DNA of 64,000 nt from assembly GCF_004349355.1 (NCBI RefSeq), contig NZ_SMFK01000016.1, positions 1 through 64,000 on the forward strand, written 5' to 3'. How positions within the stretch are numbered: the first letter of the stretch is position 1; every line of letters begins with the position of its first letter. A model generated the notes under the pieces. That model searched no databases, had not been told where the DNA came from, and was given only the letters and a program-made list of their open reading frames with translations. A program made the translations under genes and the position numbers. Of this stretch, positions 1-64,000 are shown one piece after another. Origin of the DNA: Flavobacterium cellulosilyticum. GTDB lineage: Bacteria; Bacteroidota; Bacteroidia; Flavobacteriales; Flavobacteriaceae.

Positions 1-239
1 GCATCTTTGAGCTTTCTTTCAAGTTCCGAAATGCGTTCCTGTTCTGGCGTTTGCTTTAAATTGCCGTTCCCTGGAAAACTTCCTTGTCCGAACTCTTCAT
101 ATTCTTTTCTCCATTTATACAACTGTGGAGCAGTAACTCCTAACTCTCTGGCCAGTTCTGAAATATTTGTTCTTTCAAAACTCAACTGGACTGCTTTCTC
201 TTTAAAAGCTCGGTCATAAATTATTCGCGTTTTTTTCAT
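1..239 (-). CDS. IS3-family transposase OrfA (partial)
   Basis: The minus strand read from ATG 239 gives a basic N-terminus (MKKTRIIYDRAFKEKAVQL), then SFERTNISELARELGVTAPQ and LYKWRKEYEEFGQGSFPGNG. This is the helix-turn-helix DNA-binding domain of the transposase_8 (IS3 OrfA) family. It is followed by QTPEQERISELERKL, the start of the leucine-zipper region that normally leads into a programmed frameshift to OrfB. The frame stays open to the window edge, so about 79 codons are visible. The role is binding of IS ends; catalysis would be in OrfB, not seen here. Confidence 0.85.
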   Translation of the reverse strand, partial: MKKTRIIYDRAFKEKAVQLSFERTNISELARELGVTAPQLYKWRKEYEEFGQGSFPGNGNLKQTPEQERISELERKLKD

Positions 240-297
240 AAATTAAAATTAAGGTTTTTATTCTTAACTTTTTATGCGGGTAAAGTTAGCATGTCCA
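1..297 (-). mobile_element. IS3-family insertion sequence, left end, cut by window edge
   Basis: The minus strand carries a helix-turn-helix transposase start at 239 and, about 60 bases upstream, a likely terminal inverted repeat whose outer end reads TGGACATGCTAACTTTACCC inward from 297. IS3 elements usually begin with TG and place orfA just inside the left repeat, which fits. The other repeat and orfB lie outside the window, so completeness and target duplication cannot be judged. Confidence 0.7.
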
Positions 298-685
298 AGT
301 ATAGGATTCAATGTATAACACTTAAGTTGCTTATTTTCAAATATACCTCTTTAAAAAAGGAATTAAAAGTCATTTCTACGTTTTGTGAAAGGTCTTAAAC
401 AAATGAAAACTTCATTTTACAATTCTTATTCTTCGTTTTTATATCTTTCACTTTCAATATAACGTCGGGTGAAGTGATCAGTAAGCAAATAGATTTTTCG
501 ATAGATAGATCTTACCTCCAATATGGGTCTTTATGCTTTTTTGAAAATGTAGCATATAAATAATTAAGAAAATTTAAATTAAAAAGAATGTTTTTAAACT
601 TAATCTTAACGATTAGAACATATCCAAACTCGTAACTTTACATTTCTTAAATCGTTGAAACTAAAAACCAAATCATATAATTCCA
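298..685. other. 388-base gap without recognisable gene
   Basis: Between the IS end and the acetyltransferase I see no open frame with family resemblance. The sequence is AT-rich with scattered stops in all frames. The promoter of the following gene is presumably near 620-660 (a TAACTTTA-like -7 element in 'gtaactttac'), but this is weak. Confidence 0.4.
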
Positions 686-1204
686 ATGTCAAAACATCAT
701 TTTAGAAAAGCCGAAATTTCTGAAGCTTCTACAATATGGGAAATTTTACAACAAGCCATAGTTCGAAGGAAAAAAGACGGCAGCAACCAATGGCAAGACG
801 GATATCCCAATCTGGAAGTGGTGCAAAAAGATCTTGCAAAAGGAGTAGGATATGTTTTGACCCATGGAACTAGTATCATTGGTTATTGCGCTGTTGCAAT
901 CAATGACGAACCGGAATACACTAAAATTGAGGGAAAATGGGTAACGAATGAGGACTTTGTAGTATTTCATCGTTTGGCTATTTCTGAAAAATATTTAGGA
1001 ACAGGTTTTGCTAAAATGATATTTCAATTTATTGAAGAATTCGCTATTGAGAACAACATCTACAGCATCAAAGCCGATACTAATTTTGACAACTTTGCTA
1101 TGTTGGCTATCTTTAAACAATTAAGCTACTCGTATTGTGGGGAAGTCTATTTCAGAGGAAGTCCAAGAAAAGCTTTTGAAAAAATACTTGCAAAAGTTGA
1201 ATAA
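686..1204 (+). CDS. GNAT family N-acetyltransferase
   Basis: 172 residues, usual GNAT length. Acetyl-CoA binding motif A is visible as HRLAISEKYLGTGFAKMIF (about residues 94-112; the loop is YLGTGFAK at 103-110). It follows the beta strand VVFHRLAI and precedes helix QFIEEFAI. The C-terminal half has DNFAMLAIFKQLSYSYCGEV, the motif B region where an Asn and a Tyr commonly sit near the thiol. The N-terminus HHFRKAEISEASTIWEIL is the typical first strand and helix. The acceptor substrate cannot be told. The gene is monocistronic and ends in a strong hairpin terminator shared with the convergent gene at 1276. Confidence 0.88.
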   Translation: MSKHHFRKAEISEASTIWEILQQAIVRRKKDGSNQWQDGYPNLEVVQKDLAKGVGYVLTHGTSIIGYCAVAINDEPEYTKIEGKWVTNEDFVVFHRLAISEKYLGTGFAKMIFQFIEEFAIENNIYSIKADTNFDNFAMLAIFKQLSYSYCGEVYFRGSPRKAFEKILAKVE

Positions 1205-1222
1205 GCAACTTTTTTGAAAAAT

Positions 1223-1255
1223 AAAAGGACTGTTCTAAGCTAGAACAGTCCTTTC
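1223..1255. terminator. Bidirectional hairpin terminator
   Basis: A perfect 14-bp stem, AAAGGACTGTTCTA (1224-1237) pairing with TAGAACAGTCCTTT (1241-1254), closes a 3-base loop. The stem ends in A and T runs on its two sides, so it can serve both the acetyltransferase and the convergent unknown gene. Confidence 0.85.
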
Positions 1256-1275
1256 ATAATTAACAAAGTAAACTC

Positions 1276-1731
1276 TTAAGCCATAAACAAGACCTTTTTA
1301 TTATAATTATATAAAACCAAATCGTAAGGTGCTAATTTAGGCACTACTTTTTCTGATGAAGTCACAAAATCGATATGATTGTGTTTCCTGAACAAGTAGA
1401 TTTCTTTTAAGCAATTGGACAAACTCTTGTGAATTGCAGATTTAAAAAGAGGTAATTTATTGTCACCAACATATAATGCAACTTGATAATTAGAACTCGT
1501 TCTTGATATGTTGTTATTAATAATTTTTATTGTAAATTTTGTCGATTTTCCTTTTTGTTTACCTTGATACTGTACTTCCATACTTCTATATTTAAATGGG
1601 TTTAACTTACTATTCTTATTTTCAACCACTATAACTGTTGAATTCTTTGATAAAGTTATGAAATAAAATGGATAATTTAAAATGAAACAGTATTTAAATT
1701 TATCAATAAAAAAACCAAATTCGATTAACAA
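1276..1731 (-). CDS. Hypothetical protein, start uncertain
   Basis: Not recognised. The frame is open for 151 codons but its first codon is TTG (1731); the first ATG in frame is at 1581, giving only 102 residues. Residues before that ATG (NYPFYFITLSKNSTVIVVEN) look like ordinary beta-rich protein, so the true start may be upstream and non-ATG, or the 5' end may be lost. The shorter form begins MEVQYQGKQKGKSTKFTIKI and ends APYDLVLYNYNKKVLFMA. There is no signal peptide and no membrane span in that form. It is convergent with the acetyltransferase and shares its terminator. It may be real, small and beta-rich, or a remnant. Confidence 0.45.
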   Translation of the reverse strand: MLIEFGFFIDKFKYCFILNYPFYFITLSKNSTVIVVENKNSKLNPFKYRSMEVQYQGKQKGKSTKFTIKIINNNISRTSSNYQVALYVGDNKLPLFKSAIHKSLSNCLKEIYLFRKHNHIDFVTSSEKVVPKLAPYDLVLYNYNKKVLFMA

Positions 1732-1851
1732 ACTGATTTAGAACCTTATTTAATGTATAAATCTTTCAAAATTTACAATAGAAAACTAGATGGATTACAT
1801 TTGATATTCAAAATTGAGAATCTATCAATAACACAGTTATACATTTCTTTC

Positions 1852-3021
1852 TTACAACAAATAAACCGCTACTTTATCGCCTTTTTTCAACTCATAATTT
1901 CCCTCAGGAACAAATACCAAACCGTTAGAAACTGAAAAAGAATTCAACATCGAAGAAGCTTGGTGCGACAATACACTCACTTCGTCATTAACGAAAGTGG
2001 CTTTTAAAAACTGAGCACGGGTATTCAGAACCGAATAATCGTGAGCTATAGCAATTGTTTTTGACTGATTGTAATTGGCGGCTTCGCCCGAAATCACTTT
2101 TATGGTGGGCAACACATACACATAAAAACAGGACAATGCAGCTGCCGGATTTCCAGGTAAAGCAAAAATTATTTTATCTTCCCGTTTTCCTGCAAACAAA
2201 GGTTTTCCAGGTTTTTGATTGATTTTATGAAATAGTGTTTCCACTTGCAATTCTTCTAATGCATGAGCCACAAAATCATAATCTCCTACTGATATCCCTC
2301 CCGAAACCAAGACAACCTCATTCTCAGATAAGGCTGTTTGAAGTTTACTTTTAGTATTTTCAAAATCATCGTTTACTTCATACCTATTGATATTTTCAAA
2401 AAAAGCGTCTCTTAAAGCTGATTCAAGCATAATCCCATTACTCTCAAATACTTTTCCATACTCTAATGGCTGGCCAGGTTTTACCAATTCGTTTCCCGTT
2501 ACGACAATTCCTAGTCGGGGTTTTTGAAATACTTTAGCTGTAGTTAATCCCAATCCTGCCAAAAAACCAATAGCAGCAGCATTGAGCAAAGTCCCTTTTT
2601 CTAGTGCCAATTCACCAACTTTAATTTGTTCGCCAAGTGGCCTCACATTAGTTTCTGGTTTTACAATTTCTTCTAAAACTAATTTTGCGTCTTTTACAGT
2701 AACTTTTTCGATTTGAATCACCGCTTGTGCAGAATCTGGAACTGCAGCACCTGTAAATATTTTTATGGCTTGACCTGGAGATAAATTCACTTGATGTGAA
2801 TCGCCTGCTTTTATTTCGCCAATAATTTCATATTCTAAACCATCAAAAAGACAAAGTGCAAATCCATCCATCGCCGATTGTTGGAACGGAGGCATATTTA
2901 CAGGAGAAAAAATATCCTGAGCCAAAATATGCTTTCGAGCTTGAATAAGCGGACAGTCAACTTGCTGGAGTGCAGGTAAATTATTTTGTAAAATCGTAAA
3001 GGCGTCTTGAACTGAAATCAT
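1852..3021 (-). CDS. moeA: Molybdopterin molybdenumtransferase MoeA
   Basis: MoeA inserts molybdate into adenylylated molybdopterin, the last step of molybdenum cofactor synthesis, in the cytoplasm. From ATG 3021 the protein has 389 residues, usual for the family. Visible hallmarks are MPPFQQSAMDGFAL near residues 43-56, GQAIKIFTGAAVPDSAQAVI near 83-102, the GTGNE-like VVTGNELVKPG, SGGISVGDYD (240-249) and ALPGNPAAA near 287-295. A TTG 36 bases further upstream is open, but MISVQDAFTILQNN is the normal MoeA N-terminus. No other molybdopterin genes are nearby, so it stands alone here; a molybdoenzyme elsewhere in the genome is implied. Confidence 0.95.
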   Translation of the reverse strand: MISVQDAFTILQNNLPALQQVDCPLIQARKHILAQDIFSPVNMPPFQQSAMDGFALCLFDGLEYEIIGEIKAGDSHQVNLSPGQAIKIFTGAAVPDSAQAVIQIEKVTVKDAKLVLEEIVKPETNVRPLGEQIKVGELALEKGTLLNAAAIGFLAGLGLTTAKVFQKPRLGIVVTGNELVKPGQPLEYGKVFESNGIMLESALRDAFFENINRYEVNDDFENTKSKLQTALSENEVVLVSGGISVGDYDFVAHALEELQVETLFHKINQKPGKPLFAGKREDKIIFALPGNPAAALSCFYVYVLPTIKVISGEAANYNQSKTIAIAHDYSVLNTRAQFLKATFVNDEVSVLSHQASSMLNSFSVSNGLVFVPEGNYELKKGDKVAVYLL

Positions 3022-3166
3022 AAGGTTCTTATTTTGAAATTCAAAAATACAACTCAAATGTGATTAATCCATATCCAAAATAAAAAAGACTGCGATATTA
3101 AATACCATAGCCTTTCGATTGAATTAATAAACCTTTTATTTTGCTAAACTACTCCCAATTCAATAA

Positions 3167-4114
3167 TCATTTTTCACCTTCAATATTTTTAATATCCGTA
3201 ATATCCTGCGACATTTCAATTGCACCTTTGTACTTTTTATAGGCATCCCAAACGGCAAAATAGCGAATGCAAATCAACCTTCCTTTAAAATTGATCCAAA
3301 ACGAAGCTTCATTTTGCTGACCGTTTTTAAAACTATCGATTATTTTTATCTCTATTCCCACGCTTTTTGGTGGATGACAAAATTTCCCTTCACGACCAAT
3401 GATTCCTGCACTTCTAGGAAAAACACGTTCTCAACCACGATTATAAAAAATCACTTTGTCATTTTCATCTACAAAAGTTAAATCGAGTGGCATGGTTCGT
3501 AACAACAAATTCACTTGCTCCACCGTCATATAACCCTCATCAAAATGAGAGGTGTTTTCGAGCGAAAAGATCATTTCGCTTTTAGTGATATCTTCACTTG
3601 GATGAATGTAAGCCACTTCTGGAAAAACAACAGGCGTTTCATTTAACATCCAGCCTATTTCTTATTCTCCTTGACGCATTGTAATCCAATCTTTTTCAGT
3701 TAGCAAATCCATTGCATTGGGAAACAAAACCATTTCTTCTATTTTCATCAATCGGTAAATTCCATCGACTAAAAAGGGTGTGTTTTTTTGCTAATTAGTC
3801 AAATTCGTTAGCATCAAGATGTTGGCGTAACAATCCAAATTGATCTCTTAAATTATCACGAAAAGACCACATTCATTGTGAAGGACCATTCCATCCTTTT
3901 TTTCTAAAAAAGGAAACAGTTGATTTACCTTGCGAGCAAATCGCTTCTCTATAGTTTGTAGTTGGTTGAAAATATTGGTGTATTTCTGGGTTTCTGCTTT
4001 TGAATCTATTGTTGAATTTTCGTCAAGAAGGCTAATTATTTATTCTTTTTCCTGAAAATAAACATTTACTGGATGTCCTTCCGGAAGTGTTGTTGTATCT
4101 GTCGTATCGTACAT
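3167..4114 (-). pseudogene. Broken DUF438 / hemerythrin-like / PAS protein gene
   Basis: Read on the minus strand from ATG 4114 this begins MYDTTDTTTLPEGHPVNVYF, typical of DUF438 proteins. TAA then interrupts after codon 24. Further on, FNQLQTIEKRFARKVNQLFP matches the hemerythrin-like part. A run of seven A's (about 3898-3904) is one base short, so the WNGP segment is out of frame; TGA follows after GPSQ and TAA after DANEFD. Downstream, the C-terminal PAS domain is still readable in pieces (GREGKFCHPPKSVGIEIKI, INFKGRLICIRYFAVWDAYK, MSQDITDIKNIEGEK). In intact relatives these modules sit in one protein of roughly 400 residues thought to act in nitrite/nitric-oxide or redox sensing. At least four lesions make a sequencing artefact unlikely. 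The neighbour ric is divergent. Confidence 0.85.
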
Positions 4115-4167
4115 TGTATTTTATTTATTTATGAATACAAAGGACGTATAGAAATATTTTTTTAAAT

Positions 4168-4181
4168 ATGACTCAAATCAT
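4168..4181. promoter_or_regulatory. CRP/FNR-type box (imperfect)
   Basis: ATGACTCAAATCAT has the TGAN-N4-ATCA layout of FNR/DNR-family operators (consensus TTGATN4ATCAA) with one half-site mismatch. It lies about 55 bases upstream of the decayed DUF438 gene start at 4114, a usual distance for activation. That it is bound by such a factor is inference. Confidence 0.5.
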
Positions 4182-4285
4182 AAATTATAAAAACTGAAAC
4201 TGAAATTAAAAATTTCATTTAATTCTAAAAAAAACCATTTTCAGTTCTCCTTTTTTATCAACAACTGTTAATAAAAAAAGCGAAG

Positions 4286-4301
4286 TATGATTTAAATCAT
4301 A
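4286..4301. promoter_or_regulatory. Perfect 16-bp CRP/FNR-type palindrome
   Basis: TATGATTTAAATCATA is a perfect palindrome with a TGAT-N4-ATCA core, matching the symmetry and spacing of FNR/DNR operators. It sits about 186 bases before ric and is followed by AT-rich promoter sequence. It probably controls the ric-nrdD-nrdG run. The regulator gene is not in the window. Confidence 0.6.
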
Positions 4302-4486
4302 TTCTACACTAATTATTATACTTAAAATTATACTCTTGAAAAAAACCAAAACAAAATAGCACAACATACTGATTATAAATCAATAATGATTTTATTATAT
4401 ATCTATTTTTAATTTCAGATAAACCTCTCTTTTATTAAAAACAGATAGAAATTTGCATTAGAAATTAAATTTAAAAACAACAAATT

Positions 4487-5218
4487 ATGACACTATTAGA
4501 AACAAATACCATTGGAGAATATGTAGCTCAAGATTTTAGAACAGCAGCAATTTTCACAAAATACGGAATCGATTTTTGTTGTCGAGGAAACAGAACATTA
4601 CAAGAAGTTTGTACAAAAAACGAACTTAATGAATCCCATTTATTAGCTGAGATCAATGCAGTTTTAACTTCAAAAAATGATACTGGAATAGATTTCAATT
4701 CTTGGTCGTTGGATTTATTGATTGATTATATTGAGAAAACGCACCACCGATATGTTGAAGAAAAAGCTCCAATTATAATTCAATTTCTAGATAAATTATG
4801 TAGTGTGCACGGAAGCAACCATCCTGAATTGTTTGAAGTTTACGAACTTTTTAAAGGAAGCGCAGGAGAATTGGCATTGCACATGAAAAAAGAGGAGTTG
4901 ATTTTATTTCCTTTCATTAGAAAAATGATGGGTGCAACAAAATCACATGAAGCAATTAACCAACCTCAATTTGGAACAGTAGACAATCCTATTGCTACGA
5001 TGATGGACGAACATGATAATGAAGGACTACGATTTAGAACCATAGCGGCTTTGACAAACAATTATACACTACCAGAAGATGCTTGTAACACTTTTAAAGT
5101 GACCTATGCCATGTTAGAAGAATTTGAACAAGACTTACACAAACACATTCACTTAGAAAACAATATTGTGTTTCCTAAATCAAAAGCATTAGAGAAATTT
5201 TTCTCTTTCGAGAAATAA
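4487..5218 (+). CDS. ric: Iron-sulfur cluster repair di-iron protein (RIC/ScdA/YtfE family)
   Basis: Cytoplasmic di-iron protein that helps repair Fe-S clusters damaged by nitric oxide or oxidants. 243 residues, normal length. The N-terminal DUF542 (ScdA_N) domain carries the vicinal cysteines C31-C32 in YGIDFCCRGN. The hemerythrin-like domain follows, with likely iron ligands H86/H87 (THHRY), H132 and E136 (LHMKKEE), H176 (DEHDNEG), and H220 and E224 (HIHLE). All ligand positions of the E. coli YtfE pattern appear to be present. The gene heads the run ric-nrdD-nrdG. Divergent from it is the dead DUF438 gene, another hemerythrin-domain member. Two FNR-type boxes in the shared upstream region suggest low-oxygen or NO control. 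Confidence 0.93.
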   Translation: MTLLETNTIGEYVAQDFRTAAIFTKYGIDFCCRGNRTLQEVCTKNELNESHLLAEINAVLTSKNDTGIDFNSWSLDLLIDYIEKTHHRYVEEKAPIIIQFLDKLCSVHGSNHPELFEVYELFKGSAGELALHMKKEELILFPFIRKMMGATKSHEAINQPQFGTVDNPIATMMDEHDNEGLRFRTIAALTNNYTLPEDACNTFKVTYAMLEEFEQDLHKHIHLENNIVFPKSKALEKFFSFEK

Positions 5219-5257
5219 AAAAACACTCAACCATTACAAACCAAATTAATAAATACT

Positions 5258-7372
5258 ATGGAAAAATACGTTATCAAAAGGAATGGAGATTACAAACCGT
5301 TTGAAAGTTTTAAAATTGAAGATGCCATTGCACGAAGTTTTGAAAGTACTACTATAGTATTTGATAAGAGTGTTTTTGAAGATGTGATACAAGGATTGCA
5401 AGTAAAAGAAACTTGGGCTGTCGAAGAAATTCAAGATTTAATTGAAAAAAGTCTCTTCGAAAAACAGTATTTTGAAGTAATGCGATCATTTATGTTGTTT
5501 CGTCACACTCGAAAATTACAAAGGGAACATGTTGAAGGGTTAAATGATGACACCACTTATGTAGACAGTTCCCAAACTATTGCTGAATATATTGAGCAAA
5601 CAGATTGGAGAATTAATGCCAATGCCAATACTTCTTATTCTAATGCTGGTTTGGTAAATAACGTTGCCGGAAAAATTATTGCTAATTATTGGCTTGATCG
5701 AGTTTACACAAAAGAAGAAGGATATGCTCACAGAAACGGAGATATTCACATTCACGATTTAGATTGTCTAACCGGTTATTGTGCTGGATGGAGTTTGCGA
5801 GTTTTGCTTAACGAAGGTTTTAATGGAATTCGTGGTCGTGTCGAAAGCAAACCTCCTTCCCATTTCAGGGAAGCTTTGGGACAAATGGCCAATTTCTTAG
5901 GAATATTACAAAGTGAATGGGCCGGTGCACAAGCGTTCAGCTCTTTCGACACTTATTTGGCACCTTATGTTTTCAAGGATGATTTATCTTTTCCAGATGT
6001 TTTGAAAGCCATTCGTACTTTTGTTTATAATTTGAATGTTCCAGCTCGTTGGGGGCAATCACCATTTACTAATATCACTTTGGATTGGGTAGTTCCTGAA
6101 GATTTAAAAACTCAAATTCCAACTAAGAATGACCATCATTTTTTCGAAAATAATAGCAATCCAAATTTATTGGTTCGAGCAAAAGAACGCGGGGTTTCAA
6201 AAGTAACGGATTTGCGTTACGAACATTTCCAGAAAGAAATGAATCTAATTAACAAAGCCTATTATACCGTAATGACCGAAGGCGATGCCAACGGCCAACC
6301 TTTCACCTTCCCAATTCCAACAGTGAATATTACCGAAGAATTTGATTGGGACGGTGAAAACACCGATTTACTATTCGAAAATACGGCAAAAATAGGTTCG
6401 TCTTACTTCCAAAATTTTATAGGAAGCCAATACAAATTAGACGAAGATGGAAAGAAAATAGAAAATGAAGAAGCCTATAAACCCAATGCTGTCCGGAGTA
6501 TGTGTTGTCGTTTGCAATTGGATTTACGAGAATTATTAAAACGTGGAAACGGGCTTTTTGGAAGTGCTGAAATGACAGGAAGCATAGGCGTAGTAACGAT
6601 AAACATGGCGCGTTTAGGATACTTATATAAAGGAAACCGCGGGGAATTATTCAAACAATTAGACAAACTTTTATATATTTCTAAATCTACATTAGAGAAA
6701 AAAAGAGTGTTCATACAGGAAATGTATGATCGTGGATTGTACCCATATACAAAACGTTATCTACAACATTTTAGAAATCACTTTTCGACCATTGGCGTTA
6801 ATGGAATGAACGAAATGATTGTAAATTTTAGCGAAAACACAGACACCGTAACTTCATCAACTGGGATTGAATTTACTTCGGATATTTTGGAACATATTCG
6901 AAATAGGATGAAAGAATTCCAAGAAGAAACTGGCAATTTATACAATTTGGAAGCTACTCCGGCTGAAGGAACTACGTACCGTTTTGCCAAGGAAGATAAA
7001 AAACGCTTTCCTAATATTTTGCAAGCTGGACAAGATGAAAATATTTATTATACGAACAGTTCTCAAATTCCAGTTGACCATACCGAAGATCCTTATGAAG
7101 CTTTACTGTTGCAAGATGAATTGCAATGCAAATATACGGGAGGAACAGTTTTGCATTTGTATATGAGTGAAAAAATCAGCTCACCAGAAGCATGTAAGCA
7201 GTTTGTTAAAAAAGTGCTTACTAATTTCAGATTGCCTTATATAACTGTAACGCCCGTATTTAGTGTTTGTCCTGTTCATGGTTACTTGAATGGAGAACAC
7301 GAATATTGTCCAAAATGTGATGATGTTATAATCGAAAAGTCTAGAAACACAGTAAACGACTTAGTCGTTTAA
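5258..7372 (+). CDS. nrdD: Anaerobic (class III) ribonucleoside-triphosphate reductase, catalytic barrel without glycyl-radical tail
   Basis: Reduces ribonucleoside triphosphates to deoxyribonucleotides without oxygen. 704 residues. An ATP-cone opens the protein (KYVIKRNGDYKPFESFKIED), followed by the NRDD barrel with GDIHIHDLDCLTGYCAGWSL, NVPARWGQSPFTNITLDW, MCCRLQLDLRELL and GSIGVVTINMARLGYL. The C-terminal zinc site is C671, H674, C684 and C687 (CPVHGYL...CPKC). Family members continue after this site with the glycyl-radical loop, but here translation stops 17 residues later at TAA 7370-7372. The loop is encoded separately at 7422. The gene is 39 bases downstream of ric and probably cotranscribed with it. 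Confidence 0.95.
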   Translation: MEKYVIKRNGDYKPFESFKIEDAIARSFESTTIVFDKSVFEDVIQGLQVKETWAVEEIQDLIEKSLFEKQYFEVMRSFMLFRHTRKLQREHVEGLNDDTTYVDSSQTIAEYIEQTDWRINANANTSYSNAGLVNNVAGKIIANYWLDRVYTKEEGYAHRNGDIHIHDLDCLTGYCAGWSLRVLLNEGFNGIRGRVESKPPSHFREALGQMANFLGILQSEWAGAQAFSSFDTYLAPYVFKDDLSFPDVLKAIRTFVYNLNVPARWGQSPFTNITLDWVVPEDLKTQIPTKNDHHFFENNSNPNLLVRAKERGVSKVTDLRYEHFQKEMNLINKAYYTVMTEGDANGQPFTFPIPTVNITEEFDWDGENTDLLFENTAKIGSSYFQNFIGSQYKLDEDGKKIENEEAYKPNAVRSMCCRLQLDLRELLKRGNGLFGSAEMTGSIGVVTINMARLGYLYKGNRGELFKQLDKLLYISKSTLEKKRVFIQEMYDRGLYPYTKRYLQHFRNHFSTIGVNGMNEMIVNFSENTDTVTSSTGIEFTSDILEHIRNRMKEFQEETGNLYNLEATPAEGTTYRFAKEDKKRFPNILQAGQDENIYYTNSSQIPVDHTEDPYEALLLQDELQCKYTGGTVLHLYMSEKISSPEACKQFVKKVLTNFRLPYITVTPVFSVCPVHGYLNGEHEYCPKCDDVIIEKSRNTVNDLVV

Positions 7373-7421
7373 CATATTTATAAAAAATGTAATCACATAT
7401 AATCTTAAAAACTATTCCTTT

Positions 7422-7586
7422 ATGAAAACAGAAAACAATCCTATTCTAGAAAAAAATGCGCATTTAAGAACCAAATGTCTTGTTTACACACGTGTAATGG
7501 GTTATCACAGACCCGTAGAAAGTTTTAACATTGGAAAAAAAGGAGAACACAAACAACGAACACATTTCAGCGAAGGCACCTATTAG
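7422..7586 (+). CDS. Separate small ORF carrying the NrdD glycyl-radical motif
   Basis: 54 codons from ATG 7422 to TAG 7584-7586. The peptide contains RTKCLVYTRVMGYHRPVESF and then NIGKKGEHKQRTHFSEG. This lines up with the extreme C-terminus of class III reductases, where RV-x-GY holds the radical glycine (here Gly27) and a Gly-Lys-rich tail follows. It starts 49 bases after the nrdD stop in a different reading frame, with no nrdD-like residues in the gap, so the break falls cleanly between the zinc site and the radical loop. The 3' part overlaps the likely start of nrdG by 56 bases, which suggests translational coupling. It is likely a detached radical subunit, comparable in idea to YfiD for pyruvate formate-lyase. 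It could also be a broken but still expressed tail. Confidence 0.8.
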   Translation: MKTENNPILEKNAHLRTKCLVYTRVMGYHRPVESFNIGKKGEHKQRTHFSEGTY

Positions 7587-8259
7587 TAGACCTATTTATA
7601 GTATAACCCCTTTCACTTTATTGGATTATCCGCATAACTCAGCTTGCATACTTTGGTTTGCAGGCTGCAATATGCGCTGTCTTTATTGCTATAACCCCGA
7701 AATTGTTCTTGGAAAAGGTCGTGTTTCAAATGAGGAAACGATACGCTTCTTGCAATCCAGACAAGGCTTACTCGACGCAGTAGTTTTTAGCGGAGGAGAA
7801 TGTGTCTTGCATAAAAACATAATTCCGTTGATCGAAAAGGTCAAAGAAATGGGTTTAAAAGTAAAAATTGACACCAACGGAAGTTCCCCTGATATTCTAA
7901 AACAATTGCTGGATAAAAACCAAATTGATTATATTGCTTTAGATTATAAAGCTCCCCAATCAAAATTTCAAAACATTACACAATCTGATTTGTATGATTC
8001 TTTTGAAAAATCATTAGAATTGATTTTAGAATATCAAATTGATTTTGAAGTAAGAACCACCTATCACTCTGATTTAATAACAGAAGAGGATTTAATAGAG
8101 ATGGTTGCTTTTTTAGAAAGCAAAAATTATGTTGGCAAGTATTACATTCAATTTTTCAAAAACAATGTCAACACAATTAGTAAACTGGAACGTTCAATAA
8201 ATAAAATAGATCACGAAAAATTATCAACCCCAACTATTAAAGTCATTTTAAGAGAGTGA
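7531..8259 (+). CDS. nrdG: Anaerobic ribonucleotide reductase activase, radical SAM
   Basis: Generates the glycyl radical on NrdD using S-adenosylmethionine and a [4Fe-4S] cluster. The cluster motif CX3CX2C is CNMRCLYC (C46, C50, C53 from the TTG start), in the context SACILWFAGCNMRCLYCYNP. VVFSGGECVLHK gives the SAM-binding GGE motif, and VKIDTNGSSPDIL follows. It is 242 residues if started at TTG 7531, inside the radical-motif ORF. There is no ATG before the conserved SITPFTLLDYP, so a non-ATG start is needed; its exact position is uncertain and ribosome binding may depend on translation of the upstream ORF. The NrdG2-like length of about 230 residues supports this start region. Confidence 0.9.
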   Translation: MEKKENTNNEHISAKAPISRPIYSITPFTLLDYPHNSACILWFAGCNMRCLYCYNPEIVLGKGRVSNEETIRFLQSRQGLLDAVVFSGGECVLHKNIIPLIEKVKEMGLKVKIDTNGSSPDILKQLLDKNQIDYIALDYKAPQSKFQNITQSDLYDSFEKSLELILEYQIDFEVRTTYHSDLITEEDLIEMVAFLESKNYVGKYYIQFFKNNVNTISKLERSINKIDHEKLSTPTIKVILRE

Positions 8260-8282
8260 AAAAGACAGCAAAATTATAACAA

Positions 8283-8716
8283 ATGTTTTCAAAAACCTGT
8301 GAATACGGAATACGTGTCTCTTTTATATAGCTGCAGAATCGCAGAAAGGCAATAGAGTGGGATTGTAAGATATTGCCAAAAAGATGGATTCTCTGGAGGC
8401 TTTTACGGCAAAATTTCTACAAATTCTTGCTCGAAACCAAATTATTCATTCCATTAAAGGTGTAGGTGGCGGATTTGAAATTCCAAAGGAAACATTGAGT
8501 CAAATCAAACTTGTTGAAATTGTATTGGCAATAGATGGAGATGTGGTTTTTACAGGTTGCGGACTTGGGCTTACTTATTGCTCCGGTGACCATCCATGTC
8601 CAGCTCACGAAAAGTTCAAAGCAATACGTAGTGAATTGGCTTTAATGCTAGAAAACACTACTTTAGAAGAACTCGCATTAGGAATAAAATCAGGTGAAAA
8701 TTTTTTGAAGTATTAA
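8283..8716 (+). pseudogene. Broken Rrf2-family regulator with three-cysteine cluster motif
   Basis: From ATG 8283 the frame reads MFSKTCEYGIRVSFI, the Rrf2 N-terminus, then meets TAG at 8328. One base is missing in the T run near 8321-8324. The shifted frame continues IAAESQKGNRVGL, hits TAA at 8366, then runs MDSLEAFTAKFLQILARNQI, IHSIKGVGGGFEIPKE and TGCGLGLTYCSGDHPCPAHE to the stop at 8716. The last segment has three cysteines placed as [2Fe-2S] ligands in NsrR/IscR-like proteins. The DNA-binding winged helix is destroyed; a 110-codon tail from ATG 8384 remains open but lacks it. The position after nrdG suggests it once controlled this NO/anaerobic block. Confidence 0.88.
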
Positions 8717-8850
8717 TAAAGGATTACCATTATATTTACGAGATGAAATTTGTATAAAACTTAGTTGCTTTATTCGAAATTCATCTTTTTTGCATTAAAT
8801 ACATTCGACTGCACGCTAAATTAAAAATAGAGAATTTAATTATAATAAAA

Positions 8851-9090
8851 ATGACACAAACTGATCTTGTAGGATTTATTGGAGTGACCATTCTTCTGGT
8901 TGCGTTCTTTTTAAATTTAACTAACAAAATAAAAAAAGACAGCGCAACTTATTTAACAATGAATTTTATTGGAGCTGGAACAGCTTGTTTTGCTTCGATA
9001 TTAATGAATTATTTGCCCTTTATTATTCTTGAAGGCTGTTGGGCTATCGTATCTGCCTTCGGCATTTTTATCTATTTTAAACACAAATAA
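8851..9090 (+). CDS. Small membrane protein of the CBU_0592 domain family
   Basis: 79 residues with about three hydrophobic segments: LVGFIGVTILLVAFFLNL, TYLTMNFIGAGTACFASIL and FIILEGCWAIVSAFGIFIYF. The arrangement, with GxxxxLxAFxLN near the start and a glycine-rich middle helix, resembles the CBU_0592 family of small integral membrane proteins whose role is unknown. The stop is one base before the ATG of the next gene, so the two are probably co-translated. Confidence 0.7.
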   Translation: MTQTDLVGFIGVTILLVAFFLNLTNKIKKDSATYLTMNFIGAGTACFASILMNYLPFIILEGCWAIVSAFGIFIYFKHK

Positions 9091-9091
9091 A

Positions 9092-9484
9092 ATGAGTGGT
9101 GAACTAAACTTAGAAAAATTACTAAAAACCATGAAACCCAAACAAAATTTGGGCGAATATGTGTTTTGTGTAATTGAAAATTTAGATATCGTTAAGTTTG
9201 AGGACATACTAATGACTTTCAAAGAAGAGGAAGGAATTACAATCATTTTAAGAAAAGAAATTGCAGATTCCTTGCTCCTAAATTATTCGTTTATTGCCTC
9301 TTGGATCACATTAACTGTTAATTCTTCCTTAGAGGCAGTTGGCCTTACCGCAGCATTTTCTAAAGCACTTTCTGATAATCAAATCAGCTGTAATGTAGTT
9401 GCAGGATTTTATCATGATCACATTTTTGTAGATATCAAAGACATCGAAAAAGCACTGCGTGTTTTGAATGCTTTTTCTCTATAG
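9092..9484 (+). CDS. ACT domain-containing protein
   Basis: 130 residues from ATG 9092. It contains MKPKQNLGEYVFCVIENLDI near the start, then LILR-type strands (GITIILRKEIADSLLL), WITLTVNSSLEAVGLTAAFS and ISCNVVAGFYHDHIFVDIKD. This is the two-ACT arrangement of the small stand-alone ACT proteins (PF10000 type) that probably bind an amino acid; the ligand is unknown. An earlier in-frame start exists at 9029 but lies inside the preceding gene, and ATG 9092 follows that gene's stop directly. Confidence 0.85.
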   Translation: MSGELNLEKLLKTMKPKQNLGEYVFCVIENLDIVKFEDILMTFKEEEGITIILRKEIADSLLLNYSFIASWITLTVNSSLEAVGLTAAFSKALSDNQISCNVVAGFYHDHIFVDIKDIEKALRVLNAFSL

Positions 9485-9545
9485 CTAATAGTTAAAAAAT
9501 ATTGAATCTAACCCTTCTAAAAGAATAAAAAAGGACATTTTACCG

Positions 9546-9553
9546 TATCTTTG
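9546..9553 (+). promoter_or_regulatory. Likely -7 element of dps promoter
   Basis: TATCTTTG matches the Bacteroidota -7 consensus TANNTTTG about 100 bases before the dps ATG. No convincing TTG is seen at the usual -33 spacing, so the match is moderate. Confidence 0.45.
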
Positions 9554-9651
9554 ATATAGAAAAAAAAAAGCGTTTTTATACATTAAATTCATAGTGGATC
9601 CATAAATATGTTAAGCGTTTTTTTAACTGTATTCATATAAAAAAAATTAAA

Positions 9652-10128
9652 ATGAAAAACTTAAACGCAATTGGATTAGATTCCGTCAAATCAGAAGAAT
9701 TATCAAACAAATTGAACGAGTTATTGGCTAATTACTCGATTTTTTATCAAAACACACGAGGATACCACTGGAATATTAAAGGACAAAAATTCTTTGAACT
9801 TCATGTTAAATTTGAAGAACTTTACAACGACCTTCTATTAAAAATAGACGAAGTAGCAGAACGTATTTTAACGCTGGGACATACACCAAAACACAATTAC
9901 ACGAAGTATTTAAAATCTTCAAAAATAGTAGAAAGCAATCAAGTTTCTGATGGAATAAAAGCAGTAGAAGACATTCTAAACTCATTCAAAACAACGATTT
10001 TACTTCAAAGGGAATTACTTGTATTATCCGCAGAAGCAGATGACGAGGGTACAAATGCATTAATGAGCGATTACATTAGAGAACAAGAAAAATTAGTTTG
10101 GATGTATTCTGCTTTTTTAAGCGAATAA
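9652..10128 (+). CDS. dps: Dps family DNA-binding ferritin-like protein
   Basis: Forms a dodecamer that oxidises and stores iron, often coats DNA, and protects against peroxide in starved cells. 158 residues, typical. The inter-subunit ferroxidase ligands are in place with Listeria-like spacing: H39 (GYHWNIKG), H51 (FFELHVKF), D66 and E70 (KIDEVAERIL). The N-terminus is short and has only a few lysines. The gene is monocistronic, with its own promoter and a hairpin terminator before the convergent gene. Confidence 0.95.
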   Translation: MKNLNAIGLDSVKSEELSNKLNELLANYSIFYQNTRGYHWNIKGQKFFELHVKFEELYNDLLLKIDEVAERILTLGHTPKHNYTKYLKSSKIVESNQVSDGIKAVEDILNSFKTTILLQRELLVLSAEADDEGTNALMSDYIREQEKLVWMYSAFLSE

Positions 10129-10151
10129 CAAACGTTAAAAATATATACAAA

Positions 10152-10190
10152 AAAAGCCCGCTCAAAAAAATTGAATCGGGCCTTCTCACT
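10152..10190. terminator. Hairpin terminator between convergent genes
   Basis: GCCCG (10156-10160) pairs with CGGGC (10178-10182) around an A-rich loop, with A's before and pyrimidines after. It lies between the dps stop and the stop of the minus-strand 603-residue gene. Confidence 0.6.
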
Positions 10191-10208
10191 TTACAAATTG
10201 CGTTTTTT

Positions 10209-12020
10209 TTACACTAGTTTCAATTCTGGAATTTCTACTCGATTTAATTCGGAAATTGAATTTTCGAGCTGGTTTAAAATATCTTTTATATTGTTTTCAA
10301 AATAATTTGTGTTTGAAAAAAAAGTTTGATAAAATGAAATTCCTTCAAATAAATTCGATTTAAAAGCATTCCATTTTTTTATTTGACCTGCTGTTAGTTC
10401 ATTCGAAAAATTGCGTATTTCATTTATCAAATAATCGATATACATTTTCAATTCCTTTATGAAAAAATTCGGACGGTTCATATCACACATAACAATTGCA
10501 TGACCATATATATGTTTTACCATTTCAGAAAGCGAAACTTCCTTGTCAAAATAAGCCATATTAGGTCCAGGGCAAACAATAACTCCTTGAGATTGTCCTG
10601 ATATTTTAATGTCATTTTCTAAATAAGCGGCATTAGCAAGACCTACACAAAGACATGATTTTTCTGTAATATCAAATTTCTTTTTATCGAAAACTTCTTT
10701 TGAAAGCAACTCTTTTTGAGCATATAAATCGGCTAGCTTAATATCCTGATATTTTTTCGAAGCAGTACAAATATTAGCTCCAAATTCTTTACTTAAAGCC
10801 AAAAACTTTTTCGGGCAAGAACTTCCTGCTTTATTATCATCAATACGTCGTTGTTTAAACATTTCATTTGTTGTTCCTCTCAAAGTATTAAATGGCACTC
10901 CCAAAGGCGAAATATGACTCAAATACAAATCTTTTTCATTGGCATTTATTAACAATTTTCTTGTTTCTGCATCTACAGAAGTCGCTTCTGGAACCAATAA
11001 AAATGGAGTTCCCCAACCTACAGAATCTACTTTGTAATAATCCAATAAGAAATTGTGTTCTTCAGCTGTTCCTACTCCTCCTTGAACAGTGATTTTCAAA
11101 TCCATTGGCGTTGCTGGAACATGCATTTCTTTTTGCCCTAATGCTTTCACCATTAAGCCATGTGCTGACTCAACTAATTGTTCTTTTTTCTGCTTGAATT
11201 CTTCTAAAATCGGTCCTAATAAATAACCCTCAGTTGCAAAAGCATGTCCGCCACAATTTAATCCAGACTCAATTCGGTATTCAGAAACCCAAAGTCCTTT
11301 TTTAGCCAAGTAATTTCCTTGTATCATTGCTGAACGGAAATCGCTTACTTTCAAGATGATTTTTTTCTTCAAAACATCGTTACTATCCGGGAAAAAGGCT
11401 GTGAAGTTTTCGAAATAACTAAACAACCTTGGATTCATCCCAGCAGAAAGAACTACTGAAGAAGTCAAATCACTTTTTGCAAATCCACGAAGTGCAGCGT
11501 GAGCATCATTAAATTCAACTGGTAATTGCTCATTATTACTAAAGTTATCCTTATCAAGCTTGGTCATGATATTCACATCGATATCTCCGGGAGAAAGATT
11601 ATTTTCAAGATATTTTTTGATGTTTTCCTTGAATTCAATCCCATCTTCTATTAAGCTTTCTAATCCTTGCTTAATTTCGGATTTATTAGGCAACATTGCA
11701 ATAAAATTAGCTAATGCTAATTTGCTTTCCGCCAATTCTGTTTTGAAATTTTCAAACTTTTCATTTACTATTTTATTGACTAAATTCAAGTAAGACGTAA
11801 TTCGTTCCGCACGATAATCGTGAAATTTTTGAGTAATTTCTTGATATGGAACGTCAAATTTTTTGCTATAAAAAGCCCTCATTTTTTCAATAAGATCATC
11901 ATCTGCAATAGAAACAACTGATGATATACCATACTTTGCTACTCGGATAGGACTATCAATCGTGTAAGCCAATCCCATCACCGGAATATGAAAGTTATGT
12001 ATTTGTTTTTTTGTGCTCAT
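10209..12020 (-). CDS. Conserved-looking 603-residue protein, possibly a flavin TIM-barrel related to nitronate monooxygenase
   Basis: I do not recognise a named family. The middle resembles the end of an FMN-binding barrel: ITVQGGVGTAEEHNFLLDYY then VDSVGWGTPFLLVPEAT, similar in layout to the phosphate-binding GGI...ADGVxxGTRF region of nitronate monooxygenases. Earlier parts are GLNCGGHAFATEGYLLGPIL and AALRGFAKSDLTSSVVLSAG. Many cysteines follow (SSCPKKF, NICTASKKY, SCLCVGLA, VIVCPGPN), so an Fe-S or thiol site is possible. There is no signal peptide, so it is cytoplasmic. N-terminal and C-terminal segments are helical. The start at ATG 12020 (MSTKKQIHNFHIPVMG) has an FNR-like box 62 bases upstream. 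It is divergent from nadA. Confidence 0.6.
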   Translation of the reverse strand: MSTKKQIHNFHIPVMGLAYTIDSPIRVAKYGISSVVSIADDDLIEKMRAFYSKKFDVPYQEITQKFHDYRAERITSYLNLVNKIVNEKFENFKTELAESKLALANFIAMLPNKSEIKQGLESLIEDGIEFKENIKKYLENNLSPGDIDVNIMTKLDKDNFSNNEQLPVEFNDAHAALRGFAKSDLTSSVVLSAGMNPRLFSYFENFTAFFPDSNDVLKKKIILKVSDFRSAMIQGNYLAKKGLWVSEYRIESGLNCGGHAFATEGYLLGPILEEFKQKKEQLVESAHGLMVKALGQKEMHVPATPMDLKITVQGGVGTAEEHNFLLDYYKVDSVGWGTPFLLVPEATSVDAETRKLLINANEKDLYLSHISPLGVPFNTLRGTTNEMFKQRRIDDNKAGSSCPKKFLALSKEFGANICTASKKYQDIKLADLYAQKELLSKEVFDKKKFDITEKSCLCVGLANAAYLENDIKISGQSQGVIVCPGPNMAYFDKEVSLSEMVKHIYGHAIVMCDMNRPNFFIKELKMYIDYLINEIRNFSNELTAGQIKKWNAFKSNLFEGISFYQTFFSNTNYFENNIKDILNQLENSISELNRVEIPELKLV

Positions 12021-12081
12021 AATCTATTTTGGTTTATTTATAATAAGATACAAAGGTCGGGAATGACATTAGTAAAAAAAC

Positions 12082-12093
12082 TGATATTTATCA
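12082..12093. promoter_or_regulatory. CRP/FNR-type box upstream of the 603-residue gene
   Basis: TGATATTTATCA has exact TGAT-N4-ATCA symmetry and sits 62 bases before the minus-strand start at 12020. It is the same core as the palindrome before ric. Chance occurrence in AT-rich DNA is possible. Confidence 0.4.
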
Positions 12094-12173
12094 TACTATA
12101 AGTGTCTCTAAAAACCTTAAAAAAAACAACAAATTCGATATAAATTGAATTCTTTTATTTTTTTAAATATGTG

Positions 12174-12181
12174 TATCTTTG
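12174..12181 (+). promoter_or_regulatory. Likely -7 element of nadA promoter
   Basis: TATCTTTG fits TANNTTTG, about 63 bases before the nadA ATG. A -33 TTG at the ideal spacing is not obvious. Confidence 0.5.
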
Positions 12182-12243
12182 TGTAAATATTATTTTTATA
12201 AAAATAAAGATGATATTAAATTGAAAAATTAAAAATATTGACA

Positions 12244-13173
12244 ATGAAAAGTCTAAAAGAAAGAATATTGGAATTAAAAAAAGAGAAGAATGCTGTTATT
12301 TTAGCACATTATTATCAGGAATCCGACATTCAAGATGTAGCAGATTATGTAGGAGATAGTTTAGGATTATCGCAAGAAGCCATGAAGGTTGATGCCGATA
12401 TTATCCTTTTTGCAGGCGTGCATTTTATGGCTGAAACTGCAAAAATTCTGAACCCTAGCAAAAAGGTAATTCTTCCCGATTTAAAAGCTGGTTGTTCTCT
12501 TGCTGAATCTTGTCCTGCTGATTTATTTCAAAAGTTTACTGAAGCACATCCAGACCATGTCGTTATTAGTTATGTAAATTGTTCTGCCGAAGTAAAAGCC
12601 TTGACTGATATTGTAGTAACTTCATCAAATGCTGTTAAAATTGTAGAATCAATTCCAAAAGACAAACCTATTATTTTTGCTCCTGATAAAAATTTAGGAA
12701 AATATGTAATGGAACAAACTGGACGAGATATGTTACTTTGGGACGGTGCCTGTGTGGTGCACGAAGCTTTTTCCCTAGATAAGTTAATTGCGCTTTACAA
12801 AAAAAATCCAGATGCAAAAATTATTGCACATCCAGAATCTGAAACCCATATTCTAAATACAGCAGCTTATATTGGTTCCACCTCAGGAATGATAAATTTT
12901 GTAAAAACGGATCCTAGTCAGAAATTTATTGTTGCTACCGAAGCTGGTATTCTTCATAAAATGAAACAAGAAGTTCCTGATAAAATATTAATTCCTGCTC
13001 CTGCAAAAGAAGATAACACTTGTGCATGTAGCGAATGTGGCTATATGAAAATGAATACATTACAAAAAGTATACGATTGTTTACTGAACGAAACTCCAGA
13101 AATTCACGTTCCTGAAGCCATTATGAAAAAAGCATTAATTCCAATTCAAAGAATGCTTGAATTATCAAAATAA
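12244..13173 (+). CDS. nadA: Quinolinate synthase NadA
   Basis: Condenses iminoaspartate with dihydroxyacetone phosphate to quinolinate, the first committed product of de novo NAD synthesis; it needs a [4Fe-4S] cluster. 309 residues from ATG 12244; a TTG six bases upstream is less likely. Motifs are [34 protein letters not shown] and [12 protein letters not shown] (ligand near C84), then [12 protein letters not shown] and [13 protein letters not shown] near the end, which supply the other two cluster cysteines. It overlaps nadB by one base (TAATG), so the two are translationally coupled. Confidence 0.96.
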
Positions 13174-14705
13174 TGATCCAAACAAATTTTTTAATCATAG
13201 GTTCAGGTGTAGCGGGATTGACTTTTGCAGTGAAAATTGCAGAACAATTTCCTAATAAAAAAGTAACCATTGTCACCAAGGCAAACGAAAACGAATCCAA
13301 TACTAAATATGCCCAAGGCGGTATTGCTATCGTGACAGATAAATTAGAGGATTCATATCAAAAACACATTGAAGACACTATAATTTGTGGCGACGGATTG
13401 TGTGATGAGGCCGTTGTAGAAATGGTAATTACCGAAGGTCCAAAAAGATTAAAAGAACTAATTGAATGGGGGGCGAAATTTGATAAAAACAATCAAGGAA
13501 CTTTAGATTTAGGCAAAGAAGGCGGCCATTCAGAAAACAGAGTGGTTCACCATAAAGACCAAACAGGTCAAGAGATTCAACGTGCCATTTTAACGCAAGT
13601 ACATAGAAAAGAAAATATTTCTGTTCTAGATTATCACTTAGCATTGGACTTAATTACTGAAAACAATCGTTGCTTAGGGGCCTATGTTTTAGATCAAAAA
13701 ACGAACGAAGTACTTACCTTTCAATCCGATTTTACCTTGCTAGCCACCGGAGGAATTGGTCATATTTATGGCCATACTACAAATCCAGTAATTGCTACAG
13801 GAGACGGAATTGCGATGGCACATAGAGCAAATGCAAGCATAAAGGAGATGGAATTCATTCAATTTCACCCTACTGCTTTATACGATTCTAGGACGGGAAC
13901 TTCCTTTTTAATATCTGAAGCCGTTCGGGGATTTGGCGCTCATTTGCGTACTAAAAACGGGCATCAATTCATGCTTGATTATGATCCAAGAGGCGATTTG
14001 GCCTCAAGAGATATTGTCTCGCAATGTATCGATTTAGAATTGAAGAAAAGTGGCGAGGAATGCGTATATTTAGATTGCACTCACTTAGATTTAGAACCTT
14101 TTGTCAAACATTTTCCAATGATATATAATCATTGCAAAAACTTAGGAATTGACATTGCCAAAGATTGGATTCCTGTAGTTCCAGCCCAACATTATCTTTG
14201 TGGCGGTATTGAAGTAGACAAAACGGGACGAACAAGTGTTGAAAATTTATTTGCCTGCGGCGAATGTTCTCGAACTGGATTACATGGAGCGAATCGACTG
14301 GCTTCAAATTCCCTTTTGGAAGCCTTAGTGTATTCAGACAAAATTTATCATTTTCTAGCAGAAAACCCTTTTGAAAACAAACCATTGGAATCGAAAGTGA
14401 CAGATTGGAAAATTAGTCAAAAACCCAAAATAAATCCGGATTACGTTAGTAATAGAAAAGCCGAATTACAACTTTTAATGCGTCAAAATGCTGGTATTGT
14501 TCGTAATGATATTGATTTACTAAAAGCCAAAGAAACACTCGTTGACTGGCAAAAAGAAATTAAAAACACAATCGAAAACCATCAAGTTAACGCAGAATTA
14601 TACGAATTACACAATATGATTACTATTGGGCTTTTAATCGTCCAAATGTCTATTGATCGTAACTTTAACCGTGGCGGTTTTGTAAAATTGAGAATCGAAA
14701 ATTAA
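13173..14705 (+). CDS. nadB: L-aspartate oxidase NadB
   Basis: FAD enzyme that makes iminoaspartate for NadA. 510 residues, normal length. The N-terminal dinucleotide fold is FLIIGSGVAGLTFAVKIAEQ; the substrate and flavin regions include NTKYAQGGIAIV, GREGGHS-like LGKEGGHSENRVVHHKDQTG and FIQFHPTALY. The active-site region holds AHYLCGG as PAQHYLCGGIEVD. FAD contacts near the end are GLHGANRLASNSLLEALVYS. The succinate dehydrogenase-type C-terminal helical domain follows. It shares a TAATG overlap with nadA; no nadC is adjacent. Confidence 0.96.
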   Translation: MIQTNFLIIGSGVAGLTFAVKIAEQFPNKKVTIVTKANENESNTKYAQGGIAIVTDKLEDSYQKHIEDTIICGDGLCDEAVVEMVITEGPKRLKELIEWGAKFDKNNQGTLDLGKEGGHSENRVVHHKDQTGQEIQRAILTQVHRKENISVLDYHLALDLITENNRCLGAYVLDQKTNEVLTFQSDFTLLATGGIGHIYGHTTNPVIATGDGIAMAHRANASIKEMEFIQFHPTALYDSRTGTSFLISEAVRGFGAHLRTKNGHQFMLDYDPRGDLASRDIVSQCIDLELKKSGEECVYLDCTHLDLEPFVKHFPMIYNHCKNLGIDIAKDWIPVVPAQHYLCGGIEVDKTGRTSVENLFACGECSRTGLHGANRLASNSLLEALVYSDKIYHFLAENPFENKPLESKVTDWKISQKPKINPDYVSNRKAELQLLMRQNAGIVRNDIDLLKAKETLVDWQKEIKNTIENHQVNAELYELHNMITIGLLIVQMSIDRNFNRGGFVKLRIEN

Positions 14706-15134
14706 ATTTCTTAAAATCATTTTATTATATAGCCAAGTCAACTGCTTTTTTGTTGTAACTAATGGCGTAAAATTTGAATAGGCATACTATTCAATGAAAT
14801 TTTATTACCAAATCAAGATTTGACTTCAATAAACTACCTACTATTTTCTTACATTAATAAATTCCAATTTGTTGCTGCAGTTGTTTCACTTTTTGGCATA
14901 AAAAGCACCTACATTTGTTTTCTAAAAAAAATTAAATACTGCTTTTCTATCATTTTAAGCACTACTTAAAGCCATTACTAAATGCAACTCAACTTCGTGA
15001 AATGTTAAATTTCATAATCAATGACTTCATAATCATTCTTTGTTTACTAGTTATCTATTTAACTAGCATGGACTAATTACAGATAACCATTAAAAAAAAC
15101 GCATTCTGATTTAATTTGGAATAAATAAATTATT
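14706..15134. other. 429-base gap with no recognisable gene
   Basis: AT-rich, with stops in all frames on both strands. Short stretches on the minus strand look faintly protein-like but give no family. Together with the decayed lipoprotein gene next to it, this may be an eroding region. Confidence 0.4.
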
Positions 15135-15380
15135 TTACACCTTGAATTTTCCCCCTTCGGAATCCATAGCTACATCTACTTTATCACCAAGTACTTCAAC
15201 AGTAAATTTACCTAATCCACGATTTGAATCACAACTAGACAGATTTCCTGTTTCAGTTTTTTTTGCACCTATTGTTAAAAAGTCTTTCGCTTCTTATTCC
15301 TTCTTATCACATGAAATAAAAATGGTTAGTGCAAATTAAATAAAGATAATTTGTAGATATAATTTGTTTTTAAATTCCAT
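15135..15380 (-). pseudogene. Small lipoprotein gene with two nonsense codons
   Basis: The minus-strand frame from ATG 15380 reads MEFKNKLYLQIIFI, TAA, FALTIFISCDKKE, TAA, then EAKDFLTIGAKKTETGNLSS, CDSNRGLGKFTVEVLG and DKVDVAMDSEGGKFKV before a final TAA at 15135. This is a lipoprotein signal peptide with a lipobox (FISC) and a short beta-rich tail of about 60 residues, interrupted twice in the same frame. It is not a frameshift, and all three stops are TAA. The family is not recognised. Confidence 0.7.
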
Positions 15381-15542
15381 TGACAAATTACCGAATAGAA
15401 AGCTTGAATAAATATGATTAATATCTTACTATCTAAATTTGAACTGGATCAAAATTATAATTACATAGTATAAAATTATGTTAATGATTAAACCTTTTTA
15501 AGCTGTAATCGTCTTACTACTATAATTTAAATACATAGAAAA

Positions 15543-16022
15543 ATGAAAAAATTAGTTTTAGTAGTTTTCTTAATGGTTGGTACTATCATTGTAGCACAAG
15601 AAAGAAATAGAAGACATCAAGGTGAAGAAAGAACTCCCTTCACTTCAGAACAACGAAGCCAATTGATGTTAAAAAAAATGACTTTGGAATTGGATTTGAA
15701 TGATACTCAACAAAAAGAGTTTAAATCTATTATTGCAGAAAAAATGGAAAAAATGGAAGCCAAAAAAACAGCAATGAAAACAATGAAAGAAAAAGGAGTT
15801 CGACCTACAAGTGACGAACGTTTTGCTATGGAATCTAAAATGTTAGATGAACAAATTGCAACTAAAAAAAGAATGGAAAAAATTCTTAATCCTAAGCAAT
15901 ATGAAAAATGGACTGCTATGAATGAAAAACTTCAAGAAGAACGTAAGGATAATTTTCGTGGTCAACACAAAGGCAATAGAAAAGGAAATCACCCAAGAAA
16001 TTATCAATTTAACAAAGGGTAG
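15543..16022 (+). CDS. Secreted Spy/CpxP-like helical protein
   Basis: 159 residues. A signal peptide MKKLVLVVFLMVGTIIVAQE is followed by a highly charged helical body rich in Met, Lys and Glu (MLKKMTLELDLNDTQQKEFK, IIAEKMEKMEAKKTAMKTMK) and a basic tail (GQHKGNRKGNHPRNYQ). The pattern 'LELDLNDTQQKEF...MEKILNPKQYEKW' is that of periplasmic Spy/LTXXQ-like proteins common in Flavobacteria. A paralogue of similar size lies at 39426. It is likely a periplasmic stress or metal-related chaperone, though the exact role is unknown. A strong hairpin terminator follows. Confidence 0.8.
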   Translation: MKKLVLVVFLMVGTIIVAQERNRRHQGEERTPFTSEQRSQLMLKKMTLELDLNDTQQKEFKSIIAEKMEKMEAKKTAMKTMKEKGVRPTSDERFAMESKMLDEQIATKKRMEKILNPKQYEKWTAMNEKLQEERKDNFRGQHKGNRKGNHPRNYQFNKG

Positions 16023-16062
16023 TAAGAAAGAAAAGATTGAAAATTGTTTGTTTAGTTAGTTA

Positions 16063-16094
16063 AACTTCCGGCTGGTTACCGGAAGTTTTTTTTA
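16063..16094. terminator. Hairpin terminator
   Basis: AACTTCCGG (16063-16071) pairs perfectly with CCGGAAGTT (16079-16087) and is followed by a T run. It serves the Spy-like gene and possibly hemL on the other strand. Confidence 0.88.
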
Positions 16095-16107
16095 TGTCTA
16101 CAAACAA

Positions 16108-17394
16108 CTAGAATTTTTTTGAAATTGTATCTACTGCTTGAATGGTATAATCCAAGTCTTCATACGTTAAAGCATCAGTGATAAACCAAGTTTCGTAGGA
16201 TGATGGCGCAATATAAATTCCTTCTTGTAGCATTCCATGAAAGAATTTTTTGAAGGTTTCGTTATCACCTTTTGCAGCACTTTGAAAATCGACAACAGGA
16301 TTCGCATCAAAATGAATTGAAATCATAGAACCAATGCGATTAATGGTATAATCAACCTTATTTTCTTTTAAAACCTTGTTAAATCCAGACTCTAAATAAG
16401 CAGTTTTTTCTTCCAATCGTTTAAAAATTGCACGATCATTATCCAATGCCAGCAACATTGCCAATCCAGCTGCCATTGCTAGTGGATTTCCCGATAAAGT
16501 TCCACCTTGATACACTGGTCCAAGTGGAGCCAGATGATTCATAATCTCGTTTCTGGAAGCAAATGCACCAACAGGCAAACCACCACCAATTACTTTTCCG
16601 AAGCAAACAATATCCGCTTTGATGTTGAATAATTCTTGAACTCCACCTCTGGCCAATCTGAAACCAGTCATTACTTCATCAAAAATCAAAAGAATATCAT
16701 TGTCAGTACACAATTGGCGTAGCCCTTCAAGAAAACCTTTTTTTGGTGGAATACAACCCATATTCCCTGCAACTGGCTCAATAATAATGGCAGCAATTTC
16801 GTTTTTGTTGGCTTCTATTAAAGCAGCAACATTATCTAAATCATTGTATTTTGCTAGTAAAGTATCTTTGGCAGTTCCAGCTGTAACCCCAGGACTATTG
16901 GGTGTACCAAAAGTTACTGCTCCACTTCCAGCTTGTATTAAAAATGAATCAGAATGTCCGTGATAACAGCCAGCAAATTTAATGAACTTGTCTTTTTTGG
17001 TAAATCCACGAGCCAAACGAATGGCACTCATACAGGCTTCGGTTCCTGAATTTACAAATCGTATTTTATCTATATTTGGCACCATAGAAACCGCTAGAGC
17101 GGCGATTTGCGTTTCTAATTCCGTTGGCATTCCAAAAGAGGTTCCTAATTTGGCTTTCTCAATAACTGCATCAACAACAGGCTGAAAAGCGTGCCCCAAA
17201 ATCATTGGTCCCCAAGAATTAATATAATCTATAAATTTGTTTCCGTCTTCGTCATATAAATAAGCTCCTTTGGCACTTTTTACAAAAATTGGGGTTCCTC
17301 CTACTGCTTTAAAGGCACGAACTGGTGAATTTACTCCTCCTGGAATTACTTTTTCTGCTTCAGCGAAAAGCTGACTACTTCTTTGATATAGCAT
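16108..17394 (-). CDS. hemL: Glutamate-1-semialdehyde 2,1-aminomutase
   Basis: PLP enzyme that converts glutamate-1-semialdehyde to 5-aminolevulinate in the C5 route to haem and sirohaem. 428 residues. Hallmarks are [12 protein letters not shown] near the start, [55 protein letters not shown] and the PLP-lysine segment [33 protein letters not shown] follows. The start [20 protein letters not shown] is standard. Haem genes are not clustered here; cobA, which uses the same precursor pool, is 30 kb away. Confidence 0.97.
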
Positions 17395-17453
17395 TTAAAT
17401 GTATGTTTTCGATTTTATATTTGATTTTGAATTGGCTAAATAAATCATGCAAA

Positions 17454-18254
17454 CTATTTGACTCGTATCGTTTGTCCGATAGCAATTGAATTGTCTTCAA
17501 AATTATTTTTTTGCTTCAATTCATCAACTGTAAGGTTGAATTTTTTTGAAATAGAATATAAAGTATCCCCTTGTTGCACTTTATAATCTCTATTATTGTT
17601 ATATACTCTCGCATTTGAATTGTTTGCAAGTCGTTCACCTACAAATTCAACATTATCATAATTATACAATTCGTATCGTTCGATTAAAGTGATTAATTTT
17701 GAAGGATACTGAGAATCAGTCGCATATCCGGCAGCTTTTAGTCCTCTTGCCCACGCCTTATAATCTTTTATATCTAAACTAAAAAGTTGGGAATAACGGG
17801 ATCCCGAAGTTAGAAAAACAGCATGATCACGAAAGGAATCAAAAGGATCATTGTACTTTCTAAAACACTCTCCTTTAGTGTCATCATCATATTGCACAGA
17901 GGATCCTGCCCAATCTTTGTGGCATTTTATTCCAAAATGATTGTTGGCTTGCAGGCATAAAGCTGCAGTTCCATAACCTGATTCTAATAAGGCTTGTCCT
18001 AAAATTATACTTGCTGGAATACCGTAAGTTCTCATATTAGACTGAGCAATAACACTGTATTTTTCGATATAATTCAAAATCAAGTCATTGGTTACTTTTA
18101 CTCGAGGAGTCGATTCAATGGTTTTTGATCTTTTTGAGTAGTTTCGGGACACTGTATTTTTTGATCCTTTTCTAGTTGTTTGAATGACTGATTTATTCGT
18201 ATTACAACTTACGAAAAGTACTGCCAGAATTAAAAGCACATTTATTTTTTTCAT
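17454..18254 (-). CDS. Lipoprotein N-acetylglucosaminidase with LysM domain
   Basis: Cell-wall hydrolase that probably cuts after N-acetylglucosamine in peptidoglycan. 266 residues. The lipoprotein signal is MKKINVLLILAVLFVSCNTN (lipobox VSC). The glucosaminidase (FlgJ/LytG-type) domain spans about residues 60-200, with IPASIILGQALLESGYGTA (catalytic Glu in LLESGYG), NNHFGIKCHKDW and FRKYNDPFDSFRDHAVFL. A C-terminal LysM repeat (YKVQQGDTLYSISKKFNLTV) binds glycan. It overlaps the upstream gene by one base (TAATG), so the two are coupled. Confidence 0.92.
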   Translation of the reverse strand: MKKINVLLILAVLFVSCNTNKSVIQTTRKGSKNTVSRNYSKRSKTIESTPRVKVTNDLILNYIEKYSVIAQSNMRTYGIPASIILGQALLESGYGTAALCLQANNHFGIKCHKDWAGSSVQYDDDTKGECFRKYNDPFDSFRDHAVFLTSGSRYSQLFSLDIKDYKAWARGLKAAGYATDSQYPSKLITLIERYELYNYDNVEFVGERLANNSNARVYNNNRDYKVQQGDTLYSISKKFNLTVDELKQKNNFEDNSIAIGQTIRVK

Positions 18255-19153
18255 TAAAAATTTATTATGGGTATTTTTTTTGCACTCAATTTTAAATTCA
18301 TCCCTTGAATTCCTTGAATTCCGCCAGTATGAATGAGTAAAATTTTTGAGTTTTCAGGAAAATAATTTTTATTAATCAAGTCTATAACGCCAAAAACCAT
18401 CTTTCCTGTATAAATTGGATCCAAAGGAATTGTATTTTCTTTATAAAACTGATTTATAAAGGCAATTAATTCTGGATTTACTTTTCCGTATCCACCAAAA
18501 TGGTAAGCTGTAATTAATTCCCAGTTTTGATCTTGGACAAATTTACGAATTTCATCTTTTAAAAAATCCCCTTTTAAAGAAGGAAATCCCAAAACTTTTT
18601 GATGAGGCAAAATACTACGTATAATCCCACTAATTGTACCACCCGTTCCTACGGAACAGCAAATAAAATCGTAATGAGCATCTTCTTTTGTTAAAATTTC
18701 CTCGCAACCTTTCACAGCATATTCATTAGTTCCTCCTTCGGGAACTAGATAGAAATTGCCGAATTCCTGTTTTAAATTTTCCAAAAAATCAGGTTCTGTT
18801 TTCTGACGATAGGATTCTCGACTGACAAATTTGAATTTCATACCACATTCCTGAGCAAATTGTAAGGTTGGATTTTCAGCAATCTTACTTTCTAATTCAT
18901 CACCACGAATAATGCCGATGCTTTTGAAACCATGCTCTTTTCCGGCAAAAGCTGCTGCTGCAATGTGATTCGAGTAAGCGCCACCAAAAGTGAGCAACGT
19001 ATCTTTATTTTCGGCTTTTGCCTGAAGAAGATTGTATTTTAACTTTCTAAACTTATTTCCTGAAATAAAGGGATGAATAAGATCTTCGCGCCGTATCGAT
19101 AACGAGATATTCTTTGTGTTTAATTGTATTTCTTGTGTAATTATTTCTTGCAA
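18254..19153 (-). CDS. 1-aminocyclopropane-1-carboxylate deaminase / D-cysteine desulfhydrase family PLP enzyme
   Basis: 299 residues. Fold-type II PLP protein: RREDLIHPFISGNKFRKLKY holds the PLP lysine, LLTFGGAYSNHIAAAAFAGK the phosphate-side loop, and CSVGTGGTISGIIRSILP the phosphate cup. LLIHTGGIQGIQGMN lies near the end. Members act on D-cysteine or aminocyclopropane carboxylate; the substrate cannot be chosen from sequence alone. Translation must begin at TTG 19153: an in-frame TAA lies just upstream and no ATG precedes conserved residues. Confidence 0.88.
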   Translation of the reverse strand: MQEIITQEIQLNTKNISLSIRREDLIHPFISGNKFRKLKYNLLQAKAENKDTLLTFGGAYSNHIAAAAFAGKEHGFKSIGIIRGDELESKIAENPTLQFAQECGMKFKFVSRESYRQKTEPDFLENLKQEFGNFYLVPEGGTNEYAVKGCEEILTKEDAHYDFICCSVGTGGTISGIIRSILPHQKVLGFPSLKGDFLKDEIRKFVQDQNWELITAYHFGGYGKVNPELIAFINQFYKENTIPLDPIYTGKMVFGVIDLINKNYFPENSKILLIHTGGIQGIQGMNLKLSAKKIPIINF

Positions 19154-19242
19154 ACTAAATTGTATTTAATGCAAATATACAACACAAAATGATTTTAGTA
19201 ATTATTGCTTAAAATCCCAATCAAAATACGATTATGTTTTTA

Positions 19243-19569
19243 TTATCCGTATTTCAAAAATTCCCAAAATGGTCTTTGTTTTAAATAGTCCAAATTGCGC
19301 TCATTGCTGTAAGCTTCCTTTTCAAAACTGATGTTCCTATATGCCAAATCCTTGCTTTTAAATTGAATCAATCGTATAAAAAATGCTATAATATACCAGA
19401 CATAAAAGGGAATAATAAGCAATTCTAGTTGTTGGCGAAGATGAATTCGTTCATGATTAATAAAAACCAAATTATCTATATCGAATCGATATTTTACAAA
19501 TACAAAAGGAAAAAGGGTTAGTCCACGATATCCTTTAGGTATTAAATATTTGCTAACTATTAGAAACAT
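19243..19569 (-). CDS. Small membrane protein with HExxH motif
   Basis: 108 residues from ATG 19569; the frame also stays open back to TTG 19608. It contains LVFINHERIHLRQQLELLII, a HExxH zinc motif (HERIH), followed by a membrane segment (PFYVWYIIAFFIRLIQF) and a Glu-containing SFEKEAYSNE. The order HExxH then ExxA/Y resembles a minimal zincin-type metalloprotein seen as 'hypothetical' in Flavobacteria. The catalytic role is inference. It is divergent from the DUF5522 gene with only 27 bases between the two ATGs. Confidence 0.7.
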   Translation of the reverse strand: MFLIVSKYLIPKGYRGLTLFPFVFVKYRFDIDNLVFINHERIHLRQQLELLIIPFYVWYIIAFFIRLIQFKSKDLAYRNISFEKEAYSNERNLDYLKQRPFWEFLKYG

Positions 19570-19596
19570 TGCTATAAAGTGTATAAATTTGTTACT

Positions 19597-19773
19597 ATGC
19601 ACGAACAAAGTAATGAAAATAAATTAATAGAAGGCGAAGATTTTTATTATACACCTGAAGGGTATAAATGCTTCACTGAAAAATACCATCTTAAAAAAGG
19701 GTATTGCTGCAAAAACGGCTGTCGTCATTGTCCTTATGGATTTGACAAGCGAACTGGTACAATCAAAAAATAA
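19597..19773 (+). CDS. DUF5522 small cysteine-rich protein
   Basis: 58 residues from ATG 19597. GEDFYYTPEGYKCFTEKYHL is followed by KKGYCCKNGCRHCPYGFDKR, which has C-C-x3-C-x2-C spacing that looks metal-binding. This is the DUF5522 family, common in Bacteroidota next to hutU-like or unrelated genes; its function is unknown. An earlier start at 19579 (MYKFVT) is less likely. It is 32 bases before hutU and probably cotranscribed. Confidence 0.85.
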   Translation: MHEQSNENKLIEGEDFYYTPEGYKCFTEKYHLKKGYCCKNGCRHCPYGFDKRTGTIKK

Positions 19774-19805
19774 GTCCTTTTGAAAATAGCATAACAAATA
19801 TAAAA

Positions 19806-21782
19806 ATGACTTTCAAAGAACAAATTCTAGCAGGAATTCCAAAAGTATTGCCACAGCCAAAACCTTTTGATGCATACATCAATCATGCTCCAAAACGAAA
19901 AGACATTCTTTCGGCAGCCGAAAAAAAGTTAGCATTGCGCAATGCACTTCGCTATTTCGAACCGCAACATCATGCGGAATTACTAAAGGAATTTACCCAA
20001 GAATTGACTACTTGTGGCCGAATCTACATGTACCGTTTTCGACCTGATTATACCATGTTTGCGCGCCCTATTACTGATTATCCTGGAAAATGCGAACAGG
20101 CAAAAGCGATCATGCTGATGATTCAAAATAATTTGGATGATGCAGTGGCACAACATCCTCATGAATTGATAACCTATGGCGGAAATGGTGCTGTTTTTCA
20201 AAATTGGGCGCAATATTTATTGACCATGCAGTATTTATCTGAAATGACCGAAGAACAAACTCTTACCATTTATTCTGGTCATCCAATGGGATTATTCCCT
20301 TCCCACAAAGAAGCGCCTAGAGTTGTAGTTACGAATGGAATGGTAATTCCCAACTATTCGAAACCCGATGATTGGGAGAGAATGAATGCACTTGGTGTTT
20401 CACAATATGGGCAAATGACAGCCGGAAGCTATATGTATATTGGTCCACAAGGCATTGTTCATGGCACTACAATTACAGTTTTGAATGCTTTTAGAAAAAT
20501 AAATCGCAGTCCAAAAGGAGGATTATTTGTCACTTCGGGATTGGGTGGAATGAGTGGCGCTCAACCAAAAGCGGGAAACATTGCAGGCTGCATCACCGTT
20601 TGCGCTGATGTAAATCCAAAAATTACTCATATCCGTCTAAGTCAAGGTTGGGTAAATGAAGTCATAGAAGACATTGATTTATTAGTTGAAAGAGTTTCTT
20701 TGGCGAAAGCCAATAACGAAATTGTTTCCATCGCTTATTTAGGAAATGTGGTAGATGTTTGGGAAAAATTCGACGAAAAAAATATTTATATTGATTTAGG
20801 TTCCGACCAAACTTCGCTTCATAATCCATGGGCTGGTGGGTATTATCCCGACAATCTTTCGTTTGAAGAGTCTAATGAAATGATGAATACAAATCCCGAT
20901 TTATTCAAAGAAAAAGTTCAGGAAAGTTTACGAAGACAAACAGCTGCTATTAATAAACACGCTGCTAAAGGAACGTACTTTTTTGATTATGGAAACGCCT
21001 TTTTATTGGAAGCTTCACGCGCTGGCGCAGCTGTAATGGCGGAGAACAAAATCGATTTCAGGTATCCTAGTTACGTACAGGATATTATGGGTCCTATGTG
21101 TTTTGATTATGGGTTTGGTCCTTTTCGTTGGGTATGTGCTTCAGGAAATCCAGACGATTTACACAAAACAGATGCAATTGCTTGTAAAGTGCTAGAAGAA
21201 ATGGCAAAAACAGCTCCAAAGGAAATCCAGCAACAAATGCAGGATAATATTCGATGGATAAAAGGTGCGCAAGAAAACAAATTGGTTGTGGGCTCCCAAG
21301 CCCGAATATTGTATGCCGATGCCGAAGGAAGAATGAAAATCGCAGAAGCTTTTAATCAGGCTATTGCCAATGGAGCAATTGGAATTGTGGTTTTGGGTCG
21401 AGATCATCACGATGTTTCAGGAACCGATTCACCTTATAGAGAAACCTCAAACATCTATGATGGCTCCAGTTTTACTGCCGATATGGCAATACAAAACGTG
21501 ATTGGTGATAGTTTTCGTGGTGCAACCTGGGTATCAATACATAATGGCGGCGGAGTTGGCTGGGGCGAAGCAATTAATGGAGGATTTGGTATGGTTCTTG
21601 ATGGTTCTAAGGAGAGTTCAAAACGTATAGCATTAATGCTTTTTTGGGATGTTAACAATGGAATTTCAAGAAGAAGTTGGGCTCGAAATGAAGGTTCTAT
21701 TTTTGCGATAAAAAGAGCAATGGAGACGCAACCTTTGTTACAAGTTACCTTGCCAAACTTGGTAGACGAAAATTTATTTTAA
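19806..21782 (+). CDS. hutU: Urocanate hydratase
   Basis: Second enzyme of histidine breakdown, converting urocanate to imidazolone propionate with tightly bound NAD+. 658 residues, the long Bacteroidota form. Features include ELITYGGNGAVFQNWAQYLL, IYSGHPMGLFPSHKEAPRVV, TAGSYMYIGPQGIVHGTTIT, FVTSGLGGMSGAQPKAGNIA, DLGSDQTSLHNPWAGGYYPD, FDYGFGPFRWVCASGNPDDL and HNGGGVGWGEAINGGFGMV. No hutH, hutI or hutG is next to it. A DUF5522 gene is just upstream and a DUF4136 lipoprotein 23 bases downstream. Confidence 0.95.
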   Translation: MTFKEQILAGIPKVLPQPKPFDAYINHAPKRKDILSAAEKKLALRNALRYFEPQHHAELLKEFTQELTTCGRIYMYRFRPDYTMFARPITDYPGKCEQAKAIMLMIQNNLDDAVAQHPHELITYGGNGAVFQNWAQYLLTMQYLSEMTEEQTLTIYSGHPMGLFPSHKEAPRVVVTNGMVIPNYSKPDDWERMNALGVSQYGQMTAGSYMYIGPQGIVHGTTITVLNAFRKINRSPKGGLFVTSGLGGMSGAQPKAGNIAGCITVCADVNPKITHIRLSQGWVNEVIEDIDLLVERVSLAKANNEIVSIAYLGNVVDVWEKFDEKNIYIDLGSDQTSLHNPWAGGYYPDNLSFEESNEMMNTNPDLFKEKVQESLRRQTAAINKHAAKGTYFFDYGNAFLLEASRAGAAVMAENKIDFRYPSYVQDIMGPMCFDYGFGPFRWVCASGNPDDLHKTDAIACKVLEEMAKTAPKEIQQQMQDNIRWIKGAQENKLVVGSQARILYADAEGRMKIAEAFNQAIANGAIGIVVLGRDHHDVSGTDSPYRETSNIYDGSSFTADMAIQNVIGDSFRGATWVSIHNGGGVGWGEAINGGFGMVLDGSKESSKRIALMLFWDVNNGISRRSWARNEGSIFAIKRAMETQPLLQVTLPNLVDENLF

Positions 21783-21805
21783 ATTAAAATATAAAACAAT
21801 TAGAT

Positions 21806-22339
21806 ATGAAAACCTTTAAATTAATCCCTGTTTTACTCCTTTTTATATTGAATTCTTGCAGTTCAGTAAATGTATTTTCTGATTTTGACAAAAATGTTGA
21901 TTTTAGCCAATATAAAACATATGCCTTTCACAAGTCAGGAATTGATAAAGTTCAAATATCTGACTTTGACAAGAAACGAATTCTAAATGCAATTGACACC
22001 GAACTTTCAAAAAAAGGAATGATAAAAAGCGAAAACCCTGACTTACTAATTAATTTTTCAACTAAAGAAAAAGAACGTGTTGATGTAAACCAATTTTCAT
22101 TTGGAATGGGATACGGTTGGGGATATGGCTGGAATCCATATTTATGGGGAGGACAACCTATTGTTAGCACTTCGACAGAAGGAACTCTTTTTATTGATTT
22201 AATCGATGCCCGAAAAAAAGAATTAATTTGGCAAGGTGAAGGTGTAGGTTATTTAACAAAAAGTCGCAACGATAAAGAAGCTCGAATAAATGAATTTGTC
22301 GCCAAAATATTATCCCAATATCCTCCAGTGAAAAAGTAG
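21806..22339 (+). CDS. DUF4136 lipoprotein
   Basis: 177 residues. Lipoprotein signal MKTFKLIPVLLLFILNSCSS (lipobox NSC). DUF4136 features follow: DFSQYKTYAFHKSG, IDTELSKKGMIKSENPDLLI, then a glycine/tryptophan stretch (GMGYGWGYGWNPYLWGG) and TLFIDLIDARKKELIWQGEG. The family is secreted and of unknown role. It is close behind hutU and ends in a hairpin terminator. Confidence 0.9.
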   Translation: MKTFKLIPVLLLFILNSCSSVNVFSDFDKNVDFSQYKTYAFHKSGIDKVQISDFDKKRILNAIDTELSKKGMIKSENPDLLINFSTKEKERVDVNQFSFGMGYGWGYGWNPYLWGGQPIVSTSTEGTLFIDLIDARKKELIWQGEGVGYLTKSRNDKEARINEFVAKILSQYPPVKK

Positions 22340-22360
22340 GTCCTGATTATAAATAGGTTA

Positions 22361-22389
22361 AACCGCAGCAGTATTGTTGCGGTTTTTTT
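22361..22389 (+). terminator. Hairpin terminator
   Basis: AACCGCAGCA (22361-22370) pairs with TGTTGCGGTT (22375-22384) with one G-U pair; a T run follows. Confidence 0.85.
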
Positions 22390-22535
22390 ATAACCATAAT
22401 TTAATGCAAAAACTTATAAATATATAAGTATCCGTTCTACCTTTACACAAATTAAATTGTAGCACTTTCACTTTACATTATTTTAAAAAAAAACCAATTA
22501 ATAAGCGAGAGAGCTACCCTATTTAATAATTATCT

Positions 22536-23666
22536 ATGAACAAATTAGCATTCTTTGCCGTTATTCTTTTTTGTATTGTTTCTTGCTCAAGTATACAATC
22601 TACCGCAACTTCTTCTGCAACTCTTCAATTGAAATTCCTCAATTCAATTGAAATTCCCTCTGATCAGGAATTTAAAAACACCCTTGTTGGAGGTTTATCT
22701 GGCATTGATTATGATGCGAAAAACGATATATATTACCTCATAAGCGATGATCGGTCGGAGTATAATATAGCACGTTTTTACATTGCTAAAATTCTTTTGA
22801 CCACCGATAAAATAAAAAGTATTAAGTTTGAAAATGTGGTTTCCTTCAAAAATAAAGCTAAGGAAAATTACAGCAATTGGCAGAAAAAACCTGCTACTTC
22901 TATTGATCCAGAAGACATTCGTTACAATCCAAAAACAAAAAATATTGTTTGGAGTAGTGAAGGTGCAAGAGTGATTTCGGACCAAACTACTATATTACAA
23001 AACCCAAGTATTCAAACCACTACATTAGAAGGAAACTTTGTCAATAATTATAATTTATCTTCTAATCTAAAAATGCAAAAAGAAGATAAAGGGCCTCGTA
23101 GTAATGCTGTTTTAGAAGGAATTACTTTTGATAAAAAATACCGCACACTATTTGCCAATATTGAATCGCCATTATTTGAAGATGATAAAGAAGCCACTAC
23201 AACCAAAGGAGCCTTAATTCGTATGTATCAATATGAGGTAAAATCGAAAACGAATACTGCTCAATACGCCTATCTTTTAGACCCAGTTGCCCATTTTCCC
23301 ATACCTGAAAACGGATTTTCAATTAATGGTGTTTCGGCGATACAGTATTATGACAAAAACCAACTTTTGGTAGTAGAACGTTCCTACTCTGTGGGGACTC
23401 AAAAATGCACTATAAAAATTTATTTATGCGATTTTACTAAAGCAACCAATGTGAAAGACTTTACCTCATTACAAAACCAAAAATTCATTTTAGCTTCCAA
23501 AAAATTAGTGCTAAACATGGATGATTTAAATGTGTTTGTAGACAATATCGAGGGAATCACTTTTGGTCCAAAACTCGCCAGCGGCAAACAGTCTTTGCTT
23601 TTTGTTACCGATAACAACTTCTCGAAACTTCAAAAAACACAAATTTTACTTTTCGAAGTGGAATAA
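22536..23666 (+). CDS. Esterase-like activity of phytase family lipoprotein
   Basis: 376 residues. Signal and lipobox: MNKLAFFAVILFCIVSCSSI. The body matches the Phytase-like beta-propeller family (PF13449): VGGLSGIDYDAKNDIYYLIS, DDRSEYNIARFY, DPEDIRYNPKTKNIVWSSEG, LEGITFDKKYRTLFANIESP and VDNIEGITFGPKLASGKQSL. It is predicted to be periplasmic and possibly a phosphoesterase; activity is not proven for the family. Single gene, convergent with the DUF4230 gene 11 bases away. Confidence 0.88.
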   Translation: MNKLAFFAVILFCIVSCSSIQSTATSSATLQLKFLNSIEIPSDQEFKNTLVGGLSGIDYDAKNDIYYLISDDRSEYNIARFYIAKILLTTDKIKSIKFENVVSFKNKAKENYSNWQKKPATSIDPEDIRYNPKTKNIVWSSEGARVISDQTTILQNPSIQTTTLEGNFVNNYNLSSNLKMQKEDKGPRSNAVLEGITFDKKYRTLFANIESPLFEDDKEATTTKGALIRMYQYEVKSKTNTAQYAYLLDPVAHFPIPENGFSINGVSAIQYYDKNQLLVVERSYSVGTQKCTIKIYLCDFTKATNVKDFTSLQNQKFILASKKLVLNMDDLNVFVDNIEGITFGPKLASGKQSLLFVTDNNFSKLQKTQILLFEVE

Positions 23667-23677
23667 GTAATCTCTCT

Positions 23678-24346
23678 TTAAAGCTTTATTTTTTGATTAA
23701 AATCAGTTTCTTTTTGAATTTCTAGTCCCTCGTATTGTAATTTCCAACCCATGGTGTTGGTGATGATAAGGATTTTTGACAACTCTGAAATCAATCTGTT
23801 TTGAGCATTGGATTTTAAGGAAGATTTTTCAATTTTCTTAGCCAAATTAGCTTTAACTATCTTATTGATTTTATTATAATCTTCAGCGGTAAACGGATTC
23901 ATTTTGCTTTGTTGCACATCAAAATACTGCAAATCAGGACTAATTTTTATTTCTTCTTTTGGGATATTTTTAATCGTAATAGTTTTGTTTTTTTCATCGA
24001 TATCATATTTTATAAGATGCAAATCGTAGGCAACGGTTACATCGGCATTAACGATTACAATGGCTTTCTTCTCGAAAGAAATCATATCCATTAAATATTT
24101 ATCTTTATCCTTATAGGTGATCACCTCGGCAAAATGACCTTCTGTAACAACCAGCTTTCCTACGTTTAGAATTTGTTGCTGAATGAGATTGGTATTGTAA
24201 TCTAAGGTGGAAGTGTCCTCTTTATTTGAATTATAATAGCGATATCCCAAAAATAAAAAAATTACTAAAAGGGCTAGCAATATTAGTTTCCTGTTTTTTG
24301 CTATAGTTCTAAAAAAGTTGGGTTTGTTATCCTTATTTTGTGTCAT
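23678..24346 (-). CDS. DUF4230 membrane-anchored protein
   Basis: 222 residues. One N-terminal membrane segment (KLILLALLVIFLFLGYRYY) precedes an extracytoplasmic DUF4230 domain: LNVGKLVVTEGHFAEVITYK, IVIVNADVTVAYDLHLIKYD and IPKEEIKISPDLQYFDVQQS. The function is unknown. The start lies one base after the stop of the GSCFA gene upstream (24348), so the pair is an operon. Confidence 0.9.
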   Translation of the reverse strand: MTQNKDNKPNFFRTIAKNRKLILLALLVIFLFLGYRYYNSNKEDTSTLDYNTNLIQQQILNVGKLVVTEGHFAEVITYKDKDKYLMDMISFEKKAIVIVNADVTVAYDLHLIKYDIDEKNKTITIKNIPKEEIKISPDLQYFDVQQSKMNPFTAEDYNKINKIVKANLAKKIEKSSLKSNAQNRLISELSKILIITNTMGWKLQYEGLEIQKETDFNQKIKL

Positions 24347-24347
24347 T

Positions 24348-25298
24348 TTAAAACTGTATTTGAGGGAATTTTGATTCTAAATCCCTTGTTTTTCTGCCTA
24401 ATTTTTCCATAAATTGCATATGACTTTTTGAATCAGGATTAAAAGGTCTATGCGCTAATCCTTTCTTGATCATACCCACTTCCTCCATAATAGAATGAGT
24501 TTCCGGAGAAATATGAGTTTCAGCAAATTGTTCCCAAATATAATCTATCGCTATTTGACTCGGATGAATCATATCCTCAGCATAAAAACGATAATCGCGC
24601 AATTCGTCCATCATTATTTCGTAAGAAGGAAAATAATTTAGGTTTTGAGATTTAGGATTTAGAATTTGTTGGATCGCGGTAATTAAGTGTGCTTTACTAA
24701 GCTGATTTTCTACAAACCCATCTTTGAGGTGACGCACTGGCGAAATGGTGAAAATAATTTCACAATCGGGATTTATTTTTTGGATGCTTGCAATGGTGTT
24801 TTTTATCGATTGGGCAATCGTATCAACTCCTAAAATTTCTTTTTCAAATTCCTTTTGAGGTACTTTATGGCAATTGGCTACTATCGAATTACTGGATCGA
24901 TTTCTATAAACCCAAGAGGTCCCATAAGTGATAATAAGATGTGTGGAATTTGAAATTTGCTTCAACATTGACGTAATTACCATATTCAAATTAGCAATTA
25001 ATTCCTCTTTATTAGCATTACTTAAATCCGAATGAGCATCATAACAATGCCAGAGTTCATTTTGAAAAAAAATAGCTGACTCTGAAAATTGTTTTTGGGA
25101 AACTGCAAAATGAATTAATTTTTCGATAGCCAATGGGTGAAATAAAATCCCAAAAGGATTGCAGGTGTTTTGAAATTTAAAATAATCAAATTTCTCTGAT
25201 ATATTAACCGCAAAACAAGACCCCAAAGACATAATTTTAGAATTATAATCTATTGGATTTTTACTTTTTAATAAAGGAACTTTTGTGGTGAAATTCAT
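24348..25298 (-). CDS. GSCFA domain protein
   Basis: 316 residues. The family name motif is seen as KIMSLGSCFAVNISEKFDYF followed by NPFGILFHPLAIEKLI; further conserved parts are LIITYGTSWVYRNR, CHKVPQKEFEKEIL, IIFTISPVRHLKDGFVENQL, YFPSYEIMMDELRDYRFYAE and DMIHPSQIAIDYIWEQF. The fold is SGNH-hydrolase-like: Ser in GSCF, with Asp and His in the C-terminal DMIHPS. It probably acts on an ester or acetyl group of a glycan; the substrate is unknown. Codons 211-221 encode a heptamer-like repeat (LNPKSQNLNYF) resembling intergenic repeats elsewhere here. Confidence 0.92.
   Translation of the reverse strand: MNFTTKVPLLKSKNPIDYNSKIMSLGSCFAVNISEKFDYFKFQNTCNPFGILFHPLAIEKLIHFAVSQKQFSESAIFFQNELWHCYDAHSDLSNANKEELIANLNMVITSMLKQISNSTHLIITYGTSWVYRNRSSNSIVANCHKVPQKEFEKEILGVDTIAQSIKNTIASIQKINPDCEIIFTISPVRHLKDGFVENQLSKAHLITAIQQILNPKSQNLNYFPSYEIMMDELRDYRFYAEDMIHPSQIAIDYIWEQFAETHISPETHSIMEEVGMIKKGLAHRPFNPDSKSHMQFMEKLGRKTRDLESKFPQIQF
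24637..24668 (-). repeat. Class B heptamer-like repeat inside the GSCFA gene
   Basis: On the coding strand the segment reads as units CTAAATC, CTAAATC, TCAAAAC, CTAAATT. This is the same style as repeats that precede start codons at 44267 and 48365, but here it is in frame inside a gene. Confidence 0.5.
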
Positions 25299-25971
25299 AA
25301 TTTAATTGCTAATAAAGCATCACAATTTCTTAATATGTTTTTTAATTTTATTCCGTTTTTTTTTACATTAAAAAAAAACAATATAAAAAACACATTTAAA
25401 AATTACAAATTTACATGATTTATTAGTTTTAAAACCTGCTTGAATATTTATCTTTCTTTTTAAAAGATTAATAATTTCGGAAAGTTAAACTTTAGATTAT
25501 AATAATTTGCAATTATAAATTAACTTAAGCAGTAATTGTTCAACTGAAAACATACAAATGGTCAAAAGCAATAAACTCTTTCGACAGAAGAAAATTCAGC
25601 TGTAAAAGCTTTCAAAGGAGCTGATCTTTAAGATATTTTTCTAAACTGCACAAACTGCAGCCTAAATTAAAATTAGAACATCTCATAGACAATACTAATT
25701 CTTTAAAAAAATCTTAAAATTGATCCTTCCTTAAGTGAAGATGATTTTAAAGTCAAATCTGAAGAATATACCACATCTCAGGATGCTGAAATTAAAACAG
25801 CATAAAAGATGATGGGAGTATAAAACTCATTAAATGTCAGTCAAAATACACAAAAAGAAGCGCAATTATAGGCCAATTTAGAATGTATCCCAAATAAAAA
25901 ACAATCGTGATTTAGCATCTGAACTTTGTTTTTTGTGCGATTTTATTCTATGAAATAGAAAAATAAGTAAA
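25299..25971. other. 673-base gap with a possible decayed gene
   Basis: No intact gene. On the plus strand between about 25575 and 25910 one frame reads like protein (STEENSAVKAFKGADL, KNLKIDPSLSEDDFKVKSEE, YTTSQDAEIKTA, NSLNVSQNTQKEAQL) but contains about nine stops, nearly all TAA or TAG. It may be an old pseudogene; no family is recognised. Confidence 0.35.
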
Positions 25972-26766
25972 TTAATCATAATACAGTTTTGTTTTTAAAT
26001 GAATTGAACTTCCTCCGTTACCTAAAACTACCTTCTCTGAAATTATTTCTATTGGAAAACCTCCAGATTTATATTTGTATTCGCTTTTAAATAGTTTAAT
26101 TGACGAAATGACTTGATTAGTATCTAAATTTTTAACTTCAGTTACTTCAGTACTGAGTATGCTATTATTTAATGAAATTGATTTATAATAATTTAGCAAT
26201 TTATTGAACCCTAAAATATTCCGCAATGCATTGTTTTTATAATCATATTCTAGAGTACTAGATTTCCGACGTAACACTTTATCACTAGTATCGTCAAAAA
26301 TCAAATCATCTTTAATAAGATTCGCGTCTAGAAAATATAAAATTCCGTGAAAAACTCTAACATCATTGTTGTTTGAATTTTTCATCAATTTTTCATAAGA
26401 AATAGAACCATCCGTATTATAGGTATAATTCATAACATCGTTATCAGAAGAAATTATTTTTACTAAATCATTATTAGAATAAATATATTTCAAAGTGTTT
26501 TCATGCTTATTTACTTTGTCAAACTCTTCGATTTTTGTTATTAAATCACCAGTATAAAAAAAGTCAGAACGTATAACATTATTATCTATACTTGAAATTT
26601 TATTTCCATCATAACTAAGTACTGTAGTAGTTGAAGAACCATCAACATTAACTTCAACTATTTGTTTAAGAAGCTGTAAGTGGTCATCTATATCATTAGT
26701 ACAAGAACATAGTATCGTTAAAAAAAGGAAAACAATCCAATGGTAGGCTTGAAAGATTTTCATCAT
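25972..26766 (-). CDS. Hypothetical lipoprotein with YD-like repeats
   Basis: 264 residues. Lipoprotein signal ending LTILCSCTND. The rest is built of short beta repeats such as TTTVLSYDGNKISSIDNN, DFFYTGDLITKIEEF, LKYIYSNNDLVKIISSDNDV and MNYTYNTDGSISYEKL, the style of DUF4595 / YD-repeat-like surface lipoproteins in Bacteroidota. The C-terminus is ...HLKTKLYYD. Function is unknown. It starts at ATG 26766 or the next Met one codon later. Confidence 0.7.
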   Translation of the reverse strand: MMKIFQAYHWIVFLFLTILCSCTNDIDDHLQLLKQIVEVNVDGSSTTTVLSYDGNKISSIDNNVIRSDFFYTGDLITKIEEFDKVNKHENTLKYIYSNNDLVKIISSDNDVMNYTYNTDGSISYEKLMKNSNNNDVRVFHGILYFLDANLIKDDLIFDDTSDKVLRRKSSTLEYDYKNNALRNILGFNKLLNYYKSISLNNSILSTEVTEVKNLDTNQVISSIKLFKSEYKYKSGGFPIEIISEKVVLGNGGSSIHLKTKLYYD

Positions 26767-26937
26767 AAATATTGATTCAATAATATAACTGAATGGGGCA
26801 ACTCAGATACAATATCAAAAATATATCAATTCAAAAAAACCCACAAAATTTTCCGCTATTTAGCCAATTTATCAGACCAACAGCGCATTAAAATGATTTT
26901 GAATTGAAAAAAAGAATAATATCGCAATAGAATTAAA

Positions 26938-26990
26938 AATCAAAAACCCCTTTTGTATTTGATTACAAAAAGGGTTTTTGATTTTTTTTT
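26938..26990. terminator. Strong hairpin terminator downstream of alaS
   Basis: An arm of about 20 bases (26938-26957) pairs with 26963-26982 with a small bulge in the C/G run, then T's follow. It lies 10 bases past the alaS stop on the minus strand; A and T runs on both sides make it usable from either strand. Confidence 0.85.
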
Positions 26991-26999
26991 TAAATTGGA

Positions 27000-29636
27000 T
27001 TATTTGATAAAGTCAATTGCATGGGTTAATGCTTCCTGAATTCCTTCTACTTTTTTTCCTCCAGCTGTTGCGAAAAAAGGTTGACCACCTCCGCCACCTT
27101 GAATGAACTTTCCTAATTCACGAACCACTTGACCTGCATTCAATCCTTTATCAGCAACCAATTCTTTGGAAATATAACAGGATAACATGGGTTTATTTTC
27201 ATCGGCTGTCGCCAAAACCAAAAAAATATTAGTTCCTAAAGTTCCCAATTCATAAGCCAAATCTTTAGCTCCTTCTGGACTTAGATCAACCTGCGTAGCC
27301 AAGAACTGTACTCCGTTTACTTCCTGAAGTTCTTGTGCCAATTCCCCTTTCATATTCTTTGCCTTATCTTTCAATAGCGCTTCCAATTGCTTTTTCAATT
27401 TTGCATTATCCTCTTGCAAGGAATGAACTGCCTTTATCACATCTTGAGGATTCTTCAGCGCCACTTTAATTTCACCTAAAGTAGTTTCTTGACTTGCAAA
27501 AAAGGCTTTCACCGCATCCGACGTTATGGCTTCGATACGACGAATACCCGCCGCAACTGCCCCTTCAGACACAATTTTGAAATGCCAGATATCGGCAGTA
27601 TTATTTACGTGAATTCCACCACACAATTCTATGCTTTCGCCAAATTTAATCGCACGAACTGAATCTCCATACTTTTCTCCAAACAAAGCCATTGCACCTT
27701 CGTCTAAAGCTTGTTGGATAGGAATGCTTCTTCGTTCTATTAAAGGTAATTGATCTTGGATTCTTGCATTGACAAACTGCTCTACTTCTTGCAATTCATT
27801 TTCCGTCATTTTTGCAAAATGCGAAAAATCAAAACGCAAATAATTTGGATTTACTAAAGAACCTTTTTGTTCTACATGAGTTCCCAAAATGCTGCGCAAA
27901 GCTTGGTGCATCAAGTGTGTTGCCGAGTGATTTCTAGAAGATAAACGTCGCAAATCCTGATTTACTTGAGCAACAAAACTACCATTGATATTCTCTGGCA
28001 ACTTTTTGGCAAAGTGCAGAATTAAGTTATTTTCTTTTTTAGTATCTATAATTTCAATCGTTTCATTGGCTGAAACTAAACTTCCTTTATCTCCAACTTG
28101 TCCACCACCTTCTGGGTAAAATGGAGTCGCATCTAATACAATTTGGTATAAAACACCGTCTTTTTTAGAATCTACTTTGCGAATACGTGTGATTTTCACC
28201 TCATTTTCTGCTTGGTCATAACCTACAAATGTTTCCACATTTCCTGGAATTAAAACAGACCAATCTTCAGTCGAAACTTCTGAAGCGGCACGAGAACGCG
28301 TTTTTTGTGCTTGCATCGAAGCGTCAAACTCGGCTTCGTTGAAAGTCATTCCTTTTTCTTTTAGAATCAAAGCTGTTAAATCTTTTGGAAAACCAAAAGT
28401 ATCATACAATTCAAAAGCTTTTACTCCCGAAACTTCATTTCCTTTTGTGGCTGCAATTACATTTTCGAGCAATTGTAATCCTTGGTCTAAGGTTCTTAAG
28501 AATGAAGCTTCTTCTTCACGTATTACATTGGTAACTAAATTTTGTTGTGATTTTATTTCTGGAAAAAAATCGCCCATTTGATCCGCCAAAACAGTTACTA
28601 GTTTATAAATAAACGCTTCTTTAGTATTCAAAAACGTAAATCCATAACGAATAGCACGACGCAAAATACGACGAATTACATAACCTGCTCCTGTATTGGA
28701 TGGCAACTGACCATCGGCAATAGCGAAAGCAACAGCGCGCACATGATCTACGATTACACGAATGGCAATATTGGTTTTGTTTTGCTCTTCGCTAACGTCT
28801 ATTATTTCGTTTGAACTGTATCTATATCCTGTGATTTCCTCGATTTTTTCAATAAGCGGTGTAAACACATCGGTATCATAATTGGAAGTCACGTCTTGCA
28901 TAGCCATACACAAACGCTCAAATCCCATTCCGGTATCTACGTGTTGTGCTGGTAATTTTTCAAGTGATCCATCGGCTTTACGATTGAATTCCATAAATAC
29001 GTTATTCCATATTTCGACAACTTGTGGATGATCTGCATTCACAAGGCTTCGTCCTGAAACAGCTGCTCTTTGGGCATCAGTACGCAAATCGATATGAATT
29101 TCTGAACAAGGTCCGCAAGGCCCTTGGTCTCCCATTTCCCAGAAATTATCTTTTTTGTTTCCTAATATGATTCGATCTTCGGGAACGAATTGTTTCCATA
29201 TATCAAAAGCTTCTTGGTCGAATGGTACGTTCTCCTCTTCGTTTCCTTCAAAAACGGAAACATATAAACGGTCATTGTCTAATTTCAGCACATCGGTCAA
29301 GAATTCCCATGCCCATGGCAATGCTTCCTTCTTGAAATAATCTCCAAATGACCAATTACCCAGCATTTCGAACATAGTATGGTGATAAGTATCAAAACCT
29401 ACATCTTCTAAATCATTGTGTTTTCCTGAAACACGAAGGCATTTTTGAGTATCAGCAATACGATTGCTTTTAGGGGTGGCGTTCCCTAAGAAGTATTCTT
29501 TGAACTGAGCCATTCCTGAGTTATTGAACATCAAGGTTGGATCGTCTTTTAGAACTATAGGAGCAGAAGGAACAATTAAATGTCCTTTACTTTCAAAGAA
29601 TTGTAGATACGCTTTGCGAATGTCTTGTGATTTCAT
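27000..29636 (-). CDS. alaS: Alanine-tRNA ligase
   Basis: Charges tRNA-Ala and edits mischarged tRNA. 878 residues, full length. The class II catalytic core starts [20 protein letters not shown] and contains [49 protein letters not shown] and [12 protein letters not shown]. The editing domain has [13 protein letters not shown] (HxxxH) and [11 protein letters not shown] (zinc Cys and His). The C-terminal C-Ala domain ends [18 protein letters not shown]. It has a leader of about 300 bases if the TATTTTTG -7 element (minus strand, 29947-29954) is used. Confidence 0.98.
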
Positions 29637-29679
29637 TTTTGTTGTTTAATCGGTTAATGGGTTAATTGTTTAATCGGCT
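29637..29679 (-). repeat. Class B heptamer-like repeat directly before alaS start
   Basis: In the alaS sense the segment reads CCGATTAAACA, ATTAACC, CATTAACC, GATTAAACA and then reaches the ATG. Degenerate 7-8 base units are repeated about five times. Confidence 0.5.
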
Positions 29680-29723
29680 GTCTCGTAAAAACGAATAACC
29701 AAATCATCGAAATAACTTTTTAT

Positions 29724-29864
29724 GCCCCAGATAACAGTGGAAAGCTTAGAAGTTTTGAAATTTATTTTTTCTTGAGTTAGCAGAGCGACCGAAGGAAGCT
29801 CCTGCTGGCTCATTAGAAAAAAAGATTTCAGGACGAGAACTTGTAACGAATAGCTGGAAAAGGC
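29724..29864 (+). ncRNA. Structured element of Flavobacterium type (possibly Flavo-1), copy A
   Basis: It begins GCCCCAGATAACAGTGG and ends AACGAATAGCTGGAAAAGGC. GCC pairs with GGC and CCAG with CTGG, so the ends close a stem. The same boundary layout is found on the minus strand at 45053-44955 (GAGCCCTGATAGTAGCGGC ... GCGAATAGCAGTATAAAGCTC). Related blocks recur in Flavobacterium intergenic regions, and I think they correspond to the Flavo-1 RNA motif, but I could not check the model. It sits between the divergent alaS and the M23 peptidase gene, on the peptidase strand. Confidence 0.55.
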
Positions 29865-29968
29865 ACATTAAAATAATTATTCTTGAAAAAAGGGTGTAAC
29901 AAATGAAACATTCATTAAATTTGTTCGACTAACTTTTTACAAGGTGCAAAAATAGGGTATTTTAAAAT

Positions 29969-30946
29969 ATGGCGAAAGTAAAATATTATTACGATTCCGA
30001 AAATCTAGCATATCGAAAAATTATAACAAAAAAGAGGAAAAAATTTGGATTTGCATTCCTGTTTTTATTGGCTTCGGCATTGTTTGGATTATTGAGTTTC
30101 TTAGTATTATTGAACACCCCTTATTTTGAAACTCCAAAAAACAGATCGCAAGCTCGAGAAATCGAAAATTTGAAATTGCGTTATGCTATTTTAGATAAAA
30201 AAATGGATGAAGTAGATAAGGTAATTTCATTTATTGAAGATCGCGACAATAATCTTTATAGAGTCTATTTTAATGCTTCTCCGATACCTGAAGTGGAAAG
30301 AAAATCTGGTTTCAAGGATATGAATCGATACAAAGATTTAGAGGGTTATAATAATTCGCAACTGGTTATCAATACAACAAAACGTATTGATATATTGCAA
30401 AAAGAATTGTCGGTCCAGTCAAAATCATTGGATGATATTTTGAAATTAGCAAAAGCAAAAGACAAATTACTTGCTGCAATTCCTGCCATTCAACCGGTGA
30501 GAAACGAAAACTTGAAAAGAATGGTTTCAGGTTTTGGATATCGAACAGATCCATTTACCAAGGCCAGAAAAATGCATGAAGGCATGGATTTTACATCTAA
30601 AACTGGAACACCTATATACGCAACGGGTGATGGCGTTATTGCAAAAGCAGATAATACTGCCTCTGGTTATGGGAATCACATCGTCATAAATCATGGATTT
30701 GGATATGAAACATTATACGCTCATTTAAGTCGATACAATTGCAAAGCTGGGCAAAGAATAAAACGCGGAGACGTGATAGGTTATGTAGGAACTACTGGTA
30801 GATCTGAAGGGCCACATTTACATTATGAAGTACATAAAAACGGAAAAGTGGTTAATCCGCTGAACTTTTATTACGGAAATATTTCGGCGGTGGAATATGT
30901 TGCCATTGCACAATTAGCAAACCAAGAGAATCAGTCATTTGATTAA
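29969..30946 (+). CDS. M23 family metallopeptidase, membrane-anchored
   Basis: 325 residues. A basic cytoplasmic N-terminus is followed by a membrane span (FGFAFLFLLASALFGLLSFLV), a helical region with coiled-coil character (residues 60-160) and the LytM/M23 domain: HEGMDFTSKTGTPIYATGDG (first zinc His and Asp), HGFGYETLYAHLSRY and GRSEGPHLHYEVHKNG (HxH). All zinc and catalytic residues are present, so it is likely an active endopeptidase cutting peptidoglycan cross-bridges. It is followed by a CAGT-type repeat and the MerR gene. Confidence 0.93.
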   Translation: MAKVKYYYDSENLAYRKIITKKRKKFGFAFLFLLASALFGLLSFLVLLNTPYFETPKNRSQAREIENLKLRYAILDKKMDEVDKVISFIEDRDNNLYRVYFNASPIPEVERKSGFKDMNRYKDLEGYNNSQLVINTTKRIDILQKELSVQSKSLDDILKLAKAKDKLLAAIPAIQPVRNENLKRMVSGFGYRTDPFTKARKMHEGMDFTSKTGTPIYATGDGVIAKADNTASGYGNHIVINHGFGYETLYAHLSRYNCKAGQRIKRGDVIGYVGTTGRSEGPHLHYEVHKNGKVVNPLNFYYGNISAVEYVAIAQLANQENQSFD

Positions 30947-30975
30947 TACTGAAATAGTAGGCAGTGGTCAGATAG
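30947..30975 (+). repeat. Class A CAGT heptamer repeat directly after a stop codon
   Basis: Directly after the M23 stop: TACTGAAATAGTAGGCAGTG then GTCAGATAG. This is a weak copy of the CAGTNNT repeat found after four other genes. Confidence 0.45.
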
Positions 30976-30994
30976 AAAAAAATAAAGTAAAGAT

Positions 30995-31327
30995 ATGCAC
31001 ATAGAACTTTCTCAAGACAAAAGATATTATAGTATTGGCGAAATTGCCAAAGCTTTCGACGTTAATGCTTCACTTATTCGATTTTGGGATAGTGAATTTG
31101 ACATTCTTAAACCAAAGAAAAATGCCAAAGGCAATCGAATGTTCACGCCCGAAGATGTGAAAAATTTAAAATTGATTTATCATTTGGTCAAAGAAAGGGG
31201 TTTTACTCTCGAAGGGGCTAGAACACATTTGAAAGAAGGTCAAAAGAAAACTTTGGATAAATTTGACATTATAAGTAAACTGGAAACGATAAAAGCGCAG
31301 TTGATTGGGATTAAAAATGAAATCTGA
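30995..31327 (+). CDS. MerR family transcriptional regulator
   Basis: 110 residues. DNA-binding MerR winged helix: YYSIGEIAKAFDVNASLIRF, then WDSEFDILKPKKNAKGNRMF and TPEDVKNLKLIYHLVKERGF. A short C-terminal helix (FDIISKLETIKAQLIGIKNE) would form the dimer coiled coil. There is no effector domain and no cysteines, so the signal is unknown. Flavobacteria commonly carry this short MerR between an M23 peptidase and lemA, as here. Confidence 0.92.
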   Translation: MHIELSQDKRYYSIGEIAKAFDVNASLIRFWDSEFDILKPKKNAKGNRMFTPEDVKNLKLIYHLVKERGFTLEGARTHLKEGQKKTLDKFDIISKLETIKAQLIGIKNEI

Positions 31328-31415
31328 AAAAAGCAATGATACTAGAAATATCAATGACAATGGCAATTAAAAAAATAAACAAAAACAAATACTAAACTTT
31401 AAATTAAACAAAAAA

Positions 31416-32009
31416 ATGGATTTTAAAAAATTTTTACCTTGGATTATTGCAGCTGTTGTGATTTTTGGAATTTACGGCTGGGTTAAAGGAATTAACAATA
31501 CTGCCGTAACTTTAAATCAAACTATAGAGCAAAGTTGGGGAAATGTACAAACAGCTTATCAAAGAAGGAATGACCTTATTGGCAACTTAGTTAACACCGT
31601 AAAAGGGGCAGCTGATTTTGAAAAAAGTACTTTGACAGCAGTAATCGAAGCTAGAGCAAAAGCTACTCAGGTAACCATTGACCCAACAAACATAACTCCT
31701 GAACAATTATCACAATTTAATGAAGCCCAAAGTGGAGTGAGTAGTTCATTATCAAGATTACTAGTTTCCGTTGAACGCTATCCTGAATTGAAAGCCAATG
31801 CTAATTTCCTGAAATTACAAGATGAATTAGCCAGTACTGAAAACCAAATTCTAACTGCCAGAACACGTTTTAACGAAGCTGTAATGCCTTACAACACCCA
31901 CATTAAAACGTTCCCGAATTCTATATTCGCTGGAATGTTCGGTTTTAAAGAAAAAGCTTATTTCCAAGCGGTTGCAGGAGCTGAAAAACCAGTTGAAGTA
32001 AAATTCTAA
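31416..32009 (+). CDS. lemA: LemA family protein
   Basis: 197 residues. One N-terminal membrane helix (LPWIIAAVVIFGIYGWV) then the helical LemA body: VTLNQTIEQSWGNVQTAYQR, RNDLIGNLVNTVKGAADFEK, VERYPELKANANFLKLQDEL, ENQILTARTRFNEAVMPYNT. Family function is not settled. It is followed by two TPM-domain genes, the usual lemA-TPM neighbourhood, suggesting a membrane-linked complex. Confidence 0.95.
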   Translation: MDFKKFLPWIIAAVVIFGIYGWVKGINNTAVTLNQTIEQSWGNVQTAYQRRNDLIGNLVNTVKGAADFEKSTLTAVIEARAKATQVTIDPTNITPEQLSQFNEAQSGVSSSLSRLLVSVERYPELKANANFLKLQDELASTENQILTARTRFNEAVMPYNTHIKTFPNSIFAGMFGFKEKAYFQAVAGAEKPVEVKF

Positions 32010-32129
32010 AAAAAAATTAAAAATTCATGAGTACCGATTTTTGATTCCAGAATGTTAATTCTGAAATATTTTGCCAGTTCGCTGGCTCTCGAATCAAAAA
32101 TTGTTACTCTACATTCAAACACAATTTAC

Positions 32130-32567
32130 ATGTCAAAAGTTGAAAATTTTTTAACCCAAGAAGAAGAACAAGCGATTGTTGCAGCTATTTGCGTGGCCGA
32201 AAAAGAAACTTCTGGCGAGATCCGAATTCACATAGAGAAAACAACTTCCTTAGCGCATTACGATAGAGCTTTGGAAGTTTTTCATTTATTAAAAATGGAT
32301 GAAACCGACCTCAAAAATGGTGTTTTAATTTATATTGCTGTAAAAGATAAGGCTTTTATTATTTGTGGAGACAAAGGTATAAATGATGTCGTTCCCAGTG
32401 ATTTTTGGGACTCAACGAAAGATGCTATGGCTACTCAATTTAAAATTGGAAATTTCAAACAAGGAATCATCGATGGTATCACCAAAGCTGGCCAACAATT
32501 ACAGAAAAACTTTCCGTATCAAGAAGGTGACATTAATGAACTATCTAACGAAATATCAAAAGGATAA
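32130..32567 (+). CDS. TPM domain-containing protein (cytoplasmic form)
   Basis: 145 residues from ATG 32130 (MSKVENFLTQEEEQAIVAAI). Upstream in-frame codons to 32052 lack family likeness. TPM (TLP18.3/Psb32/MOLO-1) domain: EKETSGEIRIHIEKTTSLAH, KNGVLIYIAVKDKAFIICGD and KGINDVVPSDFWDSTKDAMA. No signal peptide is seen. It is four bases before the second TPM gene. Confidence 0.9.
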   Translation: MSKVENFLTQEEEQAIVAAICVAEKETSGEIRIHIEKTTSLAHYDRALEVFHLLKMDETDLKNGVLIYIAVKDKAFIICGDKGINDVVPSDFWDSTKDAMATQFKIGNFKQGIIDGITKAGQQLQKNFPYQEGDINELSNEISKG

Positions 32568-32570
32568 CCA

Positions 32571-33395
32571 ATGAAAATTTCCAAAAATAAAAATTCAAAT
32601 TCTAAAGGACTTTTTCAATTCTCTTTTTTGTTAGTCATCTTTTTAACTTTCAATAGTCTTTTTGCCCAATATACCATTCCTGAAATTCCTAAACTTCAAA
32701 CTTCGGTTTATGACTATGCCAACATTTTAAGTGCTAATGAAAAAGCCCAATTAGAAGAAAAACTCATTCGTTATTCCGATTCTACTACTACTCAAATTGT
32801 CGTTATCACAATCGAAAGTTTGAAAGGCGAAGATGTAAGTCAACTCGCGACAAAATGGGGACAAACTTGGGGAATAGGTGGAACTGCAAAAGACGATAAC
32901 GGCGTTGTTATTTTGGTTGCCAAAGATGAAAGAAAAATTGCCATTAATCCCGGTTACGGACTTGAAGACCGATTGACTGCAGGAATTGGCGGTGAAATCA
33001 TACGAAATATCATTGTCCCAGAATTCAAAGCCGGAAGTTATTATAATGGATTAGACAAAGGTGCTGATGCGCTGTTTGATGTTTTCAAAGGAAAATACAA
33101 AGGCGAAAGAAAAAAAAACAAACAAAAAGACTTTCCTGTTTTACCTATAATAATTATTGTAATTGTTATTCTTGTTATTCTTTCTAAAAACAAAAAAGGG
33201 GGTGGAAATTCTGGTAGCTCAGGTGGTGGACCAAGCTTGCTAGATGTAATAATCTTAAGTAGTTTAGGTAGAAACAGCGGCGGAGGCGGATTTGGAGGAG
33301 GTTCCTCTGGTGGTGGATTTGGCGGAGGCGGAGGTTTTGGTGGCGGGTTCGGTGGCGGAGGTTTCTCTGGCGGCGGAAGCAGCGGTGGATGGTAG
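32571..33395 (+). CDS. TPM domain membrane protein with glycine-rich tail (YgcG-like)
   Basis: 274 residues. Signal peptide up to FNSLFAQYTIPEIP, TPM domain (VYDYANILSANEKAQLEEKL, TTQIVVITIESLKGEDVSQL, VILVAKDERKIAINPGYGLE), one membrane helix (FPVLPIIIIVIVILVILSKN), then a low-complexity tail of about 75 residues made of Gly, Ser and Phe ending in SGGW. The tail's opposite strand gives a long open proline-rich frame that is not a gene. Likely an outer face or periplasmic membrane protein; role unknown. Confidence 0.92.
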   Translation: MKISKNKNSNSKGLFQFSFLLVIFLTFNSLFAQYTIPEIPKLQTSVYDYANILSANEKAQLEEKLIRYSDSTTTQIVVITIESLKGEDVSQLATKWGQTWGIGGTAKDDNGVVILVAKDERKIAINPGYGLEDRLTAGIGGEIIRNIIVPEFKAGSYYNGLDKGADALFDVFKGKYKGERKKNKQKDFPVLPIIIIVIVILVILSKNKKGGGNSGSSGGGPSLLDVIILSSLGRNSGGGGFGGGSSGGGFGGGGGFGGGFGGGGFSGGGSSGGW

Positions 33396-33434
33396 ATTAG
33401 TGAGCAGTGAGCAGTAAAAGTGGTCAGTGATGAG
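33396..33434 (+). repeat. Class A CAGT heptamer repeat directly after a stop codon
   Basis: Starts at the base after the TPM gene stop. Units in sense: GTGAGCA, GTGAGCA, GTAAAA, GTGGTCA, GTGATGA. Confidence 0.65.
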
Positions 33435-33598
33435 AAATTAATCAAAAAGCAACAAGATTATTTACATTCATTTTTATCCACAAATTACGCAGCCGAGTTT
33501 CGCGAACTTTTAATTAAATTAGCCCAAATAAATCTGAACTAATTTCTGAATAACTTTTTAATCTCTTAAATGAAATTATTCAAAAAAAATCAAATACT

Positions 33599-33622
33599 CC
33601 CCTGTCTCACGGCAGGGTTTTA
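33599..33622 (+). terminator. Hairpin terminator after the TPM genes
   Basis: CCCTG (33600-33604) pairs with CAGGG (33613-33617), followed by TTTT. It lies about 200 bases past the last stop, so it may instead act within the leader of the Rrf2 gene. Confidence 0.55.
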
Positions 33623-33644
33623 AAATAAATTTTGAACCATAAAT

Positions 33645-34058
33645 ATGTTATCTCACAAAGCCAAATACGCACTTAAAGCATTGCTTTATTTAGCGCAGCA
33701 AGAGGAAGGATTCATTGCTAAAACAATGGATATTTCTCAAGGTGCAAATATTCCAAAAAAGTTTTTGGAACAAATTTTATTGGAACTAAAAAGAGGTCAT
33801 TTTGTGAGTAGCAAACAAGGGAAACTGGGTGGATATTATCTTCTAAAATCTAAAAACGAGATAACATTAGCGGATATTCACCGATTATTTGATGGTGCAA
33901 TTGCTTTACTTCCTTGCGCCTCTCTTAATTTTTACGAACCCTGTTCTGACTGCACAACCGAGTCTGAGTGCTCACTAAGACTCGGATTATTAACTATTCG
34001 AGATGAAACTTTAAAGGTGATGAAGAACATTACAATAGGTTCATTGATAAAAAAATAA
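33645..34058 (+). CDS. Rrf2 family transcriptional regulator
   Basis: 137 residues. Winged helix: MLSHKAKYALKALLYLAQQE, GANIPKKFLEQILLELKRGH and VSSKQGKLGGYYLLKSKNEI (the Rrf2 wing GxxGGYxL). After it come LPCASLNFYEPCSDCTTESE and C, giving four cysteines in the region that holds Fe-S ligands in IscR/NsrR or serves sensing in CymR-like members. It is immediately upstream of, and in the same direction as, the porin-PstSCAB block, so local control of that block is likely. Intact, unlike the Rrf2 pseudogene at 8283. Confidence 0.93.
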   Translation: MLSHKAKYALKALLYLAQQEEGFIAKTMDISQGANIPKKFLEQILLELKRGHFVSSKQGKLGGYYLLKSKNEITLADIHRLFDGAIALLPCASLNFYEPCSDCTTESECSLRLGLLTIRDETLKVMKNITIGSLIKK

Positions 34059-34100
34059 AAAAATATTTCATTAACTCTACTAATTATATAGAATTAATTA

Positions 34101-34108
34101 TATATTTG
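34101..34108 (+). promoter_or_regulatory. Likely -7 element of porin-pstSCAB promoter
   Basis: TATATTTG fits TANNTTTG. The transcript would begin near 34115, giving a leader of about 200 bases. CTACTAATTA occurs twice around it (34077-34086 and 34130-34139), a direct repeat that could be an operator for the Rrf2 regulator encoded just upstream. Confidence 0.6.
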
Positions 34109-34171
34109 CACGGAAATTAATTTTTAATTCTACTAATTACATGTAATTGGTTATATAGTAAAACAAATAAA

Positions 34172-34231
34172 ATGGGTATATCAATTTTTAAATCTAGGTA
34201 TGAAAATATAATCATGTGCCCAAGGGCATAG
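34172..34231 (+). CDS. Candidate 19-residue leader peptide
   Basis: ATG 34172 to TAG 34229-34231 encodes MGISIFKSRYENIIMCPRA. The last five codons lie over a tight hairpin (TGCCCAAGGGCA, 34216-34227). A short peptide with a late Cys-Pro-Arg in the leader of a transport operon is a plausible attenuator or translational sensor. No homologue is known to me and expression is not shown. Confidence 0.4.
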   Translation: MGISIFKSRYENIIMCPRA

Positions 34232-34248
34232 TATAAAACAATTGGAAC

Positions 34249-34266
34249 TTTTGTTCATGAACAAAA
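34249..34266. promoter_or_regulatory. Perfect 18-bp palindrome in operon leader
   Basis: TTTTGTTCATGAACAAAA is fully self-complementary and lies 51-68 bases before the porin ATG. It may be an operator (dimeric regulator) or, in RNA, a hairpin near the start of translation. Confidence 0.5.
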
Positions 34267-34316
34267 CCCTACAGCTTAAAAAAACATAAACATATCTAGA
34301 ATTAAAAAAACAAAAA

Positions 34317-35741
34317 ATGAATTCAAAAAAACAATTCTTAATCATCCTTACCTTTTTTAGTATTGGAACAGCAATTGCACAATCTACAGATGATTTATTC
34401 AACATACTAATACAAAAAGGGCTAATTAAACAAACCGAAGCAGATTCCATAAGAGCTAATTACGCGATAAATCAACAAGCAAAACCAAAAGACAAAACGT
34501 TTCAGATTGATTTGCAAATTAAAAACCGATTTGAATACCGAGATGGATATGGATCTATTCCAACCGATGCAACTGTACCAGCTGCTTTTGTAAACCAACG
34601 TAGTAGGTTAAACTTTAGCTATCAACATGGAGACGCCTTTAACACCGTACTTTCATTACAAGACGCACGTGTTTGGGGTTCACATGATCCAAGAGGCTTA
34701 GATGGCACTATACAATTATTTGAAGGTTATGTAGAGCCTTTTATAACACCTAACTTCTCAATCCGTATAGGTCGACAACGTATCGTTCTTGACAATCAAA
34801 GGCTTTTTGCTGAAAATGAGTGGCGAGTAAATGCAAATGCACATGACGCAATAAATTTTAGATACTATAAAGGAAAAATAAGTTTAGAATTAATTGGAGC
34901 CTTTAATCAAACCTCCGAGCGTATTTTTGGGACTGACTATTCCCCTAATCAATTGAGTCTTACACCAGCAAATGCAACACCAAGTGCCTGGACAAATTAC
35001 AAAACACTTGCTGTAAGTTATGTGAAATATGAATTTACACCAAAATTTACAGCAACGAGCATTGTAGCTGCAGATGGATATCAGAGTAAAACAAATTCAG
35101 AAAAAACAGTTTGGAGACTAACTTATGGAGGTCGTTTAGAATACACCTATGGAAACTGGTATGCAACAACTAGCGGGTATATTCAATCGGGTCGAAATAA
35201 TACTGAAAAATCACTTAAAGCTTGGTATGTACAACCAGAAATTAAATTTAACAAAACAAACAGTATTTCAATCCGTTTAGGAGCCGAAATCATGAGTGGA
35301 GACAATGGAACTATCGGAAATGTAGATCATAATTTTGTGCCTTTATATGGTGTGGCACATCGATTCAATGGATTCTTGGATTTATTTACAAAATTCCCTG
35401 CAGATCTAAATAACGCAGGTTTAGTAAATCCATATTTATACCTAACAAAAGTCATTAGTCCAAAATGGGAGGTAAGTTCCAATAGTCATTTATTTTATAC
35501 TCAAAAAACAGCTATTCTCACTCCAAATCAAAAACTTTCAAAATTCATGGGATATGAGCATGATTTAGTAATTGGCTACAAGCCGAATAACTATACACAT
35601 GTTGAAACTGGATTTGCATTTGCTTTGCCAACCGAAACCATGACAGCAATCAAAAAGTCTGGGGATGCGGGCAAAATACCAACATGGTTTTACGTACAAT
35701 TAAAATTCACTCCTCGAATATTCAAAACAGTATTTAACTAA
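34317..35741 (+). CDS. Alginate-export-type outer-membrane porin
   Basis: 474 residues. Signal peptide MNSKKQFLIILTFFSIGTAI ending AQS, a short helical N-terminal piece (DDLFNILIQKGLIKQTEADS), then a beta barrel: FQIDLQIKNRFEYRDGYGSI, VNQRSRLNFSYQHGDAF, FEGYVEPFITPNFSIRIGRQ, ISIRLGAEIMSGDN and a terminal strand WFYVQLKFTPRIFKTVFN ending in an aromatic-N pair. The layout is that of the Alginate_exp family of substrate-selective porins. It heads a PstSCAB-like operon, so it probably admits the same anion through the outer membrane. Confidence 0.85.
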   Translation: MNSKKQFLIILTFFSIGTAIAQSTDDLFNILIQKGLIKQTEADSIRANYAINQQAKPKDKTFQIDLQIKNRFEYRDGYGSIPTDATVPAAFVNQRSRLNFSYQHGDAFNTVLSLQDARVWGSHDPRGLDGTIQLFEGYVEPFITPNFSIRIGRQRIVLDNQRLFAENEWRVNANAHDAINFRYYKGKISLELIGAFNQTSERIFGTDYSPNQLSLTPANATPSAWTNYKTLAVSYVKYEFTPKFTATSIVAADGYQSKTNSEKTVWRLTYGGRLEYTYGNWYATTSGYIQSGRNNTEKSLKAWYVQPEIKFNKTNSISIRLGAEIMSGDNGTIGNVDHNFVPLYGVAHRFNGFLDLFTKFPADLNNAGLVNPYLYLTKVISPKWEVSSNSHLFYTQKTAILTPNQKLSKFMGYEHDLVIGYKPNNYTHVETGFAFALPTETMTAIKKSGDAGKIPTWFYVQLKFTPRIFKTVFN

Positions 35742-35797
35742 ATAAAACAACAGACTAAAGCAGAAAAAACACTGCTTGATTTAAAACCTAAAAAAAA

Positions 35798-36733
35798 ATG
35801 AAAACATTTAAAATAGTAGCATTAGCCATTGCAATAGTAACAATAGTCCAAACTGCAAAATCACAAGAATTAAAAGGAAACATCACTATTTCTGGAGCAT
35901 TTGCCTTATATCCTATAACTGTAAAATGGGCTGAAGAATTTAAAAAAATACATCCAAATGTAAAAATTGACATTCAAGCAGGTGGAGCTGGAAAAGGAAT
36001 AACCGATGTATTATCTAAAGTAACAGATATTGGATTGGTGTCTCGTGAATTGAATAGTGCCGAATATAAAAAAGGAGCCTACGCAGTAGCGGTAACTAAA
36101 GATGCAGTTATTCCTGTAATTAGTGCTTCAAGCCCTTATAAAAAAGCATTGTATGAAAAAGGGGTGCGAAAAGAAACTTTCAACAATATTTTTATTACCG
36201 GAAAATATAAAACTTGGAATGCTTTAGGCCTGAAAAGTGATGCTCCAATTCATGTTTATACTCGTTCAGACGCTGCAGGAGCAGCAGAAACTTGGGCAAG
36301 CTATTTTGGCAAGAAACAAGAAGATTTACTGGGGGTTGCCGTTTTTGGAGATCCTGGACTGGCACAAGCTGTTAAAAGAGATCCAATTGGTATAGGTTTC
36401 AATAACATTGTATACATCTATGACATGAAAACGAATAAAGCTACTAATGGAGTTGTTCCTGTGCCAATTGACCTGAACAACAATGGAAAATTAGATCCAG
36501 ATGAAAATTTTTATGGTGATATTGACCAATTAATTGCTGCAATTATTAGTGGAAAATACCCTTCGCCACCTGCAAGAGATTTATATTTTGTAACCTCAGG
36601 CAAACCAAATAATCCGATTGTTAAAGCATTTATAAAATATATTTTGACTAATGGCCAACAGTTTGTTAATGAAGCGGGATACATCAAATTTTCAAAGGAA
36701 AAACTAAGTAAAGAATTAGAGAAAGTGAAATAA
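35798..36733 (+). CDS. PstS-like periplasmic anion-binding protein
   Basis: 311 residues. Signal peptide to AKSQELKGNI. Mature part: ITISGAFALYPITVKWAEEF, VKIDIQAGGAGKGITDVLSK, VTDIGLVSRELNSAEYKKGA, HVYTRSDAAGAAETWASYFG and PIGIGFNNIVYIYDMKTNKA. This is the PstS-type binding fold with the phosphate-loop layout SGA-x-x-x-P and RSDAAGA (classical PstS has RSDGSGT). The changed ligand loops leave room for another oxyanion such as sulfate or molybdate. It is followed by pstC, pstA and pstB-like genes. Confidence 0.88.
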   Translation: MKTFKIVALAIAIVTIVQTAKSQELKGNITISGAFALYPITVKWAEEFKKIHPNVKIDIQAGGAGKGITDVLSKVTDIGLVSRELNSAEYKKGAYAVAVTKDAVIPVISASSPYKKALYEKGVRKETFNNIFITGKYKTWNALGLKSDAPIHVYTRSDAAGAAETWASYFGKKQEDLLGVAVFGDPGLAQAVKRDPIGIGFNNIVYIYDMKTNKATNGVVPVPIDLNNNGKLDPDENFYGDIDQLIAAIISGKYPSPPARDLYFVTSGKPNNPIVKAFIKYILTNGQQFVNEAGYIKFSKEKLSKELEKVK

Positions 36734-36829
36734 GGAAATCTAATTCAAATATTAAACCTGCATCTCGTCATTACTAAAACAAACCAAAGGTTTTGAATAA
36801 ATTCACGAGTTGTCCTTAATAACAAATAA

Positions 36830-37723
36830 ATGAAAAACATACGATTAGTAAAAGACAATGTATTCGGAAAAATATTCTTTACGCTTACCATTCTTTCCAT
36901 ATCTACTGTAGTCTTTCTTGGAATAGGTTTGTATTATAAATCTATTCCTCTATTAAACAATAGTTCATTATGGAATTTGTTATCATCATCTGAATGGAAA
37001 CCCTTTAAAGAAGCTTTTGGTTTTTACCCCTTTATTATGGGAACGCTATGGGTAACTGCGATTTCCATTGTGATAGCTTTACCATTATCGCTCTTTACAG
37101 CCATCTATTTATCGGAATATGCTTCTATTAGAATTCGAAAAACGGTGTTGCCATTGATCGAATTATTGTCAGGGATCCCACCTGTGTTATTTGGAGTTTG
37201 GGGAGTTTTAGTTATTATTCCAATAATCCAAGATCATTTAGCACCTCATTTTGTGGAATTTACAACAGGATATTCTGTTTTGGCAGGAGGAATTGTATTG
37301 GCAATTATGATTTTTCCTTTAATAATAAGCATCTTAATTGAGGTATTCGACAATGTTCCGCAAGAATTGAGAGATGCTTCATTATCGGTTGGAGCTACAA
37401 AATGGCAAACCGTTAAAAAGGTATTACTTCGAAAATCAGTTGATGGCATCGTTGCCGCCACAGTGTTGGCAATTTCGAGAGCATTTGGTGAAACCATCGC
37501 CGTTTTGATGGTTTGCGGAAACTTGGCACAAGTTCCCAATAGTATCTTTGATTCTGGTTATCCATTGCCTGCTTTAATAGCTAATAATTATGGAGAAATG
37601 ATGTCAATCCCGATGTACGATTCAGCCTTAATGTTTGCTGCATTACTCCTATTTGTCATTATCTTTTTGTTTAATGCAATAGCGAGATTGATTTTATTTC
37701 GAATTGAAAAAAGCAACAATTAA
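36830..37723 (+). CDS. PstC-like ABC transporter permease
   Basis: 297 residues with six membrane segments, for example IFFTLTILSISTVVFLGIGL, GTLWVTAISIVIALPLSLFT and VLAGGIVLAIMIFPLIISIL. The EAA coupling loop is ELRDASLSVGATKWQTVKKV. The Ser-Gly-Ile-Pro-Pro segment (LLSGIPPVLFGVWGVLV) is typical of phosphate-type permeases. Inner-membrane channel half of the importer; 11 bases before the PstA-like gene. Confidence 0.92.
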   Translation: MKNIRLVKDNVFGKIFFTLTILSISTVVFLGIGLYYKSIPLLNNSSLWNLLSSSEWKPFKEAFGFYPFIMGTLWVTAISIVIALPLSLFTAIYLSEYASIRIRKTVLPLIELLSGIPPVLFGVWGVLVIIPIIQDHLAPHFVEFTTGYSVLAGGIVLAIMIFPLIISILIEVFDNVPQELRDASLSVGATKWQTVKKVLLRKSVDGIVAATVLAISRAFGETIAVLMVCGNLAQVPNSIFDSGYPLPALIANNYGEMMSIPMYDSALMFAALLLFVIIFLFNAIARLILFRIEKSNN

Positions 37724-37734
37724 TAATTAAAGAA

Positions 37735-38574
37735 ATGAGAAAATTAGAAGAAAATATATTTAAAATCATAATGATAGCGTGCACTTTAATAGTTAGCAGC
37801 ACTTTATTTATGATAGTTTACACCATATTTTCAAAAGGCTTGGGATCTTTAAATTGGGACATGGTTTCAAAAATTCCCGAAGGAGGTTTTTATATTGGAA
37901 AAGGCGGAGGTATTCTAAATGCCATTATTGGATCCCTTTATATCTCAATTGGAGCGACTATATTGGGACTTGTGATTAGTATTCCAATAGTAATTTACAT
38001 CAATATCTATGCAAAGAAAAATTCGATGTTAACTACCATAACTCGATTGAGTTATGACATATTATTTGGAATTCCATCTATTGTTTATGGAGCTTTTGGA
38101 TTTACAATTATGGTATATATGGGTTTAAAAACCTCATTATTAGCGGGAATAATAACCGTAACATTACTTATAATTCCAATCTTGGTGCGAACAATGGACG
38201 AAGTTGTAAGAGTCGTTCCGGAAGACATGAAGAATTCTGTTTATTCATTAGGAGGCACACGATATGAAACTGCAAAAATTGTTTTGCGACAGTCAATTCC
38301 AGGGATTATAACCGCCATATTATTATCCTTTGGTAGAGCAATAGGTGATGCTGCTTGTGTATTATTTACAGCAGGTTTTACAGATAGTATACCAACTTCT
38401 TTAGACCAACCTGCAGCCACATTACCATTATCCATTTTTTTTCAATTGAGTAGTCCAATTCAAGAAGTACAAAACCGAGCCTATGCCTCAGCGGTAGTGC
38501 TTACAATAATTGTATTAATCGTTAGTATAACAGCAAAAACAGCAAGTAAAAACCTTTCAAAAAATAAAATATGA
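37735..38574 (+). CDS. PstA-like ABC transporter permease
   Basis: 279 residues, six membrane segments. Characteristic parts: GGFYIGKGGGILNAIIGSLY, DILFGIPSIVYGAFGFTIMV and the EAA loop DMKNSVYSLGGTRYETAKIV, then AILLSFGRAIGDAACVLFTA (Gly-Arg-Ala-Ile-Gly-Asp). Pairs with the PstC-like subunit. Its stop overlaps the start of the ATPase by four bases. Confidence 0.92.
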   Translation: MRKLEENIFKIIMIACTLIVSSTLFMIVYTIFSKGLGSLNWDMVSKIPEGGFYIGKGGGILNAIIGSLYISIGATILGLVISIPIVIYINIYAKKNSMLTTITRLSYDILFGIPSIVYGAFGFTIMVYMGLKTSLLAGIITVTLLIIPILVRTMDEVVRVVPEDMKNSVYSLGGTRYETAKIVLRQSIPGIITAILLSFGRAIGDAACVLFTAGFTDSIPTSLDQPAATLPLSIFFQLSSPIQEVQNRAYASAVVLTIIVLIVSITAKTASKNLSKNKI

Positions 38575-39332
38575 TCCTACAACCTCATATCAGCATACAA
38601 AATTTAAATGTGCATATTGGTGACAACCATATCCTTAAAAATATTAATCTTGACTTTCCAGATAAAAAAGTCACAACACTAATCGGCCCTTCCGGCTGTG
38701 GGAAAACTACGTTATTAAAAACTATGAACCGATTACTAGACCATCAAACAGATGTTCGTGTAGAAGGAAAAGTATTGGTTGACGGTGAAAATATTTATGA
38801 CCCAAAAGTGGAAGTCACTCACATCCGAAAAAAAATGGGTTTACTTTCTCAAAGACCTTTTCCTTTACCAATGAACATTTATGATAATGTTGCCTATGGT
38901 CATCGAATTCACGGAAAACATAAAAAAAACGAATTAGATGCAATAGTCGAAAAATATCTTCGAGGGGTTAACCTTTGGGACGAAGTAAAAGACCGACTTA
39001 AATCACCTGCCACTCGACTTTCTATAGGCCAACAACAAAGATTGTGTTTGGCTAGAGGGCTTGCAATTGAACCTGAAATTATCTTGGGTGATGAACCAAC
39101 TTCAGCATTAGACCCGATTTCGACTCAAGCGATAGAAGAATTGTTTATGCAATTAAAAGACAAATATACCATTGTATTAGTAACACATATTCTACGCCAA
39201 GCCAGAAGAGTTTCTGATTACATCGGTTTTGTTTATATGGGTGAAATAATAGAATTTGGTCCGACTGAAGAAATTTTACTTAACCCTAAAGAAAAACTAA
39301 CCAAAGAATATGTAAAAGGTTTTTTGAGTTAA
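38571..39332 (+). CDS. PstB-like ABC transporter ATPase
   Basis: 253 residues. Walker A is IGPSGCGKTTLLKTMNRL, the Q-loop is MGLLSQRPFPLPMNIYDN, the signature is RLSIGQQQRLCLARGLAI, and Walker B is ILGDEPTSALDPISTQAIEE; the H-loop His is in LVTHILRQARRVSD. The canonical LSGGQ reads LSIGQ here, with Gly to Ile at the third position; several ABC proteins tolerate changes at this site. No phoU follows; the operon ends in a hairpin. Confidence 0.93.
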   Translation: MILQPHISIQNLNVHIGDNHILKNINLDFPDKKVTTLIGPSGCGKTTLLKTMNRLLDHQTDVRVEGKVLVDGENIYDPKVEVTHIRKKMGLLSQRPFPLPMNIYDNVAYGHRIHGKHKKNELDAIVEKYLRGVNLWDEVKDRLKSPATRLSIGQQQRLCLARGLAIEPEIILGDEPTSALDPISTQAIEELFMQLKDKYTIVLVTHILRQARRVSDYIGFVYMGEIIEFGPTEEILLNPKEKLTKEYVKGFLS

Positions 39333-39353
39333 CCCAAAAACCACATAAATCTA

Positions 39354-39396
39354 AAAAAGTCTCAAATTTGAAATATTTTCAAAATTGAGACTTTTT
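39354..39396. terminator. Bidirectional hairpin terminator
   Basis: AAAAAGTCTCAA (39354-39365) pairs with TTGAGACTTTTT (39385-39396) with an extended AT stem between. It separates the pst-like operon from the convergent Spy-like gene. Confidence 0.88.
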
Positions 39397-39425
39397 AGTT
39401 TCATTAGCAAAAGAAAGACAAAAAC

Positions 39426-39881
39426 CTATTCTCCACCCGCATTATTACCCATTCGTTCTTGCATTCTTTCTTGCATTTTTGCTCTATTGGCTTCCTCCAT
39501 CGCTTTGTATTTTTCAAATTGCGTTGGGTTCAATACCGCTTTTATTCGATTATCCATTTCCGTTTTTTCTTCATTTCTTTTCGCTCTCATGGCTTCGCGA
39601 TCTTCTTTAGAAGGTTTAGCATTGTCTTTATTAGCCATTCGTTCTGCTCTCATCGCTTCCATTTTACTGGTTTGCTCCGTAATAATTAATTTGATTTGAG
39701 CTTGTTGATTGGCATCTAAATTCAAATCGGCTGTCATTTTTTTTAATCGAGCTTCGTTTCTTTCTTCGGGTGACCTCATTTCACGAGAGCCATTATCCGA
39801 TTTGTTTTTCATTCCAGTGCTTTCCTGTGCAAAAGTGGATACACTTACAACTAACAATGCAGCAATAATTAATTTTTTCAT
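39426..39881 (-). CDS. Secreted Spy/CpxP-like helical protein (paralogue)
   Basis: 151 residues. Signal peptide MKKLIIAALLVVSVSTFAQE; then ARLKKMTADLNLDANQQAQI, KLIITEQTSKMEAMRAERMA and IKAVLNPTQFEKYKAMEEAN. This is the same architecture as the protein at 15543, with the repeated element L-x-L-x-x-x-Q-x-x-x-h and an N-P-x-Q-x-E-K tail. Charged, helical and periplasmic. It is upstream of the large outer-membrane gene on the other side. Confidence 0.82.
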   Translation of the reverse strand: MKKLIIAALLVVSVSTFAQESTGMKNKSDNGSREMRSPEERNEARLKKMTADLNLDANQQAQIKLIITEQTSKMEAMRAERMANKDNAKPSKEDREAMRAKRNEEKTEMDNRIKAVLNPTQFEKYKAMEEANRAKMQERMQERMGNNAGGE

Positions 39882-39992
39882 TTTATAAATTATTTAAGTT
39901 TGAACAAATAAGACAGTAGTTTTTAATAAAGGTTTAATCTTAGTTTATAAAATAAATCACTAAGCTTAAACGAATTAGAGGAAGACTTAAAA

Positions 39993-42749
39993 TCAATCCT
40001 CTTCTCTGTCTCTTCCTCTTGACCCTCTTTCTTTTTTCATAAAATTCCCTAATTTATAAGATACGGAAAACATAGCATAACGCTTTAAAACAGTATTCTC
40101 TTCATCTCGAATCGATGTTGCAGAGATAGTCCTTGTAACACTTTGATTTTGATTTAAAATATCATAAACCTTTATTTTTAAATACATTTTTTTATCGAAA
40201 AAACCATAAGACAAACTGGTATTCCATAAATAAAAGTCTTTTTTGAAATCATTAGAAATTTTGGAATTGTAAGTATAACCAAAATCGTTACCAAAAATCC
40301 AGTTTTTAGGCCAATAGGATGTCGTTTGCAAATTAATTCTGTGAACTACATTTGAAGAAGCAGCTCTTGATGAATTTTCATATTTTGTTTCATTATAGGA
40401 TAAACTATAAGCAGGTACAATGGTAAGTAACTCACCATAATCATAGGACAAATAAGCTCTAGGAGTAATTCCTATCGCTCTTGCATTAAATAAAACAGCA
40501 TTTGTATATCCCTTGTCAAAAGAATAATTTCCGCTTAATCCCAATCCATATCTAAAAACATGAGCTTCTCTTTTGATGGTCTGATTCCAATTTGCTCCGA
40601 TTGAAGCAGAATAGGTTCCTGAAATATTGACATAGGTAGTATTTCTAGCTCCATCGGCATCATAAACAGAGGTGGCAACAACTTCATTGTTACTATAATC
40701 TCCATTTATATACAAGGAATACCCAGATCGAGTTCGAAAATCATAATTTCTAAAATTAATGTTTGCGGTGTTTTTCTCACTAGGATTCAAATTTGGATTT
40801 CCTATGATAGTATTTAATGGATTAGACAAATTCAATACAGGCATTAATTGGGTTGGTGTTGGAAGACTATTAGAATAATCATACTTAAAAGTAATAAATT
40901 TAGATCTTTCAAATTTATATCTTAGCTGAAACCTAGCATAAGGCAACACATATTTTTTATTCAAATCCGTATTAGTATTCAAGTAAAAGGAATGATTGTC
41001 ATAATCAATAATTGTTGTACTTGAATTTAAATTCACTGTGAATTTATTTTTTTCGAAAGAAATCCCCACTTTTGGACTTATCGAATTTTTACGTGAAGTA
41101 GTATAATTACTCAAAGATCCGTTTAAGTCTGAATACATTTGAGTACTTGTATCAAAATTATACGTCTTGTGGTCATTCTTTTCACTATTCCAATCAAAAT
41201 CAGAACCAAATCGAATACGCAACGAATCCGTTATTGGTTCTGTGTATTCAATATCGGCTGAATAGGAATTATAAGAGTTGTCATTACTACTGTTTTGATT
41301 TCTTTCGTCATTGGGCTTCGTATTTTGGTAAAAAATAGTTTTTGAAAGATTGAATCCATTAGAATCCGTTTTTGAGTTGTTATTATTAAAAACCAAACTA
41401 ACATTACGTGCTTTTCTTTCAAACGCCTTATTGAAGTTAATGGAATTTGAAAAATTAGTGTTTGAATTTTCATTGTTTGAATTAGAAGCACTTTCGTTTA
41501 ATGATTGCCCATTTTCATCTTTTGAAAAACTGGAGGAATCCGAACTATTATTAGAACGAGATTGATTGAGTTTTGGCGAAACTACAAGTCTTGTTTTTGG
41601 ATTTATATTATATTCCAATTCAAAATTAGCTTTATTTCCAGTATTATCATTTTTGGTTTTAGAACCTGATTCAGTCAAAATATTTCCTGTAGGCAAGAAA
41701 CTCGTCTGACTTGATTTACTTTCGTTTTTGGTACTGGAATCATTAAAATTATAACTGCTTGAAGCTAATAATTTTTTAGTCCAATCGTCTGAATAGTTGA
41801 CTCCAATTAAATTGGATTGGGTAATTCCTTTTCCGCTACCTGTATTTCTCCCTCCTCTACTATTCCTTCCACCGCTCATATTATCAAAAACCTCATCCAT
41901 TGAAAATCCAGTAGCATTAATATTATTGGAGGAGGCCAAAACACTTATTTTTTGCTTTCCTTTAAAGAAATTTACTATCGCACTACTTTCATAATGATCA
42001 TCGGTACCATAACCCGCAAGAAATTTACCAAAATAGCCTTTGTTTTTCTTTTCGTCAATGGTTAAATTAATACTAGAATAATCAGAAGTAGAATCTTGTT
42101 TCGATAATTCTTCTTTTTTAGTTTTAAAGTCAGAAACCTGGACTTTATTAATAATATCAGCTGGCAAATTTTTTAGAGCCATTGCTCCATCTTTATCAAA
42201 AAAAGCTTTTCCGTTTACCAAAAACTGCGTTACTTCTTTTCCGTTAACAGTGATTTTACCATCGTTATCCACTTCGAAACCAGGCAATTGCTTCAACATA
42301 ATCTCAACATTAGCATCGGGTCGAACCTTAAAAGATTGCGCATTAAATTCTAAAGTGTCTTTTTTAATACGAATGGGGGGCGCTGTGGTAATTATTACAT
42401 CTTCTAAAGTATTTACATTTTGAAGTAAGTATATTTTACCAAAATCCTTAGATTCAAAAAGTCCTTTTTGCTCCTCTATAAAGGTCTGGTATCCCATATA
42501 ATTCACCTTTAAATAAAACGGTTTTTCATATTTTTTGGTGTTAAATATAAATTCACCATTTTTATCCGTATTAGAAAGTTCTAAAACTGTAGAATCTTTG
42601 ACATTCATAAAATATACTGTAGCTAATTCTAACGGTAATTGGGTATTAATATCTAAAACTGTTCCCTTGATTCCAATGGTGTTCTGAGCATTTATAGAAT
42701 TAAAAATAATAAAAGAAAAAAGGAACAAAAAAGAATGAAATTTTATCAT
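39993..42749 (-). CDS. Large outer-membrane beta-barrel protein (TonB-receptor-like)
   Basis: 918 residues. Signal peptide ending NSINAQNTIG, a carboxypeptidase-like regulatory domain (GIKGTVLDINTQLPLELATV), a plug-like domain (FNAQSFKVRPDANVEIMLKQ, LPGFEVDNDGKITVNGKEVT, QFLVNGKAFFDKDGAMALKN), then a long barrel rich in Asn and Ser (OMP_b-brl_3 type). The acidic/basic tail is KKERGSRGRDREED. Such proteins lack a clear TonB box in this family; substrate unknown. The Asn/Ser-rich stretch (about residues 290-500) is low complexity. Confidence 0.9.
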   Translation of the reverse strand: MIKFHSFLFLFSFIIFNSINAQNTIGIKGTVLDINTQLPLELATVYFMNVKDSTVLELSNTDKNGEFIFNTKKYEKPFYLKVNYMGYQTFIEEQKGLFESKDFGKIYLLQNVNTLEDVIITTAPPIRIKKDTLEFNAQSFKVRPDANVEIMLKQLPGFEVDNDGKITVNGKEVTQFLVNGKAFFDKDGAMALKNLPADIINKVQVSDFKTKKEELSKQDSTSDYSSINLTIDEKKNKGYFGKFLAGYGTDDHYESSAIVNFFKGKQKISVLASSNNINATGFSMDEVFDNMSGGRNSRGGRNTGSGKGITQSNLIGVNYSDDWTKKLLASSSYNFNDSSTKNESKSSQTSFLPTGNILTESGSKTKNDNTGNKANFELEYNINPKTRLVVSPKLNQSRSNNSSDSSSFSKDENGQSLNESASNSNNENSNTNFSNSINFNKAFERKARNVSLVFNNNNSKTDSNGFNLSKTIFYQNTKPNDERNQNSSNDNSYNSYSADIEYTEPITDSLRIRFGSDFDWNSEKNDHKTYNFDTSTQMYSDLNGSLSNYTTSRKNSISPKVGISFEKNKFTVNLNSSTTIIDYDNHSFYLNTNTDLNKKYVLPYARFQLRYKFERSKFITFKYDYSNSLPTPTQLMPVLNLSNPLNTIIGNPNLNPSEKNTANINFRNYDFRTRSGYSLYINGDYSNNEVVATSVYDADGARNTTYVNISGTYSASIGANWNQTIKREAHVFRYGLGLSGNYSFDKGYTNAVLFNARAIGITPRAYLSYDYGELLTIVPAYSLSYNETKYENSSRAASSNVVHRINLQTTSYWPKNWIFGNDFGYTYNSKISNDFKKDFYLWNTSLSYGFFDKKMYLKIKVYDILNQNQSVTRTISATSIRDEENTVLKRYAMFSVSYKLGNFMKKERGSRGRDREED

Positions 42750-42895
42750 AAGGTGCTTTATTAAACGATTAAGACTAGATAAAATACCAAAGGTTTAATT
42801 GTAGTACTAACACTTATTTAAATTGGGTTCAAATTGAGGGGTAAGAATTCAAACAATAATGTCGTAAAAATTATCTAAAAAAGCATTCCATAAAA

Positions 42896-42937
42896 AAATA
42901 CCCCAAAAAGAAGTTAACTTTATGGGGTATTTATTTC
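42896..42937. terminator. Hairpin terminator after der
   Basis: AAATACCCC (42896-42904) pairs with GGGGTATTT (42924-42932). It lies 24 bases past the der stop on the minus strand. Confidence 0.82.
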
Positions 42938-42955
42938 TAATTAGGAGTGTGAATT

Positions 42956-44266
42956 TTATTTTTCTCTAATATAGATATCAATTGGCACACCTGATAAATC
43001 CCAATTCTCACGGATTTTATTTTCAAGGTAACGTTTGTAAGGTTCTTTTACATATTGTGGCATATTGGCAAAAAACACAAATTGAGGAGTTTTTGTTGGC
43101 AATTGCATGCAATATTTAATTTTTACATATTTCCCTTTTGTTGCCGGTGGCGGATAGGCTTCAATCACTTTCAACATGTATTCGTTGAATTTTGAAGTCG
43201 CAATACGCTGTTGTCTGTTTTCATAAACCTGAACTGTTGCTTCTAAAGCTTTCAACAAACGCTGTTTCGTTAATGCAGAAACAAAAAGAATAGGCACATC
43301 AGTAAATGGCATCAATTCTTCTCTAATTTTAGCTTCATAATCACGGGTTGACATCGTTTCTTTTTCGACCAAATCCCATTTGTTTACCAAAATCACAACT
43401 CCTTTACGGTTTTTTTCGGCCAACCAAAAAATACTTTGATCTTGACCTTCAAATCCACGAGTGGCATCAATGATCAAAATACATATATCGGCATGTTCTA
43501 TCGCACGAACCGAACGCATAACCGAATAAAATTCTAAATCTTCTTTTACTTTCGCTTTACGACGAATTCCTGCTGTATCTACCAAGTTGAATTCAAAACC
43601 AAAACGGTCAAATTTAGTATCAATAGCATCACGAGTGGTACCAGCGATGTCTGTTACCATAAAGCGTTCTTTACCTATAAGTGCGTTTATGAAACTTGAC
43701 TTTCCAGCATTAGGACGACCTACAACTGCAAAACGAGGCAAAGCAATTTCTTCTTGAGTTGGTTCTGGTTTTACAGGAAAAGCTTCAATCACAGCGTCTA
43801 ATAAATCTCCCGTTCCACTTCCAGAAATACTGGCAAATGTATAATAATCACCTAAACCTAGGTTATAAAACTCGATAGCATCTTTTTCACGCATCGCATT
43901 ATCCACCTTATTTACAGCTAAAAGTACTGGTTTTTTTACTTTACGCAAAAGTCTCGCAACGATATCATCCATTGGAGTAATGCCTTCTTCAACATCAACC
44001 ACAAAAATAATTACATCCGCCTCATCAATGGCTAATTCCACTTGTTTACGGATTTCACCTTCAAAAACATCGTCAGATCCACGAACATATCCACCTGTAT
44101 CTATTACAGAAAATTCCTTTCCGTTCCATTCGCTTTTTCCGTAGTTTCTATCACGGGTAACTCCCGATACTGAATCTACAATCGCTTCTCTTCTTTGTAT
44201 CAATCGATTAAAAAGGGTCGATTTTCCTACGTTTGGTCTTCCTACTATGGCTACAATGTTGTTCAT
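42956..44266 (-). CDS. der: Ribosome biogenesis GTPase Der (EngA)
   Basis: Two tandem GTPase domains and a KH-like C-terminus that act in 50S subunit assembly. 436 residues. Domain 1: [29 protein letters not shown]. Domain 2: [34 protein letters not shown]. The C-terminal domain has [20 protein letters not shown] and [20 protein letters not shown]. Full length and typical. A clear -33/-7 promoter precedes it. Confidence 0.97.
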
Positions 44267-44315
44267 TTTTATTATTTTAGAGTGCAGATTTTAGATAGTA
44301 GATTCTGGAGATACC
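44267..44315 (-). repeat. Class B heptamer repeat directly before der start
   Basis: In the der sense: units AATCTAC, TATCTAA, AATCTGC, ACTCTAA lead up to the ATG, inside the 5' untranslated region. Confidence 0.55.
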
Positions 44316-44364
44316 AAAACTATAATTCCTTAAAATGCAGGCAATATGATATTTTAATTTTTTG

Positions 44365-44394
44365 CAAAGGTAGTGTTAAATCCCGTACTATCAA
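44365..44394 (-). promoter_or_regulatory. der promoter
   Basis: On the minus strand TTG (44394-44392), a 19-base spacer and TACCTTTG (44372-44365) match the Bacteroidota housekeeping promoter (TTG, then TANNTTTG). Confidence 0.75.
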
Positions 44395-44447
44395 TTTTTT
44401 TACTATTTTGCAATATTAATAATACTTTCGAATTAAAAATTTCTATT

Positions 44448-44945
44448 ATGGATGATAAAAATGACATCAGACTTCGCTTGCGTTTTTATAAAGATGTAGA
44501 AGAAAACATAGATACTGTTCGTGAAAAATTCGAGAATTACACTATAAATGGCACTTCTGATTGCCTTTTAAAGATAAAACACAATCATATTTGGATGGAT
44601 ATGCCAGAATCAAAAAAAGAATTTTGGTCTCCTCATTTGCATCTGGAATTGGATTCAAAAGAAAATAATGAAACACATATCAGTGGATTATTTGGTCCCG
44701 AACCCAACTTATGGACGTTTTTTATATTTCTGCACTTTATGATAGCCGGAATATTTATTATTTTTAGCGCTTTCGCCTACTCCAATTATGTGTTGGCGCT
44801 ACCTAATTCCACTGATTTAATCGTGATGTTGCTCATGGTGATTGTTTGGTTATTACTCTATTTCATTGCCAGACAAATCCGATTTAAAGGCTATGGTCAA
44901 ATGAATGAATTGGAATCAAAATTTATAGAGATTTTAGAATCGTAG
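44448..44945 (+). CDS. Conserved two-helix membrane protein
   Basis: 165 residues from ATG 44448 (MDDKNDIRLRLRFYKDVEEN). The N-terminal cytoplasmic domain of about 85 residues (LLKIKHNHIWMDMPESKKEF, SPHLHLELDSKENNETHISG) is followed by two membrane spans (FFIFLHFMIAGIFIIFSAFA and LIVMLLMVIVWLLLYFIA). It resembles small proteins sometimes labelled 'GTP-binding protein' only because they sit by der/era; no G motifs are visible. Function unknown. Confidence 0.75.
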   Translation: MDDKNDIRLRLRFYKDVEENIDTVREKFENYTINGTSDCLLKIKHNHIWMDMPESKKEFWSPHLHLELDSKENNETHISGLFGPEPNLWTFFIFLHFMIAGIFIIFSAFAYSNYVLALPNSTDLIVMLLMVIVWLLLYFIARQIRFKGYGQMNELESKFIEILES

Positions 44946-44954
44946 TTATTTTAG

Positions 44955-45053
44955 GAGCTTTATACTGCTATTCGCTATATTCCCGATTAACAAAAACTAC
45001 GACAAAAAAGCCCTGTTTTTCTAAAACGGGAGATGCCGCTACTATCAGGGCTC
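44955..45053 (-). ncRNA. Structured element of Flavobacterium type (possibly Flavo-1), copy B
   Basis: Minus strand from 45053: GAGCCCTGATAGTAGCGGC, an internal hairpin (CCCGTTTT...AAAACAGGG-like), then GCGAATAGCAGTATAAAGCTC. GAGC pairs with GCTC and CTG with CAG at the ends. It shares its end sequences with the element at 29724. It lies 3' of era in era's orientation, after a CAGT repeat. Confidence 0.65.
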
Positions 45054-45138
45054 ATTTGAACTCTAAAACACGTTTTACAACCCCTATTCATACGTGAAGG
45101 ATAGCGGTCAATGTCATTTAGTTAAGGACTTTTTTGTC

Positions 45139-45177
45139 ATTACTGACCACTAAACACTGAATACTGACCACTAATTA
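45139..45177 (-). repeat. Class A CAGT heptamer repeat directly after era stop
   Basis: In the era sense, right behind the TAA: units TAGTGGT, CAGTATT, CAGTGTT, TAGTGGT, CAGTAAT. Confidence 0.7.
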
Positions 45178-46059
45178 TTACTGATTATACCCAAAACGTT
45201 TCAACATATTGGCGTTACTTCTCCAGTTTTTGTTGACTTTCACATACAATTCAATATGAATTTGTTTACCGAAAAATTTCTCTAAATCGGCACGAGCTTC
45301 CATTCCTACTTGTTTCAAAGCAGCTCCTTTATGACCAATAATAATTCCTTTTTGGGTTTCACGTTCTACCATAATAAGGGAACGAATTCGGATAATGGTA
45401 TCCGTTTCATTAAATTCTTCAGTTACAATTTCGACAGCATAAGGAATTTCTTTGCTGTAATTCAACAAGATTTTTTCACGAATAGTTTCGTTTACAAAGA
45501 AACGTTCCGGTTTGTCCGTCAATTGATCTTTTGGATAATACGCTGGAGATTCTGGTAACAATGAAATTATTCTTTGAAAAACTTCAGGAACATTGAAATT
45601 CTGCAAAGCGGATATTGGATAAATTTCAGCATTCGGCACTTTCTCTGTCCAAAAGGCCACTTGGGTTTCTAATTGCTCTTGATTAGAATTATCGATTTTG
45701 TTTAGCAATAACAAAACCGGAATTTTTGAATGGATAATTTTATTGAAAAACGCTTCGTCTTTAAGTTCTTGTTCGCCAATTTCAACCATATAAATCAAAA
45801 TATCAGCATCTTCAAAAGCGGATTTCACGAAATTCATCATTGATTCCTGCATTTCATAGGCAGGTTTGATGATTCCAGGAGTATCAGATAAGATCAATTG
45901 AAAATCTTCACCGTTTACAATTCCAAGAATTCTGTGACGGGTAGTTTGCGCTTTTGAAGTAATGATGGACAATCTTTCGCCAACAAAAGCATTCATCAAA
46001 GTCGACTTCCCTACGTTTGGATTTCCGATTATATTTACAAAACCTGCTTTATGTGTCAT
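45178..46059 (-). CDS. era: GTPase Era
   Basis: Binds 16S rRNA and helps 30S maturation. 293 residues from ATG 46059 (MTHKAGFVNIIGNPNVGKST); a GTG six codons upstream is possible but not needed. G motifs: GNPNVGKST, TTRHRI switch, DTPGI, NKID and SALQ. The KH domain is REKILLNYSKEIPYAVEIVT, IIGHKGAALKQVGMEARADL and FFGKQIHIELYVKVNKNWRS. Ends at ...MLKRFGYNQ. Full length and typical. Confidence 0.97.
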   Translation of the reverse strand: MTHKAGFVNIIGNPNVGKSTLMNAFVGERLSIITSKAQTTRHRILGIVNGEDFQLILSDTPGIIKPAYEMQESMMNFVKSAFEDADILIYMVEIGEQELKDEAFFNKIIHSKIPVLLLLNKIDNSNQEQLETQVAFWTEKVPNAEIYPISALQNFNVPEVFQRIISLLPESPAYYPKDQLTDKPERFFVNETIREKILLNYSKEIPYAVEIVTEEFNETDTIIRIRSLIMVERETQKGIIIGHKGAALKQVGMEARADLEKFFGKQIHIELYVKVNKNWRSNANMLKRFGYNQ

Positions 46060-46127
46060 ATTGTATGTTCGTTTCACTTATTTAAAGCCAAAGGATTTTA
46101 ATAAGTATTGCTATTTATTTATTTTTG

Positions 46128-46135
46128 CAAAGGTA
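46128..46135 (-). promoter_or_regulatory. -7 element of era promoter
   Basis: TACCTTTG on the minus strand, 69 bases before the era ATG. No good -33 TTG is seen. Confidence 0.6.
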
Positions 46136-46230
46136 GGTAAATTAACGATTCTATTGAACTTTTCAGTAAATCCATACAGGAGATAAAAAATAGAATTTAA
46201 AAAAATTGTCTTTATTATCATCTTGAATCT

Positions 46231-46260
46231 AAAAATACGTATATTTGCATAAGTATTTTT
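46231..46260 (+). promoter_or_regulatory. cobA promoter overlapped by inverted repeat
   Basis: AAAAATAC (46231-46238) and GTATTTTT (46253-46260) form a perfect 8-bp inverted repeat with a 14-base centre that contains the -7 element TATATTTG (46240-46247). A dimeric repressor binding here would block transcription, so this is a candidate operator. Confidence 0.55.
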
Positions 46261-46287
46261 ACTTAGTTTTGTATAAAATATCCGAAT

Positions 46288-47085
46288 ATGAAAAATTTCA
46301 TTCAACCAAGATTAACAATTGTAGGCGCTGGACCTGGTGATATTGAATTAATTACCATTAAAGCGATTAAAGCATTAGAAAATGCCGATGTCGTTTTGTA
46401 TGATGCCCTGGTAAACGAGGAATTATTGCAGTATGCAACGAAAGCGGAATGTGTTTTTGTTGGAAAACGAATCGGTTGTCATGCTTACAGTCAAGACCAG
46501 ATTAACGACCTTATCGTTTCAAAAGCGAAAAAAATGGGTCATGTGGTGCGACTAAAAGGAGGTGATCCTTTTGTATTTGGAAGAGGGAGCGAAGAAATTG
46601 AATTTGCACAACAATTTGGAATAGAAACTGCGATTGTCCCAGGAATATCCTCCGCATTAGGGGTTCCTGCTTCGAATGGAATTAGCCTTACGCAACGTGG
46701 AATATCTGAGAGTTTTTGGGTAATTACGGGCACAACATCCAACCATAAAATATCAAAAGATGTTCATCTTGCGTCACAATCATCGGCAACCGTAGTGATT
46801 TTGATGGGAATGAATAAACTAGCTGAAATTGTTTCAATTTATCAAAATAATAGAACAGACGATTTAGCAATTGCCATTATTCAAAATGGAACACAAAGCA
46901 CCGAAAAAAAGGTAGTTGGAACCATAAGTAGCATTTCTAAATTAGTTGAAGAACATCAAATTTCGTCACCTGCCATTATTGTTATTGGCGAAGTAGTAAA
47001 ACATTCTTCTCAACTGACTACTTTTAGTCAGGAAGATTTTTCGAATGATGAGTTTGTTCTTCAGAATTTGGATATAATGGTATAA
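46288..47085 (+). CDS. cobA: Uroporphyrinogen-III C-methyltransferase
   Basis: Methylates uroporphyrinogen III twice with SAM to precorrin-2, the branch point to sirohaem and cobalamin. 265 residues, methylase domain only (no CysG fusion). Motifs: LTIVGAGPGDIELITIKAIK, VVLYDALVNEELLQYA, VRLKGGDPFVFGRGSEEIEF, IVPGISSALGVPASNGISLT and SFWVITGTTSNH. It stands alone, so it likely serves sirohaem for sulfite or nitrite reductase encoded elsewhere. The promoter has a candidate operator. Confidence 0.95.
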   Translation: MKNFIQPRLTIVGAGPGDIELITIKAIKALENADVVLYDALVNEELLQYATKAECVFVGKRIGCHAYSQDQINDLIVSKAKKMGHVVRLKGGDPFVFGRGSEEIEFAQQFGIETAIVPGISSALGVPASNGISLTQRGISESFWVITGTTSNHKISKDVHLASQSSATVVILMGMNKLAEIVSIYQNNRTDDLAIAIIQNGTQSTEKKVVGTISSISKLVEEHQISSPAIIVIGEVVKHSSQLTTFSQEDFSNDEFVLQNLDIMV

Positions 47086-47086
47086 T

Positions 47087-47153
47087 TAAAAAAACTGCCA
47101 ATTCGTAAATTAAACACATTGGTACTGTATTACTAATTTCCGAATTTGCAGTT
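47087..47153 (-). terminator. Long hairpin terminator after the GlmU-family gene
   Basis: On the minus strand AACTGC-AATTCG pairs with CGAATT-GCAGTT across a loop of about 35 bases that can itself pair, then a T run follows. It lies 36 bases past the stop at 47189. Confidence 0.65.
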
Positions 47154-47188
47154 AATACTTATGATTTAAATTGAAGTCTTTTATTAAT

Positions 47189-48364
47189 TTAATCCTTTCT
47201 CCATTTTTTAGTTTCCTCAAAAACGTGTTCCAAAATAGCAGCTTCTTTTTCGTCAAAATCAATGTTTCTGCGACTCATTACTAATCGTGCCGTTTCAAAA
47301 GCTTTCTTTGTAATATAAGTTGAAAAACCTGAAGCACCACCCCAAGAGAAACTCGGAACAAAATTACGAGGAAATCCAGTTCCAAAAATATTAGCACTCA
47401 CACCTACAACAGTTCCTGTATTAAACATGGTATTAATTCCGCATTTACTGTGATCTCCCATCATTAAACCACAAAATTGAAGTCCTGTTTTTGCAAAACC
47501 TTCTGTTTCATAACTCCATAACTTCACCTCTTCATAATTATTTTTAAGGTTCGAATTGTTACTATCAGCTCCAATATTACACCATTCGCCAAGAACAGAA
47601 TTCCCTAAGAAACCATCGTGACCTTTATTTGAACAAGCGGATATTACCGAGTTATTTACTTCACCACCAATTTTTGAATACGGGCCAACAGTCGTTGCGC
47701 CATATATTTTTGCAGCCATTTTTACTACTGCTCCTTCGCATAAAGCAAATGGCCCACGAATAACAGAGCCTTCCATAATCTCAGTATTTTTGCCAATGTA
47801 AATTGGACCTGTAGCAGCATTCAAGGTGACAAATTCCAACTTTGCGCCTTCTTCGATAAAGATGTTTTCTTTTGCAATGGTATTGACACTTTTAGGAATC
47901 GGTTGTGATTTTCTATCTTGAGTCAATAGTTCAAAATCTTCACGAATAGCGGCATCATTTTTAGAAAAAATATCCCAAGTATTTTCAACTCGGATACATT
48001 CTCCTTCAAATTCAATGATATCATAGGTGTCAAAATTTACTTCTTCTTGATTTTCATTGGTATAAAATGCAATTACATCATCCCCTTTAAAAATAGCCTG
48101 ATTCACGTTCAAATCACTTACCATTTCTGCTAAAATTTCATTTGGAAGAAAGGAAGCATTGATCATCACATTGTCCTCCATTTCAACCATTGGAAACTTA
48201 TCTGATAAATAATCCTCGGTCAGCGTTGTTGTTGTAGAACCCAATCGCATTTCCCATTTTTGACGAATCGTCATTATTCCAATAAGAATATCAGCAACTG
48301 GTTTTGTAAAAGTAAAAGGCAATAGAGCGTTTCTTGATGGTCCGTCGAAAAGTATATAATTCAT
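47189..48364 (-). CDS. GlmU-family sugar nucleotidyltransferase-like protein
   Basis: 391 residues. N-terminal nucleotidyltransferase-like region (MNYILFDGPSRNALLPFTFT, KPVADILIGIMTIRQKWEMR) and a C-terminal left-handed beta helix of hexapeptides (GPIYIGKNTEIMEGSVIRGP, IYGATTVGPYSKIGGEVNNS, VLGEWCNIGADSNNSNLKNN). This is the Bacteroidota 'GlmU family' protein; whether it has transferase or acetyltransferase activity is uncertain, and the usual pyrophosphorylase loop is not obvious. Start ATG 48364 follows a heptamer repeat. Confidence 0.88.
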   Translation of the reverse strand: MNYILFDGPSRNALLPFTFTKPVADILIGIMTIRQKWEMRLGSTTTTLTEDYLSDKFPMVEMEDNVMINASFLPNEILAEMVSDLNVNQAIFKGDDVIAFYTNENQEEVNFDTYDIIEFEGECIRVENTWDIFSKNDAAIREDFELLTQDRKSQPIPKSVNTIAKENIFIEEGAKLEFVTLNAATGPIYIGKNTEIMEGSVIRGPFALCEGAVVKMAAKIYGATTVGPYSKIGGEVNNSVISACSNKGHDGFLGNSVLGEWCNIGADSNNSNLKNNYEEVKLWSYETEGFAKTGLQFCGLMMGDHSKCGINTMFNTGTVVGVSANIFGTGFPRNFVPSFSWGGASGFSTYITKKAFETARLVMSRRNIDFDEKEAAILEHVFEETKKWRKD

Positions 48365-48405
48365 TTGAGATTTCAGATTTTAGTTTTAGATTTCAGATTT
48401 CAGCT
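48365..48405 (-). repeat. Class B heptamer repeat before the GlmU-family start
   Basis: In gene sense: units CTGAAAT, CTGAAAT, CTAAAAC, TAAAATC, TGAAATC run into CAAATG. The clearest of the start-side repeats. Confidence 0.65.
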
Positions 48406-48473
48406 GTTATTCGACTGAAAAATGAAATTAAAATCACTATTTAATTTTGTCAAAGTTACAAAGTTAATTCCAT

Positions 48474-48500
48474 AAAAAAACTCCCCAAAAATGGAGAGTT
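48474..48500 (-). terminator. Hairpin terminator after rpmE
   Basis: On the minus strand ACTCTCC pairs with GGGGAGT (one U-G pair) around ATTTTT, followed by seven T's. Confidence 0.85.
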
Positions 48501-48526
48501 TCATATAATTGATAAACTGATAAATA

Positions 48527-48778
48527 TTATTTACCGTGTTTAGCGTATTTAGTTTTGAATTTATCGATACGTCCCGCAGTATCAATAAGTTTAGATTTCC
48601 CTGTGTAAAAAGGGTGAGAAGTTCTTGAAATCTCCATTTTTACAACTGGATATTCAACACCATCAACTGTAAGTGTTTCTCTTGTATCTGCAGTAGATTT
48701 AGTAATAAAAACGTCTTCGTTAGACATGTCTTTAAATGCAACTAATCTGTAATTTTCTGGGTGAATTCCTTTTTTCAT
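48527..48778 (-). CDS. rpmE2: 50S ribosomal protein L31, type B (zinc-free)
   Basis: 83 residues. MKKGIHPENYRLVAFKDMSN, the L31 core VKMEISRTSHPFYTGKSKLI and DTAGRIDKFKTKYAKHGK. There are no cysteines, so this is the zinc-independent (C-minus) paralogue that elsewhere replaces the zinc form under zinc limitation. In Flavobacteria it is often the main copy. It has its own promoter and terminator. Confidence 0.95.
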   Translation of the reverse strand: MKKGIHPENYRLVAFKDMSNEDVFITKSTADTRETLTVDGVEYPVVKMEISRTSHPFYTGKSKLIDTAGRIDKFKTKYAKHGK

Positions 48779-48891
48779 CTTTATTTTTATTTATTTTTTG
48801 AGCGTTTTAATTTTGAAGCTTTCTCACTTTACGAAAAAGGTGTAAATGCAACTACTCTTTTTGTTTAAAACTATTTATTATTTTGAGTGTG

Positions 48892-48920
48892 CAAATTTAC
48901 ACTAATTTTTTAATAAACAA
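48892..48920 (-). promoter_or_regulatory. rpmE2 promoter
   Basis: Minus strand TTG (48920-48918), an 18-base spacer and TAAATTTG (48899-48892). Confidence 0.7.
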
Positions 48921-49023
48921 TTCTTTGTATCGCTTTTTTTATATAATTGTAAAAAACGATTTTTATGGGTGAATAAATTGGGAATTACTATATTTGTCAA
49001 TTAATAAATGAACACTTTCAATA

Positions 49024-49551
49024 ATGAATGAAATTATAAAGAAAAACGGGATTTCTTTTGGGATAATTACAGGTGTTGTTGCCGCATTAATCACAGCAAC
49101 AATATACGCTATTGATTTAAATCTCTTTACGGCTTGGTGGGTAACAGTTATTAGTATCACCATTTCTATCACAATCGCAATAGTGCTATTATCTAAAACC
49201 AAGAATGAATTAAATGGTGTTTTTACTTTTAAAGATGCTTTTACAACTTATTTTATTTCTGCAGTTATAGGAATTATGATTTCCGTATCCTTTAGTATTA
49301 TCTTATTCAACGTAATTGACCCGTCAGCTAAAGATGCAGTTAAAGAAATCTCCATAAAATATGCCGTTGGAATGATGGAAAAATTCAACACACCAACAGC
49401 TGCAATTAACGAAGCTGTGAAAAAATTACAAGAAAATGACCAGTTTTCAATTATTGAGCAATTAAAAGGATCTGTATTTAGTATTGTATTTAGTGCTCTT
49501 TTCGGATTATTATTAGCTTTAGTTTTTAAAAGCAAACCTTCTCAAGAATAA
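49024..49551 (+). CDS. DUF4199 membrane protein
   Basis: 175 residues, four membrane helices: GISFGIITGVVAALITATIY, WWVTVISITISITIAIVLLS, FTTYFISAVIGIMISVSFSI and VFSIVFSALFGLLLALVF. DUF4199 is found widely in Flavobacteria directly upstream of the glycosyltransferase that follows here (8 bases away), so the two are an operon. Function unknown. Confidence 0.9.
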   Translation: MNEIIKKNGISFGIITGVVAALITATIYAIDLNLFTAWWVTVISITISITIAIVLLSKTKNELNGVFTFKDAFTTYFISAVIGIMISVSFSIILFNVIDPSAKDAVKEISIKYAVGMMEKFNTPTAAINEAVKKLQENDQFSIIEQLKGSVFSIVFSALFGLLLALVFKSKPSQE

Positions 49552-49559
49552 AATTATAA

Positions 49560-50513
49560 ATGAATTTATCCCTACTTATTCCACTTCTTAACGAAGACGA
49601 ATCATTAAGAGAGCTTTACACTTGGATTGTTTCAGTGATGAAGTCAAAAAACTATTCCTATGAAATCATCTTTTTAGATGATGGAAGCACGGATAAATCT
49701 TGGGCTATAATTGAAGAGCTAGCTGCCGAAAATCCAAATGTAAAGGGCATCCGTTTTATGAGGAATTATGGAAAATCACAAGCCTTACACGCTGGTTTTG
49801 CAAAAGCACAAGGAGACGTGGTGATTACAATGGATGCAGACTTGCAAGATAGTCCTGAGGAAATTCCTGGATTATACGAGATGATTGTAACTCAAAATTA
49901 TGATTTGGTTTCAGGATGGAAAAAGAAACGCTATGATTCTATTATGGCAAAAAACCTGCCTTCAAAATTATTCAATTGGGCTGCTAGAAAAACTTCTGGT
50001 GTTCAATTAAATGATTTTAATTGTGGTTTAAAAGCATATAAAAACGTAGTGATCAAAAATATTGAAGTTTCAGGTGAAATGCACCGATACATTCCTGTTC
50101 TTGCAAAAAACGCAGGTTTTGGCAAAATAGGAGAACAAATAGTCCAACATCAAGCCAGAAAGTACGGAGAAACAAAATTTGGAATGGAACGTTTCATTAA
50201 TGGGTTTCTCGATTTAATAACGATTTGGTTTATTTCTAAATTTGGAAAAAGACCCATGCATCTCTTTGGGGCTTTAGGTTCTTTGATGTTTATCATAGGT
50301 TTTGTTTCAGCTGGATATATAGGGTTTTCAAAATTGTACCACATGTATAATGGCATGCGATATAGCTTAGTAACAGATAATCCTTGGTTTTACATTGCAC
50401 TAACCACAATGATATTAGGCACTCAATTGTTTTTGGCAGGTTTTCTAGGTGAAATCATTCTAAGAACAAAAAACAATGAGAAACGCTATAAAGTTTCAAT
50501 GGAATTAAATTAA
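49560..50513 (+). CDS. Family 2 glycosyltransferase (dolichyl-phosphate mannose synthase type)
   Basis: 317 residues. GT-A domain: SLLIPLLNEDESLRELYTWI, IIFLDDGSTDKSWAIIEELA, GIRFMRNYGKSQALHAGFAK and VVITMDADLQDSPEEIPGLY (DAD metal motif). Two C-terminal membrane helices anchor it (LGSLMFIIGFVSAGYIGFSK, IALTTMILGTQLFLAGFLGE). Likely transfers a sugar to a lipid carrier on the inner membrane for surface glycan assembly. Confidence 0.93.
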   Translation: MNLSLLIPLLNEDESLRELYTWIVSVMKSKNYSYEIIFLDDGSTDKSWAIIEELAAENPNVKGIRFMRNYGKSQALHAGFAKAQGDVVITMDADLQDSPEEIPGLYEMIVTQNYDLVSGWKKKRYDSIMAKNLPSKLFNWAARKTSGVQLNDFNCGLKAYKNVVIKNIEVSGEMHRYIPVLAKNAGFGKIGEQIVQHQARKYGETKFGMERFINGFLDLITIWFISKFGKRPMHLFGALGSLMFIIGFVSAGYIGFSKLYHMYNGMRYSLVTDNPWFYIALTTMILGTQLFLAGFLGEIILRTKNNEKRYKVSMELN

Positions 50514-50556
50514 AGAAACTTGAGGATACAATTTGTGATTTCAATTATTAATAACA

Positions 50557-51012
50557 ATGGAGATAGATGTTATTCAAAATAAAATATTTGAAATAAGAGG
50601 AATCAAAGTAATGTTTGATTTTGACTTGGCTTCTTTATATAATATCGAAACACGTGTTTTAAAACAAGCTGTAAAAAGAAACAGCAACCGGTTCCCCGAA
50701 GATTTCATGTTTAGACTTACTGAGCCTGAGATAAATCAAATGGTACCACAATCTGTGATACCATCAAAAAGCAATCGAGGTGGCGCTTTACCTTTCGCAT
50801 TTACAGAACAAGGGATCGCAATCTTATCTAGCGTATTAAATAGTGAAAAAGCAATTGAACTAACTATTTCAATTATTAGAGCATTTGTAACTTTTAGACA
50901 ATTTTCATTGACTTACAGTGAATTAAAAGAAAGATTTACAGCTATAGAAAGCCAATTCCCGGATATTTACAAAGCCATAAATTACCTAGTTGACAAAGAG
51001 GATGTTTCATAA
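50557..51012 (+). CDS. ORF6N domain protein
   Basis: 151 residues. ORF6N DNA-binding domain: VIQNKIFEIRGIKVMFDFDL, ASLYNIETRVLKQAVKRNSN, RFPEDFMFRLTEPEINQMVP, then LPFAFTEQGIAILSSVLNSE, KAIELTISIIRAFVTFRQF. The domain is common in phage and mobile-element proteins, but here it is a single gene between two housekeeping genes with no phage relatives around. Role is unknown, perhaps domesticated or part of a regulator. Confidence 0.9.
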   Translation: MEIDVIQNKIFEIRGIKVMFDFDLASLYNIETRVLKQAVKRNSNRFPEDFMFRLTEPEINQMVPQSVIPSKSNRGGALPFAFTEQGIAILSSVLNSEKAIELTISIIRAFVTFRQFSLTYSELKERFTAIESQFPDIYKAINYLVDKEDVS

Positions 51013-51079
51013 ACTAACAAGGAAAGAACCCAAATAGGATATAAAAAATAATAAAAAATAACTTTCAAAACGAACCAAG

Positions 51080-52807
51080 ATGGAAATTAAACAAAACATT
51101 TTAGACGCAGTAAACGAATGGCTTACTCCTACTTTTGACGCAGCAACACAAAAAGCAATTGAAGAAATGATGACTTCTTCACCAAAAGATCTTGAAGAAA
51201 GTTTTTATAAAAACTTAGAATTCGGAACTGGCGGAATGCGAGGTATCATGGGAGCTGGAAATAATCGAATTAATAAATACACGCTTGGAAAAAGCACACA
51301 AGGACTTTCGGATTATTTGCACATTGCATTCCCTAAGCAACCTTTAAAAGCAGTAATTGCCTTTGACTGTCGCCATAACAGTAAATCATTAGCAAAAGTG
51401 GTTGCCGATGTTTTCTCGGCAAATGGAATAGAAGTGTATTTGTTTTCTGATTTGAGACCCACACCAGAATTGTCTTTTGCACTTAAATATTTAGGTTGCC
51501 AATGTGGAATAGTTTTAACAGCTTCTCACAATCCACCGGAATACAATGGTTACAAAGTATACTGGGAAGATGGCGGACAAATCGTTCCTCCGCAAGACGG
51601 AGCCATTATTGACACTATTGAAAACCTAAATTACAACCAAATCAAGTTTGACGCAAACGAAGATTTGATACATTACATCGACACTGATGTTGATCAAGCT
51701 TTCATAAAATCAACAATCGAAAATGCAAGTTTTGGAACTTCGCAAGAAGCCAAAGACAATCTTAATATAGTATTCACTTCATTACACGGAACTTCAATTA
51801 CATTAGTTCCCGATACTTTTGCTCAAGCTGGATATAAAAACGTGAACATTGTTGAAGAACAAAGAGTTCCAAATGGCGATTTCCCAACGGTAAAATCTCC
51901 AAATCCAGAAGAACCAGAAGCATTAGCTATGGCAATGGCATTGGCAGACAAAACCAATTCTGATATCGTTATTGGAACCGACCCTGATTGCGATCGTTTA
52001 GGTGTAGCTGTTCGCAATAATGAAGGAAAAATGACTTTGTTAAACGGAAATCAAACTATGATTTTAATGACTGCATTTTTATTAAAAGAATGGAAAAAAG
52101 CGGGAAAAATCAATGGCAATCAATTTGTAGGATCTACAATTGTTTCTACTCCTATGATTGCTGAATTGGCATCTGCTTATGGAGTTGGTTTCAAAGTAGG
52201 TTTAACTGGTTTCAAATGGATTGCCAAAATGATTAAAGATTTCCCAGAACAAGAATTCATTGGCGGAGGTGAAGAAAGTTTTGGATACATGGTTGGAGAC
52301 GCTGTTCGTGATAAGGATGCTGTGGCAGCTACTTTATTGATTTGCGAAATGGCGGCTCAAGCAAAAGCACAAGGCAGCACTGTGTACAAAGAATTATTAC
52401 AATTATATGTAGAGCATGGTTTTTATAAAGAACACTTGATTTCTATTACTAAAAAAGGAATGGAAGGATTAGCTGAAATCAATCAAATGATGGTTACCAT
52501 GCGTAACAATCCTGTGAAAGAAATTAATGGCCAACGTGTAATTATGTTAGAAGATTACAAATCATCTGTAGCTAAAAATTTACTTACTGGCGAGGAAGAA
52601 ACGATGGACATGCCAAAAGCAGATGTATTGATTTATTATACTGAAGATGGTTCTAAAATTTGTGCAAGACCAAGCGGAACTGAGCCAAAAATTAAATTCT
52701 ACATTAGTGTTAATGCTGAATTGGATAGTGTTGAAAATTTCACTAAAGTAGAAAATCAATTAAATGAAAAAATTAAAAATATTATTGCTTCAATGCAATT
52801 GAACTAA
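51080..52807 (+). CDS. Phosphoglucomutase / phosphomannomutase family
   Basis: 575 residues, PgcA-like. Active-site serine loop IVLTASHNPPEYNGYKVYWE, metal loop IVIGTDPDCDRLGVAVRNN, sugar-specificity loop FIGGGEESFGYMVGDAVRDK and phosphate-binding tail ICARPSGTEPKIKFYISVNA. All four are intact. Interconverts glucose 1- and 6-phosphate or related sugars for glycan and nucleotide-sugar synthesis. Its stop overlaps by one base the ATG of the ABC transporter gene, so the two are coupled. Confidence 0.94.
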   Translation: MEIKQNILDAVNEWLTPTFDAATQKAIEEMMTSSPKDLEESFYKNLEFGTGGMRGIMGAGNNRINKYTLGKSTQGLSDYLHIAFPKQPLKAVIAFDCRHNSKSLAKVVADVFSANGIEVYLFSDLRPTPELSFALKYLGCQCGIVLTASHNPPEYNGYKVYWEDGGQIVPPQDGAIIDTIENLNYNQIKFDANEDLIHYIDTDVDQAFIKSTIENASFGTSQEAKDNLNIVFTSLHGTSITLVPDTFAQAGYKNVNIVEEQRVPNGDFPTVKSPNPEEPEALAMAMALADKTNSDIVIGTDPDCDRLGVAVRNNEGKMTLLNGNQTMILMTAFLLKEWKKAGKINGNQFVGSTIVSTPMIAELASAYGVGFKVGLTGFKWIAKMIKDFPEQEFIGGGEESFGYMVGDAVRDKDAVAATLLICEMAAQAKAQGSTVYKELLQLYVEHGFYKEHLISITKKGMEGLAEINQMMVTMRNNPVKEINGQRVIMLEDYKSSVAKNLLTGEEETMDMPKADVLIYYTEDGSKICARPSGTEPKIKFYISVNAELDSVENFTKVENQLNEKIKNIIASMQLN

Positions 52808-54636
52808 TGGATAAAAACTTAATAAAATTACTTCCCTATACTAAACCGTATAAATCACATATTATTTGGAATGTGATTTATAATATTTTATATGCCTTAT
52901 TTAGCACTATTTCAATGTTAACTATTTTCCCAGTTCTTGAAGTTCTTTTTGGCAAAACCAAAACAATACTAAAAGAACCGATATATACGGGAATAGGAAA
53001 TTTAAAGGAATTTGGTTCCGATTTTTTTTATTATAAAATTTCAGAATTAACAAAAGAAAATAACATTCAAGTAGTTCTTATGTTTGTTGTTTTAATGGTA
53101 ATCATTACTTTTTTATTCAAAAACTTGTTTAACTATCTCGCTTCACACCATATCATGCATTTAAAAAATGGTGTTTTAAGAGATTTGAGAAAATCAATGT
53201 ATGATAAAATTGTAGAGTTACCTATCTCCTATTATTCCGAAAAAAGAAAAGGAGATATTATGGCGCGAATGCTTGGTGATGTCAATGAAGTACAAAACTC
53301 CTTTTTCTCTATATTAGAATTAGTTGTAAAAGAACCATTGACAATTATTTTCGCATTAGTAACCATGTTTATAATAAGCACAAAACTCACTTTATTTGTT
53401 TTGATTTTTATGCCAATATCGGGATATATCATTTCAAAAGTAGCCAAAAACCTAAGAGCGAAATCGCTACAGGCTCAAAATGAAAGTGGCTTCCTGATAT
53501 CTATCGTAGACGAAACTTTAGGAGGTTTGAAAGTCATTAAAAGCTATAATGCTGAAACAAATTTCAAAGGCAGGTTTAACAATTCAGTAACCCGATTATT
53601 GAATTTAACCAATAGCATAGGGAGTAAAAATAATTTGGCAACTCCTCTAAGTGAATTTTTAGGTGTCACCACAATTGCAATCTTACTTTTTTATGGAGGA
53701 AACTTAGTTTTAGTAGATAAAACGCTAGAGGGTGCAGCCTTTATTGTGTATCTGACTTTAGCTTTCAATATTCTTACTCCAGCAAAAGCGATTTCTAAAG
53801 CTTCCTATTCCGTAAAAAACGGACTTGCCGCTGCAGAACGTGTTTTTGAAGTTCTAGAAGTTGAAAATGAAATTACTTCAAAAGAAAATGCTATTAAAAA
53901 AAATACTTTTGAAGATACTATTTCCATAAAAAACATCAATTTTAAATACGAGAAAGAAGCTGTTTTAAAAGATTTTTCTCTTGAAGTTAAAAAAGGCCAA
54001 ACTGTGGCACTTGTAGGTCAGTCCGGAAGTGGAAAAAGTACCATTGCCAACTTATTAACTCGTTTTTATGATGTAAACGAAGGCACTATCACTATTGATT
54101 CTGTCAATATTAAAGATATGAACTTACAATCGCTTCGAGGATTGATGGGATTAGTAACACAAGACAGCATCTTATTTAACGACTCGATAAAAGCCAATAT
54201 TTCATTAGGAAAAGACGACGCAACCGATGATGAAATTATTGAAGCTTTAAAAATAGCCAATGCTTATGAATTTGTAAAAGATTTACCTTTAGGAATTCAC
54301 ACTAATATTGGCGATAGTGGAAACAAGCTTTCAGGTGGTCAAAAACAAAGATTATCAATTGCAAGAGCAGTTTTGAAAAATCCACCAATAATGATTTTGG
54401 ACGAAGCCACATCAGCATTGGACACTGAAAGCGAAAAATTTGTGCAAGTGGCCTTGGAAAACATGATGCAAAACAGAACTTCGATTGTAATTGCACACCG
54501 TCTTTCGACCATTCAAAAAGCGGACCTGATTGTGGTAATGCAAAAAGGTAAAATTGTAGAACAAGGAACTCACGACGAATTAATTACTTTAAATGGCACT
54601 TATAATAAATTAGTGACTTTACAATCTTTTGAATAA
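52807..54636 (+). CDS. MsbA-like ABC exporter (permease-ATPase half transporter)
   Basis: 609 residues. Six membrane helices in the first 330, then the ATPase: Walker A VALVGQSGSGKSTIANLLTR, signature KLSGGQKQRLSIARAVLKNP, Walker B PIMILDEATSALDTESEKF and H-loop IVIAHRLSTIQKADLIVVMQ. Homodimeric half-transporter of the lipid A/lipopeptide type; sits in an operon with a sugar mutase, next to a glycosyltransferase, so a role in envelope glycolipid export fits. Confidence 0.94.
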   Translation: MDKNLIKLLPYTKPYKSHIIWNVIYNILYALFSTISMLTIFPVLEVLFGKTKTILKEPIYTGIGNLKEFGSDFFYYKISELTKENNIQVVLMFVVLMVIITFLFKNLFNYLASHHIMHLKNGVLRDLRKSMYDKIVELPISYYSEKRKGDIMARMLGDVNEVQNSFFSILELVVKEPLTIIFALVTMFIISTKLTLFVLIFMPISGYIISKVAKNLRAKSLQAQNESGFLISIVDETLGGLKVIKSYNAETNFKGRFNNSVTRLLNLTNSIGSKNNLATPLSEFLGVTTIAILLFYGGNLVLVDKTLEGAAFIVYLTLAFNILTPAKAISKASYSVKNGLAAAERVFEVLEVENEITSKENAIKKNTFEDTISIKNINFKYEKEAVLKDFSLEVKKGQTVALVGQSGSGKSTIANLLTRFYDVNEGTITIDSVNIKDMNLQSLRGLMGLVTQDSILFNDSIKANISLGKDDATDDEIIEALKIANAYEFVKDLPLGIHTNIGDSGNKLSGGQKQRLSIARAVLKNPPIMILDEATSALDTESEKFVQVALENMMQNRTSIVIAHRLSTIQKADLIVVMQKGKIVEQGTHDELITLNGTYNKLVTLQSFE

Positions 54637-54645
54637 AAATAAAAA

Positions 54646-54664
54646 CCCCCAAACCCCTTGGGGG
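54646..54664. repeat. C/G-run hairpin, terminator-like
   Basis: CCCCCAAACCCCTTGGGGG can fold as a five-pair hairpin. Blocks of this type (CCCCNAACCCC...GGGGG) recur between Flavobacterium genes. It follows the exporter gene and may end its transcript. Confidence 0.55.
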
Positions 54665-54694
54665 AATTTAGGGATAAAAACAATTTTTTGATAA

Positions 54695-55396
54695 ATGTAC
54701 CTCAAAAACCCAAGCATAAAGCTTCCTCAAGATCCAGATACCATTGTTTGGAAATACTTAGACTTGTCAAAGTTTCTCGAATTGTTACTGTCTAAAAAAC
54801 TATTTATGTCACGTTCGGACAAATTTGAGGACCAATACGAGGGTACTTTTAGTGAACCAACTTTTGAAGAAATCAAAAAATTATCCATAAACAATCCTAA
54901 ATTTCTCTCATACTATAAATCCCATCGTGAAAAAGTGGTTATAAGTAGTTGGCACATCAATGAATATGAATCGTTCGCCATGTGGCAAATCTTTACTGGA
55001 AATAGCGAAGGTTTAGCCATTCAATCCACAATTGGCAGACTAGAAAATGCCTTAATTCCCGACAAAAAATTCAAACAATATATTGGAGAAGTCAATTACA
55101 TCGACTACAAAAAAGAATACATTCCGTTTGACGATATGTTTTTTCCTTTTTTATTCAAGCGAAAAAGTTTCCAATATGAACGTGAAGTGCGTATCATTTC
55201 AGATATTTCCGATAGCAATATCAAAATTAATGATGGGATGAAAATTGACGTGGATATCGACCAATTAATCGAAAAGATCTACATTCACCCAAAATCAGAA
55301 AACTGGTACAAAAACCTCGTTATCGAACTAGTTTCAAAATTAGGATTTGATTTTACGATTGAAAAATCGGATTTGGAAAGTGATATTTTGATTTAG
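54695..55396 (+). CDS. DUF2971 protein
   Basis: 233 residues. VWKYLDLSKFLELLLSKKLF, MSRSDKFEDQYEGTFSEPTF, VISSWHINEYESFAMWQIFT and GNSEGLAIQSTIGRLENALI match DUF2971, a family of unknown role seen in defence-like and mobile contexts as well as chromosomes. The conserved core includes KFxDxxE and a Trp-His pair. Convergent with the TonB receptor, whose stop is 2 bases away. Confidence 0.9.
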   Translation: MYLKNPSIKLPQDPDTIVWKYLDLSKFLELLLSKKLFMSRSDKFEDQYEGTFSEPTFEEIKKLSINNPKFLSYYKSHREKVVISSWHINEYESFAMWQIFTGNSEGLAIQSTIGRLENALIPDKKFKQYIGEVNYIDYKKEYIPFDDMFFPFLFKRKSFQYEREVRIISDISDSNIKINDGMKIDVDIDQLIEKIYIHPKSENWYKNLVIELVSKLGFDFTIEKSDLESDILI

Positions 55397-55397
55397 A

Positions 55398-57860
55398 TTA
55401 AAACCTTGCATTGACCTTAATATTAAAAACCCTGGTGGTCATATAATTTGGAATCGCATATTGATTTTTGGTGTACACATCGCGAACCCAAGTATTGGTA
55501 ATTGCATTTTGATTGTCGAAAAGATTAAAAATTTCAAATCCAATAGCCAATTCCTTGAAGCTTCGTAACCATCTTTTAGTAGTAGGATTTTGATTATCTA
55601 TTAAAACCTTAGAAAAACCAACATCGGCACGACGATAATCTCTCAATCTATTTTGATACAAATAAGGATCTGAATAAGAAGGCGAACCTCCTGGCAATCC
55701 AGTGTTATACACCAAATTTAAATACAATTTTAAACTTGGAATATTAGGCATATAATCTTGAAACAAAAGTGCAAATTTCAACCGTTGGTCCGTTGGTCTA
55801 GAAATATATCCTTTGTTATCAATATTCTCTTCCGTTTTTAGGTAACCAAAACTAAACCATGATTCGGTTCCAGGCACAAACTCACCATTTAGCCTATAAT
55901 CGAATCCTTGGGCATAAGCAACGGCATTATTAGCAGCAGCATAACGAATGCGAACATTGTCTAATGTATATGGATTAACATCTGTTAACGATTTATAATA
56001 GATTTCCGAAACCATTTTGAATGGACGGTTCCACATTTTGAAACTATAATCATTACTCAGAACTATATGAATGGATTGTTGGGCTTTGACATCCGAATGT
56101 ACTACCCCATCTGCATCCCTAAGTTCCCTAAAAGTTGGCGGTTGATGATACATGCCTCCTGAAAGTCTAAAAAACATATCCATTCTCCAATCCGGTTTCA
56201 ATGAAATTTGACCTCTTGGACTAAATGTAAATTGTGTTGTACTAACGATATTTTCTCCAGAAACGGTCCAGTTTTGCGAACGCACCCCAGCATTAAACCA
56301 TATTTCATTATTTCCTATATATCCTTTTCGACTCCATTGCGCATAGCCTGAAAAACGATTAATATCAACAAAATTGGTCGCTCTCACATTAGTATATGGA
56401 ACTAATGGTCCGGTGTAAGAGACATAAGGTTGGTCGTTTTTGGGCAGAATTTTAGGTGGATTTATGGAAAAACCTGCAGAATCAATTACTTCCCATTCAA
56501 TTACTCTATCTCGAATGGATTCTCTGGTAAATTTTACACCCCATTCCAATTGGTTCTTTTTTAAATTATGAATCCCTTTTAATTCGGTATTTATAATTAA
56601 TGCGTCTAAATCATTTCTAGCGTGATTAATTTCTGAACCGATTCCTCTTGAAAAAGTAACATTGCCAAAAGTCTGAGAACCAAAATTAGAATCCACTTCT
56701 CCTAATCGATATTGAGCCAAAATATCAAAATATTCTTTTTCTTGCGTATGATAGGCAGATGTTATCAGTTTGTAGGTTGAATTTTTAGAAGCGGTATAAG
56801 TAGATTTTACTGCACCAAAAACAGTAGTGTATTTATCTTTTTCTTGTCCTTCATAATATATCAGCAAAGCCTTTGGTTCATCAATAGTTCCAAATTTTGT
56901 TTGTCTGGTCAATGGTTGGTATTGATAATCGTTTTGTGAAACATTCCCCAGAAAACTAAACTCCCATTTATCTGAAGGATTGAAATTTATATTTGTTTGC
57001 AAATCAACAAATGTCGGTGTGTAATTGGTTTGGGTTTCCTGACTATTTACTAACAAGGAATTGTTTCTATATCTTACACCTGTTATTCCTGACCATTTTT
57101 TATTTTTAGAAACGGCATCAACAGCTAGACTTGTCCCTAGAAAACTAGCTTCGGCGACAGCTCCAAATTTTGTGGGTTTTCGATAGGTAATATCCAATAC
57201 AGACGATAATTTATCACCAAATTTAGCTTGAAAACCTCCAGCAGAAAAATCAACATTTTGAACCAAATCGGTATTGGTAAAACTTAATCCTTCTTGTTGA
57301 CCAGAACGAATTAGGAATGGACGATATACTTCTATTTCATTTACATAAACTAAATTCTCGTCGTAATTTCCACCACGTACGGCATATTGTGTACTTAATT
57401 CATTATTTGAATTTACACCAGGCAAAGATTTCAATATATTCTCGACACCAGCATTGGCGCCAGGAATTTTGCGGATAAGTGCCGGTTCAATTATTGTAAT
57501 TCCCTGAACTCTTTTCTTATTATTTACAGTGATAACAACTTCTCCTATTTGCTCATCTTTGTCATTCATCACTAAGTTGAACTCATACTCTTCGTTTGGT
57601 TGAAGTGTAAAGGATACCGTGGCTTTTTTTAGGGATATATGTGAAAAGACAAGTACAATCTTTTGATTTGAGGGCACATTTATTTCGTAAAAACCATTTT
57701 TATTTGATTGAGTATTAGTACCATTATAGGATACATTTACATGATCAATAATTTGATTATCCTTATCAAGAATAACTCCTTTTATATGGGCAGATTGAGC
57801 AAAAGAAACAAACCCAAAACAGAAAAAAAAGACAGCAAGTAATAATTTATTTGTGCTCAA
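55398..57860 (-). CDS. TonB-dependent receptor with carboxypeptidase-like regulatory domain
   Basis: 820 residues. Signal peptide (LLLAVFFFCFGFVSFAQSAH), regulatory domain (KGVILDKDNQIIDHVNVSYN), plug (ITIIEPALIRKIPGANAGVE, SLPGVNSNNELSTQYAVRGG, VYRPFLIRSGQQEGLSFTNT) and barrel ending MTTRVFNIKVNARF. Typical outer-membrane importer; ligand unknown. The start is TTG 57860; an in-frame TAA lies just upstream, so no ATG is available before the signal. It is 15 bases downstream of the M23 peptidase gene, likely in one transcript. Confidence 0.92.
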   Translation of the reverse strand: MSTNKLLLAVFFFCFGFVSFAQSAHIKGVILDKDNQIIDHVNVSYNGTNTQSNKNGFYEINVPSNQKIVLVFSHISLKKATVSFTLQPNEEYEFNLVMNDKDEQIGEVVITVNNKKRVQGITIIEPALIRKIPGANAGVENILKSLPGVNSNNELSTQYAVRGGNYDENLVYVNEIEVYRPFLIRSGQQEGLSFTNTDLVQNVDFSAGGFQAKFGDKLSSVLDITYRKPTKFGAVAEASFLGTSLAVDAVSKNKKWSGITGVRYRNNSLLVNSQETQTNYTPTFVDLQTNINFNPSDKWEFSFLGNVSQNDYQYQPLTRQTKFGTIDEPKALLIYYEGQEKDKYTTVFGAVKSTYTASKNSTYKLITSAYHTQEKEYFDILAQYRLGEVDSNFGSQTFGNVTFSRGIGSEINHARNDLDALIINTELKGIHNLKKNQLEWGVKFTRESIRDRVIEWEVIDSAGFSINPPKILPKNDQPYVSYTGPLVPYTNVRATNFVDINRFSGYAQWSRKGYIGNNEIWFNAGVRSQNWTVSGENIVSTTQFTFSPRGQISLKPDWRMDMFFRLSGGMYHQPPTFRELRDADGVVHSDVKAQQSIHIVLSNDYSFKMWNRPFKMVSEIYYKSLTDVNPYTLDNVRIRYAAANNAVAYAQGFDYRLNGEFVPGTESWFSFGYLKTEENIDNKGYISRPTDQRLKFALLFQDYMPNIPSLKLYLNLVYNTGLPGGSPSYSDPYLYQNRLRDYRRADVGFSKVLIDNQNPTTKRWLRSFKELAIGFEIFNLFDNQNAITNTWVRDVYTKNQYAIPNYMTTRVFNIKVNARF

Positions 57861-57875
57861 AGAAATTGATTTATA

Positions 57876-59579
57876 TTATTTTTGGCTTCTAAAAAAATGC
57901 GTTTCAAAGATAGTGGAATTTCCTAAATTATCTGTTACTATTAATTTTAAATCATTGGCACCTTCAGCTACAATTCCGTCACTAAAAGCATGCGTTATTT
58001 TTCTTGTTTTATTGTCATATTCAAATAAAACCCATTTCCCATTGAGATAACCATTGTAAGATTTTATTCCTGACAATGCATCACTTATTGTAAATTGAAT
58101 GGAATTTACATTACTTAACCATTGACCCTCTATTGATTTAGCAATCGAAACTATAGGCGGACTTGTATCTAAAACCAAAGCAAATTTCCCTAGTGTTTTT
58201 GTTTTAGCAGTTAACATTTTTTCTTTTCTAGTTGTCGGTATATAATTAATTTTAGTTCCGTTAATGGACCCAATGAATACTTTGTCTCTTTGTGACTCTG
58301 AGAATTTTATATCTTCAATTGAAATAGTAAAATTAGAATGAACTGGAACAGTGTCGTCATGAAGAAACAAGGTGTCATTGTTTACATCAAAATTCATGTT
58401 GAAATTATCATAAAATGTTCCAGCAGGAAAGAAAACTGACATGTTATCTTTAGTAAAATTACAGTCATTATTCGCTTTTATATAATATTTTGAAATAACA
58501 GGTTCTGACGGAACGATTGTCGTTAAATTATCATACTTAATTGGAATAGTAACTGTCGTTTTATTTCCATAAAAATCAGCCACTTCTATGCGATATTGCG
58601 AACTCAAATTTGGAACAACAGAAACAATTCCGTTAGAAGCTGCGGCCTTTATTATACTTAATTTATAGGGATTAATCATAAATAATTTCATTATTCTTTG
58701 TCCCGTTTTCTTATATCTAGGATAATCAATTAATGCATTAATATACCGCATTTCATCAAAGGAATAAGTATTGAATTGAAATCCAAAACTTGGCGTTCCA
58801 TTTTCAAAACTTTGCACATTGAACACCCCATTTCTGTTAAATGAAACATCATCATAATCATAAGTATTGATACCAAAACCTATTTTCCCATTTGAAACAA
58901 CTTTGTCTGAAATATAGGTTCCGTCTTTTTGTAACGCTAAGTTTAACAATAATGGTCGTTTGGATTGATTCACAACTGTTTTATCATCTATTGGATAAAC
59001 ATAAATGGTTGAAATAATTGGTTTTTTAGTATCTTTAAAAAACTGATCAAAACCAAAAAACATTGGATTAATAATATTTTCAGTTAAATTATCACGAAAT
59101 TCAAAATGCAAATGCGGCCCTTCTGAACCACCTGTATTGCCGGAAAGTCCTATTATTTGACCCTTTTTAACCTCCAAATCACCCGGTTTCAAATACATTT
59201 CAATTTCAAAAGATTGTTCTGTATAATGTGTTTTTTTAATGAAATCTTCAATAACACCTACCGCTTTTTGTAAATGTCCATAAACTGAGGTGTACCCATT
59301 TGCATGTGTAATATATATGGCTTTTCCGTTTCCAAAAGTTGAAATTTTTATTCGTGACACATAACCATCTGCAACAGCATAAACATTTAAACCTTCTTTT
59401 TGAAGTGTTTTTATATCAAAACCAGCATGAAAATGATTAGGCCTAAGCTCACCAAAATTTCCTGATAATTGCAAAGGGATATCAAGTGGTGATCTAAAAT
59501 AATCTTTTGGATAATCCTTTTGAGAAAAAAGCGAACTACTAAATAATAAAATAAACAAGTAAAATCTCATCGTATACAT
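57876..59579 (-). CDS. M23 family metallopeptidase, secreted, with large C-terminal region
   Basis: 567 residues. Signal peptide (LFILLFSSSLFSQKDYPKDY), then the peptidase domain early: NHFHAGFDIKTLQKEGLNVY, NGYTSVYGHLQKA, GSEGPHLHFEFRDN. First zinc His and Asp are in HFHAGFD and the HxH is HLHFE, all intact. The remaining 400 residues are beta-rich with DTSPPIVSIAKSIEGQW and SDALSGIKSYNGYLNGKW, Ig-like folds found in this Bacteroidota subfamily. Upstream of the TonB receptor in one operon. Confidence 0.9.
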   Translation of the reverse strand: MYTMRFYLFILLFSSSLFSQKDYPKDYFRSPLDIPLQLSGNFGELRPNHFHAGFDIKTLQKEGLNVYAVADGYVSRIKISTFGNGKAIYITHANGYTSVYGHLQKAVGVIEDFIKKTHYTEQSFEIEMYLKPGDLEVKKGQIIGLSGNTGGSEGPHLHFEFRDNLTENIINPMFFGFDQFFKDTKKPIISTIYVYPIDDKTVVNQSKRPLLLNLALQKDGTYISDKVVSNGKIGFGINTYDYDDVSFNRNGVFNVQSFENGTPSFGFQFNTYSFDEMRYINALIDYPRYKKTGQRIMKLFMINPYKLSIIKAAASNGIVSVVPNLSSQYRIEVADFYGNKTTVTIPIKYDNLTTIVPSEPVISKYYIKANNDCNFTKDNMSVFFPAGTFYDNFNMNFDVNNDTLFLHDDTVPVHSNFTISIEDIKFSESQRDKVFIGSINGTKINYIPTTRKEKMLTAKTKTLGKFALVLDTSPPIVSIAKSIEGQWLSNVNSIQFTISDALSGIKSYNGYLNGKWVLFEYDNKTRKITHAFSDGIVAEGANDLKLIVTDNLGNSTIFETHFFRSQK

Positions 59580-59689
59580 TTTTGCTAAGATAAAAAAAGT
59601 GTTTTAGAAAACTAAATATAACTTCACAATTTTCAAACTTCTGTCATACTGTAGATTACGTTTTTTAAAATAAAAAAGGCAATAAAATA

Positions 59690-59719
59690 TTGTATTAATA
59701 AAAAGGAATACTAACTTTG
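59690..59719 (+). promoter_or_regulatory. Promoter of the zapB-like/zapA operon
   Basis: TTG (59690-59692), a 19-base spacer, TAACTTTG (59712-59719): full Bacteroidota consensus. Confidence 0.75.
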
Positions 59720-59747
59720 TAAGATTAAGTAATACGTAGGATATATT

Positions 59748-60038
59748 ATGAGTGTAATTACAGAAATAATTGATGCTCTTGAAATTAAAATTGAAAAACT
59801 TTTTATTAAATCAAAAAGTTTAGAGAAAAAAAATCAAGATTTAAAAATTGAATTATTAAAATCTGAAACTATCATACAAACTCAATCTAAAGAGATTGAA
59901 GCCTTAAAAGCACAGTATGAAACACTTAAAATTGCCAACTCGTTACTAGGCAGTGAAGACAACAAAAGAGATACAAAGCTTAAAATAAATTCATTAATTC
60001 GTGAAATTGATTACTGTATAGCACAGCTTTCAGATTAG
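59748..60038 (+). CDS. Small coiled-coil protein, ZapB-like
   Basis: 96 residues that read as one long coiled coil: EIIDALEIKIEKLFIKSKSL, EKKNQDLKIELLKSETIIQT, QSKEIEALKAQYETLKIANS. The C-terminus LKINSLIREIDYCIAQLSD is conserved in appearance. It is eight bases upstream of zapA in the same direction. By position and shape it is probably a division-ring partner of ZapA; sequence likeness to ZapB is only in the coiled coil, so this is inference. Confidence 0.75.
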   Translation: MSVITEIIDALEIKIEKLFIKSKSLEKKNQDLKIELLKSETIIQTQSKEIEALKAQYETLKIANSLLGSEDNKRDTKLKINSLIREIDYCIAQLSD

Positions 60039-60046
60039 TAAAAAAC

Positions 60047-60340
60047 ATGGACGAGAAGCTTAAAATTAAAATATCAATTGCAGATAGAGTATATCCACTA
60101 ACAGTAGATTTATCTCAAGAAGAAGGTCTTAGAAGCGCTTCTAAAAAAATTGACGTAATGATAAAGCAATTTGAAGAAAATTATGCTGTACGTGACAAGC
60201 AAGATGTATTAGCCATGTGCGCTTTGCAATTTGCATCACAATCTGAACAAAAACAAATTGATAACGCAATTGATGGAAATGACACCATTGAAAGAATTAA
60301 AAAAATTAATTTGCTTTTAGATCAATATCTCAATGAATAA
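60047..60340 (+). CDS. zapA: Cell division protein ZapA
   Basis: 97 residues. LKIKISIADRVYPLTVDLSQ, EEGLRSASKKIDVMIKQFEE and the helical tail DVLAMCALQFASQSEQKQID. Bundles FtsZ filaments. As in E. coli, a 6S RNA gene follows directly. Confidence 0.92.
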   Translation: MDEKLKIKISIADRVYPLTVDLSQEEGLRSASKKIDVMIKQFEENYAVRDKQDVLAMCALQFASQSEQKQIDNAIDGNDTIERIKKINLLLDQYLNE

Positions 60341-60368
60341 ACACGTTCTTTAAAAAGACTAAGATACT

Positions 60369-60528
60369 GCCTACATTAGTTCATATTTGGTAAACTCAAC
60401 ACTAACAATTTAGAATGAGCAAATCATCGTTACTATAGCAAGCCAATTCAGTTTGGAAGCTTGAACAACGAGTTAGCTCAAAACTTGTCTTTCAGAGTTT
60501 ATACAAGCAATCTAATGTAGGCTTTTTT
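60369..60528 (+). ncRNA. ssrS: 6S RNA (Flavobacteria type)
   Basis: GCCTACATTAG (60369-60379) pairs with CTAATGTAGGC (60512-60522) to close a long rod of about 155 nt with internal pairings such as GTAAACTC with GAGTTTAT; T's follow. The position between zapA and rny is where Flavobacterial 6S RNA is found. 6S RNA mimics an open promoter and holds sigma-A RNA polymerase in stationary phase. Confidence 0.85.
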
Positions 60529-60551
60529 TATATATTAATTTTAAATAAACT

Positions 60552-62114
60552 ATGGACATTATAACAATAATTATTCTAGGCATTGCGGGCATTGCAGGTG
60601 GATTTGGCATAGCCAAAATTATAGAGAAAAGCAACATTTCTAATTTGATTAAAAGCGCAAAAAAAGAAGCAGCTTCTATTTTAAAAGATGCCAATTTAGA
60701 AGCCGAAAACATTAAAAAAGATAAAATTCTTCAAGCAAAGGAAAAGTTTATCGAATTGAAATCAGAACACGAGCAAGTTATTCTTTCTCGAGATCAAAAA
60801 ATGGCTGAAGTTGAAAAACGAATTCGTGATAAAGAATCGCAAATTTCAAACGAACTTTCTAAAGCCAAAAAAATAAATGATGATTTTGAATCAAAAACAG
60901 TGGAGTTTTCAACTAAAGTTGAAATCCTAGAGAAAAAACAGGCAGAAGTAGACAAACTACACAAAAGTCAACTGCAACAATTAGAAGTTATTTCAGGATT
61001 ATCTACTGAGGATGCAAAAAATCAATTGATTGAGGGCCTTAGAGCAGAAGCCAAAACACAAGCGATGTCTCACATTCAAGACACGATTGAAGAAGCTAAA
61101 CTTACCGCACAACAAGAAGCCAAGAAAATCATTATTAACACTATTCAAAGAGTTGGTACAGAAGAAGCGGTAGAAAACTGCGTATCTGTTTTCAACATTG
61201 AATCGGATGATGTAAAAGGTAGAATTATTGGTCGTGAAGGAAGAAACATTAGAGCTATCGAAGCTGCAACTGGTGTAGAAATCATTGTAGACGACACTCC
61301 AGAAGCAATCATACTTTCTTGTTTTGACCCAGTTCGTAGAGAAATTGCTAGACTAGCTTTGCATAAATTAGTTACTGATGGTCGAATTCACCCAGCTCGA
61401 ATTGAAGAAGTAGTAGCTAAAACTACCAAACAAATTGACGATGAAATCATAGAAGTTGGTAAACGTACTGTAATCGATTTAGGAATTCACGGTTTGCATC
61501 CTGAATTAATAAAAGTTGTGGGTCGAATGAAATACCGTTCTTCTTATGGACAAAACTTATTGCAACACTCTCGCGAAGTTTCAAAACTTTGTGGAATTAT
61601 GGCTGCCGAATTAGGGTTGAACGTAAAACTTGCCAAAAGAGCTGGTTTGCTACATGATATTGGTAAAGTTCCAGATGCCGAAAGTGATTTACCTCACGCT
61701 TTATTAGGAATGCAATGGGCCGAAAAATATGGTGAAAAAGAAGAAGTTTGCAACGCTATTGGGGCGCATCACGATGAAATCGAAATGAAATCATTGTTAT
61801 CACCTATTATTCAAGTTTGCGATGCAATTTCAGGAGCTAGACCAGGTGCAAGAAGACAAGTTTTGGATTCTTATATTCAACGTTTAAAAGACCTAGAAGA
61901 AGTGGCTTATGGTTTTAATGGAGTGAAAAACGCTTATGCTATTCAAGCAGGTAGAGAACTTCGTGTAATTGTTGAAAGCGAAAAAGTTTCTGATGAACAT
62001 GCTGCTACTTTATCATTTGATATTTCACAAAAAATACAAACAGAAATGACGTATCCAGGTCAGGTCAAAGTAACTGTAATTAGAGAAACGAGAGCGGTGA
62101 ATATCGCGAAATAA
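60552..62114 (+). CDS. rny: Ribonuclease Y
   Basis: Membrane-anchored endoribonuclease starting mRNA decay. 520 residues. N-terminal helix ([20 protein letters not shown]), coiled coil (residues about 30-200), KH domain ([20 protein letters not shown] then [20 protein letters not shown]) and HD domain ([22 protein letters not shown] metal pair; [14 protein letters not shown]). Ends in [14 protein letters not shown]. All catalytic parts intact. Confidence 0.97.
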
Positions 62115-62144
62115 TAGTTTGCAGTAATCAGTTTCAGTTTACAG
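62115..62144 (+). repeat. Class A CAGT repeat directly after rny stop
   Basis: Units in sense: TAGTTTG, CAGTAAT, CAGTTT, CAGTTTA, CAG, starting at the base after TAA. Confidence 0.55.
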
Positions 62145-62183
62145 TCGCGGTATTGAATCATTAATGGTGATTTAATACCGCGA
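62145..62183. terminator. Hairpin terminator between rny and xerD
   Basis: TCGCGGTATT (62145-62154) pairs perfectly with AATACCGCGA (62174-62183); T-rich DNA follows. Confidence 0.85.
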
Positions 62184-62224
62184 TTTATTTTTAACTGCAA
62201 TGCCAATTTTTATATTAACTATCA

Positions 62225-62271
62225 GTACTCCAACATCTGCCAACTGAATACCAAACACTGACCACTGACCA
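62225..62271 (-). repeat. Class A CAGT heptamer repeat directly after xerD stop
   Basis: In the xerD sense, straight behind TAG: TGGTCAG, TGGTCAG, TGTTTGG, TATTCAG, TTGGCAG. The cleanest tandem copy in the window. Confidence 0.7.
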
Positions 62272-63168
62272 CTATTTCCTAGGGTGAAAAGAATTAATAA
62301 CTTGTGTTAAAAACTTTCGATCCAGATGAACATAAATTTCGGTTGTAGTAATCGATTCATGCCCGAGCATTAATTGAATTGACCTTAAATCGGCACCATT
62401 TTCAAGTAGATGAGTGGCAAAAGAATGTCGGAAAGTATGCGGGCTTATTTTTTTATTCAAATCAATTTGGGTGGCCAAATCTTTTATTATTGTAAATATC
62501 ATAGCTCTTGTAAGCTGGCTACCTCTCCTATTTAAAAACAAAGTATCTTCATGACCTTTCTTTATATTTAAATTAGTTCTAATCGAATTTTTGTAAATTA
62601 GAATGTATTTTTGAGTTAAACTTCCAATTGGAACAAAACGTTGTTTATTCCCTTTTCCCGTGATTTTTACAAACCCTTCCTCGAAAAATAAATCAGAAAT
62701 TTTAAGAGAAACCAATTCCGAAACACGAAGTCCACAACCATAAAGCGTTTCTAACATCGCTCGATTGCGCTCTCCTTCCTTTGAACTTAAGTCTACAGCC
62801 GCAATAAGAGCATCTATTTCACCAACAGACAAAGTATCTGGAAGCTTCCTACCAGTTTTAGGTGTTTCAATTAATTCCATTGGATTGTCAATTCGATAAT
62901 CTTCAAATATCAAATAACTAAAAAAACTTTTAAGTCCTGAAATCATCCTGGCTTGGGAACGAGGATTTACTTCTTGAGAAACACTATATATAAATTGTTG
63001 AATCGTTTCTTCACTTATTGTTAATGGAGAAACTGAAATGTGGTTGTTTTTTAAAAAAAGGCATAATCTTTCAATATCAAAAGAATAATTAGTGATCGTG
63101 TTTTTAGACAAACCTCTTTCGATTCTAAGATACGATTGATAATTTTTGACATAAGTGCTCCAACTCAT
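62272..63168 (-). CDS. xerD: Tyrosine recombinase XerD
   Basis: Resolves chromosome dimers at dif with XerC and FtsK. 298 residues from ATG 63168 (MSWSTYVKNYQSYLRIERGL); an upstream TTG in frame is unlikely. N-terminal SAM-like core-binding domain, then the catalytic Arg in TLYGCGLRVSELVSL, Lys in KITGKGNKQRFVPI, and HTFRHSFATHLLENGADLRS with IQLMLGHESITTTEIYVHLD (H-x-x-R, H, Tyr nucleophile). All residues are present. No mobile-element context, so it is the housekeeping copy. Confidence 0.93.
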   Translation of the reverse strand: MSWSTYVKNYQSYLRIERGLSKNTITNYSFDIERLCLFLKNNHISVSPLTISEETIQQFIYSVSQEVNPRSQARMISGLKSFFSYLIFEDYRIDNPMELIETPKTGRKLPDTLSVGEIDALIAAVDLSSKEGERNRAMLETLYGCGLRVSELVSLKISDLFFEEGFVKITGKGNKQRFVPIGSLTQKYILIYKNSIRTNLNIKKGHEDTLFLNRRGSQLTRAMIFTIIKDLATQIDLNKKISPHTFRHSFATHLLENGADLRSIQLMLGHESITTTEIYVHLDRKFLTQVINSFHPRK

Positions 63169-63200
63169 AACACAAAGTAAAGCTATTTTTAGACATAAAA

Positions 63201-63230
63201 AAACCACGCGTTTTGAGTGGTTTGAAAAAA
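63201..63230. terminator. Orphan terminator-like hairpin in the divergent xerD / barrel gap
   Basis: AAACCAC (63201-63207) pairs with GTGGTTT (63217-63223), with A runs and T runs on both sides. Both flanking genes point away from it, so it may be an attenuator in the xerD leader or the trace of a lost gene. The rest of the 313-base gap (63169-63481) shows nothing else I can name. Confidence 0.55.
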
Positions 63231-63481
63231 AAGTAGCTTTGTTGTTTTTTTAAAATAATTGAGCAATTTCTTCAATTAAAAATAATTGATTTTCAATATT
63301 TTGACAATTTTTTAACTGTATTTTTTATATTATTTCCAATCATTATTCATGTTAAATTATAAATATTTGTAATACTATTATCAATTTAATTTGCATTTTA
63401 AAAGAAATCGTACAATAATTATTATATATGAGAGTTTATATATACTCCTAAACTCAACAAATTAATTTAAAAAATAACCTT

Positions 63482-64000
63482 ATGAAAAATTCAAATTTTG
63501 CTTTAATTTTATTGACATTAATTTCTTTTTCTATTCAAGCACAGTCATTACGTTTTGGATTAAAAGGAGGATTAAATTACGCCAATCAAACAGGTTCTGA
63601 TATTACAATAAACAGTACTAATTACAATACTGATGCAATTACAAGCTACCATGTAGGATTAGTAGCTGAAATCAAATTATTAGATAAATTCGGTATTCAA
63701 CCCGAACTATTATATTCAACAAAAGGTGCTACTTATAAAAATGCCGTTGAAGAATTTAAAAATGAATTGGGCTACATTTCTATTCCGGTACTGTTAAAGC
63801 TAGGTCTGAGTAAGAGTTTAAGTTTAGAATTAGGCCCTCAAGCTTCATTTTTGTTAAGTGAAAGAAATAAATTTGATTATAAAAATGCAGAAACATTCGA
63901 ATTTTCAGCAGTAGGTGGCTTAGGTTTAAATTTAACCAAAAATATTTTCATACAAGCCCGTTATGGCCTTGGATTAACCAATGCTTCAAAGGATGCAGAA
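63482..64000 (+). CDS. PorT-family outer-membrane beta-barrel protein (partial)
   Basis: 173 codons visible, open to the window edge. Signal peptide MKNSNFALILLTLISFSIQA ending QAQS, then barrel strands LRFGLKGGLNYANQTGSDI, YHVGLVAEIKLLDKFGIQPE, LLYSTKGATYKNAVEEFKN, YISIPVLLKLGLSKSLSLEL, GPQASFLLSERNKFDYKN and VGGLGLNLTKNIFIQARYGL. This is the OMP_b-brl_2/PorT-like eight-strand barrel very common in Flavobacteria. Function unknown. Confidence 0.88.
   Translation, partial: MKNSNFALILLTLISFSIQAQSLRFGLKGGLNYANQTGSDITINSTNYNTDAITSYHVGLVAEIKLLDKFGIQPELLYSTKGATYKNAVEEFKNELGYISIPVLLKLGLSKSLSLELGPQASFLLSERNKFDYKNAETFEFSAVGGLGLNLTKNIFIQARYGLGLTNASKDAE

Follow-up and report, generated by a model that had tools for sequence, protein, structure and literature searches.

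Class III ribonucleotide reductase in Flavobacterium with its predicted glycyl-radical loop encoded as a separate small protein

Oxygen attacks radical glycines. The validated spare parts for enzymes that carry such a residue are only YfiD and Y06I, both of which belong with pyruvate formate-lyase (PFL), though others may exist (PMC8683613, in its available part). Among class III ribonucleotide reductases (RNRs), the glycyl radical domain of P. copri NrdD consists of a zinc site, a buried glycine loop and a tail, and it is found either ordered or wholly disordered, according to the accessible text of PMC11226230. In the enzyme described in the available part of PMC12662201, the domain is ordered whichever nucleotide is bound, and activation involves its flipping out of the core. 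To judge from this ordering and flipping-out, a cut that parts the zinc site from the loop would fall inside a moving unit.

The locus considered here has exactly such a cut. It lies in a window of 64,000 nucleotides, the whole stretch of Flavobacterium cellulosilyticum DNA that was analysed (NZ_SMFK01000016.1, positions 1 to 64,000).

Two reading frames under one family profile

The features of the locus are collected in Table 1. The nrdD chain contains no radical glycine loop: its TAA stop occupies positions 7370-7372, and the protein ends 17 residues beyond C687, the last cysteine of the zinc site. The loop is found instead on a separate open reading frame, termed GRP below, which begins with the ATG at 7422 in a frame different from that of nrdD and overlaps nrdG by 56 nt. 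An earlier sequence-only reading had placed the nrdD stop just past C671/H674/C684/C687 and the RVMGY motif, with Gly27, on its own 54-codon frame 49 bases downstream and overlapping nrdG; reading-frame analysis and a residue check bear out both statements. The ScdA/RIC gene, nrdD, GRP and nrdG2 all lie on the plus strand. No intron, intein or homing endonuclease was found between the two pieces, the 49 bp gap being devoid of genes, and a search for promoter-like patterns gave no match.

Table 1. Positions of the split nrdD locus and its parts within the window
Feature	Position	Strand	Basis and remarks
ScdA/RIC-type protein with hemerythrin domain, conserved upstream neighbour	4487..5218	+	PF04405, PF01814
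nrdD core: ATP-cone, barrel and zinc site	5258..7372	+	704 aa; ORF, Pfam, NCBIfam
ATP-cone (activity regulation)	5264..5515	+	PF03477, E 4.7e-15, residues 3-86
Finger-loop motif M415-C416-C417-R418, double-cysteine MCCR type	6500..6511	+	Sequence; motif classes as in the available part of PMC9669993
Zinc site C671, H674, C684, C687	7268..7318	+	Residues checked; zinc role predicted from family
Gap from nrdD stop to GRP start, 49 bp	7373..7421	.	Length and frame differ among relatives
GRP, stand-alone glycyl-radical peptide, 54 aa, 6.4 kDa	7422..7586	+	ORF; PF13597 positions 531-562
Gly27 codon, predicted radical glycine of RVMGY	7500..7502	+	Sequence; radical role from family knowledge
nrdG2 activase (radical SAM)	7531..8259	+	TIGR02495, E 5.4e-59; PF04055; start codon uncertain

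Both chains fall within a single family. The NrdD chain covers positions 2-531 of the 562 in the Pfam NRDD profile (PF13597, 541 bits) and scores 1069 bits against PRK08270 (NCBIfam) and 426 bits against TIGR02487, while GRP matches positions 531-562 of the same profile (E 7.9e-7; 28.5 bits, cut-off 26.2). The assignment of the 54-aa frame is beyond chance, given this E value and the complementary coverage, in which the two proteins jointly span one family profile over its length. Judged by the features of a class III RNR, the locus has an NRDD barrel above the family cut-off, the finger-loop cysteine motif (M415-CCR is invariant across 27 aligned sequences) and an NrdG-type activase partner. 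What it lacks is a loop with the radical glycine as the C-terminal part of the NrdD chain; that loop is encoded by a separate ORF. According to section 2.5 of PMC9669993, in the part available, MCCR enzymes with the methionine appear equipped for formate or thioredoxin as reductant.

GRP is present in a single copy in the window genome, which also has one match to PF02867, the family of class I/II large subunits. No PF01228 (Gly_radical) protein that might substitute for it was found in that genome by a search that was positive in 3 of 14 control genomes. Membership of GRP itself in the GrcA/YfiD family was considered and rejected, as PF13597 is its sole match at E up to 1 and PF01228 is not matched. 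A GRP profile found no hit in the PDB at E up to 10, and the AlphaFold model of the NrdD chain is poor, with a mean pLDDT of 62.

Downstream of nrdG, at 8283-8716 of the window, an Rrf2-type regulator gene is disrupted near its start by stops and a frame change; the gene is open in 10 of 13 relatives checked.

Conservation of the split in the genus and beyond

The simplest account of such a locus would be a nrdD gene broken by a frameshift or stop, with GRP as its debris, in which case relatives should carry an uninterrupted gene and the split should be peculiar to this strain. The genus does not have that pattern. NrdD of the window type occurs in 71 of 199 genus genomes (E up to 1e-50) and a GRP match in 72; all 71 fall within the 72, and in the remaining genome (G046) GRP lies close to the end of a contig, at bases 42-182. 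Every genus relative examined is split, and the peptide that the sequence-only reading had proposed to look for turned up in all 71 NrdD-bearing genomes. Among 73 GRP matches the 30 best, one of them the window itself, were inspected at the locus, and all 30 have GRP as its own short ORF with RVMGY.

A scan of named loci, in which the best 80 of 532 stretches were retained, gave the same picture. GRP is a short ORF in all of these best 80, although in one metagenome contig (L124) its frame ends early, after GKK. All of these best 80 retain NrdG, and 71 of them have RIC. NrdD is present in the fetched DNA of 78; it was not found in that of the other two (L128, L143), where GRP lies at most 100 bases from the locus start. 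All 78 measurable loci of these best 80 are split, with the order NrdD-GRP-NrdG kept. The nrdD-GRP gap runs from -23 to +287 nt and the relative frames number 41, 26 and 11 among the 78; gap and frame thus drift freely across loci whereas the GRP peptide stays conserved. GRP is under purifying selection, with a pN/pS of 0.058 over 99 distinct 36-codon segments, a figure to which the roughly 15 codons that overlap nrdG add constraint. These segments were chosen by a motif that includes the glycine, whose invariance there is uninformative; the 30 RVMGY loci, by contrast, came from a tblastn-type search.

The spacing of the genes bears on a second account, in which the two ORFs are joined by programmed frameshifting, readthrough or an intron to give an ordinary NrdD chain. 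In 25 of the 78 loci (from the best 80 of 532) the start of GRP overlaps the end of nrdD, and all 25 share a single frame. This constant frame resembles the product of a frameshift, as a broken gene would have it, and one +1 shift could join the two ORFs at every overlapping locus. Against joining, the other 53 of the 78 have positive gaps of 12-287 nt and occupy all three frames (26, 16 and 11 loci), and the open frames of GRP are short, hence stops lie between. The window's own gap of 49 bp is below the size of any known self-splicing intron. Joining by frameshift or readthrough is accordingly rejected for the gapped loci, not for the overlapping ones, and as a general explanation it is improbable. 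Because the 25 overlaps share one frame while the 53 other loci occupy all three, the sequences suggest an overlapping ancestor whose genes were later drawn apart.

Two side observations concern the same loci. In four of them (L013, L104, L136, L185) a second copy of the nrdD end, zinc site included, stands between nrdD and GRP. Metagenome bins titled Lentimicrobium, Klebsiella and Bifidobacterium (L118, L128, L145) contain a Flavobacterium-type locus and are likely mislabelled or mixed.

Outside the genus the window type of NrdD becomes rare. Some NrdD match (E up to 0.001) was found in 57 of 299 family-level genomes, the window type in only five, the window included; nrdD and GRP are close in four of the five and about 600 nt apart in the fifth (L033). 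Many of the remaining family matches are a distant NrdD type or an ATP-cone alone, and in two of the distant type (L040, L052) the radical loop is read in the same chain. Within the class Bacteroidia, GRP is found in 11 of 395 genomes from seven families, always as a short frame (56-85 aa), and the cores beside these GRPs stop ahead of the loop. At the level of the phylum, 21 of 395 genomes, and no control genome, pass the PRK08270 cut-off. A single fused chain is present in 11 of the 21, all outside Bacteroidia, and the other ten are split.

The split thus extends to other families of Bacteroidia, and it is also found in Sulfuricurvum and on plasmids of Pseudomonadota. This recurrence in other phyla, the purifying selection on GRP and the retention of NrdG in all of the best 80 of 532 named loci make a broken gene hardly credible, and that account is rejected on conservation.

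Plasmid records matching GRP number 28 and those matching the Cupriavidus necator core 27. Among the 17 opened, 12 have their own GRP gene beside an NrdD core, three are fused (Actinomyces oris, Acidiphilium multivorum and Geoalkalibacter), and two, from Allochromatium tepidum and A. vinosum, carry a lone GRP and are not among the 27 core-matching records. In two of the 12, L284 and L270, which come from Thiothrix and from one copy on a Bradyrhizobium plasmid, the NrdD core next to a normal GRP is interrupted or lacks annotation. In RefSeq the small protein already goes by a name, "nrdD, anaerobic ribonucleoside-triphosphate reductase".

Of 189 loci in which NrdD was matched, 39 entered a first tree and 32 a second. 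All split cores used form one group, supported at 100/98 and 100/100 in the trees, with two fused ones, those of Acidiphilium and Actinomyces, and this fused pair is placed among the split Pseudomonadota. The topology would fit either one split followed by re-fusion or two splits. A single clade of all split rows is not rejected (AU p 0.129), and the program flags long branches.

Lone glycyl-radical peptides on viruses

A scan of viral contigs gave 58 loci, of which 48 full records were searched with PF13597; the other 10 were dropped, their loop having been missed by the motif. GRP is matched alone in 44 of the 48, though none of the viral records is rated 90% complete, so that the absence of a core is weak evidence. 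Two of the 44 have an internal stop (G1250, G1251) and a third (G1249) has its match on a 166-aa frame. One further record (G1223) has no PF13597 match at the threshold used. The remaining three also match the NrdD core: L225 and L253 are plainly split, and in L241 a 1273-aa frame holds the core in pieces, with a stop within the last match. Eleven positions are invariant across the 37 distinct lone segments (R, R, V, M, G, Y, N, G, K, E, R), several of which had been pre-selected by the scan patterns and the motif.

Neighbouring genes were scanned in 25 records. A lysis-class PHROG (holin, endolysin, amidase or spanin) lies near the lone GRP in 13 of them, a proportion to be read as a lead and not a rate, since the neighbours to be scanned were hand-picked. 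The spanin match is weak in L234, and the best match in L223 and L231 is a tail lysozyme. Of the others, six have head, tail or packaging genes only, one a primase, four phage families of unknown function and one nothing. Phage contigs with a lone GRP near holin or endolysin genes include L219, L216, L226, L213 and L232; in the first two GRP sits between holin and endolysin. The ANMV-1 archaeal virus (L287, 2680-3114) encodes a 144-aa protein with an NrdD C-terminal domain, and gave no core hit.

A lone GRP is most easily understood if it works on a host protein. GRP matches phrog_4132, a PHROG family to which no function has been assigned, and a detachable radical subunit, if real, would suggest one for these phage ORFs. 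A broader and more tentative proposal, somewhat short of an even chance, treats the glycyl-radical loop of class III RNR as a cartridge that is exchangeable and traded: hosts would run a two-chain enzyme and replace any cartridge killed by oxygen, and the lone cartridges of phages and plasmids, frequently placed in the lysis or late region, would serve during infection to maintain or take over anaerobic dNTP synthesis in the host. A replaceable radical cartridge, if real, would be new for class III RNR.

A putative two-chain enzyme and its relation to known systems

Taken together, the sequences point to an obligate two-chain class III RNR with the glycyl radical on a small subunit activated by NrdG, a reading to which we give a probability of about 0.87. 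NrdD would bind the nucleotides and carry the ATP-cone, the zinc site and the active-site cysteines, and the 54-aa GRP would bring the radical glycine, probably Gly27. NrdG would generate the radical on GRP, which may be free at that stage or already docked next to the zinc site; the loop of GRP would then lie in the barrel of NrdD and, in an active complex, the finger-loop cysteine would receive the radical by the route that one-chain enzymes use. Because the target of oxygen is the radical glycine, only the 6-kDa peptide, which might be exchanged, would be lost to damage, and the 81-kDa catalytic chain would be reusable.

The sequence-only reading had proposed that the radical is delivered in trans, as YfiD does for PFL. 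Delivery in trans is strongly supported by the conserved split, the co-occurrence, the purifying selection, the one-chain relatives and the lone GRPs, and GRP would act in this way on a partner that lacks a usable glycine; since fused relatives exist, the two parts form one enzyme elsewhere. The comparison with YfiD holds for mechanism and fails on role, YfiD being a spare and GRP here the only source of the glycine. The literature searched yielded no report of GRP detachment or exchange. Nor did it describe class III RNRs in split form, a weak negative as most subscription papers lay outside its coverage.

A third account would place the radical on another glycine of NrdD, such as that of an HGY near the zinc site, and leave GRP as a dispensable spare or regulator. 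It draws on C. necator H16, whose plasmid pHG1 carries a split set of NrdD (676 aa, 76.2 kDa, without a radical loop), GRP (66 aa) and NrdG. A 1999 paper on C. necator reportedly described a 76.2-kDa NrdD and placed the radical at Gly650. By our residue check, position 650 holds the glycine of HGY, within the zinc site; fused relatives with an RVxGY loop have this glycine as well, and GRP and NrdD strictly co-occur, both of which make the account a long shot. If the radical subunit is detachable, the radical position in C. necator merits a second look. In favour of the two-chain enzyme, NrdDG is reported to be essential for complete denitrification in C. necator H16, and that of C. metallidurans is listed as Rmet_5137 plus Rmet_5139 (PMC2864759, available part); the skipped tag is presumably GRP.

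Were the radical subunit detachable, this would explain how facultative bacteria afford a class III RNR, and NrdG activation could be studied on a 6-kDa substrate.

Several described systems resemble the window in part. The nrdDG of C. necator pHG1 belongs to the same split family (NrdD, small protein, NrdG), whereas only NrdD and NrdG are named in the available part of its literature, as in the pHG1 table (PMC3019208). The class II RNR NrdJa/NrdJb likewise consists of two chains, but it is divided elsewhere and has no glycyl radical (PMC9669993, in part). A different kind of split is seen in huge gut phages, where nrdD lies in four fragments; the accessible text gives RNA splicing evidence for the split genes of these phages, though not at one nrdD joint (PMC12363816).

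The one-chain NrdD proteins of E. coli, T4, T. maritima and P. copri (8p23, 4coi, 1h78) are alike in the NRDD barrel and finger-loop cysteine, and share the zinc site, an RVxGY-type loop, the NrdG partner and, in most, the ATP-cone. In contrast, the window chain ends past the zinc site with the glycine loop on a second protein, and its finger loop is MCCR where the others have MGCR or SCCR (PMC9669993, available part). YfiD/GrcA and T4 Y06I of PFL are small glycyl-radical proteins that act in trans on a larger enzyme, as GRP is predicted to do, and both kinds have cellular and phage versions; a detachable GRP would be the first spare-part-like protein outside PFL, a possibility left open in the available text of PMC8683613. 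YfiD/GrcA belongs to another family, since GRP has no PF01228 match, and the enzyme that YfiD rescues after cleavage by oxygen normally has a glycine of its own, whereas GRP would be the normal and only source.
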